From the NCBI GenBank assembly GCA_025056175.1, contig JANWWK010000034.1, forward strand, positions 1 through 47,011: a DNA stretch of 47,011 nt, written 5' to 3'. This document shows positions 1 through 47,011 of this stretch, piece by piece. The notes under the pieces were generated by a model. The model saw only the letters and a list, made by a program, of their open reading frames with translations. It made no database searches and had not been told where the DNA came from. Position 1 is the stretch's first letter; each line of letters opens with the position of its first letter. Both the position numbers and the translations under genes were made by a program. The DNA comes from Anaerolineales bacterium. Its GTDB lineage: Bacteria; Chloroflexota; Anaerolineae; Anaerolineales; Villigracilaceae.

Positions 1-1629
1 AGTCCGGGCCGCAAACGCCTGCTGAACCAGAAGTGCGCGCTCGCCCTTGAAATGTACTATGGCCCGGAGCGGGAAAGTGTGGCAGCAAAACTGGCACTGC
101 ACTACGAAGCCGCCGGCGAATGGGTCAAAGCCTTCACCTGCTGGAAAGCCGCCGCCCGCAACGCCTATCGTCTGGCTTCGTTCTACGAGTGCGTAGAAGC
201 CTATCACCGCGCCGAACGCTTGTTGTCGCGCGCCATCGGGCTGAACGACGAACAGATTTATGAATTGTACGTTCACTGGATGACACTGGCCTTCGACAAC
301 GACGATGCACCCGAACTGGAGCGTCTGAGCCAGAGTTTGGGCGTTTTGGGCCGAGAACGCGCCAGCGACCTGCTGACGGGCGCCTCCTTTACGGCACTCA
401 GCCAGGCACACATGGCGCGCAACCAGTTTGAGCAAGCCTATCAGGCTGCCATGGATGGTTTTTCGCATGTGGTGCGCAGCGGCAACCTGGCCGAGATGGC
501 ACGTTTGATGGTCTGGCAGGGAACTTCTCTGTTGATGCTGGGACGCATCGAAGAGGCGCGCCGCTGGTTCCTGCGCGCCCTGGAGACCACCCAGTCCGCG
601 CAGGAAGCAACGCTGATAACCTACCGCGCTGACGCCAAATGTCAGATGAGCATCATCGAAAACCTGGCGGGCTTCCCTTCACGCGCCTTAGACTATGCCC
701 GGCAATCGATTGAAGAGGCCGAAACGGTCGGTTATCTGTATGGGAAAATCCTGGCACATAGCGCACAGGCACTCGCCTATTACCTTCACGGCGAACCTGC
801 CAAAGGCCGCGAAGCCTGCCTGCGAGGCCTCTCGCTGCTGGGACAACTCTCAATCTGGCGCACAATAGCCTACCTGGATATTTACTGTGCCATGAATGAA
901 CTGGAAATGGGGCTGATAGGGCCAGCCTGGAAGCACGCCCATCACGCCATTGAACTCGGTCGCAAATACGGGCATGGAGAAATCACCGCGTTGGGGTATG
1001 TGGTTCTGGGCGACTTGCACACCCACCTGCAACACTTTGACAAAGCCTTACAGGCGTATGAGCAAAGTTACATCGCTGCCGGGGCGCATTTCATCCGCTG
1101 TATGAGTTTGCATCGGCGCGGCTACGCGCTGGTACGGCAGGGACATTCGAGCGGCCTGGTTCAGGTCTCACAAGCGTTTGAAATTGCCAAAACACTTGAG
1201 ATGGGCGGCCTGCTCCTGCTGGTAGCGACGAGCGAACTCTCGGCACTGGCCGATGCCGGAGATGCTGCAAGCTTTGAGCCGCGGGCTGAATGGTTTCTCT
1301 CTGAGGCTCCCCCGCGTCTGGGGGCGGAACTGCCGCTTTACACCATCAAACGGCTGCGCGCCCGCCTGCTCTTGAGGCAGGGAAAACCCGTCCAGGCATT
1401 GGAAATGCTCGCCAACACCATCGCCTGGTATCACGACCATCAGTACCGCTGGTTGGAGCTGGAATGCCTGCAAATTCAAGCACAGGCGCTCGAAGCAAAT
1501 GGGCAAAACGCCGCTTCGGTGCACGCACAAATCGAAGATTTGCTGGACGAGTTGGAGAACGGCCTGGAAGATGCCCCCATCTTGTTCGAGTGGCAAACGT
1601 TTTGGGAAAATTACCGCCGCAGGCTGTAG
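1..1629 (+). CDS. C-terminal part of a large TPR-type signalling/transcription regulator (partial)
   Basis: The reading frame is open from base 1, so the true start lies upstream and only about 542 C-terminal residues are visible. They are almost entirely alpha-helical and TPR-like, with recurring pairs such as ALHYEAAGEWVKAFTCWKAA near the start and DKALQAYEQSYIAAG later. The first visible stretch (basic residues, then the LALHYEAAG type motif and a helix ending in AYRLASFYECVEAYHRAE) is what typically follows the NACHT/AAA ATPase in SARP-, LuxR- or adenylate-cyclase-associated regulators of the Chloroflexota and Actinobacteria. Family assignment is therefore by resemblance: a STAND-type ATPase regulator whose TPR array is the sensor or scaffold. 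No output domain is visible downstream of the repeats. It converges on the mreB-like gene across a 35-base gap. Confidence 0.7.
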   Translation, partial: SPGRKRLLNQKCALALEMYYGPERESVAAKLALHYEAAGEWVKAFTCWKAAARNAYRLASFYECVEAYHRAERLLSRAIGLNDEQIYELYVHWMTLAFDNDDAPELERLSQSLGVLGRERASDLLTGASFTALSQAHMARNQFEQAYQAAMDGFSHVVRSGNLAEMARLMVWQGTSLLMLGRIEEARRWFLRALETTQSAQEATLITYRADAKCQMSIIENLAGFPSRALDYARQSIEEAETVGYLYGKILAHSAQALAYYLHGEPAKGREACLRGLSLLGQLSIWRTIAYLDIYCAMNELEMGLIGPAWKHAHHAIELGRKYGHGEITALGYVVLGDLHTHLQHFDKALQAYEQSYIAAGAHFIRCMSLHRRGYALVRQGHSSGLVQVSQAFEIAKTLEMGGLLLLVATSELSALADAGDAASFEPRAEWFLSEAPPRLGAELPLYTIKRLRARLLLRQGKPVQALEMLANTIAWYHDHQYRWLELECLQIQAQALEANGQNAASVHAQIEDLLDELENGLEDAPILFEWQTFWENYRRRL

Positions 1630-1664
1630 TGTGTAAATGTATCGCGCACTCCATCTGATTCAGT

Positions 1665-2672
1665 TCACACCTGGGGCAAATTGCGGCGCAAGAGATTGTA
1701 CATCCCCAGTCCACGCGCGGCGCCTTCGGCCACGCAGGTCAGCGGGTTATCTACCAGATAGGCGGGAATGCCCAGCGATTTGGTCAGCAGTTTATCGATG
1801 CCGCGCAACAGCGCGCCGCCGCCGGTCAACGCCAGGCCGCGGTCAATAATGTCGGAGACCAGTTCGGGGGGGGTCTTTTCCAGCACGCGGCGGCAGGTTT
1901 CGGTCACGGCTTTGAGCGGTTCCTGCAAGGCTTCCACAATTTCACCGGTCGTCAATGTGACGGGGCGGGGCAGGCTGGTCACCTGGTCCAGGCCCTGCAC
2001 TTCCATGCTTTGCTCGGTATCCTGCGGCACGGCTGCGCCAATTTTGATTTTCAACTGTTCGGCGGTGTATGTTGAGATGATAATGCCATACTTGCGGCGC
2101 GTGTAGTTGACAATGGCTTCATCCATTTGCTGACCACCCGCACGCATGGTTTCGGCAGCGACAATGCCATACATTGCCAGCACAGCCGCCTGCGTTGCGC
2201 CGCCGCCCAGGCAGGCCACCATGTTGCCCGAAGGAGAGTTGATGGGCAAATCTACGCCCAAAGCGGCTGCCAGCGGCTGCTGGATGAGGTAGGCTTCGCG
2301 TGCTCCCGCCTGCAGGATGGCCTCGTGAACGGCACGACTTTCCACGCTCGTCACACCGTACGGCACGCTAATCATCACGTTCGGCTTGAAAATGCGCCAC
2401 GGACCGCTGACGCGCTGCAACAAAGCCCACAGCAAACGTTCGGTAATTTCATAATCGGCAATTACGCCGTTCAGGAGCGGGCGGGCAATTTCAAGCGTAT
2501 CCGGCACACGGCCTTCCATATCGTGCGCCGGTTTACCGACTTCGACAATTCGCTGGTCGGCGACATCAATGGCTACAACGGTTGGCTCTTCGATAACCAC
2601 CCGCTGGCCTTCGGCCACGCGCGTGTACATGGTGCCCAGGTCAATACCCAGGTCTTTCGAGAATCCTGCCAT
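1665..2672 (-). CDS. MreB-like actin-family protein with substituted catalytic motifs
   Basis: 335 residues, full length for MreB. The N-terminal phosphate-1 motif is present (DLGTMYT, residues 11-17), as are an interdomain SVPYGVTSVESRAV region and the adenosine motif LTGGGALLRG followed by DNPLTCVAEGAARG. The catalytic centre is changed. The usual EEP, which carries the glutamate implicated in hydrolysis, reads QQP (Gln131-Gln132), and the usual phosphate-2 motif DIGGGTTE reads CLGGGATQ (residues 154-161). I checked both on the complement strand. Canonical MreB forms membrane-associated filaments that guide cell-wall synthesis. This copy probably binds nucleotide but hydrolyses it poorly, so it may be a regulatory or co-polymerising paralogue. 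It starts 9 bases after the atpC stop and so is the last gene of the atp operon; its Shine-Dalgarno sequence is weak. Family call firm, function inferred. Confidence 0.88.
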   Translation of the reverse strand: MAGFSKDLGIDLGTMYTRVAEGQRVVIEEPTVVAIDVADQRIVEVGKPAHDMEGRVPDTLEIARPLLNGVIADYEITERLLWALLQRVSGPWRIFKPNVMISVPYGVTSVESRAVHEAILQAGAREAYLIQQPLAAALGVDLPINSPSGNMVACLGGGATQAAVLAMYGIVAAETMRAGGQQMDEAIVNYTRRKYGIIISTYTAEQLKIKIGAAVPQDTEQSMEVQGLDQVTSLPRPVTLTTGEIVEALQEPLKAVTETCRRVLEKTPPELVSDIIDRGLALTGGGALLRGIDKLLTKSLGIPAYLVDNPLTCVAEGAARGLGMYNLLRRNLPQV

Positions 2673-2681
2673 GGGGTTGGT

Positions 2682-3116
2682 TTACTCTTCGTAAGAGGGT
2701 TTTTTGCCAGCGCGGAAACGCTTAGCGGCTTCGATGCGCAGGTTCGAGCGGCGCAGAGCGGCTTCCAACGCCAGCAACGTATCGACATCACCAGGTTTGA
2801 CCTTTGCCAGTGCCTCTTCGGCGCGTTTGCGGGCGGCTTCGGCGCGCGCCACGTCAATTTCTTCTACATTTTCAGCGGCATCGGCCAAAACGGTGACAAT
2901 CTCCGGCTGAACTTCGGCAACCCCGCCGGCCACTGTGAAAATTTGTTCTTCGCCACGGGCGCGCACGCGGATAATGCCATATTTGAGGGTCGTCAGCAAT
3001 GGAGCGTGATGCGGCAAAATGCCCATCTCACCCGCTGTGCCGGGCAACACCACAATATCGGCCTCACCCTGATACACCATACGGTCTTGAGAGACGATTT
3101 CACAACGAATTGGCAT
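2682..3116 (-). CDS. atpC: F1Fo ATP synthase epsilon subunit
   Basis: 144 residues from the ATG at 3116, chosen over an upstream in-frame ATG because GGAGAA sits just before it. The N-terminal beta-sandwich is typical: MPIRCEIVSQDRMVYQGEAD, then GTAGEMGILPHHAPLLTTLK. It is followed by a two-helix C-terminal domain rich in Ala, Arg and Glu. Epsilon sits on the central stalk of F1, couples rotation to catalysis and can inhibit ATP hydrolysis through its C-terminal helices. It is separated from atpD by 83 bases holding a strong inverted repeat and is followed closely by the mreB-like gene. Confidence 0.95.
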   Translation of the reverse strand: MPIRCEIVSQDRMVYQGEADIVVLPGTAGEMGILPHHAPLLTTLKYGIIRVRARGEEQIFTVAGGVAEVQPEIVTVLADAAENVEEIDVARAEAARKRAEEALAKVKPGDVDTLLALEAALRRSNLRIEAAKRFRAGKKPSYEE

Positions 3117-3133
3117 AAAAAGTTCTCCGCTTT

Positions 3134-3176
3134 CAGGGGTCATGTATCAGAAGATTTGCCTGATACATGACCCCTG
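3134..3176. repeat. Perfect 17-bp inverted repeat between atpD and atpC
   Basis: The arms caggggtcatgtatcag (3134-3150) and its exact reverse complement (3160-3176) flank a 9-base loop. On the operon transcript this would form a strong hairpin in the atpD-atpC gap. There is no U-tract after it in the minus direction, so a classical terminator is not supported. It could stabilise or process the mRNA, or attenuate downstream expression. Confidence 0.85.
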
Positions 3177-3199
3177 ACACAGGACACCTGAGACTTCGA

Positions 3200-5519
<2,320 letters not shown>

Positions 5520-5561
5520 AAGGTCTCCCTGTATCGAAACCAGCCCAATACGTCATACGCA

Positions 5562-7217
5562 TTATGCCTGCCAGGTAGCTTTGAAGGTGGAAAGCGCTTC
5601 ACGCAGTCTGGCTTCAGTTTCGGACGTAATTTGCTTCTTTTCGAGGATGTCTTTGCCGATTTCGGGATACGATTGGTCGAGGAACTTAATCAGGTCGGCT
5701 TCCCACTGGCGCATTTTTTCTACCGGCACATCATCGGCATAACCCTGCGTGCCGGCAAAAATGACCATCACCTGATGTTCGAGCGCCACCGGAGCATATT
5801 GCGGTTGTTTGAGAATTTCCTGCATCCGCCGTCCGCGATTGAGTTGCGCCTGGGTGGCCTTATCCAGGTCAGAGCCGAATTGAGCAAACGCGGCCAATTC
5901 GCGGTAAGCAGCCATATCCAGGCGCAAGCGCCCGGCCACCTGCCGCATCGCCTTGAGCTGGGCCGCGCCGCCCACGCGCGAGACGGAGATACCAACGTTA
6001 ATAGCCGGACGAATGCCGGCGTTGAACAGGTTTGATTCGAGATAAATCTGCCCGTCGGTAATCGAAATAACGTTGGTCGGAACGTAGGCTGAAACATCGC
6101 CCAGCAGAGTCTCAATGATGGGCAGAGCGGTCAGCGAGCCGCCACTGCCGGCCACTTTGGCAACGGTATAGCCTTCGCCCTTCTCTTTGGCGGCCTGCTC
6201 CGCTTCATGCTTTGCCATGGGGCCGGTGTAGATTTTGCCATCCACCGCATCGGCTTTGGTGGCTTCGCCCTGGAAGCCCGCCTTGACGACGGCATAATTG
6301 ACCGAAAGGCGCGCGGCGCGTTCCAGCAAGCGAGAGTGGAGGTAGAACAAGTCACCGGGGTACGCTTCGCGGCCTGGTGGGCGGCGCAGAAGCAACGAGA
6401 CCTGGCGGTAGGCCCATGCGTGTTTGGAAAGGTCATCGTACACCACCAGCGCATCCCGGCCGGTTTCCATGAATTCCTCGCCAATGGCGCAACCGGCGTA
6501 GGGAGCAATGTATTGCAAAGCAGCGGCCTCATCTGCCGAAGCAACAACCACGATCGTGTGGTCCATCGCCCCGTAGCGTTCGAGCAGGGCCACCGTGCGA
6601 GCAATGGCAGCCTTCTTCTGGCCGATAGCAACGTAAATGCAGATGAGGTTCTTCCCTTTCTGGTTGATGATGGTATCAATCGCAATCGCGGTCTTGCCGG
6701 TCTGTCGGTCGCCGATAATAAGTTCACGCTGACCGCGCCCGATCGGAATCATCGCATCAATCGCCTTGATGCCGGTTTGAACCGGCGTATCCACATCCTG
6801 ACGCTGGACGACACCCGGCGCAATGCGCTCAATGGGGCGGTAACCGCTGAACTGAATCGGGCCTTTGCCGTCAATCGGTTCGCCCAGCGCGTTCACCACG
6901 CGTCCAATCAACCCATCCCCAACGGGAACAGAAGCAATTCGTCCCGTGCCGCGCACGGTCATCCCTTCGGTGATTTCGGAGTAATCTCCCATGATGATGA
7001 CGCCCACACTGTCTTCTTCCAGGTTGAAGGCCGTCCCCATCACACCGTTCTCAAACCGCACCAGTTCCTGCGCGCGGATATTCGCCAGACCTTCGACGCG
7101 CGCAATGCCGTCACCGGCTTCAATCACGCGGCCAATATCGCTGACGCTGATTTGCGGCTGAAACGCTTCAATTTGCTTCTGAAAATCGCTGGTGATTTGT
7201 TTTATCAGGTCGGTCAT
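5562..7217 (-). CDS. atpA: F1Fo ATP synthase alpha subunit
   Basis: 551 residues from the ATG at 7217, which is preceded by GGAGG; an upstream in-frame ATG lacks such a site. Motifs: P-loop GDRQTGKT (169-176), the [17 protein letters not shown] strand, and the [10 protein letters not shown] to [12 protein letters not shown] segment with the downstream arginine-finger region SVSRVGG. Between LLERAARLS and [12 protein letters not shown] there is an insertion of about 50 residues (roughly 307-357) relative to the E. coli protein. Alpha holds the non-catalytic nucleotide sites. This is the first gene of the operon; neither atpH (delta) nor any Fo gene is next to it, because the neighbouring gene is divergent sat-cysC. 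Confidence 0.97.
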
Positions 7218-7320
7218 TTCGCCTCCACGCCAAACATTTTCCTGCCTTTGGGATTTCTTAATTTCGTCGTCTGAATGCCTTAAATTCAAAGCCAATTCTG
7301 GGGGTTTTCAGAACAGGCTA

Positions 7321-9142
<1,822 letters not shown>

Positions 9143-9159
9143 ATTCGTCAGTTAATCCC

Positions 9160-9192
9160 GCCGGCTGGGGGAAATTTTTCTCCCCAGCCGGC
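9160..9192 (+). terminator. GC-rich hairpin after sat-cysC (possible terminator)
   Basis: The arms gccggctgggg (9160-9170) and ccccagccggc (9182-9192) form a perfect 11-bp stem 17 bases after the stop codon. The U residues lie in the loop and no T-run follows, so termination may be partial. It could allow read-through into the glycosyltransferase gene. Confidence 0.45.
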
Positions 9193-9211
9193 CTCTCAGT
9201 CGCTTGCTTGC

Positions 9212-10855
9212 GTGTCATCCGCATCTCCTCCGCTTTTGTCTCGCCTTTTCCTTCTGCTCCTGCTCCTGCTTGCCCTGTTTGCCGGGTGGTCGGTGTGGTA
9301 CGCCACCCCTGCCGGCCTGGGGCTGACCAACGACTCCGCTGCTTATCTCGGAGGCGCGCGTTCGATTCTGGCTGGAACGGGGTATAGTGACATCTGGCTC
9401 GACAGCACCCTGGAAGCAATTACACACTACCCGCCGCTGCTCTCGCTGACCTTAAGCCTGCTGAGCCGGCTCAGCGGCCTGGACCCCTACCGCACCGCCC
9501 GCGTTCTGCACATCTTGCTGTTTTCTGCCAACACCGTCCTGATGGGATGGCTGGGTTGGCGTCTGAGCGCTTCCCAAACCTGGGGACGTTTGGGCATTGC
9601 ACTGTTTCCGGCCTTTCTATTTGCCACCAACGCCGACCTGCTACGCATCCATGCCCAGGTATTGAGCGAACCACTCTTCCTGTTTTTCTCCCTGCTGGCA
9701 TTTCTGACATTCGATGTTGCCCTGCAACGTTCGCCCAACCCGGCTTTTGGCTCACCCCTAACAGCACCTGCTTCGCCAATCAACGCTCACCGCTCCTTGA
9801 TTACGGATTACGGCTTATGGACAACCGGCTTTCTCACTGGCCTGGCCTTTCTGACCCGCTATTCGGGCCTGGCGCTCATCGCCACCTTCCTGATAGCAAT
9901 TTTCCTGCTTAGCCCCACTCTGCGTCGAAAACAAACACTGCTTTTTCTGGCTGGGGTCATTCCGCCGGTGGCAGGCTGGTTGCTGCGCAACGCCCTTGTG
10001 GCCGATTCCGTCACCAACCGCACCGTTCACTTCAACCCTATCGAACTTTCCAACATTCGCACCGGCCTGTGGAACGTGGCACACTTTCTCTCCCCCCTGC
10101 CCGGTCTGGCAGAATGGCTGTTTGGGAGCGGTCTGTTACAGATTTTGCTCATCCTCTTCGGAGTAGGCCTGCTAGGCTGGTTAAGCCATCGCGCATGGAT
10201 GGCGCGTCAAGACACCAGCGCCCTCGCCTTCACAACGGCGCTCTACGTCTTCGGCTATCTCGGCGCGGTGTTGTTCTCCATGAGCTTCTTTGATGCCAGC
10301 ACCAAATTTCAACCGCGCATCCTTGCGCCGCTCTACGTTTCATGGATGCTCTTGCTCACCGCGGGGCTGAGCGCGCTTATCGGCCAAAACCACCTGCGGC
10401 TTGCCCTTGCAGGAGCGCTGACCCTGATGGCGGTTGTCTTTTCTGGCTTCGGCATATCGCGGGAAATCACCTCTTTGCGCGCAATGGACGGTTTAGGCTA
10501 TGCTTCGTGGCGCTGGCGTCAGGCCGAAGTGATGGCCTATTTGCGCCGTCTACCGCCAGAGATTGCCATCTACACCAATTCGCCACCCGCGGTTTATCAC
10601 GTCACCGGACGCGCCAGCCGCGTCATCCCCAGCACGCTTGACCCCGTCAGCGGCCTGCCGCGCAGAGACTATGAGCAAACACTGGCCGAAATGCGCGCCG
10701 AACTGCTCGCCGGGCGCGCCGTGCTGGCCTTGTTCGAGGTTTCAAGCCTGGAAGAAGCCTTTGGCGAGCAAGTTGCGTTACAATTCAAAGGCCTTCCCCT
10801 GCTTCTCAAAGCGCAGGGGCATGTGCTGTATGGAAACGTGGAGATAAACAAATGA
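9212..10855 (+). CDS. GT-C fold membrane glycosyltransferase (GT39/ArnT-like)
   Basis: 547 residues from a GTG start (no good Shine-Dalgarno; the next ATG would remove the first membrane helix). A first transmembrane helix (SRLFLLLLLLLALFAGWSVWY) is followed by an extracytoplasmic loop with LTNDSAAYLGGARSILAGTGY, the place where GT-C enzymes carry their catalytic acidic residue. Many further hydrophobic helices and a C-terminal soluble segment follow. GT39/ArnT/PMT-type enzymes transfer sugars from polyprenyl-linked donors outside the membrane. The stop overlaps the ATG of the SDR gene (ATGA), placing it in the nonulosonate operon. Residues around 173-205 look like a translated copy of an intergenic repeat (see findings). 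Exact substrate unknown. Confidence 0.75.
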   Translation: MSSASPPLLSRLFLLLLLLLALFAGWSVWYATPAGLGLTNDSAAYLGGARSILAGTGYSDIWLDSTLEAITHYPPLLSLTLSLLSRLSGLDPYRTARVLHILLFSANTVLMGWLGWRLSASQTWGRLGIALFPAFLFATNADLLRIHAQVLSEPLFLFFSLLAFLTFDVALQRSPNPAFGSPLTAPASPINAHRSLITDYGLWTTGFLTGLAFLTRYSGLALIATFLIAIFLLSPTLRRKQTLLFLAGVIPPVAGWLLRNALVADSVTNRTVHFNPIELSNIRTGLWNVAHFLSPLPGLAEWLFGSGLLQILLILFGVGLLGWLSHRAWMARQDTSALAFTTALYVFGYLGAVLFSMSFFDASTKFQPRILAPLYVSWMLLLTAGLSALIGQNHLRLALAGALTLMAVVFSGFGISREITSLRAMDGLGYASWRWRQAEVMAYLRRLPPEIAIYTNSPPAVYHVTGRASRVIPSTLDPVSGLPRRDYEQTLAEMRAELLAGRAVLALFEVSSLEEAFGEQVALQFKGLPLLLKAQGHVLYGNVEINK

Positions 10856-11682
10856 AAATTCAAGACAAATTCGACCTGACCGGGCGCACGGCCATCGTCA
10901 CCGGCGGAGCCGGCCTGCTCGGCGTAGAATTTTGCCGCACCCTGGCCGAAGCGGGTGCCGCGGTAGCGGTGGTAGATTTGAACGCCGAAAAATGCGCTGC
11001 CGTCGCCGAGGACCTCACCCGCGCCGGATATTCAGTCCTCAGCGCACCCACCGACATCACCCGCCCCGAATCGGTACAGGCGATGATCGAAAAAGTGCTG
11101 GCAGCATTTGGACGGATAGACATCCTGGTCAATAGCGCCGCGCTCGACCCTAAATTCGACCCGGAAGCACTTGCCAAAGGCATCACCCCCGGCCGCTTCG
11201 AGGATTATCCTCTGGAACAATGGAACGCTGCGCTCAACGTCAACCTGACCGGCACGTTTCTCGTTACGCAAGCAGTGGCGCGCCAGATGGTTGCACAGGG
11301 GAAAAAAGGCAGCATCATCAACATCTGCTCAACGTATGGGTTGAATGGGCCAGACCAGCGCATCTACCGCAAAGCCGACGGTTCGCAACCAGCCTACAAA
11401 CCAATTTATTACACCGTCACCAAAGCCGGCATGGTCGGCTTTACCAAATACCTGGCTGCTTACTACATGGGGACGGAGATTCGCGTCAATATGCTGACGC
11501 CTGGCGGCGTATACAACAATCACGATGAAACATTCGTGCAGAATTACGCCGCCAAAACCATTCTGGGCCGCATGGCGCGCAAAGATGAAATGAACGGTGC
11601 TTTACTCTTCCTGGCTTCCGATGCGTCATCCTACATGACCGGTAGTAACGTGGTCGTAGATGGCGGCTGGACGGCGTGGTAA
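10852..11682 (+). CDS. Short-chain dehydrogenase/reductase of the nonulosonate cluster
   Basis: 276 residues. Classical SDR features: TGGAGLLG cofactor loop (17-24), DLN after beta-2 (Asp42, suggesting NAD(H) preference), NSAA (94-97), Ser160, and the catalytic pair Tyr187/Lys191 in YTVTK. Substrate is not evident from sequence. It lies between a GT-C glycosyltransferase (4-base overlap) and the CMP-sialate synthetase fusion. Comparable SDRs sit in bacterial legionaminic/sialic acid gene sets (PtmA-like), so a sugar or sugar-nucleotide oxidoreduction is likely. Confidence 0.85.
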   Translation: MKIQDKFDLTGRTAIVTGGAGLLGVEFCRTLAEAGAAVAVVDLNAEKCAAVAEDLTRAGYSVLSAPTDITRPESVQAMIEKVLAAFGRIDILVNSAALDPKFDPEALAKGITPGRFEDYPLEQWNAALNVNLTGTFLVTQAVARQMVAQGKKGSIINICSTYGLNGPDQRIYRKADGSQPAYKPIYYTVTKAGMVGFTKYLAAYYMGTEIRVNMLTPGGVYNNHDETFVQNYAAKTILGRMARKDEMNGALLFLASDASSYMTGSNVVVDGGWTAW

Positions 11683-11758
11683 CAGAGACGAGGAACAGTT
11701 TCATAACCAATCCCTGAGACGGATAACTGAAAACCGAAGCCCAACAAAAGATAAACCA

Positions 11759-12988
11759 ATGACAGAAGTCCTGGCACTTATCCCCGCGCGGGGCGGGTCC
11801 AAAGGCATCCCGCGCAAGAACATCCGCCCGTTTTGCGGCTACCCGCTGATTGCCTATTCGATTGCCGCCGGCTTACAGGCCCAAACCGTCACGCGCGTCA
11901 TCGTCAGCACCGATGACGAGGAAATTGCCGCCGTAGCCCGTGCGTGGGGGGCCGAGACTCCCTTCCTGCGCCCGGCAGAATTTGCTCAAGACCAGACCAC
12001 CGACCTGCCGGTCTTTCAGCACGCCCTCTCGTGGCTGGCCGAACGTGAGGCGTATCGTCCAGATGTGGTCGTGCAGTTACGCCCCACCTCACCCATTCGC
12101 CCCGTTGGGCTGGTAGATGACGCGGTGCGAACCCTGCTCCGACATGCCGACGCCGATTCGGTGCGCGGAATCGTTCCGGCGGGCCAAAACCCACACAAGA
12201 TGTGGCGACTGCCAGGTGGTCTTGATTCCCCCATGAAAAACTTACTCGATGTCGAAGGCATTGAAGAACCGTATAACGCCCCCCGCCAGATTCTGCCCGA
12301 GGTCTACTGGCAAACCGGACACATAGACGCCATTCGTCCAGGGGTCATCTGGCGCGGCTCGATGAGCGGCAGAAACATCTATCCACTGCTGATTGACCCA
12401 AACTACACGGTTGACCTCGATAACCTGCGCGATTGGGCGCGTGCCGAGTGGCTGGCGCTCAACGGCGGGCTGAAGATGGTCTGGCCCGGACGCGCCAAAC
12501 GCCCAATGCCGGAAAAAATCGAACTGCTGGTGCTGGATTTCGACGGCGTGGTGACCGATAACCGCGTGTGGGTAGATGAACAAGGCCGCGAGATGGTCGC
12601 CGCGTATCGCAGCGACAGCCTGATAATCAGCCGCCTGCGCCGGGCTGGTACGGAGGTGGTCATTCTTTCCTCGGAAGTCAACCCGGTGGTGGCAGCGCGG
12701 GCGCGCAAGATGAACGTCGAAGCCATTCACGGAATCGGGCTGGATGAGAAGGCCAAAGTGCTGAAAAATCTGCTCGAATCGCGTAAAATCGAACCGTCGC
12801 GCGTTGCTTACATCGGCAACGACTTGAACGACTTGCCATGTTTCGAGCAGGTCGGCTGGGCCGTCGCCGTAGCCGATGCTCTACCCGAAGTATTGCGCGC
12901 CGCCGATTACGTGACCACCAGGCCGGGCGGTCACGGCGCGGTGCGCGAAGTGTGTGATTTGATACTTAAGGAGAAACCCCAATCATGA
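11759..12988 (+). CDS. neuA: CMP-nonulosonate (sialate) cytidylyltransferase fused to KdsC-like HAD phosphatase
   Basis: 409 residues from the ATG at 11759; an earlier in-frame codon would extend into the repeat-like spacer. The NeuA domain (1-235) starts LALIPARGGSKGIPRKN, binds CTP and has LRPTSPIR (108-114). The C-terminal domain (253-405) is a C0-type HAD phosphatase with all four motifs: DFDGVVTD (Asp260, Asp262), Ser304/Ser305, Lys331/Lys333 and GNDLND (Asp355, Asp358). NeuA activates a nonulosonic acid to its CMP form; the HAD domain would dephosphorylate a 9-phosphate intermediate first. The same domain order occurs in animal CMP-sialate synthetases. The stop overlaps neuB by ATGA. 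No Shine-Dalgarno; a GATAACTGA repeat lies about 30 bases upstream. Confidence 0.92.
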   Translation: MTEVLALIPARGGSKGIPRKNIRPFCGYPLIAYSIAAGLQAQTVTRVIVSTDDEEIAAVARAWGAETPFLRPAEFAQDQTTDLPVFQHALSWLAEREAYRPDVVVQLRPTSPIRPVGLVDDAVRTLLRHADADSVRGIVPAGQNPHKMWRLPGGLDSPMKNLLDVEGIEEPYNAPRQILPEVYWQTGHIDAIRPGVIWRGSMSGRNIYPLLIDPNYTVDLDNLRDWARAEWLALNGGLKMVWPGRAKRPMPEKIELLVLDFDGVVTDNRVWVDEQGREMVAAYRSDSLIISRLRRAGTEVVILSSEVNPVVAARARKMNVEAIHGIGLDEKAKVLKNLLESRKIEPSRVAYIGNDLNDLPCFEQVGWAVAVADALPEVLRAADYVTTRPGGHGAVREVCDLILKEKPQS

Positions 12989-13869
12989 CTCGTGAAATCA
13001 AACTCGGCAACAAACTGGTGGGCGATGGACATCCCGCCTATATCATCGCCGAAATCGGCATCAACCACAACGGCGATTTGAGCATCGCCAAACAAATGAT
13101 AAAAGCCGCTGCACATGCCGGAGCCGATGCCGTCAAATTTCAAAAACGCACACCAGAAATTTGCACCCCGCCCGAACAGCAAAAACAAATGCGCGAAACC
13201 CCCTGGGGGTACATCACCTATCTGGAATACCGTCACAAGGTTGAATTCGGCCTGGAAGAATACCGTGAAATTGACCGAACCTGCCGCGAACTGGGCATTG
13301 ACTGGTTCGTTTCGGTGTGGGACGAACCTTCGGTAGATTTCATGGAACAATTCGAGACGCCAGCCTACAAAATCCCCTCGGCTTCACTGACAGACCACAA
13401 CCTGCTCAAACACGTCCGCCGCACGGGCAAACCGCTCATCGTTTCAACCGGCATGTCCACCATGGACGAAATTCACCGCGCGATGGATGCTGTTGGGTTG
13501 GAAAACCTGGTCATCATGCACACCACCAGCGCCTATCCCTGCGACCCCGACGAACTCAACCTGCGGATGATTGAAACCCTGCGCCGGGAATTTCCGAACA
13601 CCCCCATCGGCTATTCTGGTCATGAAGTAGGCCTGGTGCCTTCGGCCGTAGCCGTGGCGCTGGGTGCCTGTGCCGTCGAACGACACTTCACCCTCGACCG
13701 CGCCATGTGGGGCAGCGACCAGGCGGCTTCCGTCGAACCAGGCGGTTTCGAGCGGCTGGTGAAATATATCCGCGTCACCGAGCAAGCCCTGGGAGATGGT
13801 GTCAAGCGCGTCTATGAAAGCGAACTGCCCTCCCTCAAGAAACTGCGCCGTGTGAGAAGCACGGAGTAA
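12985..13869 (+). CDS. neuB: NeuB-family nonulosonic acid (sialic acid) synthase without SAF domain
   Basis: 294 residues, TIM-barrel NeuB fold: IIAEIGINHNGDL near the N terminus, VKFQKRTPEI (Lys51/Lys54), SVWDEPSVDF, HTTSAYPCDPDELNLRMI, and the metal-site histidines in GYSGHEVG (His213) and ERHFTLDRAMWGSD (His234). NeuB condenses phosphoenolpyruvate with an N-acylmannosamine (or its 6-phosphate) to a nine-carbon acid. The protein ends at KLRRVRSTE, just where the C-terminal antifreeze-like SAF domain of the about 345-residue E. coli/Neisseria enzymes would begin. A short NeuB subfamily of this length is known. AAGGAG lies 12 bases before the start, and its ATG overlaps the neuA stop. Confidence 0.92.
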   Translation: MTREIKLGNKLVGDGHPAYIIAEIGINHNGDLSIAKQMIKAAAHAGADAVKFQKRTPEICTPPEQQKQMRETPWGYITYLEYRHKVEFGLEEYREIDRTCRELGIDWFVSVWDEPSVDFMEQFETPAYKIPSASLTDHNLLKHVRRTGKPLIVSTGMSTMDEIHRAMDAVGLENLVIMHTTSAYPCDPDELNLRMIETLRREFPNTPIGYSGHEVGLVPSAVAVALGACAVERHFTLDRAMWGSDQAASVEPGGFERLVKYIRVTEQALGDGVKRVYESELPSLKKLRRVRSTE

Positions 13870-13890
13870 TCAGTAATCAATGAACAGTGT

Positions 13891-13936
13891 GATAACTGAC
13901 AACTGATAACTGAATAACTGATAACTGACAACTGAT
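13891..13936. repeat. GATAACTG-type repeat array before the sulfotransferase
   Basis: The 17-base unit gataactgacaactgat occurs at 13891-13907 and exactly again at 13920-13936, with a related unit in between. The second copy contains the sulfotransferase ATG (13935). Related sequence occurs at 11722-11730 and 30013-30023, in both cases shortly before a start codon lacking a Shine-Dalgarno sequence. Confidence 0.8.
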
Positions 13937-14783
13937 GCTCCCCTCTCTCTATCACCTTCTGCGCCCTCCTGTGCGGTATCTCCAGGCCGTCTGGCGCTGG
14001 AAGCGGCTCACTTTTACCGAAGCGCCGCCCATTTTTGGGAATGCCAAGCCCAAAAGCGGTTCGCACCTGCTCACCCAAATTTTGGGTGGGTTCTGCCGTA
14101 TTGCGCCGTACCTGTATGTTCAAGCCGAACCGGTGCGTACCGTCAAGGCCGAAGGAGGGCGCTTCAGCCAGGCCGAAGTGCTGGCCCAACTCAAGCGCAT
14201 TCCGCCAGGAATCATCGGTTGGGGCTATCTGGATGCCACGCCCGAAAACATCGCCTTCCTCTGTCGCCCGGAGCGCGTCAACTACTTCATTTACCGCGAC
14301 CCACGCGATATGCTCGTCTCGCACATCTTCTTTGCGACCGAAATGCACCAGGGACATGGGATGCACGAGTATTACCAGACTCTCTCCGATTTTGATGAAC
14401 GGCTGAAGGTCGCCATTACTGGCATTCAGCAGGAAGGGCTGTACATGGTCAGCGTCCGTCAGCGCTACGAGGGCGTCTTCCAATGGCTCGAACAGCCCTC
14501 CGTTTTGTGCATCCGCTTCGAGGACCTGATTCATGAGCGGGAGCGCGTGCTGAACGCCATGCTCGACCAGGTGGAAAAGACCGGCTATCGCCTGCCCACC
14601 CCGCGCGAACAGGCGCTGGACATCTTACGCGAGGCCATCCAACCCCAAAAATCGAAAACCTTCCGCTCCGGCAAAACCGGCGAATGGCGCAAATACTTCA
14701 AACCCGAACACAAAGCCCTCTTCAAAGAAGTGGCCGGTGATTTACTGGTGCGGCTGGGATACGAAAAGGATAACGACTGGTAA
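13935..14783 (+). CDS. PAPS-dependent sulfotransferase
   Basis: 282 residues. The 5'-phosphosulfate loop is PKSGSHLL (39-46), the 3'-phosphate motif is YRDPRDMLVS (120-129), and the C-terminal FRSGKTGEWRKYF matches the RxGxxGdW motif of cytosolic-type sulfotransferases (PF00685). It would move a sulfuryl group from PAPS to a hydroxyl of a carbohydrate or other acceptor. Position straight after neuB, and on the same strand as the PAPS synthetase, suggests that the cluster's nonulosonate or its glycan is the acceptor (inference). The start sits within a repeat and has no Shine-Dalgarno sequence. Confidence 0.9.
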   Translation: MLPSLYHLLRPPVRYLQAVWRWKRLTFTEAPPIFGNAKPKSGSHLLTQILGGFCRIAPYLYVQAEPVRTVKAEGGRFSQAEVLAQLKRIPPGIIGWGYLDATPENIAFLCRPERVNYFIYRDPRDMLVSHIFFATEMHQGHGMHEYYQTLSDFDERLKVAITGIQQEGLYMVSVRQRYEGVFQWLEQPSVLCIRFEDLIHERERVLNAMLDQVEKTGYRLPTPREQALDILREAIQPQKSKTFRSGKTGEWRKYFKPEHKALFKEVAGDLLVRLGYEKDNDW

Positions 14784-14797
14784 ACCCTGTACTGCCC

Positions 14798-15604
14798 ATG
14801 TCCTCCTTCGACCTTTCCAACTGCCGCTTTGCCTTTTTAGACCTGGAAACCACCGGCCTTTCGCCCTGGTTTGGTGACCGGATTTGTGAAGTGGGGATTG
14901 TATTGACGGAAGGCAAACGCATTCGGGAAACCTTTCAAACGCTGGTCAACCCCCAGCGCCCGCTTTCACTCGGCGCGGCCAGCACCAGCGGCCTGACCGA
15001 TGCGATGCTCGCCGATGCACCACTGTTTGCCGTCGTTGCGCCCAAAGTGCAGGCGATGTTGAGCGATTCGGTGGTGGTTTGTCACAACGCGCAGTTTGAC
15101 CTGCAATTTCTGGACAGCGAATTTCGCCGCCTGGGCAGTCAAATCGAAATTCCTAACCTGATTGACACCCTGCGGATTGCACGCGAACACTTCGACTTTG
15201 CCTCCAATACCCTGACCAACATCGCCACCGAATTTGGCATTCAGAACCCAGAAGCACACCGCGCCCTCTCCGATGCAATCACTGGCAAGAACGTCTTCTT
15301 CGCACTGATGGAATCTTTGCGTCCGATGCGCCCGCTCGAAGAGTTTATCGGCATCTACAACTCTCCCGCCTGGCCGAATGAGGGTATCCGTCTGCCTGTG
15401 GCGTGGAACGAGGCCCTCACCAGTGGCAAACGCTTGTGGATAACGTATGTGGACAAAAACGGTGAACGCACCCAGCGTGCCATCACGCCCTTACAGGTCA
15501 TCGGCCTGGCCGATTACATTTACCTGCGCGCCTGGTGCCATTTGCGGAACGATGAACGCAGCTTCCGCCTAGACCGCGTGTTGGAGATGTGGCCCGAAAC
15601 CTGA
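14798..15604 (+). CDS. DnaQ-like DEDDh 3'-5' exonuclease fused to a WYL-type domain
   Basis: 268 residues. The N-terminal half (about 8-175) has DEDDh exonuclease motifs: LDLETTG (Asp15, Glu17), HNAQFDLQFL (Asp101) and HRALSDA (His154, Asp159). The C-terminal third (about 195-265) resembles a WYL domain: LPVAWNEALTSGKRLWITYVD and then YIYLRAWCHLRNDERSFRLDRV (written here in two parts: YIYLRAWCHLR, NDERSFRLDRV), like the WYL consensus ending in fRLDRI. WYL domains bind nucleic acids or nucleotide ligands and are common in regulators of defence systems. It starts 14 bases after the sulfotransferase stop but has no obvious link to glycan synthesis. Exonuclease call firm; WYL assignment by motif. 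Confidence 0.85.
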   Translation: MSSFDLSNCRFAFLDLETTGLSPWFGDRICEVGIVLTEGKRIRETFQTLVNPQRPLSLGAASTSGLTDAMLADAPLFAVVAPKVQAMLSDSVVVCHNAQFDLQFLDSEFRRLGSQIEIPNLIDTLRIAREHFDFASNTLTNIATEFGIQNPEAHRALSDAITGKNVFFALMESLRPMRPLEEFIGIYNSPAWPNEGIRLPVAWNEALTSGKRLWITYVDKNGERTQRAITPLQVIGLADYIYLRAWCHLRNDERSFRLDRVLEMWPET

Positions 15605-15636
15605 CACTTGTCACGCCGAGGCGGGTTGTTTGTCGG

Positions 15637-15665
15637 TTGCAGAAAAAGCCGAAAGGGGTTAAGAT
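15637..15665 (+). promoter_or_regulatory. Probable promoter upstream of the aminotransferase leader
   Basis: TTGCAG (15637-15642) and TAAGAT (15660-15665) are separated by exactly 17 bases, a good sigma-70 match. Transcription would start near 15672, ahead of a short leader ORF and a terminator. Confidence 0.55.
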
Positions 15666-15674
15666 AATAAAGCG

Positions 15675-15725
15675 ATGCTGATGTTGATGGAATGTTCCCT
15701 CGTGCGCGGCATCCTTTTGCCATGA
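15675..15725 (+). CDS. Candidate 16-codon leader peptide
   Basis: ATG at 15675 opens a 16-residue frame, MLMLMECSLVRGILLP, ending at TGA 15723-15725, ten bases before the terminator stem. It is rich in Leu, Met, Val and Ile (9 of 16). No Shine-Dalgarno is seen and the predicted transcript start is only a few bases upstream, so translation would be nearly leaderless. The stop is followed by a short tcagg/cctga hairpin that shares bases with the terminator. It may be chance; it is listed because of its position. Confidence 0.3.
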   Translation: MLMLMECSLVRGILLP

Positions 15726-15734
15726 ATCAGGTTC

Positions 15735-15770
15735 GCCTGACAGGTCAAGCATACCTGTCAGGCTTTTTTT
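15735..15770 (+). terminator. Rho-independent terminator upstream of the aminotransferase
   Basis: Perfect 11-bp stem gcctgacaggt (15735-15745) / acctgtcaggc (15753-15763), 7-base loop, then seven T (15764-15770). It ends only 53 bases before the aminotransferase ATG, with no evident promoter in between. It could simply end the upstream operon or act as an attenuator. Confidence 0.85.
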
Positions 15771-15823
15771 ATCCCTCCAAATCTGCCATCTTCCCAAAAC
15801 CCCACCATCTATAAGGAGTAAGA

Positions 15824-17071
15824 ATGCAGACCCCCTGGGAATACCGTTACGCTCACCGCACGCAGAAAATGGGCAGTTCGGTCATCCGCGAACTATTGAA
15901 ATTGACCGAACAACCCGACATCATCTCATTTGCGGGCGGCCTGCCCGCGCCAGAAGTGTTCCCCGTTGCAGAGTTCCGTGAAGCCTGCAACCGGGTCCTG
16001 GACACGTTAGGCGCACAGGCCTTGCAATACAGCACCACTGAAGGCTACACGCCTCTGCGAGAGATGATTGCCCGCCACACCGCACGCTACGGCATTCACG
16101 TCAACGCCAATAACATCGCCATCACCTCCGGCTCACAACAGGCGCTGGATTTCATCGGACGGCTGTTCATCAACCGCGGTGATTACATCGTGGTTGAATC
16201 GCCCACCTATCTGGGTGCGCTCCAGGCCTGGAATGCCTATGGCGCACAGTACATCTCTGTCCCATCGGATGAAAACGGCATGATTGTAGATGAACTGGAA
16301 AAAGCCCTGCGGATTGGCCCCAAGTTCATCTACGTCCTGCCTAACTTTCAGAACCCCAGCGGTGTCACCATGTCGCTGGAACGCCGGCAGAAACTGGTCG
16401 AAATTGCCGACCATTACGGCGTACCGATTATCGAAGACGACCCTTACGGTCAATTGCGCTTCGAGGGAGACCACCTGCCCTCCGTCGCCGTGTTAGACAG
16501 TCGCTACCGACACGACAACGGCTCTTACACCGGCAACGTGATTTACATGAGCACGTTCTCCAAACTCCTGGCGCCCGGTTTGCGCCTGGCATGGGTCATC
16601 GCTCCTGAACAGGTCATCCGCAAAATTGTGATGACCAAACAAGCCGCCGACCTGCACACGGCCACTTTCAGCCAAATTGTGGCGCACGAAGTCGCCAAAG
16701 GTGGCTTCCTGGATGAGCATGTCAAAGTTATCCGTGCCGTGTACAAAGAACGCCGCGACGTGATGCTGGAAACCATGGACGAAGTCTTTCCGCGCGAGGT
16801 GCGCTGGACGCGGCCACAGGGTGGCATGTTCCTGTGGGGCATTTTGCCTGAACACATGGACGCCGCCGAGGTCTTGAAAAAAGCGGTCGAAAAGAAAGTC
16901 GCTTTTGTGCCAGGCGCACCCTTCCATCCCACCGGGGGTGGCCAAAACACAATGCGCATCAATTTCTCTTACACCAAACCCGAAGTCATCCGCGAGGGCA
17001 TTACCCGGCTGGGCATGCTTTTGCGCGAAGAAGTCGCAAAGAACGCACGGCAGAAGCATTTGTACGATTGA
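15824..17071 (+). CDS. PLP-dependent class I aminotransferase (LysN/ARO8-like)
   Basis: 415 residues. Fold-type I features: ISFAGGLPAPEVFP near the N terminus, TSGSQQALDF (101-110), NFQNPSG (174-180), DDPYGQLRF (205-213), and the PLP lysine in STFSKLLAPGLRLAW (Lys247). The subfamily resembles 2-aminoadipate/aromatic/branched-chain aminotransferases of thermophiles and the C-terminal domain of MocR regulators, but there is no GntR domain. Substrate cannot be fixed from sequence. It has AAGGAG before its ATG. Its only nearby promoter lies beyond a terminator, so expression may depend on read-through. Confidence 0.9.
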   Translation: MQTPWEYRYAHRTQKMGSSVIRELLKLTEQPDIISFAGGLPAPEVFPVAEFREACNRVLDTLGAQALQYSTTEGYTPLREMIARHTARYGIHVNANNIAITSGSQQALDFIGRLFINRGDYIVVESPTYLGALQAWNAYGAQYISVPSDENGMIVDELEKALRIGPKFIYVLPNFQNPSGVTMSLERRQKLVEIADHYGVPIIEDDPYGQLRFEGDHLPSVAVLDSRYRHDNGSYTGNVIYMSTFSKLLAPGLRLAWVIAPEQVIRKIVMTKQAADLHTATFSQIVAHEVAKGGFLDEHVKVIRAVYKERRDVMLETMDEVFPREVRWTRPQGGMFLWGILPEHMDAAEVLKKAVEKKVAFVPGAPFHPTGGGQNTMRINFSYTKPEVIREGITRLGMLLREEVAKNARQKHLYD

Positions 17072-17115
17072 GCGCGATACCAGACGATAACCCCCAGACG
17101 GTCAACCTGTAAGAA

Positions 17116-17147
17116 GACGGCCACGCTCATTTGTCAACGTGGCCGTC
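17116..17147. terminator. Hairpin between convergent genes
   Basis: gacggccacg (17116-17125) pairs perfectly with cgtggccgtc (17138-17147) around a 12-base loop. It lies 44 bases after the aminotransferase stop and 36 bases from the malic enzyme stop on the other strand. No U-tract on either side, so it is a weak or factor-assisted bidirectional terminator. Confidence 0.5.
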
Positions 17148-17182
17148 CGCGTTTCAGCAAGTAGCGTTGTCGTCTATCTGTT

Positions 17183-18532
17183 TCATTCTTCCACATACGG
17201 CACATACTCAGCGCGCGCCAGTCCCTGGTCTATCGCCTTCTGCGCCACAGCACGGGCAACGGCCAGGTGGACTTTTTTATCCAGCGGGTTGGGAACGAGT
17301 TCCCCAGGCGGGGTCAGATTGGCAATCGTTTGTGCCGCTGCCAGGAGCATTTCATGGGTAATGCGCGGGGCGTGGGCATCTACTGCGCCGCGAAAAATGC
17401 CCGGAAATCCTAATAGATTATTGACTGATTTTCCATCTGCTGCAAAAAGCGCGCCCTGCGCAAGTGCAGTTTCAGGGTCAATTTCCGGGTTGGGATTGGA
17501 GAGCGCCAGAATGATTTGCCCCCGGCGCACCATCTCTGGCTGGATAAGCCCCGCTGCGCCGGTGGTCGCAATCACAATATCACAATTTGCCATAATTTCG
17601 CGCAGGGTAGAAGGCCGCCCACCCGCTTTTTCCAGCCGTTTGAGGGCCTCCGGGTTCAGGTCGGCCCCCCACACCGGGTTGCCGGTCAGACGCATCAGCA
17701 TCCGTGCTGTGGCAAAGCCGGCAGCTCCCAACCCAATTTGCCCAATTTTGGCCACCGAAAGGTACACGCCGGTCTGACGCGAGGCCACCATCAACGCCGC
17801 GGTGGTGACGACGGCGGTTCCGTGCTGGTCATCGTGCATCACCGGAATATCGAGCCGCTGTTGCAGACGCTCTTCAATATCGAAACAACGGGGAGCGGAA
17901 ATATCCTCCAGTTGAATGGCGGCAAAGGTCGGCGCAATGGCGGCAACGGTTTCCACAATCCGGTCGGGGTCGCGCGTATCCAGCAAAATCGGGACGCCCG
18001 AAAGCCCCACCAGCGTTTCCATCAGCATCGCTTTGCCCTCCATCACGGGCATCCCGGCCAGAGGGCCGATGTCGCCCAGCCCCAAAACGGCGGTGCCATC
18101 GGTGACGATGGCGACCATGTGGCTGGTGCTGGTATAAAGCCGTGCCAGGGAGGGGTCTCTGGCAATTTTCAGGCACACTTCGGCCACGCCAGGCGTATAG
18201 ACCCGGCGCAGCGTGGCAAGCGAATCGACCGGGTAACGCGCCCGCACGGCTATTTTGCCTTTCTGGTGCAGTTCCAGCACTTCATCGCGCACATCCATCA
18301 CCTTCGAACCGGGAATGGCGCGGATGGCTTCAAGAATGTTCTCCATCTGCTCCAAACTGTCGGCATAGATGACGATATCGCGCACGACATGACGCGAGGT
18401 TTCGGTGAGCAGGTGAATATCACCCAGCCCGCCGCCCGCCTCGGAAATGACCGAAAGCAGGCGCGCCAGTTGTCCGATGGTTTGCTCGTTACGAACGCGC
18501 ACCGTGCGGCTGATTTTGCGTTCCCAGGCCAT
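17183..18532 (-). CDS. NAD(P)-dependent malic enzyme with N-terminal ACT domain
   Basis: 449 residues. An ACT-like domain (about 8-85: [19 protein letters not shown]) precedes a short malic enzyme: [38 protein letters not shown], the metal site [21 protein letters not shown], the Rossmann loop [13 protein letters not shown], and [10 protein letters not shown]. It decarboxylates malate to pyruvate with reduction of NAD or NADP. The ACT domain suggests allosteric control, perhaps by an amino acid. Its ATG follows directly on the stop of the HAD gene, with GGAGGA before it. Confidence 0.94.
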
Positions 18533-19261
18533 TCAGTTCCTCCGTGCGAGAAAATCCAAAATTTGGGGATGCGCTTGAATCACCGGACAATCGGGATTCT
18601 CAAATAGCCCTTCGTGGTCGTACAACACGCCCAACATCCCCGCCTGACGTGCGCCAACCACGTCGGCAAAGTAGTTATCGCCAATGTAAATGGATTGTTC
18701 CGGTGCAAAACCGGCTTTTTGGAGCAGGTAATGAAACACTTCGGGGTGCGGCTTGCGGATTCCGGCCTCGCCAGCATAAACAATCAGGTCAAAGTAGCCT
18801 GCCAACCCGATTTCATTCAGATAGTCGTCATACGGCTCAAAACGGTTGGAAAGAATGCCGAGGAAATAGCCCCGTTGGCGCAAAGCATGCAGGGTTTCGT
18901 GAACGTCCTCGAAGAGAACATCTTGCGGCTGATAGTGTTCATTCATATAAGCGGTCATGTGCGGGGCGAGAGCGCGCGCCTGTTCTTCCGAAGCACCCAA
19001 GACCTGCAACTGTCGAAAACAGTAATTGAGCCAGAAAGCACGGCTATCATCCTGAAAGGTTTCGCGGTCTCGAACCAGTTCGGGCGATTCGGCAAAGTAG
19101 AGATGTTCCCAGATGGCGGCGCGGCGGCGGGTTTGAGGGTCGCTTGGCACGCCCAACACGGAGGCGTATTCTGCAAACACCACCCGTCCCGAAGGGCGGT
19201 TGAGTCGCAATGTGCCATCCAGGTCGTAGAAAACAGCACAGATTCCGTTGGGAGAGAGCAT
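18533..19261 (-). CDS. HAD-superfamily hydrolase (subclass IA)
   Basis: 242 residues from the ATG at 19261, preceded by AAAGGAAC. A longer in-frame reading would run backwards over the coiled-coil gene and is rejected. Motif I is FYDLDGTL (nucleophile Asp and Asp+2), motif II ILSNRFEPYDDYL, motif III Lys in RKPHPEVF, motif IV IGDNYFADVVGARQAGM. A helical cap lies between motifs I and II. It is probably a small-molecule phosphatase of the phosphoglycolate phosphatase/YjjG type. It abuts the malic enzyme gene. Confidence 0.88.
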   Translation of the reverse strand: MLSPNGICAVFYDLDGTLRLNRPSGRVVFAEYASVLGVPSDPQTRRRAAIWEHLYFAESPELVRDRETFQDDSRAFWLNYCFRQLQVLGASEEQARALAPHMTAYMNEHYQPQDVLFEDVHETLHALRQRGYFLGILSNRFEPYDDYLNEIGLAGYFDLIVYAGEAGIRKPHPEVFHYLLQKAGFAPEQSIYIGDNYFADVVGARQAGMLGVLYDHEGLFENPDCPVIQAHPQILDFLARRN

Positions 19262-19285
19262 AGTTCCTTTTCTTATAAGCGAAGT

Positions 19286-19303
19286 CCCCGCCTGTGGGCG
19301 GGG
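19286..19303. other. Short GC hairpin between the coiled-coil and HAD genes
   Basis: ccccgcc (19286-19292) and ggcgggg (19297-19303) form a perfect 7-bp stem with a tgtg tetraloop. No U-tract follows in the minus direction, so it more likely affects mRNA stability than termination. Confidence 0.4.
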
Positions 19304-19310
19304 AGGAGGG

Positions 19311-19832
19311 TCAATCAGTCGCTTCCTTTTGGGGCGTAAGCGGCGGTTCGGTACGCGGCTCCATCGCCGAGAGAGAAGGGCCACGCAAACGGTCTTCTTC
19401 GACCTTGCGAATACCGTTGCGAACTTGTGTGAGCAGACGGCTGAGTTCTTCTTCAAGCGTCTGAAGCGATTCGATGACGTAGGCATCGGCGTCGCGGCGC
19501 GTGGCAGCAGCATCTTCGCGCGCCTGGTTGACGATTTGCGTGGCGCGGGTTTGGGCGCTCTTGACGATGGCCTCGCGTTCAATCAGTTGTTCAGCCTTTT
19601 CTTTGGCGAGCGCCACAATGCGGCTGGCTTCTTCCTGCGCCTGCGCGATGATGCGGTCGCGCTGCGCCATCAACTGCTGGGCTTTTTTGACTTCTTCGGG
19701 AATGGTCACGCGCATCTGGTCAATGATGTCCAGCATTTTATCTTCATCCACCACCACATTACGGGTGAACGGCACAGCACGGGCTTCATTGAAGAGTTCT
19801 TCGAGTCGGTCAACCAGGTGCAGGATGTCCAT
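19311..19832 (-). CDS. DivIVA/ATP-synthase-b-like coiled-coil protein
   Basis: 173 residues, no membrane segment. The N-terminal part (MDILHLVDRLEELFNEAR, then NVVVDEDKMLDIIDQMRVTIP) resembles a conserved family of Firmicutes and Chloroflexota often annotated ATPase or DivIVA-like. Residues about 48-145 form a long Ala/Glu/Arg-rich coiled coil (KKAQQLMAQRDRIIAQAQEE, then AQTRATQIVNQAREDAAATR). The C-terminal tail is Pro/Glu-rich. In related genomes this gene often lies near yceD-rpmF; those are absent here. A structural or scaffolding role is possible. GAGG lies before the start, and an extended -10 promoter lies upstream. Confidence 0.75.
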   Translation of the reverse strand: MDILHLVDRLEELFNEARAVPFTRNVVVDEDKMLDIIDQMRVTIPEEVKKAQQLMAQRDRIIAQAQEEASRIVALAKEKAEQLIEREAIVKSAQTRATQIVNQAREDAAATRRDADAYVIESLQTLEEELSRLLTQVRNGIRKVEEDRLRGPSLSAMEPRTEPPLTPQKEATD

Positions 19833-19867
19833 AGATACCTCTTACAGGCTGGAGAAAGGCGTGAACA

Positions 19868-19876
19868 ATTCTAGCA
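19868..19876 (-). promoter_or_regulatory. Extended -10 promoter of the coiled-coil gene
   Basis: Minus-strand sequence TGCTAGAAT, a TGn motif plus TAGAAT, about 36 bases before the ATG. No -35 is evident. The same nonamer is found upstream of radA. Confidence 0.5.
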
Positions 19877-19918
19877 TATTATTGGCGTTCGGTGAGAGCG
19901 TGCAAAAGGGTATAAGGG

Positions 19919-20596
19919 TCACATTCCTGCCGATTTCGTTGCAAAATCGCACAAAGAGCGCAACGGGCAGGTTGGACAATTCGGTTTGCGCGCCTGGCAG
20001 ATTTCGCGCCCAAGCCGGATGATGTTGAGATGTGCGGCATAGTAAGTTTCAGGCGGCAGGAGCGCCTCCATGTGCGTATGTGCGTCTTCGACCGTCATCT
20101 TCTCCGGGCGCAGTCCCAGTCGTCCGGTGACGCGATAGACGTGCGTATCCACCGGAAAGGCCGGGCGCCCCAGCGAGAAGCACAAGACGATGGCAGCGGT
20201 TTTGGGGCCGACGCCATTGAATTTCATCAACCAGGTGCGGGCTTCTTCCAACGGCAGGGTTTGCAAAAACGACAAATCCAGATTGCCGCGCTCGCGGGTA
20301 ATTTCGCGCAAAACCTGCTGAATGCGCGGCCCCTTTTGGTTTGCCAGCCCGGCCACGCGCACACAGGCAATCACTTCATCAGGGTCGGCATCCCGCACAG
20401 CTTCCCAGGTGGGGAAACGGCGGCGCAAAGCCTCGAAGGCTTTGTCACGGTTTACGTCATTCGTATTTTGCGAGAGGATGGTCGAAACCAGTTCATCCAG
20501 CGGTGGCAAGGGATTGCGCCAGAGAGGTTCGCCATAAAAAGCAAGTAACGTGTGGTGAACAGCAAGAGCTTTTGCGGATGAATCCATGAATGGCAT
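19919..20596 (-). CDS. nth: Endonuclease III-like DNA glycosylase/AP lyase
   Basis: 225 residues. The HhH-GPD fold shows ISQNTND-type helix (TILSQNTNDVNRDKAF), the helix-hairpin-helix FNGVGPKTAA with the catalytic lysine, the catalytic aspartate in PVDTHVYRV, and a C-terminal iron-sulfur loop C-x6-C-x2-C-x5-C (CQARKPNCPTCPLRSLC). It removes oxidised pyrimidines and cleaves abasic sites. It follows the asparaginase gene by 21 bases, so the two are probably co-transcribed with the upstream MBL-fold gene. Confidence 0.93.
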   Translation of the reverse strand: MPFMDSSAKALAVHHTLLAFYGEPLWRNPLPPLDELVSTILSQNTNDVNRDKAFEALRRRFPTWEAVRDADPDEVIACVRVAGLANQKGPRIQQVLREITRERGNLDLSFLQTLPLEEARTWLMKFNGVGPKTAAIVLCFSLGRPAFPVDTHVYRVTGRLGLRPEKMTVEDAHTHMEALLPPETYYAAHLNIIRLGREICQARKPNCPTCPLRSLCDFATKSAGM

Positions 20597-20617
20597 CCAA
20601 ACACAAATCGTTACACT

Positions 20618-21661
20618 TCAAGTGATGATGGGACGGCTCTCACCCACCTGCAGTTTGCGGTAGTTATAGAGCGGTTTGACCGGCCCAAAGGCGGTCAATC
20701 GCTCGCATTCTGCATCCTTCAACGCACCGAGCAACCGGAGAATCGAGAGCGCTACAGCACTGCGCGCGCGGTCGGTTGGGTCGCCATCGCTGATTTTAAT
20801 GGCAATGCCAATGCCAGGAGAATCAGGAGCAAGGACGCCCGGCAAAATTCCAAGTGCCTGATAACCCTCAGCCCCGCCTTTGGCGAGAATGTTTCCACTG
20901 GCAGCCTGCATCAAGAGCGTATCGAAGCGGTCGGGGCCGGCCACCATCTCCGGGTGAGCAGTCATCGCAGAGGTGATGACGCGGCATGCGGCAGCGCGTT
21001 GGGGTTCAAGCGCCCAAGGGTCGCACAGGCGCGCAAAGCCAAAGGCAGCGTTGTAGAGTGGGATAGCAAAATTGGGCGCAGAACAGCCGTCTATGCCCAC
21101 TTCTACCTGTTCCACCGGCACAGCGCACATGGCCGCAAACGTTTGCAGGATAGATTGTTGAACGGGGTGGTCGAGGTTCAGGTAGGTTGCCACTGGCAGT
21201 GCGCGCAGCCGGGCATAGGCCAACATGCCAGTATGTTTGCCCGAACAATTATGGCGCAGAGGCGTGTTGGCTTCGCCGCGCAGAAGCATGGCATCACGGG
21301 TGGGTTGGTGAATCGGGTCGTGCATTCCGCACAAAAGGTCGTGCGCTTGCACGCCAACTTTGGCCTGCATGGCCTCAACAGCCTGCAGATGGGCATCGGT
21401 GCCGGAGTGCGAAGCACACATCAGGGCAATTTCTTTGAGGGTCAGGCCAAAACGTTCGGCGCCACCCTGCTCGATGAACGGCAATGCCTGAAACGGCTTG
21501 GCACTAGAACGCAGGAAAGTGACCAGATGCGGGTCGCCGGCGGAATGGAGTAAATTGCCGCGCGAATCCACGACCGCAAACGCACCAAAGTGAATAGATT
21601 CTACAATCTTCCCGCGCGTAGACTCGAAAAGGGGCTGATACGAGGAGGCCGGGTTATTCAT
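20618..21661 (-). CDS. L-asparaginase II family protein (PF06089 type)
   Basis: 347 residues from the ATG at 21661. Recognisable segments: ESTRGKIVESIHFGAFAVVD, FLRSSAKPFQALPFIE, CASHSGTD, LRHNCSGKHTGMLA, VEVGIDGCSAPNFAIPL and ILAKGGAEG. These match the Rhizobium etli-type asparaginase family, distinct from E. coli AnsA/AnsB, which hydrolyses asparagine to aspartate and ammonia. The start overlaps the end of the MBL-fold gene by 8 bases, indicating coupling. Confidence 0.9.
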   Translation of the reverse strand: MNNPASSYQPLFESTRGKIVESIHFGAFAVVDSRGNLLHSAGDPHLVTFLRSSAKPFQALPFIEQGGAERFGLTLKEIALMCASHSGTDAHLQAVEAMQAKVGVQAHDLLCGMHDPIHQPTRDAMLLRGEANTPLRHNCSGKHTGMLAYARLRALPVATYLNLDHPVQQSILQTFAAMCAVPVEQVEVGIDGCSAPNFAIPLYNAAFGFARLCDPWALEPQRAAACRVITSAMTAHPEMVAGPDRFDTLLMQAASGNILAKGGAEGYQALGILPGVLAPDSPGIGIAIKISDGDPTDRARSAVALSILRLLGALKDAECERLTAFGPVKPLYNYRKLQVGESRPIIT

Positions 21662-22514
21662 CGAAGAAATCCGTATTACCGCCGGAAAGATAGTGACGGG
21701 AATAATACTGGCGCAGGCCATACGAGAGGCGCTGAGCGTATTGCTTTTGTCGCTGCGGAGGGATATTCAGTTCAGCCAGCAGCGGTGCAACCAGGGTTTC
21801 GACCGCATCCAGGCTGGCCGCCCGCTGCGCGAGGGACTGGAGTTCGTTGTAAATGCGGGTCAAACGGTCGTATTGCGCCTGAATTTCAGCGTCACTGACC
21901 ACCCCGCCACGCCCACTGACGACAATAAAATTCCGGTATTGCGCCATCAAATGTTCGAGCGATTTCAACCATTCGGGCAGCCGGGCATGCGCCAGAAAGG
22001 GCGGCTGGTCCTTCAAGACCAAATCACCCACAAAGACGATACTCGCTTCTGGCAGAATGGCCCACGAAGCGCCCGCGCCCGGGCCGGGGTGACTTTCCAA
22101 AATAACTGGAAAGTTGCTCCACTCAATCGCCATCCGCACGGTGAATGAAATTTCCGGCGGCGCCCAGCGGATGCTGCCCAGCCCTGAGACGGACTCCCAA
22201 TCGGCACCGGTTTCGTCACTCTGCGTTTTGAAGGCCGTTGGACGGTTGCGAAAAGCGCGGGCAGTATCTTCATGGGCGATGATGGTGCAATCCATCGCCC
22301 GGGCACCCAACGTGCGGTCGGGATGGGCATCCAGGTTGACGAGCAAGCGCTCGACACCGCTGTTCAGACCAAGCAGGGCTGCACGCCACGAACGACTGTC
22401 TTCCGGGGAGGGGGGAGCGTCTATTTGAATCAGGCCGTGCGGCAGAGCAATGGCCCCCAGCGTCACGCCAGGGTAACCGTCTTCAATGAACACCTGAGGG
22501 GCAAGAGTTTGCAT
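21654..22514 (-). CDS. Metallo-beta-lactamase-fold protein with degenerate metal site
   Basis: 286 residues. The fold is visible in GVTLGAIALPHGLIQIDAPP, VNLDAHPDRTLGA and ESHPGPGAGASWAILPEASIVFVGDLVL. The canonical HxHxDH metal motif reads DAHPDR (Asp62, His64, Asp66, Arg67), and the later histidine of the PGHGP-type loop reads SGRGG. His in SHPGPG and Asp in GDLV remain. It may bind one metal or none, and its hydrolase activity is doubtful. The C-terminal third is helical. AGGAG lies before the ATG at 22514. It is first in a unit with asparaginase and endonuclease III. Confidence 0.8.
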   Translation of the reverse strand: MQTLAPQVFIEDGYPGVTLGAIALPHGLIQIDAPPSPEDSRSWRAALLGLNSGVERLLVNLDAHPDRTLGARAMDCTIIAHEDTARAFRNRPTAFKTQSDETGADWESVSGLGSIRWAPPEISFTVRMAIEWSNFPVILESHPGPGAGASWAILPEASIVFVGDLVLKDQPPFLAHARLPEWLKSLEHLMAQYRNFIVVSGRGGVVSDAEIQAQYDRLTRIYNELQSLAQRAASLDAVETLVAPLLAELNIPPQRQKQYAQRLSYGLRQYYSRHYLSGGNTDFFDE

Positions 22515-22623
22515 AGGTCTCCTGAAAACGAAGGTTGTTTCGCGTTGTTTTTGAGATGACGAGGAAAATTCCGCGCTATGCTATCCTGACGAGAGAAAGC
22601 CAGGACTGGCATCAACACGCAAA

Positions 22624-24687
22624 TTACGCTGTAAGCGCAGGCAGGGTAAGGATGAACCTGGCGCCATGGTCGGGGGCATCTTCGACCCAAATTTTTCCAC
22701 CGTGCGCCTGCACGGCCAGTTTGCAAAACGCCAACCCGACGCCTAAACCACGTGCGCCGGTTTTGCTCTTCAAGCGCGTAAATTTATCGAAAATACGTTC
22801 ACGGTCGGCTTCGGGAATGCCGGGACCATTATCTTGCACATAGATTTGCACAAAGCCTTCTTCGGAAGCCGGCTGCGCGCCAAGGACGATGCGCCCCTCC
22901 ACAGGGGTATATTTGGCAGCGTTTTCGAGCAGGTTGATAAGCACACGGCGAATCATATCGGCATCCACATCCAGTTCGGGCAGGCCAGCTTCCACACAAA
23001 TTTCGGCGCGCTGGTTGCGCCCTTCCAACGCCGGGCGCGTCATGTCCAGCACATCCTCCAGGAGAGTCTGGACAGCGAGCGCCTGCCGGTCGGTGATGGG
23101 TTGGTTCTGTTCCAGGCGGTTGATATCGAGCAAGGAATTGATGAGCCGTTCGATACGTGCAATAGAGTGCCGGGCAATTTTCAGGAAGGGAGCGGCGCTT
23201 TCCTGTTCTGCTTCGGGGATGCTGGCAGCGAGCATTTCCACACTCGATAAGATGTTGCCCAATGGTGAACGCAGGTCATGGTAAATCATGGCCGAGAGGT
23301 CTTCGCGCAGGGCATCCAGTTCTTTTCGTTCGCGGATGTCGCGCAGAATCCACTGCAAGGCTTCCTGTCCATCGAAGGTGACTTTGCGCACATGGACACT
23401 GACCGGATAGGTTGTTCCCTGCTGGCTGTAAAGCGTGGATTCATAGTGAATGGTCGCTTCGCCGATTTTCTCAAAGGCCATGCCAGTTTTATCGAAGTTG
23501 ATGTCGTGCATTTGTCCTATCAGGAAACGTTTGAGGTCCTCAACAGGATGGCCAGAGAAACGCTCGGCCTGGTGGTTGGCTTCCAGGATTTTGCCTTCCA
23601 AATCGGTGATGACGATAGGGTCAATGCTGTCATCGAACAAATCACGGTAGCGTTTGCGGGCAAGGTCGAGCCGCTGGAAGAGTTCACCATTCTGAATGGC
23701 TGTACCGGCCAGTGACCCAAGCCCGGTTAAGACCAGCAGCGAATCGGGGTCAAAAGCGCGGTTGATGGGGTTGAACGCCTCCAGGACACCGATGACCCGC
23801 CCCTGAAAATGGATGGGAGCACAGGCCAGCGCACGCACGAAAACACCGGGGATTTTTTCCGCACCGGAAAGCAGCGTTTCCGAAACGATGGCAGGGATGA
23901 CCACGCCGCGCGCTTCGCGCGCCACCAGACCGGCAATTCCTTCCCCCATTTTGACGCGCCGCGCAATCACTCCTTCGCTGCGCGGTCCGGTAGCAGCACG
24001 AAAGACCAGTTCTTCACCATCGAGCAAGGCCAGAGCGGCAATTTCTACCTGAAGCGCCTGTTTAACCTGCGCCAGGATGGCCTGAAAGATGTCCTCCATC
24101 CGCACCGACATCGTCAGGCTGGCAGCGCCTTCGGCCAGCACGGTCATCACCCGCGCCTGGCGCTGACTTTCGGAGAACAGGCGGGCATTCAGGACAGCGA
24201 TACCGGCCTGGTCGGCAATTGCCTGCATCAGTTCCAGATGTTCGGTATCAAAAAAGTGGGGAACGGGATGGACGACCGTCAGTACACCAACAATTTTCTC
24301 GCGCGCCATCAGGGGCGCGCAAATGGCGGCTTTCGCCCCGGAGCGGTCGAGGGCATCGTCTTCGCGCCGCAGCCAGCGTTCGTCTTTGCTGGTATCTGGC
24401 ACCAGCACGGCCTGCCGCTTACGTGCCACCCAGCCAGCCAGACCACGCTCCATCGTATCGCGCAGCTGCAAGGTGGTGCCTTCACGCAGTTGATTGCCGT
24501 ACACAATAGCCGAATCAACGGCACGGCCATTGTCATCCATGACGATAATCGAAGCACGCTCACCGCCTACGTTGTTCAGTGCCGCAAACAGGACGCGCGT
24601 CAGCACGGTACGCAAATCGAGCGCAGAAGCAAATTCCCGGCTGACTTTATAAAGCAGTTCCAGTACGGCGCGCTGGTCCTGAGCCAT
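22624..24687 (-). CDS. Cytoplasmic hybrid-sensor histidine kinase: GAF-GAF-PAS-HisKA-HATPase
   Basis: 687 residues without membrane helices. GAF 1 (about 20-170), GAF 2 (about 190-335), a PAS domain (about 345-455, DSIDPIVITDLEGKILEANHQAERFSGHPVED split across its core), the phospho-acceptor His470 in MIYHDLRSPLGNILS, and an ATPase domain with NLLENAAKYTP, DNGPGIP and GLGVGLAFCK. It probably senses small ligands or redox state in the cytoplasm. No response regulator is adjacent. GGAG lies 11 bases before the start, and an extended -10 promoter separates it from the upstream cyclase gene. Confidence 0.93.
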   Translation of the reverse strand: MAQDQRAVLELLYKVSREFASALDLRTVLTRVLFAALNNVGGERASIIVMDDNGRAVDSAIVYGNQLREGTTLQLRDTMERGLAGWVARKRQAVLVPDTSKDERWLRREDDALDRSGAKAAICAPLMAREKIVGVLTVVHPVPHFFDTEHLELMQAIADQAGIAVLNARLFSESQRQARVMTVLAEGAASLTMSVRMEDIFQAILAQVKQALQVEIAALALLDGEELVFRAATGPRSEGVIARRVKMGEGIAGLVAREARGVVIPAIVSETLLSGAEKIPGVFVRALACAPIHFQGRVIGVLEAFNPINRAFDPDSLLVLTGLGSLAGTAIQNGELFQRLDLARKRYRDLFDDSIDPIVITDLEGKILEANHQAERFSGHPVEDLKRFLIGQMHDINFDKTGMAFEKIGEATIHYESTLYSQQGTTYPVSVHVRKVTFDGQEALQWILRDIRERKELDALREDLSAMIYHDLRSPLGNILSSVEMLAASIPEAEQESAAPFLKIARHSIARIERLINSLLDINRLEQNQPITDRQALAVQTLLEDVLDMTRPALEGRNQRAEICVEAGLPELDVDADMIRRVLINLLENAAKYTPVEGRIVLGAQPASEEGFVQIYVQDNGPGIPEADRERIFDKFTRLKSKTGARGLGVGLAFCKLAVQAHGGKIWVEDAPDHGARFILTLPALTA

Positions 24688-24746
24688 AAAGCCGTTTTCT
24701 CCTCGTTCATGAGCGAGAGTGTGGTTTCATCATACCTGTTACAGTC

Positions 24747-24755
24747 AGTATAGCA
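24747..24755 (-). promoter_or_regulatory. Extended -10 promoter of the GAF/PAS histidine kinase
   Basis: Minus-strand TGCTATACT, a TGn plus near-consensus hexamer, about 60 bases upstream of the ATG at 24687. It makes the kinase a separate unit from the cyclase operon. Confidence 0.6.
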
Positions 24756-24804
24756 CATAATGAAGAGATTTCCCCAAGACAGACAAACTGCGTGTAACTT
24801 TATC

Positions 24805-25926
24805 TCAATTTTGGAAATCGTTCTGTTTGGATTCACTCCCCTGCCCTGATGCTGGCTCATCCTCCTTCAGGTGCAGCAACTCATGCGCCTGAATTGCTTC
24901 CATCCTGCCACGCAAAGAGACCGCCCCCAGTGGAAATGAGGACACGCGCTCTCCAAGCAGATGGAGGGTATCCTGCGTGAGCAACACCTGACCAGCCTTT
25001 GCATGACCGGAGAGCCGCGCCGTCACATTGACCACATCCCCAATAGCGGTGTATTCCAGGCGATTTTCGTAGCCCAGGTAGCCGACCACTGCCCAGCCAG
25101 AATGAATGGCTACGCCAAAATCTACCACAAACGGCATTCCGTTGCGCGGTGACTTGTACAGGCGACGCAGGCTGTCTTGAAGTTCCAGCCCGGCGCGCGC
25201 GGCCCGCAAGGCATGGTCGGGGAGTTCGCGTGGGGCATTGAAGACCGCCAACAGTGAGTCGCCAGCAAAGTTGGTGATGACGCCACCCTCGGATTCGATG
25301 ACCTGACCAATCAACGCGAAGTGCTGGTTGAGCAATTCCAAAAGCGTTTCAGGAGCAAGGGCCTCGCTCAGCGGAGTAAAACCGCGCATATCGGCAAACA
25401 AGGCGGTAATAAAGCGTTTCTCGCCGCCAGTTCTCACCTGGCGGGGGTTGGAAATCATCTGGTCAGCCACCGGGCTGGGGACGAAACGATGCAACAAGTC
25501 ATCCAATTCGGCGCGAGAGCGCGCCAGTTGACTGCTGAGCAAATCCAATTCATTACGTTGTTGGGTCACACGCTGTTCGAGCAGGGCTTCTTCGGTTACA
25601 TCCACCAGCAAAATCAGCAACCCCTGCTGGTAAGGGTAGATGCGAAACGAAACATAACGGCGGGCATGGTGCGAATCTTCAAATTCAATTTTTTCGATGG
25701 CAAACTGGGGAAGTTCTCCCTGTGCCACCTGGCGCAAATCTGCCTCCATGCCGCTCAATAAATCGAACAATCGCTCAACCGGCTGGGCGCGCACGGGGCC
25801 GGAAATGCGCCGCGCATAGCGAATAATGCCGGGACTGTATTCAACCACCCGCAGCGCCGAATCGCACACCACGTATTCGAGTTTTTGATGTTTGAAAATT
25901 TCCTGCATCAGCGAAGAGCCATTCAT
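24805..25926 (-). CDS. Class III adenylate/guanylate cyclase with N-terminal PAS-like domain
   Basis: 373 residues from the ATG at 25926, which has GAGGGAA upstream; earlier in-frame ATGs overlap the diguanylate cyclase and lack a site. Residues about 15-115 form a PAS-like domain, followed by a short coiled coil and the catalytic domain (about 168-325). Metal-binding Asp179 (ALFADMRGFT) and Asp223 (FAGDSLLAVF) are present, as are Asp297, Asn300 and Arg304 (YTAIGDVVNVTARL). The base-selecting lysine of adenylate cyclases is Asn219 here, so ATP versus GTP use is unclear. The N-terminal domain is homologous to that of the adjacent diguanylate cyclase. Last gene of the GTPase operon, 37 bases after it. 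Confidence 0.92.
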   Translation of the reverse strand: MNGSSLMQEIFKHQKLEYVVCDSALRVVEYSPGIIRYARRISGPVRAQPVERLFDLLSGMEADLRQVAQGELPQFAIEKIEFEDSHHARRYVSFRIYPYQQGLLILLVDVTEEALLEQRVTQQRNELDLLSSQLARSRAELDDLLHRFVPSPVADQMISNPRQVRTGGEKRFITALFADMRGFTPLSEALAPETLLELLNQHFALIGQVIESEGGVITNFAGDSLLAVFNAPRELPDHALRAARAGLELQDSLRRLYKSPRNGMPFVVDFGVAIHSGWAVVGYLGYENRLEYTAIGDVVNVTARLSGHAKAGQVLLTQDTLHLLGERVSSFPLGAVSLRGRMEAIQAHELLHLKEDEPASGQGSESKQNDFQN

Positions 25927-25963
25927 CGTTCCCTCGTTCTCGGGCATTGATTCTGCCGGTGCA

Positions 25964-26911
25964 TTAGGGGGCTTCTTCCAGACAAATACGGTTCTTTCCT
26001 TCGCGCTTGGCGCGATACAATGCAGCATCGGCCCGGGCGAGCAACGCCTGGGGGGTATATGCCTGCGGCGATTGCCCGGAAACACTGAAAATGCCAAGCG
26101 AAATTGTCAGGCGCAGGTTGGCAGGACGGGTGATTTCTGCCAGATTGCGTTGAATGCGGGCTGCCAAAGCATGTGCCTGATGAGACTCGGTCATTGGCAG
26201 GCAAATGCAAAATTCATCCCCAGCGTAGCGGGCAACAAAATCGCTATTGCGTATGGAGGTTCTTAACACCGAAGCCAGAATGCGCAGGGCGTCATCTCCT
26301 TCAAGATGACCGTAAAGGTCATTGACGGCTTTGAATTCGTCAATATCGAGCATGATGAGCGAAAAGGGTGTGCCGGTGCGGCGGGCAGTCTCGACATAGC
26401 GCGTGAGTTGCTCATCGAGATAACGGCGGTTGGGCAGGCCAGTCAGGGCATCGAACAGTGCCATGCGATGCAGTTCGGCATTGGCCCGGTCTAACTCCCG
26501 GCGCAAGAGTTCAAGCTCGTTTCGGGCTTGCACGGCGCGCTGCTCCAAACGAGCCGCCGGGCTGACATCCTCAACGAGCAAAAACAAGCCTCCTTCGTCT
26601 CCCCAATTCTTCCACACGTGAAAGGTAAGAAAGCGAGCCTCTGCGCCCGATTCATCATTCACGTATTCCAGCAGATATTCTGGCAGAGACCCCTGCATCA
26701 CCTCGCGCAAGACCGATTCGCTGCCTATCAAGGCTTCGCAGAGTTTGGGCAGCAGCGTACCTTCCAGCGGTTCAGCGCGATGAAAGAATGCCTGGAAATT
26801 GCAGGAAGTCTCCACCACGCGCAGGGAGTCATCTACACGTGCGTAAGCCAGTTTGTTCTTTGAGAGCAAAATATCAAGAATGGTTTGCGAAAGCGTGGTT
26901 GCAGATTTCAC
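25964..26911 (-). CDS. Diguanylate cyclase (GGDEF) with N-terminal PAS-like domain
   Basis: 315 residues if translation starts at the GTG at 26911, four bases after the GTPase stop. Upstream in-frame ATGs overlap the GTPase gene, and the GTG start makes the N terminus match the neighbouring cyclase in length. The PAS-like domain (about 15-120) and coiled coil are followed by FDALTGLPNRRYLDEQL, LIMLDIDEFKAVNDLYGH, and RYAGDEFCI, a tolerated AGDEF variant. RNSD five residues before it fits the RxxD inhibitory site. It would make c-di-GMP under product feedback. Start codon uncertain. Confidence 0.9.
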   Translation of the reverse strand: MKSATTLSQTILDILLSKNKLAYARVDDSLRVVETSCNFQAFFHRAEPLEGTLLPKLCEALIGSESVLREVMQGSLPEYLLEYVNDESGAEARFLTFHVWKNWGDEGGLFLLVEDVSPAARLEQRAVQARNELELLRRELDRANAELHRMALFDALTGLPNRRYLDEQLTRYVETARRTGTPFSLIMLDIDEFKAVNDLYGHLEGDDALRILASVLRTSIRNSDFVARYAGDEFCICLPMTESHQAHALAARIQRNLAEITRPANLRLTISLGIFSVSGQSPQAYTPQALLARADAALYRAKREGKNRICLEEAP

Positions 26912-26915
26912 GCCA

Positions 26916-27455
26916 TCAATCTCGTTGGTGTAGTTGCACTGCCAGGCGGTAGAAGATGTCTTCGACATTGTGTCCCGTTTTTGCGCTGGTGAGAAAGGCC
27001 TGTCCGCCAAACTGTTGGGCGGCGGCCTGAAGCTGGTCATCGCTAATGGCGCGCAGGTCGGTCAAATCCACTTTGTTACCTACGAACACAACCGGAATGG
27101 ACAACCCCACTGTCTGTATCTGCTCGACGTAACGATGAAAGCCGGTAAGCGTTTCAGGGCGTGTCAGGTCGCACACAATCAGCGCGCCGGCAGCACCGCG
27201 CAGATAATTGGCACGAATCTGACCGTTGAACTCATCGCTTCCGGCCAGGTCCCACAAAAGCAGGTTGATGCGTCCATGTGGTAATTCCACAGACTTTCGA
27301 CTGATTTTGACCCCAATCGTGCTGAGGTAACGGTCATCGAAGCGCCCTTCTACGAAACGGCGCACCAGGCTGGTTTTGCCAACGGCAAATTCGCCCAGGA
27401 GGCAAACTTTTTTCTGAATGGTGGTGAGGGAAATTTCGGAAGAAGGCGGGGGCAT
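26916..27455 (-). CDS. Ras/Rab-like small GTPase
   Basis: 179 residues. All G motifs are present: P-loop GEFAVGKTS (21-29), switch I STIGVKI with Thr46, switch II WDLAGSDEF (68-76), NKVD (127-130) and SAK (157-159). The catalytic glutamine of Ras/Rab (DTAGQE) is Ser73 here, so hydrolysis probably needs a partner. There is no C-terminal cysteine for lipidation. It lies between genes for a membrane-anchored coiled-coil/SH3 protein and a diguanylate cyclase, in one tight operon. It is likely a molecular switch coupling the membrane protein to second-messenger synthesis (inference). Shine-Dalgarno weak; start chosen at the first ATG after the upstream stop. Confidence 0.93.
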   Translation of the reverse strand: MPPPSSEISLTTIQKKVCLLGEFAVGKTSLVRRFVEGRFDDRYLSTIGVKISRKSVELPHGRINLLLWDLAGSDEFNGQIRANYLRGAAGALIVCDLTRPETLTGFHRYVEQIQTVGLSIPVVFVGNKVDLTDLRAISDDQLQAAAQQFGGQAFLTSAKTGHNVEDIFYRLAVQLHQRD

Positions 27456-27478
27456 CGGTTGGTCATCTTTTCGGTCGG

Positions 27479-28954
27479 TCAGGGGACAGCCAGCCAAATC
27501 GCGGGAAGCCATCCGCTGACAGTTTGCCCATCGGCTTGTCGCCAGGAAACCAGCACCCAGTCTCCTCGCCGGTCCAACACCGTGAGCGGGATTTCGGGAG
27601 TAAGGGCGGTAAATGGCGGCTGGGTTTCATCGGGCTGGCTGCGTACCCACACACTGCCACGTGTGTATGCATAGTTCGGCTCTGGCGTAGCCGATGGAGT
27701 GAGAGTGGGCGTGAACGAAGGGGTTGGCGAGGGCGTAACAGTGGGCGCAGGCGTGAGGGTGGCCGTTGGCGAAGGTGTGAACGCAGGGGAAGGGGTGAGA
27801 GTCGCTGTGGGCAACACGGTTGGTGTGGAAGATGGCGGAAAAGCCACCGGCAAGAGCGCAATGGTGAAACGCGCGTAGAAGACCACCAGCGCCAGGCAGG
27901 CCAGGCTGGTCAGAATTCCCACCGCCAATACGCTTTTCTGGGCGCGCGTCAGGGGACGGGGGCGATGCGTTTGCGTCTCGGTCGTCTGAATGCTCTGCAG
28001 AGCCGGGAGCAGGTTAGGCAGTTGGGATGAATCTCCATCGAAGCCGCGCAGCAGGTCGCCAAAGCGTACATGCAATTCCGAGACAAATTCGCGCAAGCGC
28101 GCACGGAAACCTTCTGGCTCGACGCCAATGATGACCACAGCCAGATAAGCCGCCGCCCCGGTCACCAGGATAATGCGCTGATTGCCGTATTGGATTTCAT
28201 CCAGTTCTTCGCTTTCATTGCCCTTGCCATACGCATCACGCACAAAGTCGCGGATAGCGGTCAACATGCCGCTGACCAGGTCAGCATCGGCGGCCTGCGC
28301 CTGGTCAGGATGGCTGTGCGCCATCAGCAAACCCGTTTCGCGGTGAACCAGAAACAGTTCACGCACCTCGAAGGGCAAAGCCTGGCGCAGGGTCAACTGG
28401 GCAGGCGGCACCCCGCGCAAACGCGCCCAGAGCAATTGCAGGGTATCTCGCAGACCAAAGGTAGATTTGAGACGCGCATCGATGTTTTGTTGCAGCTCAC
28501 GGGCAAATTCGGACAATGCCTTTTGTACCGTGCTGCCAATGATGGGATAGAGTGCGTCTATCATCTCCTGACGCGAATCACGGATTTGAACACGAATAGC
28601 CTCGCCCATGACCGGCCCAAGCGCCTCGGCCATTTCATCGCGCGATTCGCGGATGGATTTCTTTATCATCCCGCTGATGGCAGGCGTCAGACGGCGCACC
28701 AGCCCGTCCAGGTCTTCTTGCACCTGCCGCAGGGTTTCAATCTCCCCGCCGAGTTCCTGGCGCGCAGCTTGCAAAGCGCGGCTGAGCGCCTGCGATTCCT
28801 GTCGCAAGGCTTCCATCTGCTCCAGGGCGCGCTGACGGAAGGCCTCGGCTTGTTCTTCGAGTAGCGCAATCCGCTCGCGTTCGCGGGAAAACAAAATCGT
28901 CTGGATAGACTCCAGTTCGTTGCGCGGAGCGGTTGGGGGCGGCAAATCGGTCAT
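27479..28954 (-). CDS. Membrane-anchored coiled-coil protein with extracytoplasmic SH3-type domain
   Basis: 491 residues. N-terminal motif NELESIQTILFSRERERI, coiled coil (about 25-90), repeated helical elements (MIKKSIRESRDEM, then IRVQIRDSRQEMIDALYPIIG), and an alpha/beta domain (about 195-305; VRELFLVHRETGLLMAHSHP, then ADLVSGMLTAIRDFVRDAYG) related to a domain seen in proteobacterial and cyanobacterial OmpA-type proteins. One transmembrane helix (341-360) is followed by a Thr/Pro-rich linker (about 375-426) and a bacterial SH3 domain (430-490). The topology suggests a cytoplasmic N-terminal part and an external SH3 domain. The alpha/beta domain looks roadblock/longin-like, which would fit a GTPase partner (inference). 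It lies 6 bases downstream of the coiled-coil gene. Confidence 0.82.
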   Translation of the reverse strand: MTDLPPPTAPRNELESIQTILFSRERERIALLEEQAEAFRQRALEQMEALRQESQALSRALQAARQELGGEIETLRQVQEDLDGLVRRLTPAISGMIKKSIRESRDEMAEALGPVMGEAIRVQIRDSRQEMIDALYPIIGSTVQKALSEFARELQQNIDARLKSTFGLRDTLQLLWARLRGVPPAQLTLRQALPFEVRELFLVHRETGLLMAHSHPDQAQAADADLVSGMLTAIRDFVRDAYGKGNESEELDEIQYGNQRIILVTGAAAYLAVVIIGVEPEGFRARLREFVSELHVRFGDLLRGFDGDSSQLPNLLPALQSIQTTETQTHRPRPLTRAQKSVLAVGILTSLACLALVVFYARFTIALLPVAFPPSSTPTVLPTATLTPSPAFTPSPTATLTPAPTVTPSPTPSFTPTLTPSATPEPNYAYTRGSVWVRSQPDETQPPFTALTPEIPLTVLDRRGDWVLVSWRQADGQTVSGWLPAIWLAVP

Positions 28955-28960
28955 GCCAGG

Positions 28961-29410
28961 TCAATCGGCAGGGTGATTCTCGGTCCATGCCTGCCCAAGC
29001 GCGCTTACCATTTGCCCCATGTGGGCGCGCCAGGCCTGAATTTCGGCGCGGAAATCGGCGGTTTCTTGCTGTAAGGCAGCACGAGCCTGCTCCAGCGCAT
29101 GCGTCTGTTGCGCCGATTCCTGTTCCAGCCGTTCGGTGAGATGCCCTACCTGGCTTTTCAAGTCGGCAGATTGCTGGGTTTGCAAAGCAAGCAGACGTTC
29201 ATCGAAGCGTTTGTTGAGCGAGTCGAGCCGTTTTTCCAGCTCTTCGACTTCATGGTCAATACGGCGATTCATCTCCATTGTATTGCGCGTAATGCGCTGT
29301 TCGATTTCATCTAACCTGCTTTCGATAGAACGAACGCGCTCGCCGTACAAAATGTCACGCAGGCGCTCCAGTTCGTTTGCTTCGGATGAAGAAGATGGTT
29401 GCTTTGCCAT
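28961..29410 (-). CDS. Small coiled-coil protein of the GTPase operon
   Basis: 149 residues, hydrophilic. The N-terminal motif NELERLRDILYGERVRSI matches the N terminus of the next protein in the operon (NELESIQTILFSRERERI). The rest is a long heptad-rich coiled coil (SRLDEIEQRITRNTMEMNRR onward). No enzyme motif. It is the first gene of the operon, so it may recruit or regulate the membrane protein through the shared motif. Its family has no function I can name. Confidence 0.75.
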   Translation of the reverse strand: MAKQPSSSSEANELERLRDILYGERVRSIESRLDEIEQRITRNTMEMNRRIDHEVEELEKRLDSLNKRFDERLLALQTQQSADLKSQVGHLTERLEQESAQQTHALEQARAALQQETADFRAEIQAWRAHMGQMVSALGQAWTENHPAD

Positions 29411-29483
29411 GCGTTTCCCTCACAGAGATTTGTTTGTCCCTTTGCGATTCAGACATCCCGTGGTATTCGAGATAATAATGGAA

Positions 29484-29489
29484 ATTATA
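29484..29489 (-). promoter_or_regulatory. Probable -10 of the GTPase/second-messenger operon
   Basis: A perfect minus-strand TATAAT lies in an A/T-rich stretch 74 bases upstream of the ATG at 29410. No good -35 at 17 bases. The rest of the 282-base gap to the sulfur-carrier gene (29411-29692) shows no ORF or clear RNA structure. Confidence 0.45.
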
Positions 29490-29692
29490 CTCAAAAGTAG
29501 AACATCACCCTAAAATAAATTGCCCGGTTCAGACCAGGACTTCGTGATAGGCACTCAACCTCCCTGACCCAGCCTTACGCGATGAGGACACGTCCTGCCA
29601 CCGGATATACCAGGAGGCGCGCGTAAGCCAACCACACAAAGCGATAGGTATCGAACGCGATTCGTGTTATCATTTTCCGCAGAGAGAAACGT

Positions 29693-29965
29693 ATGCCCAC
29701 CATTCGCGTCCCAGCTTTGCTGAAATACTATCTGAACGGTCAGACGGAAGTGGCCGTGAGCGGACAAACCGTTGCCGAAGTGCTGGCAGACCTGACCCGC
29801 CAGTATCCGGCCATTCAGCCGCACGTGTTCGATAGCAGCGGACGGGTGCGCCGCCACGTCAACCTGTTCGTCAATACCGAGAACATTCGCGTCCTGAACG
29901 GTCTGGAAACGGACGTGAAGGAAGAGGATGTCATCAAAATTTTGCCCTCGGTGACGGGCGGATAA
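29693..29965 (+). CDS. CysO/MoaD-like sulfur-carrier protein
   Basis: 90 residues with a beta-grasp fold pattern and the C-terminal Gly-Gly needed for thiocarboxylate formation (ILPSVTGG). Length and internal motifs (VPALLKYYLNGQTEVAVSG, VNLFVNTENIRVLNGLETDV) resemble mycobacterial CysO more than MoaD or ThiS. Its partner MoeZ-type activating enzyme follows 67 bases downstream and a beta-replacement PLP enzyme after that. It is probably the sulfide carrier for cysteine or another sulfur transfer. No molybdopterin or thiamine genes are nearby. Confidence 0.88.
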   Translation: MPTIRVPALLKYYLNGQTEVAVSGQTVAEVLADLTRQYPAIQPHVFDSSGRVRRHVNLFVNTENIRVLNGLETDVKEEDVIKILPSVTGG

Positions 29966-30032
29966 GGGAACGGATTGGACAACGGAGAAAGCGAAGAAAC
30001 GGATTCTGCTCACTGATAACTGGATATCGACT

Positions 30033-31181
30033 ATGGAGCTGACCCGCGAAGAAATTCTGCGCTACTCGCGCCATCTGCTCATCCCCGAAGTGGGACTGAA
30101 CGGACAGCGCAAACTCAAAGAATCCTCGGTTCTGGTCATCGGCACCGGCGGCCTCGGCTCGCCGGTCTCGCTCTACCTGGCAGCAGCCGGCGTTGGGCGC
30201 ATTGGGCTGGTAGATTACGACGTGGTGGATTCGACCAACCTTCAGCGGCAGGTGGTTCACGGCACCTCTACGGTCGGCAAATTGAAGGTCGAGAGCGCCC
30301 GCGCCCGCCTGCTCGACTTGAATCCGATGATTCAGGTGGATGTTTACAACGTGCCGTTCACCTCGGCGAATGCCCTGGAGATTGCCGCGCCTTACGATGT
30401 CATCGTGGATGGCACGGATAACTTCCCCACCCGTTATTTGAGCAATGACGTGGCCGTCTTTTTGGGCAAACCCAACGTATACGGTTCGATTTTCCGCTTC
30501 GATGGGCAGGCCAGCGTGTTCTACGCCCAAAAAGGGCCGTGTTACCGCTGTCTGTTCCCGGAACCGCCCCCGCCCGGCCTGGTGCCAACTTGCGCCGAAG
30601 GCGGCGTGTTGGGCATTTTGCCCGGCACCATCGGCACCATTCAGGCCACTGAAGCACTCAAACTGCTGCTCGGTATCGGTGATACGCTCATCGGGCGATT
30701 GTTGCTATACAACGCGCTCGATATGTCGTTCGACTTTGTCAACCTGCGGAAGAACCCAAAATGCCGGGTGTGCGGGCCGGAAGCAGATATAAAAGAACTG
30801 ATTGACTACGAAGAATTTTGCGGCGTGCCAGGCCACGACCACGAAAGCGGCTCGGCCGGGGCCGATTGGGATATTTCCGCGCCGGAACTGGCCGCCCGCT
30901 TACAGAGTGCCAACCCACCCCTGTTACTAGATGTGCGCGAACCGCACGAGTTGCAGATTTCCTGGCTGCCGGGCGCGCTCAACATTCCGCTGGGGATGCT
31001 GGCGGCACGCCTTTCCGAACTGGATTCGGCGCGGGAGATGGTCGTCTTGTGCAAGGCCGGCACCCGTTCGGCACGCGCACTTGAACTGCTGGTCAGCGCC
31101 GGCTTCCGGCGCGTCAAAAACCTGAAAGGCGGCATCAACGCCTGGGCGCGGGAGGTAGACCAGAATTTGCCAGTGTATTAG
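30033..31181 (+). CDS. MoeB/MoeZ-type sulfur-carrier adenylyltransferase with rhodanese domain
   Basis: 382 residues. The E1-like domain has the ATP loop GTGGLGSP (37-44), Asp61/Asp63 in VDYDVVD, zinc ligands C170xxC173 and C244xxC247, and Cys187 in VPTCAEGG. The C-terminal rhodanese domain (about 283-378) has the persulfide cysteine Cys340 in VVLCKAGTRSARAL. It adenylates the Gly-Gly end of the carrier and supplies sulfur through the rhodanese persulfide. It is adjacent to the CysO-like carrier, its expected substrate. No Shine-Dalgarno; a GATAACTG repeat precedes the ATG by about 10 bases. Confidence 0.93.
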   Translation: MELTREEILRYSRHLLIPEVGLNGQRKLKESSVLVIGTGGLGSPVSLYLAAAGVGRIGLVDYDVVDSTNLQRQVVHGTSTVGKLKVESARARLLDLNPMIQVDVYNVPFTSANALEIAAPYDVIVDGTDNFPTRYLSNDVAVFLGKPNVYGSIFRFDGQASVFYAQKGPCYRCLFPEPPPPGLVPTCAEGGVLGILPGTIGTIQATEALKLLLGIGDTLIGRLLLYNALDMSFDFVNLRKNPKCRVCGPEADIKELIDYEEFCGVPGHDHESGSAGADWDISAPELAARLQSANPPLLLDVREPHELQISWLPGALNIPLGMLAARLSELDSAREMVVLCKAGTRSARALELLVSAGFRRVKNLKGGINAWAREVDQNLPVY

Positions 31182-31234
31182 AGATTTAACGTTGTTTCGA
31201 CTTTTTCAAATATCCCTTACCTGGAGGAGACAGA

Positions 31235-32647
31235 ATGACCACCTTAAAGGTATCCCACGAAAAGCGGGTATACGACAACATCCTGGGTGCTATCGGCAAC
31301 ACGCCGCTCGTGCGGCTAACACGCATTGCGCCGCATCTTTCTGCTGCGCTGTATGCCAAACTGGAGTTTTTAAACCCCGGTGGTTCGGTGAAAGACCGGG
31401 TCGGTCTCAACATCGTTGAACAAGCCGAACGACGCGGTGAACTGCGCCCCGGCGGAACGATTGTGGAAGCCACCAGCGGCAACACCGGGGTTGGACTGGC
31501 AATTGCCGCCGCACTCAAAGGCTATAAAACCATCTTCGTTATGCCCGATAAAATGTCGAACGAGAAAATTCAGCTGCTACGCGCCTATGGGGCAAAGGTC
31601 GTCATCACACCCACGGCGGTTGCACCCGAAGACCCGCGTTCGTATTACGAAGTCGCCAAACGCTTTGCGCGCGAAATCCCCAACGCCATCCTGGCGAATC
31701 AATATCACAACCCCGATAACCCCCAAACCCACGAAATGACGACCGGCCCAGAGATATGGGAGCAAACCGAAGGACGGGTGACAGATGTCGTTATCGGCAT
31801 GGGGACGGGAGGGACTATCAGCGGGGTAGGACGCTATCTCAAGGCCAGAAATCCCAATATCCGCATTGCAGGCGTAGATATCGAAGGTTCGATTTTGCTG
31901 GAAATCTGGAAGAACAAGGGCAAAATCCCCGAAGGGGCTTACCCCAAAACCTACAAAGTAGAAGGAATCGGTGAAGACTTTCTGCCCTCGGCTACCGACC
32001 TGAGCGTGGTAGATGACATCGTGCGGGTCAACGACAAAGAATGTTTCTTATGGGCACGCGCTTTGGTGCGCCAGGAAGGCATTTTCGCCGGCGGCTCCAG
32101 TGGGGCGGCGCTGGCAGGGGCGCTCAAATATGCCGCCCGCTTGCCCGCCGACCGGCTGGTGGTCGTTATCTTTCCTGATAGCGGCTCTCGCTACCTCTCC
32201 AAATTCTACGATAACAAATGGATGCGCGAAAACGGCTTCCTCGGCACCGAGTTCGGCGAGGTGACCCTGGGCGACCTGCTGATGGCAAAACCCAACAAGA
32301 CGCTCTACACCGCCACGCTGGGCGATTCGATGCGCAAAGTGATGAATCTGATGCGCCAGCACGCCATTTCGCAGGTCCCGGTGGTCGGCGCCGATGGCAC
32401 ACTGGCTGGCACGCTCGACGAGGTGGATTTGCTCAATCACCTGCTCGAAAGCCACGAACACAGCCACGATGAACCCATTGACGACCTGGTGCAAAACGCA
32501 CAGGCCACTTATCCGGCAGAAACCACGCTGGATGAAGCCATGCCCATGCTTGCCAACGGTTTCGCGCTGATTGTCATCGAAAACAGCAAGCCAATTGGCA
32601 TCCTGACCAAAATAGACGTGCTGGACTACGTGGCCGGGAAAATCTGA
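31235..32647 (+). CDS. Cystathionine beta-synthase / cysteine synthase with CBS domain pair
   Basis: 470 residues. The catalytic part (about 12-330) has the PLP lysine Lys53 in GGSVKDRVGLNI, the substrate loop EATSGNTGVGLA, GMGTGGTISGVGR, VEGIGEDFLP and the IFAGGSSGAA phosphate region. The C-terminal part (about 335-470) is a tandem CBS pair separated by a His-rich linker (ESHEHSHDEP). It could make cystathionine from serine and homocysteine, or cysteine from an activated serine. Beside a CysO-like carrier, use of carrier thiocarboxylate is possible (inference). GGAGGAG lies just before the ATG. Confidence 0.92.
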   Translation: MTTLKVSHEKRVYDNILGAIGNTPLVRLTRIAPHLSAALYAKLEFLNPGGSVKDRVGLNIVEQAERRGELRPGGTIVEATSGNTGVGLAIAAALKGYKTIFVMPDKMSNEKIQLLRAYGAKVVITPTAVAPEDPRSYYEVAKRFAREIPNAILANQYHNPDNPQTHEMTTGPEIWEQTEGRVTDVVIGMGTGGTISGVGRYLKARNPNIRIAGVDIEGSILLEIWKNKGKIPEGAYPKTYKVEGIGEDFLPSATDLSVVDDIVRVNDKECFLWARALVRQEGIFAGGSSGAALAGALKYAARLPADRLVVVIFPDSGSRYLSKFYDNKWMRENGFLGTEFGEVTLGDLLMAKPNKTLYTATLGDSMRKVMNLMRQHAISQVPVVGADGTLAGTLDEVDLLNHLLESHEHSHDEPIDDLVQNAQATYPAETTLDEAMPMLANGFALIVIENSKPIGILTKIDVLDYVAGKI

Positions 32648-32653
32648 CTCAAA

Positions 32654-32677
32654 AGCGGGGTTGCCCCCGCTTTTTTT
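32654..32677 (+). terminator. Rho-independent terminator after the CBS gene
   Basis: Stem agcgggg (32654-32660) / ccccgct (32665-32671) followed by seven T. It overlaps the 3' end of the convergent cystathionine lyase gene, and the A-run on its left arm may let it work in both directions. Confidence 0.85.
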
Positions 32678-33818
32678 ATGCCCATTCCAGCGCCTGCTCC
32701 AAATCGGCCAGCAGGTCGTCCACATGTTCAATGCCAACCGAAAGCCGCACCAGGCTGGCCGGGACTTCGAGCGCTGACCCTTGCGTGGAGAGATGAGTCA
32801 TCGCTGCTGGAACTTCAATCAGCGATTCGACCCCGCCCAAACTCTCAGCCAGCGTGAAGAGTTTCGTTGACTCGGCCACCCGCACGGCAGCTTCACGCCC
32901 GCCTTTGAGCGTAAAAGAAATCATCCCACCGCCGTTTCGCATCTGCCGCTGCGCCACGTAAAACTGCGGATGCGATTCCAGGAACGGATACAAAACCCGC
33001 TCCACCGCCGGGTGCGACTGGAGGAAACGCGCCACGCGCAGCGCCGACTCAGCGTGCCGCTCCATGCGCAAGGGCAACGTCTTGATTCCCCGCAAGACCA
33101 GAAAACAATCCATCGGCCCCGGTACGGCGCCAAGCGCATTTTGCAAAAAGGCCAGTTTCTCCCCCAATTCCACGTCACGCCCAATGATAGCTCCACCGAC
33201 CACATCGGAATGCCCACCGAGATATTTGGTGGTGGAATGAACCACCAAATCGGCGCCAAGTTCAAGCGGACGCTGGAGATAAGGCGTGGCAAAGGTGTTA
33301 TCTACCACCAGCAGGGGCGGGTTGGGGCGCGCTTTGAGCACTTCGGCTACCGCGCGGATGTCGGTGACGTTGAGCAAGGGGTTGGTGGGGGTCTCCAGCC
33401 AGACCAGACGTGTGGCCGGCGTCAACGAGTCGGCCACCATTTCGGGGTCGGTGGTATCCACATACGAAAAATGCAACCCAAACCGGCGGTGAATTTTATC
33501 GAACTGGCGGAAAGTGCCGCCATACACATCGTTCCCGGCCAGAACATGGTCACCGCTTGCCAGCAAACGCAGCAGGGTGTCGGTGGCCGCCAGCCCCGAA
33601 GCAAAAGCCAGGCCCCAATTTCCCCCTTCCAACGCCGCCAGACAGTCTTGCAAGGCTTTGCGGGTCGGATTTTGGGTGCGAGAATACTCATAACCGTTGC
33701 GCGGCCTGCCCACACCATCCTGGGCGTAGGTGGAAGTCTGATAAATCGGCGTCATCACGGCCCCGGTCAACGGGTCGGGCGTCTGCCCGGCATGAATCGC
33801 AAGGGTCTCGAACTTCAT
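32676..33818 (-). CDS. Cystathionine gamma-lyase/gamma-synthase family PLP enzyme
   Basis: 380 residues. Typical Cys/Met metabolism fold: IHAGQTPDPLTGAVMTPIYQ, YEYSRTQNPT, FASGLAATD, NDVYGGTFR, TPTNPLLNVTDI, VVDNTFATPYLQRP and the PLP lysine Lys198 in HSTTKYLGGHSDVVGG. Lyase versus synthase cannot be settled from sequence. Convergent with a cystathionine beta-synthase, it most naturally completes reverse transsulfuration (homocysteine to cysteine). AGGAGA precedes the ATG. Confidence 0.92.
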   Translation of the reverse strand: MKFETLAIHAGQTPDPLTGAVMTPIYQTSTYAQDGVGRPRNGYEYSRTQNPTRKALQDCLAALEGGNWGLAFASGLAATDTLLRLLASGDHVLAGNDVYGGTFRQFDKIHRRFGLHFSYVDTTDPEMVADSLTPATRLVWLETPTNPLLNVTDIRAVAEVLKARPNPPLLVVDNTFATPYLQRPLELGADLVVHSTTKYLGGHSDVVGGAIIGRDVELGEKLAFLQNALGAVPGPMDCFLVLRGIKTLPLRMERHAESALRVARFLQSHPAVERVLYPFLESHPQFYVAQRQMRNGGGMISFTLKGGREAAVRVAESTKLFTLAESLGGVESLIEVPAAMTHLSTQGSALEVPASLVRLSVGIEHVDDLLADLEQALEWA

Positions 33819-33851
33819 CGGAAAATCTCCTGTGTCCTGAAAGAGGCGTGT

Positions 33852-34412
33852 TCAGGTTTTCTGCAAGGTAAAATACGCCGAAGCGCGTCCATTCCGGTCG
33901 AAGCCTTCCTGATACGAAAGCAGGCGAAACAGGCCGCGAATGGCATCCAAATCAGAAGGAAAAATGCCCGGCGGAGAAAACTCCGTCAAAAAGCCATATA
34001 AAAACCACACCCCACCGGGCGTGAGCAAGCGGTCGGCCTCACGGAGATAGCGAAGCCTGTCCCTGGCTGAAAGGCTGTGAAAACAGCCAATATCGAGCAG
34101 CAAATCGAAGCCGGATGACAGGTGCTCCAAACGAGTGACATCTGCCACCAGAAAGCGTACCTGCACACCTGCCCGCCGCGCCTTACGGCGTGCCTGCCAG
34201 ATGGCTGAGGGGATGAAATCCACCCCGGTCACCTGCCAGCCGCGCGAGGCCAGCGTAATGGCGTTTGTGCCGGTGCCGCACCCCAAATCCAGCGCGCGAC
34301 CCGCCGCGCGGCCTTCCAGAAATGCCAGCAATTCCGGTGGGGTCAGGCCGCTTTCCCAGGGCGGACGGCGCAAATAAGCCCAGAAAAACATCCACCAGCG
34401 AGCAATATCCAT
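33852..34412 (-). CDS. Class I SAM-dependent methyltransferase
   Basis: 186 residues from the ATG at 34412, one base after the radA stop, with AGGTGG upstream. A longer reading would overlap radA and is rejected. Motif I is ALDLGCGTGTNAITLASRGW, motif II VTGVDFIPSAI, then RFLVADVTRLEHL and DLLLDIGCFHSL. Substrate unknown; the tellurite-resistance/ubiquinone-type fold is common. Tightly coupled to radA. Confidence 0.85.
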   Translation of the reverse strand: MDIARWWMFFWAYLRRPPWESGLTPPELLAFLEGRAAGRALDLGCGTGTNAITLASRGWQVTGVDFIPSAIWQARRKARRAGVQVRFLVADVTRLEHLSSGFDLLLDIGCFHSLSARDRLRYLREADRLLTPGGVWFLYGFLTEFSPPGIFPSDLDAIRGLFRLLSYQEGFDRNGRASAYFTLQKT

Positions 34413-34413
34413 C

Positions 34414-35829
34414 TCAGGCCACCTGCCTGCCCCTGGGCATTTCCCGTCGTTCGAGGGCAAACGCCATTTCCAGGGCTTCATACACCGAACGACACTCGAC
34501 GATATGAATATCGTGCGGCCAGGGTTCAGCCTTACGCAGGCGCTTCGGCACGATGGCCGTCTTAAAGCCCAGCTTTTGCGCTTCGCGCAAGCGGGTCTGC
34601 ATCTGGCCCGGCAGGCGCAACTCCCCCGCCAGGCCAATTTCCCCAATCAACACCGCATCGGCACGGACGGGCAAATCCTTCATCGAGGAAGCAATCGCCG
34701 CGGCCACCGCCAGGTCAGCAGCAGGCTCATCCACTTTCATGCCGCCCACCACGTTCACGTAAATATCCTGCTCGGCCAGTTTGATACCCGCCCGGCGCGT
34801 CAGGACGGCAGCCAGCATCAACAGACGGTTATACTCCACGCCGTTCGGGTTACGGCGGGCATTCCCGAACTGAGAGGCCGAAGTCAGTCCCTGAATTTCC
34901 ACCAACAGCGGGCGCGTGCCTTCCATTGTCACCGCAATCGCCGACCCTGGCACGTTCACCATCCGTTCCGCCAGAAAGACTTCAGAAGGGTTCGGCACTT
35001 CAGCCAGTCCATTCTCGCGCATCTCGAACACTCCCACCTCCGCCGTTGCGCCAAAACGATTTTTCACCGAACGCAACAGGCGATACGCCTGAAAACGGTC
35101 GCCTTCCAGGTAGAGGACCGTGTCCACAATGTGTTCCAGCACGCGCGGCCCGGCAATCGCCCCCTCTTTGGTCACATGACCAATGATAAACACACTCACC
35201 CCGTGCGCCTTTGCCAGTTCGCGCAATTGTGCTGAACACTCCCGCACCTGCGAAACCGACCCAGCACTGGACTCAAACTCCGGCAAATACACCGTCTGAA
35301 TTGAATCCACAATCAACAGGTCGGGCTTCACCTCGCGCACATGCTCCAAAATCGTTTGCAGGTTCGTCTCAGTTACCAGAAACAACTCCTGCGGAAAAGC
35401 TGTTTGGCTGCCAATTAACCGGTCGGCGCGCATTTTAATTTGGCGCTCCGATTCCTCGCCCGAAACATACAACACCCGCTTGCGCCCGGCCATTGCCAGC
35501 GTCATCTGAAGCATGAGCGTAGATTTGCCAATGCCCGGGTCGCCGCCCACCAGCACAATCGAACCCGGCACAATGCCGCCGCCCAAGACGCGCGCGAACT
35601 CCCCAATCGGCACCTCAATGCGCGGTTCGGCCTCCACCGTCACCTCGCCAATGCGGCGCGGCATTGTTCGCCCGCCCAGCCCCCGCACCGTCCCGGCTTT
35701 GGGCGCAGGCTCCTGAAGCATCTCCTCAACCATGCTGTTGAACGAACCACACTGCGGACACTTGCCCATATACGAAGCCGCCACCCGTCCGCACTCCTGG
35801 CATACATACCGCGTCACCGCCTTCGCCAT
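34414..35829 (-). CDS. radA: DNA repair protein RadA
   Basis: 471 residues from the ATG at 35829, preceded by AGGAG. The N-terminal zinc finger is C-x2-C...C-x2-C (CQECGRVAASYMGKCPQCG), the Walker A is GGDPGIGKST, the RadA-specific KNRFG occurs in LLRSVKNRFGATAE, and the C-terminal domain is Lon-protease-like (DEPAADLAVAAAIASS, AVLIGEIGLAGELR). RadA is a hexameric helicase aiding branch migration in recombination. An extended -10 promoter lies 30 bases upstream. Confidence 0.96.
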   Translation of the reverse strand: MAKAVTRYVCQECGRVAASYMGKCPQCGSFNSMVEEMLQEPAPKAGTVRGLGGRTMPRRIGEVTVEAEPRIEVPIGEFARVLGGGIVPGSIVLVGGDPGIGKSTLMLQMTLAMAGRKRVLYVSGEESERQIKMRADRLIGSQTAFPQELFLVTETNLQTILEHVREVKPDLLIVDSIQTVYLPEFESSAGSVSQVRECSAQLRELAKAHGVSVFIIGHVTKEGAIAGPRVLEHIVDTVLYLEGDRFQAYRLLRSVKNRFGATAEVGVFEMRENGLAEVPNPSEVFLAERMVNVPGSAIAVTMEGTRPLLVEIQGLTSASQFGNARRNPNGVEYNRLLMLAAVLTRRAGIKLAEQDIYVNVVGGMKVDEPAADLAVAAAIASSMKDLPVRADAVLIGEIGLAGELRLPGQMQTRLREAQKLGFKTAIVPKRLRKAEPWPHDIHIVECRSVYEALEMAFALERREMPRGRQVA

Positions 35830-35859
35830 GTCGCAACTCCTTCTCAAAGATTGACGTAT

Positions 35860-35868
35860 ATTCTAGCA
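35860..35868 (-). promoter_or_regulatory. Extended -10 promoter of radA
   Basis: Minus-strand TGCTAGAAT, the same nonamer found upstream of the coiled-coil gene at 19868-19876. No -35 evident. Confidence 0.5.
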
Positions 35869-35890
35869 TGTACCTGGCATTCTAAAACTC

Positions 35891-35899
35891 TGCTAAAAT
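35891..35899 (+). promoter_or_regulatory. Extended -10 promoter of the small membrane peptide gene
   Basis: TGCTAAAAT on the plus strand, 22 bases before the ATG at 35922, divergent from the radA promoter. No -35 evident. Confidence 0.5.
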
Positions 35900-35921
35900 C
35901 ACCCCGTTCAAGGAGATTGCG

Positions 35922-36122
35922 ATGGACGACCGACCCGGCTGCCTTTCAGGCCTGCTCAAACTCTTCCTGATTGACGCCATCTTCGACTTCTTGCAGGAAA
36001 AATTTGGCTACGGACGCGGCGGATGTTGCGGCTGTGGCTGCGGCACGCTTTTGCTCATCCTCTCGTGTCTGCTCACCCTCTCGGTTCTCTTCGGCACCGA
36101 TTGGTTCAAACTGAGCTTCTGA
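35922..36122 (+). CDS. Small Gly/Cys-rich single-pass membrane peptide
   Basis: 66 residues. An amphipathic N-terminal helix (LLKLFLIDAIFDFLQEKFG) leads to a cluster GRGGCCGCGCG with Cys35, 36, 38 and 40, then a transmembrane helix (about 42-58) and a short aromatic tail. AAGGAG and an extended -10 promoter lie in front, which supports it as a real gene. Its TGATG stop/start overlap couples it to the next gene. The cysteine cluster at the membrane boundary could bind a metal or be lipidated. No family recognised. Confidence 0.75.
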   Translation: MDDRPGCLSGLLKLFLIDAIFDFLQEKFGYGRGGCCGCGCGTLLLILSCLLTLSVLFGTDWFKLSF

Positions 36123-36799
36123 TGCGAAAGGCACTCCCGGCGCTCTTGCTGCTCTTCTTTTGGATGACCTGTCCGGGACGAATCGCCGCGCAGGAAGCCT
36201 CTGCCACACCCCCGGCCACCTCCCTCACGCCAGGCGCGACCGAACCGGTCACGAACCCGTCTGCCGTTGCCCCCGGCATCTCCTCTCCCGCGGCAGATTC
36301 CACCCTGAACGGCCTGGTGACCATTCGCGGCTCGGCCCCGGCGGCATGGGAACTGGCCTTTGGCTACCGCAACGACCCGACAGGCACCTGGTTTCGCCTG
36401 GCGGCTTCCTCCGAACCGCGCGAAGGCGACCTGCTGAACGATTGGGATACCACCCTGCTCACCGACGGCCTGTACACCTTGCGCCTGCGCATCTTCGCCG
36501 CCGATTCAGCACAAGACTATCTGGTGAACATCCGCATCCGCAATTACTCGCCTGAAGACACACCCACCCCAGCCGGAACGCCAACCCCCACCCCTACGGC
36601 CAGCCCGACGCCCCTGCCAAGCGCCACGCCGACCATCACTTTTACCCCCGCGCCACTGCCCACGCCGCTGCCGCCCAACCCGGCGCAATTGCACCCGCCC
36701 CAAATTGGGCTATACTTTGGCGCAGGCGCGCTGACGGTCACCGCCGTATTCACCTTTTTCGGCTTATTGCTGGTGCTCAGCAAAAAACTCCGCGCCTGA
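36122..36799 (+). CDS. Secreted/surface Thr/Pro-linker protein with Ig-like domain
   Basis: 225 residues from the ATG that overlaps the upstream stop. A signal peptide (MRKALPALLLLFFWMTCPGRIAAQ) precedes a Thr/Pro-rich spacer and a beta-rich domain (about 55-140: SPAADSTLNGLVTIRGSAPA, then LTDGLYTLRLRIF) of the Ig-like/Bacterial Ig type. A second Thr/Pro linker and a C-terminal transmembrane helix with basic tail (LVLSKKLRA) follow. It is probably anchored outside the cell by its C terminus. Function unknown. Confidence 0.8.
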   Translation: MRKALPALLLLFFWMTCPGRIAAQEASATPPATSLTPGATEPVTNPSAVAPGISSPAADSTLNGLVTIRGSAPAAWELAFGYRNDPTGTWFRLAASSEPREGDLLNDWDTTLLTDGLYTLRLRIFAADSAQDYLVNIRIRNYSPEDTPTPAGTPTPTPTASPTPLPSATPTITFTPAPLPTPLPPNPAQLHPPQIGLYFGAGALTVTAVFTFFGLLLVLSKKLRA

Positions 36800-36851
36800 G
36801 CGCGTTTTCCGACAACAAACTGATAAACTCCTGGCTGCATCCCAAACGCTG

Positions 36852-37478
36852 ATGACTGAACCCTGGCCTTTCTCTCTCTTCCAATCGCATACATTGACCG
36901 AAACACCTCCCTACCTCATCGTGGGTCTGGGCAACCCGGGGCGAGAATACGCCCAAACCCGTCACAACATCGGCTTTATGCTGATAGACCGTCTGAGCGT
37001 GCGCCTGAACGCCCAAGGGATGAAAATTCAATCCAAAGCCATCGTCATCACCACCCAATACGAAGGCCGCAAACTCATCCTTGCCAAACCACAAACCTAC
37101 ATGAATCTCTCTGGTCAATCGGTGCAGGGACTGGTGCGCTTTTACAAAGTGCCGCTCGACCATCTGCTCGTGGCACACGATGACCTGGATTTGCCCTTCT
37201 GCACAATTCGGATGAGACCGGGCGGGGGCGCCGGCGGACAAAAAGGGGTCAAATCCATCATCGAACAGTTGGGTACGCCAGACTTTCCCCGCTTGCGGCT
37301 GGGCATTGACCGCCCCCCCGGACGCATGGACGCCGCCGCCTACGTTTTGCAGGAATTCAGTCAAAAGGAGCTGCTCACCGTCTCCGAAACGCTCGACCGT
37401 GCCGCCGAGGCCGCCCTGACATGGGTGACCGAAGGCCTGAATGCGGCCATGAACAAATTTAACGGAGCAGTCAATTAG
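36852..37478 (+). CDS. pth: Peptidyl-tRNA hydrolase
   Basis: 208 residues. Core motifs: YLIVGLGNPGREYAQTRHNIGFM with the catalytic histidine, LAKPQTYMNLSGQSV, HDDLDLPF and GGGAGGQKGVKSIIEQLG. About 20 residues precede the usual N terminus; no ATG lies nearer the core, so the start is kept. It frees tRNA from prematurely released peptidyl-tRNA. Its stop lies 3 bases from that of the convergent FtsX-like permease gene. Confidence 0.95.
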   Translation: MTEPWPFSLFQSHTLTETPPYLIVGLGNPGREYAQTRHNIGFMLIDRLSVRLNAQGMKIQSKAIVITTQYEGRKLILAKPQTYMNLSGQSVQGLVRFYKVPLDHLLVAHDDLDLPFCTIRMRPGGGAGGQKGVKSIIEQLGTPDFPRLRLGIDRPPGRMDAAAYVLQEFSQKELLTVSETLDRAAEAALTWVTEGLNAAMNKFNGAVN

Positions 37479-37481
37479 CGT

Positions 37482-38795
37482 TTATTCATACTTGAGCGCC
37501 AACACCGGCACCATCGTCGCCGCACGCAATGCCGGGTATAACCCGGAAACCAGCCCTATCAGCGTGGAAAACAGCAAAGCAAACAGCGGCAGCCACAGCG
37601 GGGTATAGACTGCCACACTCGGCGGCATACCGCCCTGCTGCGCCGTCTGATTGGCGAGATAGACAATCGCCACCACGTTGATGCCTTGCCCGGCCAGCCA
37701 GCCAATCATCACCCCACCTAACCCACCGACGAACCCAATCCCGGCGGCTTCGCCGAGAAAAATTGCCAGCACATCCCGGTTGGTCGCGCCGATGGCCTTC
37801 ATCAAGCCAATTTCCCGCGTTCGTTCGAGAATCGCCATCGTCATCGTATTGGCAATCCCAATCGCGGCCACCAGCAGAGCAATCGCGCCTACCCCACCAA
37901 AAATGACCTGTAAAATCAGGTAAAAATTGTTGATACCCTGAAGATACGCCTGCGGTGTATAGGCCTGAAAGCCCAAATCGGTAATTTGCTTGCTCACATC
38001 GAGCGCCTTTTCTACCTGCTCCACAATTACCACCGCCTGACCGTAGCCGTCCTTGTTGTAATTGATACGACGGCCCATGGCCCATTCATTGTAGGTTTTG
38101 GCATCCTCCAGACGCATATACAGCGACCAATCCGATTCGCCGCGCGTTTCTTTCAGTACCCCTGCCACCTTGAACAGCGCCATTTTGCGGATTTCTTTGC
38201 CCTGGCTGTCCCACTTGATGAAGATAAATTGTATCGTCTGGCCATACAAATCGGGCGGCGGAGGCGGCTCCTGGCCAGGACGCAGGCGAGGATTGTAAAA
38301 ACTATTCGCCACCATCGGGCCAATGACCACCGTGCCGCGTTGCAGGCGGGCTTCTCCCTGCCGCGCTTCCAGTCCCAACTCGGTTAAATCCTCCGTACCA
38401 ACGCCAATGATGCTGGAGTATCCCTCCAACTGCTTGTAGCGCATGAGCAGACTGGCCATCAGCGGGTCGCGTGGAATCACCTTCGAGACCCCAGGCAAGG
38501 CACGGATTTCGTCCAATGCCTGGTTGGTGAGCAGTTTCGTCTCCGCAGGGGCTTTGCCTCCGCCGGGCGGCAGCGGCCCTTCCCCGCCACCAAAGTTGGG
38601 GTACACCTGAATCTGGCGCAGGTCGCCAATGCCGTAAAGCTGTTCGTTGGCATTCCTTTGCAGGCCAATTGCCAGGGAGACGAGAATCACGACCGCCGCC
38701 GTGCCGATGACCACGCCAATGGCCGTCAGTGCCACGCGTGCTTTGCGGCGGTTGAGATTACCGAAAATCAATCGAAGCAGGTCGAGAGGGTTCAT
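37482..38795 (-). CDS. MacB/FtsX-type ABC transporter permease
   Basis: 437 residues. An N-terminal transmembrane helix (VALTAIGVVIGTAAVVILVS), a large extracytoplasmic MacB-PCD-like domain (about 45-290) and three C-terminal helices, including IFGGVGAIALLVAAIGIANT and the conserved TREIGLMKAIGAT. These proteins pair with MacB-like ATPases and move lipids or peptides or transmit force. Its ATG overlaps the stop of the CARDB-like gene (ATGA). The ATPase is two genes upstream. Confidence 0.92.
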   Translation of the reverse strand: MNPLDLLRLIFGNLNRRKARVALTAIGVVIGTAAVVILVSLAIGLQRNANEQLYGIGDLRQIQVYPNFGGGEGPLPPGGGKAPAETKLLTNQALDEIRALPGVSKVIPRDPLMASLLMRYKQLEGYSSIIGVGTEDLTELGLEARQGEARLQRGTVVIGPMVANSFYNPRLRPGQEPPPPPDLYGQTIQFIFIKWDSQGKEIRKMALFKVAGVLKETRGESDWSLYMRLEDAKTYNEWAMGRRINYNKDGYGQAVVIVEQVEKALDVSKQITDLGFQAYTPQAYLQGINNFYLILQVIFGGVGAIALLVAAIGIANTMTMAILERTREIGLMKAIGATNRDVLAIFLGEAAGIGFVGGLGGVMIGWLAGQGINVVAIVYLANQTAQQGGMPPSVAVYTPLWLPLFALLFSTLIGLVSGLYPALRAATMVPVLALKYE

Positions 38796-40534
38796 CCGCC
38801 TTTGAAGCCTCCACCAGGCGCGGGCAGGGGTTCTTCGGAGGGCGGCTGAATCGGCTGCTGTTGGGGTGTGCCGCTATCCAGGCCAAACAGCCCCAACAGG
38901 AAGCGCCAGGCTTTTTGCCAGAAGGTCTCTTCCCCGCCCGGCAGGGGATATTCGCCGCCGCCAGGCATGTTGGGGTCAGGAGTCGGTTCCATCGGCATTT
39001 CCAGCACATCGAGTGTGAGCGTTTTGACGATGGTACGCGGCTGATTGAAATCATCGGTGTACTCAATCGTCACCGTCAGTTCCAGCGCGCCGGGCATATC
39101 GGGGGTAACGGTCGAATCGAAGGTGAAAAAACCGCCCGGTTCAATGTTTCCGACCAGAGTAGTGCTATTTTCGACCATGCCATTGCTGGCGCTGATTTTC
39201 ATGCTGCCCAGCACAGCAGATTTCTTGCCCAAATTGCTAATCTGAAGCGGTAGGGGATTGGGCATCCCCGCCGTCAGGCTAAAGACAGGTTGATAGAAAC
39301 TGACTTCCACGACCGGTAACTGATAGACCAGCAGGGTGATGACTTGTTCATCGTTAATCACGTTATTCCTGGCATCGGTATAAGAGAGCGTAATTTTGAG
39401 CGGATACGCGCCAGGGTTGGTGGAAACGTTGACGATAAGCTTTTGCTCGGCGCGGAAGGTCCCGCCGGGAGGAATATCACCCAACGATTGGATATTGGAC
39501 GAACCAACCGGTGCGAAGTTGGTAAATTCCCCGCTGCCGCCCGAAACGCCGCCTGGCTGGGGTGTGCCGCTGCTGCCACCCGCCCCTGCCGAGCCACCAC
39601 CGACAATCATTGTCACCCCTTTGGCGTTGGCGTTGCCCATGTTCTGAATGGTCAACCCCAGCGTGAACTGCACGCCAGGCTGGAGAGGTTGAACATCGGT
39701 CTGATATGCGGTGATAACTAACTGTGAGCGGGTGACACCGGTGGGAGTGGGGGTATTGGCCGGAACATAATTCGCAGCCACAACCGGCACGGTCAACACG
39801 AATTTTTCGGTGTACTGGGTGGCTTTTTCATCGTAGTAGGTGACAGTCATCTCAACAATGACGTTCGTTTTGCCAAAAAGGGGTGCGCCAGGACGCATTG
39901 CCTGGCCAACATCGAAACTGACGCCCGAATCCACATCGCCAATCACAGCCACGCCGCCGGTTTTGAGCGGCACCAAATCGGCTGATGTGAAGACGGCCTG
40001 CGCGTTATAGGCGCGATACTGTCCGGCGTTTTCCATCCGCACAATCAGGTTGAAATCTTGCCCGTAACGAATTTCGCCGACGCTGGTTCGATACGATTTG
40101 ACGGCCAGTTGCGGACGCCCAAAGGGGCCAGGCGTGGCTGTAGGCTGGGGAGTAGCCGTGGGGATGGGGGTGTTGGTTGGCGGTGGCGCAGCCAGAACGG
40201 TGAGCGAGGAGAACGAATCGGCAGGCGGAGAGAGCAGACTGCTGGCTGTTATGGTGTATACACCCGCAGGCACATCGGCAGGGACAAGAACGGTCAACTG
40301 CGTGGTACTCCAGGAAGTAATAACCAGCGGGTTCGAGTAGCCGCTCAACGTCACCACCACATCCGACTCGAAGCCGCTCCCCGTGATAGTGACGGTGGAG
40401 ACCACCCCCCCAGGCACTGCTGCCGGAGAAATGCCAGTAATATCGAGGGCATAGGCCGGGCCAGGCAGCGCCAGAGATGAGATGAGGACGAAAAAAATCG
40501 CAACAAGAGAAAAAGGTTTGATTTCGAGTTTCAT
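38792..40534 (-). CDS. Exported IPT/CARDB-domain protein (S-layer-like, COG1361 type)
   Basis: 580 residues from the ATG at 40534, preceded by AGGAG. A signal peptide (SLVAIFFVLISSLALPGPAYA) leads to an IPT/TIG domain (DITGISPAAVPGGVVSTVTI, then ITGSGFESDVVVTL), a Thr/Pro linker and several CARDB-like beta domains (about 140-500: LIVRMENAGQYRAYNAQAVF, LGLTIQNMGNANAKGV, LPLQISNLGKKSAVLG). A C-terminal hydrophobic segment (FWQKAWRFLLGLFGL) is followed by a Pro-rich tail. It is placed between ATPase and permease genes, so it probably acts as the extracytoplasmic partner of the transporter, perhaps in the role MacA-like adaptors have elsewhere (inference). Confidence 0.85.
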   Translation of the reverse strand: MKLEIKPFSLVAIFFVLISSLALPGPAYALDITGISPAAVPGGVVSTVTITGSGFESDVVVTLSGYSNPLVITSWSTTQLTVLVPADVPAGVYTITASSLLSPPADSFSSLTVLAAPPPTNTPIPTATPQPTATPGPFGRPQLAVKSYRTSVGEIRYGQDFNLIVRMENAGQYRAYNAQAVFTSADLVPLKTGGVAVIGDVDSGVSFDVGQAMRPGAPLFGKTNVIVEMTVTYYDEKATQYTEKFVLTVPVVAANYVPANTPTPTGVTRSQLVITAYQTDVQPLQPGVQFTLGLTIQNMGNANAKGVTMIVGGGSAGAGGSSGTPQPGGVSGGSGEFTNFAPVGSSNIQSLGDIPPGGTFRAEQKLIVNVSTNPGAYPLKITLSYTDARNNVINDEQVITLLVYQLPVVEVSFYQPVFSLTAGMPNPLPLQISNLGKKSAVLGSMKISASNGMVENSTTLVGNIEPGGFFTFDSTVTPDMPGALELTVTIEYTDDFNQPRTIVKTLTLDVLEMPMEPTPDPNMPGGGEYPLPGGEETFWQKAWRFLLGLFGLDSGTPQQQPIQPPSEEPLPAPGGGFKGG

Positions 40535-40568
40535 ATTTGCTCCTGCGTAGCGGCATGTTGCGCCACGT

Positions 40569-41273
40569 TTACTCCAAAACAGCCTGCTGATATTCAGTTT
40601 CACTGACCACTTTGCCATCGAGCAGGAAAATTTTGTGGGTAGCAAAGCGCGTCATGCGCGGGTCGTGCGTTACAACCAGGACAGTACGCCCCTGTTCGTG
40701 CAGTTCGGCCAGCAGGTGCATGATGCTGTTGCCGCTGGAAGTATCCAGGTTGCCGGTCGGCTCGTCCGCGAGAATGAGGGAAGGGTCATTGACCAGGGCA
40801 CGAGCAACGGCTACACGTTGCTGCTGACCGCCCGAAAGTTCGTTCGGTCTGTGCGCGCTGCGGTCTTCCAGCCCCACCCGCGCCAGCAATTGCAAAGCCC
40901 GCCGGTCGCGTTCTCTTGCTGGAACACCCGCAAATTGCATCGGAAAGCCAACGTTTTCACGTGCGGTCATGCTCTGAATCAGGTTGAACGATTGAAAAAT
41001 GAAGCCCACCGTTTTACGGCGAAAAAGCGCCAGCTGGTTTTCGTCCATCTGGTCGAGACGCGCGCCATTGACTTCGATTTGCCCGGCGGAGGGTCTATCC
41101 AGGCCGCCAAGCAGGTAGAGCAGGGTGCTTTTGCCAGAGCCAGAAGGGCCCATGACGACTGTAAAACTTTTTGCAGGAATCTCCAGGCTGACGCCATCCA
41201 GGGCGCGCACAGTGGTTTGCCCCATCTGGAAATGCTTCTTCAGGTTACTAACGCGAATAAAAGGGGAAGTCAT
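40569..41273 (-). CDS. MacB/LolD-type ABC transporter ATPase
   Basis: 234 residues from the ATG at 41273 (an in-frame TTG two codons earlier overlaps the Yip1 stop). Walker A GPSGSGKST, Q-loop FQSFNLIQSMTARENV, signature LSGGQQQRVAVARAL, Walker B LILADEPTGNLD, and the H-loop in VVTHDPRMT. These match the MacB/LolD/FtsE-like group that works with FtsX-fold permeases, such as the one two genes downstream. Confidence 0.95.
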   Translation of the reverse strand: MTSPFIRVSNLKKHFQMGQTTVRALDGVSLEIPAKSFTVVMGPSGSGKSTLLYLLGGLDRPSAGQIEVNGARLDQMDENQLALFRRKTVGFIFQSFNLIQSMTARENVGFPMQFAGVPARERDRRALQLLARVGLEDRSAHRPNELSGGQQQRVAVARALVNDPSLILADEPTGNLDTSSGNSIMHLLAELHEQGRTVLVVTHDPRMTRFATHKIFLLDGKVVSETEYQQAVLE

Positions 41274-41275
41274 GC

Positions 41276-42046
41276 TCAAAACTGCCGGGTTACCATCAGG
41301 CCGCCCAGCCGCGAGGCCAGAGTCCCCAGGCCGGCTTGCGCCAGCAGGGAGAGAATCAGCACACTGAACACGCCTGCAGCCGCTTTGGGGCCAGACAGGC
41401 TATCGGACAGACGAAACGCGAGAACGAGCAGGAAAAGATGCCAGAAGAAGAAAATATCCACATTTGCCAGAATTTGAGCCAGGAAGACCGCACCGGCATC
41501 GGTTGCAGTGACAAAGCCAGAAAGCCCAGGACTGGCAATGGCGCGCCCTGCGGCCAGCATAAAAACCACGCGCAACAGGTCACGCAGAGCAAAGGGAATG
41601 CTGGCCCAGGCCGTGAGGCCCAACGCGCTTCCCATCGCGCCGCGCCCACCGAGCAGCGTGGAGGCCAGGTGCAAAAGGCCGGCAAGGACGAGCCAACCCA
41701 GCCACAACCCACTCAATCCCAGCACCATTGGGATGACATACACAAACACCGGGCTTTGAGTCTGTTGAATGGCTTGCATGTAATTGTTCTGCATTTCGGG
41801 AGTCCACCACTGCCAATCGGGCGGCAGCGGAACCTGCCCCATCGCTGCGGCCTGCGCCTGGAAGTAACCGCTCACAAGAAGGCGCAAAACGAGCGCCAGG
41901 CTCAAGAACAGCATCGGCATTTGCCAGGCAATCGGTTCACTGGCAATCATCTCGGCAAGATGCCGGCGGGGCTGAAAAGGAAACGCAAACAGGCGCTTGA
42001 AATCGAACCGTCTGGATACAGGGGGGAGGGAGGTTGTTTCGCTCAT
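41276..42046 (-). CDS. Yip1-family multi-pass membrane protein
   Basis: 256 residues. A cytoplasmic N terminus (PRRHLAEMIASEPIAWQMPM) resembles the W/P motif of Yip1-domain proteins (PF04893), followed by five to six hydrophobic helices (MLFLSLALVLRLLVSGYF, VYVIPMVLGLSGLWLGWLVL, VFFLA-type segments). Role in bacteria unknown. It opens the ABC operon, so it may assemble or regulate the transporter. No Shine-Dalgarno; extended -10 promoter about 34 bases upstream. Confidence 0.8.
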   Translation of the reverse strand: MSETTSLPPVSRRFDFKRLFAFPFQPRRHLAEMIASEPIAWQMPMLFLSLALVLRLLVSGYFQAQAAAMGQVPLPPDWQWWTPEMQNNYMQAIQQTQSPVFVYVIPMVLGLSGLWLGWLVLAGLLHLASTLLGGRGAMGSALGLTAWASIPFALRDLLRVVFMLAAGRAIASPGLSGFVTATDAGAVFLAQILANVDIFFFWHLFLLVLAFRLSDSLSGPKAAAGVFSVLILSLLAQAGLGTLASRLGGLMVTRQF

Positions 42047-42079
42047 AAGGGGAAAGGAAAGAGAGAACGGCTCAACAGG

Positions 42080-42088
42080 ATTGTATCA
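42080..42088 (-). promoter_or_regulatory. Extended -10 promoter of the Yip1/ABC operon
   Basis: Minus-strand TGATACAAT, a TGn plus TACAAT, giving a leader of roughly 25-30 bases before the ATG at 42046. No -35 evident. Confidence 0.5.
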
Positions 42089-42169
42089 CCGTATCGAAAC
42101 CCTTTTTATAGACGATGAGATTCCCCCTTTTGTTCCTCAGAAGCCATCAACGCAGAGATTTTGGTGACG

Positions 42170-43009
42170 CTACAATTCGCGCGCCACCTTCTCACCTGGT
42201 TGAACGGGCGGGTAAGCACGCATGTAGGTATCTTGCTCGCCGAGCAAGCGAAAAATTGCGCCAATAACGCCCCGCCGCATCTGGCTGCCGCCTTGTGAAG
42301 CATGACACGCACTGGCGAGGGTCTTCTTGTGCGCGACACGAGTATAGTCAATACGGACGTGGGTCGGGAAATCCACTTCGGCCAGGGAGGCCAGGTCAAT
42401 ATCTTTGTTACGTCCCCAGCGAGTGGGGTCGCCGCCAAACAGGCGAATCAGGCGGACGGCAACTTTGAGCAGCGTGCGCGGAACGGTGTGAAAATAGAGT
42501 TTGGCCGGTTGAAAAGGCAAACCGGCTTCAGGTGCAAAGGTAGGGTCAGCGGCTCTCTCAAAAGCCAGTACAGTTGCACGGTGGATGTGGATATGGTCTG
42601 GATGACGATAGGCACCAATCGGGTCAAAGGTGATGACGACCTCGGGCTGTAATTCGCGGATATAGCGGACGACTCTGGCAGCGACTTCTTCGAGTGGGGC
42701 ATTGATTTGCGCCTGCGGATGATGGTTGGCTTCCATACCCGGCATGCCGGAGTCGCGGTAATCCAGGAAGAAAACGGCTTTCAGTCCAAGGTGCCGGGCC
42801 GCGCAGCGCAGTTCACTTTCGCGCAGTTCGGCAATCGAGTGAAATCCTTCCAAAAAATGCGGGTCTACCGTGCCGGCTTCGCCACGCGTGGCGCAGACCA
42901 GGTACACATCCCAGCCGCGTTCGGCATACAGGGCCAGCGTGCCACCCATGCCAAAGGATTCATCATCAGGGTGAGCGAGAACAGCAAGAAGAGTGCGAGG
43001 TCGGCTCAT
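42170..43009 (-). CDS. PIG-L/LmbE-family deacetylase
   Basis: 279 residues. AHPDDESFGMGG (12-23) carries the zinc-binding His-Asp pair, and the second metal motif is HPDHIHIH in GAYRHPDH. GEAGTVDP is typical of the MshB/Mca subgroup. These enzymes remove acetyl groups from GlcNAc-type substrates or cleave mycothiol/bacillithiol conjugates. No low-molecular-weight thiol genes are next to it. GGAGA precedes the ATG. A terminator lies between it and the upstream histidine kinase. Confidence 0.9.
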   Translation of the reverse strand: MSRPRTLLAVLAHPDDESFGMGGTLALYAERGWDVYLVCATRGEAGTVDPHFLEGFHSIAELRESELRCAARHLGLKAVFFLDYRDSGMPGMEANHHPQAQINAPLEEVAARVVRYIRELQPEVVITFDPIGAYRHPDHIHIHRATVLAFERAADPTFAPEAGLPFQPAKLYFHTVPRTLLKVAVRLIRLFGGDPTRWGRNKDIDLASLAEVDFPTHVRIDYTRVAHKKTLASACHASQGGSQMRRGVIGAIFRLLGEQDTYMRAYPPVQPGEKVAREL

Positions 43010-43021
43010 CGTTTCTCCATG

Positions 43022-43049
43022 AAAAAAGGCCTGACGCAGAAACGTCAGG
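43022..43049 (-). terminator. Rho-independent terminator after the REC-PAS kinase gene
   Basis: Read on the minus strand, a perfect 7-bp stem cctgacg/cgtcagg (43049-43043 with 43036-43030), 6-base loop, then CC and six T (43027-43022). It ends 13 bases before the PIG-L ATG. Confidence 0.85.
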
Positions 43050-43055
43050 TCTCGA

Positions 43056-43061
43056 ATTATA
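43056..43061 (-). promoter_or_regulatory. Possible -10 upstream of the PIG-L gene
   Basis: Minus-strand TATAAT lies between the kinase stop and the terminator. If active, its transcripts would pass through the terminator before reaching the PIG-L gene. No -35 evident; may be chance. Confidence 0.3.
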
Positions 43062-43078
43062 CGTCAGATTCTCCAAAT

Positions 43079-44569
43079 TCACTCAGCGCGATAGGGCGCA
43101 GCAATCCGTTCTACCTGCCGGATAGTCTCTTCGAGAGGAATTTTCATCTCGACCACAATGCCGGGACCATCGGGCCGGTTGCGCAAACGCAGACTGCCGC
43201 CCGCCTTCCACACCAGGGTAGCCACCATCGGGAAACCCAATCCCATACCGGGCAATTCGCCGGTAAAGTCCTTTTCGCCCTGCACATAGGGCAGCCAGGC
43301 CCAGCGCATCTGCTCTGGCGTCAGGTTTATGCCATCGTCGGCCACACGGATATCAACGAATCCAGCCAGGGTTTGTCCAATCGAAATGTCCACATTCGGG
43401 TTGTGTTGGGGATGGAATTTGCGAGCGTTTTCAAGCAGTTCGTGCAAAATCATCTCCAGCGCATCGGGGGTCAGCGCAATCGTCTTTTGCTGGAGATGGT
43501 CTGGCAAAGAAAGCGTAACCTGTTCCACCCCCAGTAGACGGCAAATTTCAGCCAGCATAGCAGGTACAAGAGATAAAGGCGCGGGTTGACCCAGGTTAAG
43601 CGCCAGCGGTGCGTCAATGTAGGTGAGAATTTTGCGAATCTCACCTGCCAGTCGTTCAGCGCCACCAATCGCACCGCGCGCATACTCGCGGATTTCATCG
43701 GGTGTCAACATATCCATCTTGTTCTTGATGATGGTCAGGTGACTGATCAGGATGGATAGTGGCGTGCGAAGTTTGTGCGCCACAACCGTGTGGAAACGGC
43801 GCATATCCTGATAAATCGCCATCCGTTCGGTCACATCGCGCAGACGTGCAATCCGCTGATACTCAGTGCCGACTTGGATTTCATGCGCCTCCAGAATAAG
43901 CCAGGCGGCACGGGCAGTAGGGGTTTCTGGCTGCACCAAAAAGCACGGCTCCGGTTCTTCTAGCCAGTGTTCCCATACATGAACAGGCTCAGGCAGATAA
44001 AGGCGTTCTACGGCAGAGACAAACGGCAAACCAAGATACTCTTCGTCCAGGTTGAGTAGTTCCAGCGTGCGCTCGTTGGCATACAGAATGCTACCGGCGC
44101 GGTCGAGCAACAGGTAGCCTTCCTGAGCATGGTCGGCCATCCACGTAAAACGGGAAAGGTTTGCCAGCAACAAACGCTGTGGATTGAGGCGTGTGAGCGC
44201 ACGCAGACGTGCCAGCAGTTCGAGGCCGTCGAGCGGTTTTTCCAGAAAGTCATCGGCCCCGGCGCTCAAACCAGCAGCGCGCTCATCGCGGTTCTGCCGC
44301 GAAGAAAGCATCAGGATAGGAACATTCCCTAACAGGCGGCTGGCGCGCAAACGACGGCAGGTTTCAAAAGAATCCACCGTCGGGTCAATATCCAGCACCA
44401 TGACGGTCGGCAAAAGTTCTTCGGCCTGGCGCAAAAACACATCGGACGTGCCTGCAAAGCGCAAGCCCAGACCGGTATTTTCCAGCAATGCAGCTATTTC
44501 TGCACGCAGAGCGGCATTCACAACCAAACAGAGAATGATGCTTTCATCGGGAGATGAATTGAACGACAT
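43079..44569 (-). CDS. REC-PAS-HisKA-HATPase histidine kinase
   Basis: 496 residues, cytoplasmic. The N-terminal receiver domain (about 10-125) has the phospho-acceptor Asp60 in VMVLDIDPT and Lys111 in FLEKPLDG. A PAS domain (about 145-250, LLDRAGSILYANERTLELLN) follows, then HisKA with His265 in VVAHKLRTPLSILISH, and an ATPase domain (ELLENARKFHPQ, VADDGINLTPEQ, GMGLGFPMVATL). It probably works as an intermediate of a phosphorelay fed by another kinase. It ends in a terminator before the PIG-L gene. Confidence 0.92.
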   Translation of the reverse strand: MSFNSSPDESIILCLVVNAALRAEIAALLENTGLGLRFAGTSDVFLRQAEELLPTVMVLDIDPTVDSFETCRRLRASRLLGNVPILMLSSRQNRDERAAGLSAGADDFLEKPLDGLELLARLRALTRLNPQRLLLANLSRFTWMADHAQEGYLLLDRAGSILYANERTLELLNLDEEYLGLPFVSAVERLYLPEPVHVWEHWLEEPEPCFLVQPETPTARAAWLILEAHEIQVGTEYQRIARLRDVTERMAIYQDMRRFHTVVAHKLRTPLSILISHLTIIKNKMDMLTPDEIREYARGAIGGAERLAGEIRKILTYIDAPLALNLGQPAPLSLVPAMLAEICRLLGVEQVTLSLPDHLQQKTIALTPDALEMILHELLENARKFHPQHNPNVDISIGQTLAGFVDIRVADDGINLTPEQMRWAWLPYVQGEKDFTGELPGMGLGFPMVATLVWKAGGSLRLRNRPDGPGIVVEMKIPLEETIRQVERIAAPYRAE

Positions 44570-44956
44570 AACATCATTCTACTGAAAATACAACTTCAGG
44601 ACATTGCATGTCTATATCCTTTCGACCGCAAAGCGGCGATTTCGCTGCCAAAAGTAGCGCAACTCTGCGCAATTTTTCCTCTCTCCCGATGGGACTGCGA
44701 AGCGCGCCGAAGCGAATCGTCAGGAAAAGCCCCGCAAAGCGGGATGAGAGAGGCCAGACTTGCAAAAAATACGCTTCAGAAAGGTTACTCTGCCCACTAT
44801 CGTGTACAATAGAAATATGCCCCGGTTGCCTGATTTTGCTTTTGGGCGGGAGAAGCAATGTTCAGCCTTCTATTCCATTCTGCAGGTCAGAATATGTTGT
44901 ATCGTCCCTTTCGCCGCACGCATCGGTTATTGACGTAGTTAGTAGATGTAAAAAAG
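44570..44956. other. Structured intergenic region between divergent histidine kinase genes
   Basis: 387 bases without a convincing gene. Hairpins: ccgc-aaa-gcgg (44626-44636), gcgca-actc-tgcgc followed by aattttt (44657-44677), cccgc-aaa-gcggg (44731-44743), and a longer pairing of cctctctc (44678-44685) with gagagagg (44746-44753) that can extend by ccg/cgg with a 2-base bulge. The last two compete for the same bases. TACAAT near 44805 may be a -10 for the downstream kinase. Identity as an RNA is unproven. Confidence 0.4.
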
Positions 44957-47002
44957 ATGGAAGAAATCAGGTCTCAAATCGAAACACTGCAACAGCGCAT
45001 TCGAGAACTCGAACAAGAAAAGGAAACGCTACAGACCGCGCAGGCGCGCATCCGTCTCTTTTTTGATTTAGCCGTGGATGCGATGGCTTTGATACGGTTG
45101 AAAGACAATGCCATCCTGGAGTTCAATGCACGCTTCGAGGAACTGTATGGATTTGAACGGTCAGAAGCCCTGATGCTTTCCCTCGAGGCACTCAGTAGTG
45201 GAAAATCTCCCTATAATTCCAAAGGATTACAGCAATGGCTGCGACGCGCACAGGAACAGGGGACGCAAATTTTCGAGTGGCAAAGCAAAAACAAGGCGGG
45301 GCATCTCTTTTGGGTGGAAATCAGCGCGCGCATGGTTGAAATAGACCAGGAAGCCTTTTTACTCGTGACGATACGCGATATTCAGGAACGCAAGCGGGCA
45401 GAGCAAATTCAGGTTGCTATCTATCGAATTTTTCAACTCGCGCAATCAAGTCAGACCTTTTTCGAGCTCTTTTCGCTGGTACATGAAATTCTTTTGACCA
45501 TCTTGCCAGCCAGGAACTTGCTGGTTGCGATTTATAACCCTGCTTTAGGACTGGTAACGTATCCTTATCACTACGACGCCCATGAAACATGGCCCTCGGT
45601 GCATGCTCCCGATAACGGCCTGGTGACACAGGTCATCGATTCAGGGCAGCCGGTGCTACTCCGTAACGATGCGGAGAAAACCGCACAAAAACACAACAGC
45701 AAACCAAAAAAGTTCATAGACTGGCTGGGCGTGCCGCTGAAAACCTCGCGCGGCGTGTTGGGGATGATTGCACTCAAGAACTACGATACCAACCGCCGTT
45801 TTGACAATCAGGATAAAGAAACCCTGGCCCTGCTGGCTTCTCAAATTGCCCTGGCCGTTGAACGCAAACAAGCCGAAGATGCCTTGCGCGAATCCGAAGC
45901 GCGTTGGCGAACTTTAATGGAAAACACCCCGCAATTGATTTTCACCGTCAATCGCAACGGGGAAATTGTCTTTGTCAACCGCTCGCTCTACGGGCTGAAA
46001 CGCGAAGAATTGTTGGGACAATCAGTCTTGTCCTATCTAGCAGGCAGCAATGACGAGGAAAAACAAAACCTGCTTCTGCGCGTATTTCGAGAACGGCAGG
46101 CCATTTCTTTTGAAATATGTCTGGAAACGCCCGAACGCCGTGAACTCTGGCTCTCCTGCAATCTTTCCCCAGTAATTGACGACCGTCATGTTGAGGTTGC
46201 CATCTTCAACGCCACCGACATCACCGACCGGAAAATTGCCGAACGTGAAATTCAGGCTCTCAACGAGGCCCTGGAACGGCGCGTCCAGGAGCGTACCGCC
46301 GAGTTAGAAGCCGCCAACAAAGAATTGGAAGCGTTCTCCTATTCGATTTCTCACGATTTGCGCGCGCCTCTGCGCGCTATCAACGGCTTTGGCCGGATTC
46401 TGTGGGATACCCTGAACGGACAAATTCCCGAAGAAACCCTGCGCCACCTGGTCATCATTCGAGAAAACGCCCATCAGATGGGCCGATTGATTGACGACTT
46501 GCTGGCCTTCTCGCGCCTGAGCCGCCAGGTGGTCAATGAATCGCGCCTGGAGCCGCGTGAATTGGTGGAACATGCGCTGATAACGCTTGAACCCGAACGC
46601 ACCGGGCGCAATCTGGTTTTGCGAATAGGAGACTTACCCGCCTGCCATGGCGACCCCGTCCTCTTACAGCAGGTGTGGCTTAACTTGCTCTCGAACGCAT
46701 TGAAATTCACCCGTTCCAGAAATCCGGCTATCATCGAAATCGGTGCCGAACAAACCCCAACCGAGACAATTTACTTCGTGAAAGACAACGGTGCAGGGTT
46801 CGATATGCGTTATGCCGATAAATTGTTTGGTGTATTTCAGCGCTTACATCGCGCCGAAGAATTCGAGGGCACCGGCGTAGGGCTGGCCATCGTACAACGC
46901 ATCGTCTGGCGGCACGGCGGACGGGTATGGGCCAAAGCGGAACCCAACCAGGGTGCCGAGTTCTTCTTTGCGCTCCCACGCAGAGAAAACAGTCAAATTT
47001 GA
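44957..47002 (+). CDS. PAS-GAF-PAS histidine kinase (phytochrome-like kinase core)
   Basis: 681 residues, complete. An N-terminal coiled coil (EEIRSQIETLQQRIRELEQE) is followed by PAS 1 (about 30-145), a GAF domain (about 155-300), PAS 2 (about 310-425), a coiled-coil linker, His466 in SYSISHDLRAPLRAINGFGR, and an ATPase domain with NLLSNALKFT, DNGAGFD and GTGVGLAIV. The HisKA form resembles that of bacteriophytochrome kinases, but no chromophore cysteine is apparent. Cytoplasmic, without membrane helices. No Shine-Dalgarno; start chosen as the first ATG in frame after an A-run. Confidence 0.92.
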   Translation: MEEIRSQIETLQQRIRELEQEKETLQTAQARIRLFFDLAVDAMALIRLKDNAILEFNARFEELYGFERSEALMLSLEALSSGKSPYNSKGLQQWLRRAQEQGTQIFEWQSKNKAGHLFWVEISARMVEIDQEAFLLVTIRDIQERKRAEQIQVAIYRIFQLAQSSQTFFELFSLVHEILLTILPARNLLVAIYNPALGLVTYPYHYDAHETWPSVHAPDNGLVTQVIDSGQPVLLRNDAEKTAQKHNSKPKKFIDWLGVPLKTSRGVLGMIALKNYDTNRRFDNQDKETLALLASQIALAVERKQAEDALRESEARWRTLMENTPQLIFTVNRNGEIVFVNRSLYGLKREELLGQSVLSYLAGSNDEEKQNLLLRVFRERQAISFEICLETPERRELWLSCNLSPVIDDRHVEVAIFNATDITDRKIAEREIQALNEALERRVQERTAELEAANKELEAFSYSISHDLRAPLRAINGFGRILWDTLNGQIPEETLRHLVIIRENAHQMGRLIDDLLAFSRLSRQVVNESRLEPRELVEHALITLEPERTGRNLVLRIGDLPACHGDPVLLQQVWLNLLSNALKFTRSRNPAIIEIGAEQTPTETIYFVKDNGAGFDMRYADKLFGVFQRLHRAEEFEGTGVGLAIVQRIVWRHGGRVWAKAEPNQGAEFFFALPRRENSQI

Positions 47003-47011
47003 TAATTTCTA

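Follow-up and report, generated by a model that had tools for sequence, protein, structure and literature searches.

The prokaryotic small GTPases closest to the eukaryotic Rab, Ran, Ras and Rho families are the Group 1 Rup proteins (PMC4316618, PMC4915359), which lack the glutamine of the G3 motif and whose hosts include Chloroflexi (Wuichet & Sogaard-Andersen, PMC4316618). According to the same account, their gene-neighbors encode a coiled-coil protein, a DUF protein that often combines a transmembrane (TM) helix with an OmpA domain, and an output protein with an invariant glutamine in its N-terminal region (PMC4316618). This glutamine is speculated to act in trans, and the output proteins are typically either histidine kinases or fusions of DGC and PDE domains (PMC4316618). 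No Group 1 Rup member had been characterised as of 2014 (PMC4316618), and a literature search recovered no later study of these proteins. MglA, a distant relative of Rup that acts in polarity, lacks the G3 aspartate, and in the actinobacterial conservons (CvnA-D) CvnD belongs to the MglA family and CvnB is an MglB homologue, with no N-terminal output domain of the kind that we term the plug below being described for them in the account of signal transduction there (PMC4316618). On the side of the GTPase partners, longins are held to derive from MglB-like domains, the longin and roadblock folds being related (PMC3521125). 'Longin/Roadblock' is tabulated as present in bacteria (PMC4917890), and hence a bacterial longin-like fold is not in itself new. 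Longins have also been described in Asgard archaea, where the GTPase genes generally do not lie in operons with longin genes (PMC10933270).

We analysed a stretch of 47,011 nucleotides (hereafter the window) that constitutes contig C69 (JANWWK010000034.1) of an Anaerolineales bacterium, whose assembly amounts to 3.57 Mb in 95 contigs. Judged by gene context and motifs, it appears to contain a Group 1 Rup system with two output enzymes. The operon consists of five ORFs on the reverse strand (24805-29410; all features given below lie on this strand), and the gaps of 6, 23, 4 and 37 bases read from the sequence match the tight packing proposed by the first-pass annotation. It is headed by gene 1 (28961-29410), an ORF with homologues that encodes a cytoplasmic coiled-coil protein of 149 residues, followed by gene 2 (27479-28954, start at 28954) for a 491-residue membrane protein, gene 3 (26916-27455, ATG start at 27455) for a small GTPase of apparent Group 1 Rup type, gene 4 (25964-26911, GTG start at 26911) for a 315-residue plug-GGDEF protein that is a probable diguanylate cyclase, and gene 5 (24805-25926, ATG start at 25926) for a 373-residue plug-class III cyclase. 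Matches to the Pfam models Ras (gene 3; E = 1.6e-38), GGDEF (gene 4; 1.3e-47) and Guanylate_cyc (gene 5; 2.3e-20) bear out the identities earlier given to these three products. A histidine kinase gene further downstream (22624-24687) was considered as a sixth member and rejected: it lacks the plug and is absent after the cyclase of another locus (L096, see below), where the gene in that position is, on our own reading of its name, presumably unrelated to it. We place this kinase outside the system, yet its co-transcription with the operon is possible. Promoter scans at the locus gave matches at chance level.

The GTPase is 179 or 198 residues long, depending on whether translation begins at 27455 or at an in-frame upstream ATG at 27512; the latter start would overlap gene 2. 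At either length it stays within the 240 residues of a small GTPase, and its G1-G5 motifs resemble those of Ras and Rab. A sequence search of the PDB recovered 672 matches with an E-value of 1e-8 or better, and the best 60 of these 672 are nearly all Rabs, headed by Rab6 (2e-30), making Rabs the nearest solved relatives. The G3 motif in the window reads DLAG-S, without the glutamine. This is a property of the whole group: all 94 aligned GTPases possess the G3 aspartate and none the glutamine, the residue following DxxG being serine in 44, glycine in 43 and another residue in the remaining 7.

The gene 2 product comprises, from N- to C-terminus, a helical region, a longin-like domain, one TM helix, a proline/threonine-rich linker and an SH3-like C-terminus, as delineated from Pfam searches, a structural model and hydropathy. 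The first-pass annotation had suspected a roadblock/longin-like domain at residues 195-305, and structure prediction now points to a longin domain at residues 193-303 (28046-28378). The AlphaFold2 model (m49dd8cc75ca2), built from the 20 sequences of alignment A1 and described as the context from residue 238 onward, has a pLDDT of 78.3 and a pTM of 0.52, with blocks from residue 121 on ranging from 68 to 94. It displays a helical stretch and then the succession alpha, two strands, alpha, three strands, alpha. In a comparison with PDB structures, the second half of the model, roughly residues 193-303, was closest to Sec22b (Z = 12.7; rmsd 2.8 over 121 aligned residues), followed by Vamp7 (12.1), Fuzzy-Inturned with Rab23 (12.0), Ykt6 (11.6), TRAPP with Ypt1 (11.0) and Mon1-Ccz1 with Ypt7 (10.6), with the roadblock protein Ego3 scoring lower (9.8). 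Foldseek placed MglB (3t1s) at rank 11. The predicted fold is thus not one unrelated to GTPase partners. At the sequence level, the DUF profile retrieved no longin from the PDB, only three weak helical matches, and a Pfam scan of the five operon proteins gave no roadblock or longin match. A shared fold alone shows no function: the top matches also include proteins that are not GEFs, namely Sec22b, Ykt6 and adaptor subunits. The TM helix is predicted from hydropathy at residues 341-368 (27851-27934), and the same test is passed by 96 of the 99 family members whose sequences are not truncated at the end of a contig. The SH3-like domain (27503-27646), predicted to lie outside the membrane, is weak: SH3_3 scores 25.8 bits on the whole protein and 27.5 bits on the isolated C-terminal part, against a cut-off of 27. 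When 60 of the 96 homologues were scanned their C-termini yielded SH3_3 (34), SH3_4 (6), OmpA (4) and BON (3) domains, and OmpA also occurs on the homologue from Mesorhizobium.

The N-terminal regions of the two output enzymes are related to each other, with 36% identity over 140 residues and an E-value of 2e-24 in a one-sequence comparison. They constitute a single family, the plug, predicted to combine a PAS domain with a helix, the latter bearing a Q-x3-Q motif. In the AlphaFold2 model (pLDDT 94.3) a PAS fold is followed by a long helix at the C-terminus, and PAS domains rank top when the model is compared with PDB structures. The plug spans 26462-26878 in gene 4, with its conserved glutamine at residue 128 (alignment A3 and model), and 25495-25908 in gene 5, with the equivalent glutamine at residue 122 (family alignment). 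Among 110 unique plugs with a residue at the respective position, the first glutamine is found in 97 and the second in 105; the five without the second all belong to histidine kinases, make up a deep branch of their own in the tree and may not be true plugs. A stricter motif, which 85 of the 111 plug ORFs contain and none of 7,367 other unique ORFs from the same loci, was written after the plugs had been seen and serves as a description, not as an independent test. In all, 111 copies of the plug occur at 90 of the 107 loci surveyed below, fused to histidine kinases (73), another kinase type (2), class III cyclases (17), GGDEF domains (6), HD-GYP domains (4), sigma-54 activators (3, the output at the KSB1 and Calditrichia loci) and a PP2C phosphatase (1), with five copies lacking any recognised output; we count seven kinds of C-terminal part, including the plugs with none recognised.

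To place the operon in its wider context, we collected the loci that contain the DUF region of gene 2. It is present in 5 of 41 genomes (the window's own and 40 relatives), including 2 of the 11 in the genus with its own counted, and in 49 of 249 genomes of the class, one of these matches being marginal. A collection of named genomes had the region at 331 places, from which the best 80 were kept, biasing this set toward relatives of the window. Together with the window the survey covers 134 DUF-holding stretches, amounting to 107 distinct loci with near-identical strains counted apart. Homologues of gene 1 occur at 101 of these, as recovered by coiled-coil profiles that are permissive. The order coiled-coil, DUF, GTPase, plug runs consecutively on one strand at 59 of the 107, indicating an arrangement beyond chance, and at 11 others the GTPase gene lies upstream of the coiled-coil gene, giving GTPase, coiled-coil, DUF, plug; the rest are rearranged, split, divergent or cut by contig ends. 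Of the 66 loci with flanks of no less than 2 kb on the upstream and 2.5 kb on the downstream side, 60 had both GTPase and plug, five neither and one the GTPase alone. At one locus (L108) a GTPase was found without a plug among the scanned ORFs, the next ORF lying outside the scan.

The two genes also keep company genome-wide. A close GTPase is encoded in 51 of the 249 class genomes, all 51 of which possess a plug, as against 3 (G154, G198 and G207) of the other 198 (Fisher p = 6e-50, uncorrected for kinship). The cut for a close GTPase (E < 1e-50) was chosen with the scores in view, which drop from 185 to 126 bits with nothing between; a looser cut of 1e-20 gives 73 matching genomes, 52 of them with a plug. 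The DUF accompanies the GTPase in 47 of the 51, leaving four GTPase genomes without a DUF match and two DUF genomes without the GTPase. Certain loci combine the coiled-coil and DUF genes with a plain kinase, and joint loss of GTPase and plug was considered for them and rejected: in G074, G106 and G152 the DUF locus lacks the GTPase, which adjoins the plug elsewhere in the genome. In these three genomes the operon is therefore split, and GTPase and plug move as a pair; similar loci L130, L134 and L137 fell outside the genome-wide search. Among 72,556 plasmids, four records contain both DUF and GTPase (Nostoc, two of Rhizobium and Mesorhizobium). Three of the four were inspected. At the Nostoc locus the output is a kinase bearing a clear plug, and in Mesorhizobium WSM1497 and Rhizobium 007 a coiled-coil protein, an OmpA protein and a 'Rab family GTPase' are accompanied by a class III cyclase whose match to the plug is weak; thus, pairing of this GTPase with a cyclase is not confined to the window. 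The plugs from Nostoc, Mesorhizobium and Rhizobium all retain Q-x3-Q, but not the RNE that follows it.

The window's GGDEF protein has an AGDEF active site and an RxxD I-site, the corresponding sites being GGDEF in L096 and GGEEF in L093. Its cyclase retains both metal-binding aspartates, the asparagine and the arginine, with asparagine at the position of the substrate-specifying lysine; we take these roles to be those assigned to class III cyclases at large. Across the 17 plug-cyclases both aspartates and the asparagine are invariant and the arginine is present in 15, and the lysine position is occupied by lysine in seven, glutamine in seven, asparagine in two (the window and L096) and glutamate in one. 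The conserved catalytic residues of gene 5 thus make nucleotide cyclase activity likely. In view of the AGDEF site and the non-canonical substrate residues (Asn, Thr), neither GGDEF nor cyclase activity is certain. The same genome encodes 3 PilZ and 11 cNMP-binding domains, which could act as readers of the messengers.

Two or more plug genes occur at 19 of the 90 plug-bearing loci, and the pairing of GGDEF with cyclase is rare among them, being confined to three of the 107 loci: the window, L096 and the rearranged L101. In L096, from Anaerolineae CG2_30_57_67, DUF, GTPase, GGDEF and cyclase genes follow the order of the window, which is thus not restricted to the window's genome; the L096 contig begins inside the DUF gene, so that gene 1 would lie beyond the contig start. 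Other two-output loci combine a histidine kinase with one cyclase (five) or with two (one). In a plug tree, which rests on few alignment columns, the plug of the window's GGDEF protein clusters with its counterparts in L096 and L093, the latter deposited as Anaerolinea sp. (support 100/86), and the plug of the window's cyclase with the cyclase plug of L096 (100/95), beside the second-slot cyclase plugs of the kinase-cyclase operons with moderate support (84/63, 86/81). These placements imply that the window's plugs represent two distinct lineages of greater age and did not arise by a fresh duplication, and the gene order suggests an exchange of kinase and GGDEF in the first slot.

From the observed gene order, homologies, shared plug, co-occurrence and missing G3 glutamine, together with the predicted longin and PAS folds, we propose a general flow from the GTPase to the enzymes with the longin protein as regulator. 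We give this reading an even chance, as every interaction and direction in it is inferred, and co-occurrence and operon structure give no direction of signal. The coiled-coil and membrane proteins would make up a membrane-tethered platform, perhaps linked through SH3 to the cell wall as well. The longin domain, probably as a dimer, would bind the GTPase and set its nucleotide state, in a GEF-like or, less likely, a GAP-like manner. The GTP-bound GTPase would then bind the PAS-plus-helix plug at the front of either enzyme, GGDEF protein and class III cyclase alike, altering the pairing of the signalling helices and with it enzyme activity. The conserved helix glutamine may in addition stand in for the one missing from the GTPase active site, so coupling output to switch-off; we hold this detail to be less likely than the general flow. 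The first-pass annotation had envisaged an external signal read by the SH3 protein and passed through the GTPase to two messengers, and had set the module beside MglA/MglB; the longin-like fold of the partner and the plug that is common to both enzymes and co-occurs with the GTPase lend part of this interpretation support, and the parallel with MglA/MglB did not hold.

A fuller form of this scheme, which we consider rather unlikely, would be a complete bacterial Rab-like circuit, with a membrane-anchored longin GEF, a Rab-like GTPase and a PAS-helix plug serving as both effector and glutamine-lending GAP. One switch would thereby drive, and be timed by, any plug-bearing enzyme, and here c-di-GMP and a cyclic mononucleotide would be set together. 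If true, bacteria would possess a signalling counterpart to the partnership of longins and Rabs in eukaryotic trafficking. It is unlikely, too, that the system serves localisation, with the GTPase recruiting plug enzymes of unchanged activity to a membrane site marked by the longin/SH3 protein, such as a pole or wall contact, where messengers would be made locally. Direct fusion of a PAS domain and signalling helix to a catalytic domain is the architecture usually seen in allosteric control, and docking alone would not need it; on the other hand, the near-universal TM helix (96 of 99), the wall-binding type of the outside domains, the joining of plugs to very different enzymes along with five stand-alone copies, as a docking domain would predict, and the role of the distantly related MglA in polarity (PMC4316618) all favor such a function. 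Still less probable is a reverse flow, in which the PAS plugs sense a ligand or partner of their own and the enzymes, as GAPs or effectors, set the GTPase, whose true output would be the cell envelope and the complex of coiled-coil and membrane proteins. Ligand binding is common among PAS domains, as this reading would have it. It would also accommodate the conserved plug glutamine opposite a GTPase without its own, a complementarity noted previously (PMC4316618), but the C-terminal parts (histidine kinase, GGDEF, cyclase, HD-GYP, sigma-54 activator and PP2C) are typical signalling outputs and form the variable part of the system, the GTPase and membrane parts being constant. That the cyclase output is degenerate or outside GTPase control, leaving a single working branch, is very unlikely: the substituted substrate lysine (Asn in the window and L096, Gln in 7 of 17) and the AGDEF site speak for it, and against it stand the metal-binding and transition-state residues kept across the plug-cyclases, the glutamine retained in the window's cyclase plug and the recurrence of cyclase outputs in Mesorhizobium and Rhizobium.

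Returning to the flow from GTPase to enzymes, the predicted folds of two hitherto unknown domains, along with the identity and spread of the plug, make a loosely framed hypothesis accessible to simple tests, namely whether the plug binds the GTP-bound GTPase, whether it is a GAP and whether the longin protein is a GEF. The two-enzyme version is a natural internal control, offering a single switch with two measurable products.

Among known systems, the yeast Ras-adenylate cyclase pathway likewise pairs a Ras-like GTPase with a class III cyclase, and with its different proteins it offers an analogy only. The eukaryotic Rabs with their longin GEFs (Mon1-Ccz1, Fuzzy-Inturned and TRAPP) share with the window a Rab-nearest GTPase and what is predicted to be a longin-like partner, but the bacterial partner has no sequence match to any longin and the GTPase lacks the G3 glutamine. 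The conservons similarly unite a signalling enzyme with a small GTPase and a protein of roadblock type in an operon, whereas CvnD is of the MglA family and the window GTPase of apparent Rup type. With MglA/MglB the locus has in common a bacterial small GTPase and a partner of the roadblock/longin fold group. Unlike that pair, it has the G3 aspartate throughout and no roadblock sequence match in the partner, and membership is ruled out by this aspartate and by the lack of a linked roadblock gene, the three Robl_LC7 matches in the genome lying on contigs C65, C7 and C59 and none on C69. The earlier comparison with MglA/MglB is superseded for the further reason that Rup is a separate family whose four-gene core was already described in 2014 (PMC4316618).

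It is the Group 1 Rup systems that the operon resembles most, in the G3 aspartate without glutamine, the coiled-coil protein, the DUF-TM protein with a wall-type domain and the output with an N-terminal glutamine. The link runs through the homologous operons of Nostoc and Mesorhizobium, which are named in that study, and of Rhizobium, which is not. Gln 128 and Gln 122 of the window fit the invariant glutamine, being equated with it by description and not from the published logo. Differences lie in the SH3-like domain in place of OmpA and in the doubled output, of which one member is a GGDEF protein and the other a class III cyclase; cyclases are outside the typical outputs given in the text of the paper, and its supplementary tables may list some (PMC4316618). 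The DUF and the output N-terminal region, unknown domains there (PMC4316618), are here predicted to be longin and PAS. Thus, the kind of system is one already known as Group 1 Rup, to which the present analysis adds the fold predictions, the shared plug, the spread of this plug and a version with two messengers.

The plug, i.e. the N-terminal predicted PAS domain and Q-x3-Q helix common to the two output enzymes of the GTPase operon, also occurs in a diverged version lacking the second glutamine of the helix, which was found in five histidine kinases (loci L012, L117, L121, L125 and L127); in the plug tree these kinase plugs constitute a separate deep branch. At several other surveyed loci (L049/L129, L050, L051/L128, L130, L134 and L137) the genes for the coiled-coil protein and the DUF of predicted longin fold adjoin a kinase without a plug, and in the three genomes with such loci that were searched the GTPase and plug were located elsewhere in the genome. 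Within the window, the cyclase gene is followed after 117 bases by a co-oriented gene for a GAF-GAF-PAS histidine kinase (22624-24687, minus strand), and a search of this kinase for a plug domain recovered none.

Plug domains of 143-166 residues also stand alone beside the GTPase operon at L141, L144 (both at about 9914-10411), L140 and L094, with no output domain recognized in them; these could function as competitors or adaptors. Away from the GTPase operon, plug-like domains are seen within open frames of 1,068 to 1,711 residues in genomes G237, G198 and G257. The GTPase domain itself lies in unusually long open frames at L081 (498 residues) and L010/L093 (391 residues), which may be no true fusions because these lengths are stop-to-stop.

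Divergent to the GTPase operon, a plus-strand group (29693-32647) codes for a ubiquitin-like sulfur carrier of the SAMP1/MoaD type (NF041918, cut-off 60 bits, score 64.5), a MoeZ-like adenylyltransferase that carries a rhodanese domain, and a third protein which, from our reading of the ORF, we take to resemble a cysteine synthase with CBS domains. Together these genes perhaps specify a protein-thiocarboxylate route to cysteine.
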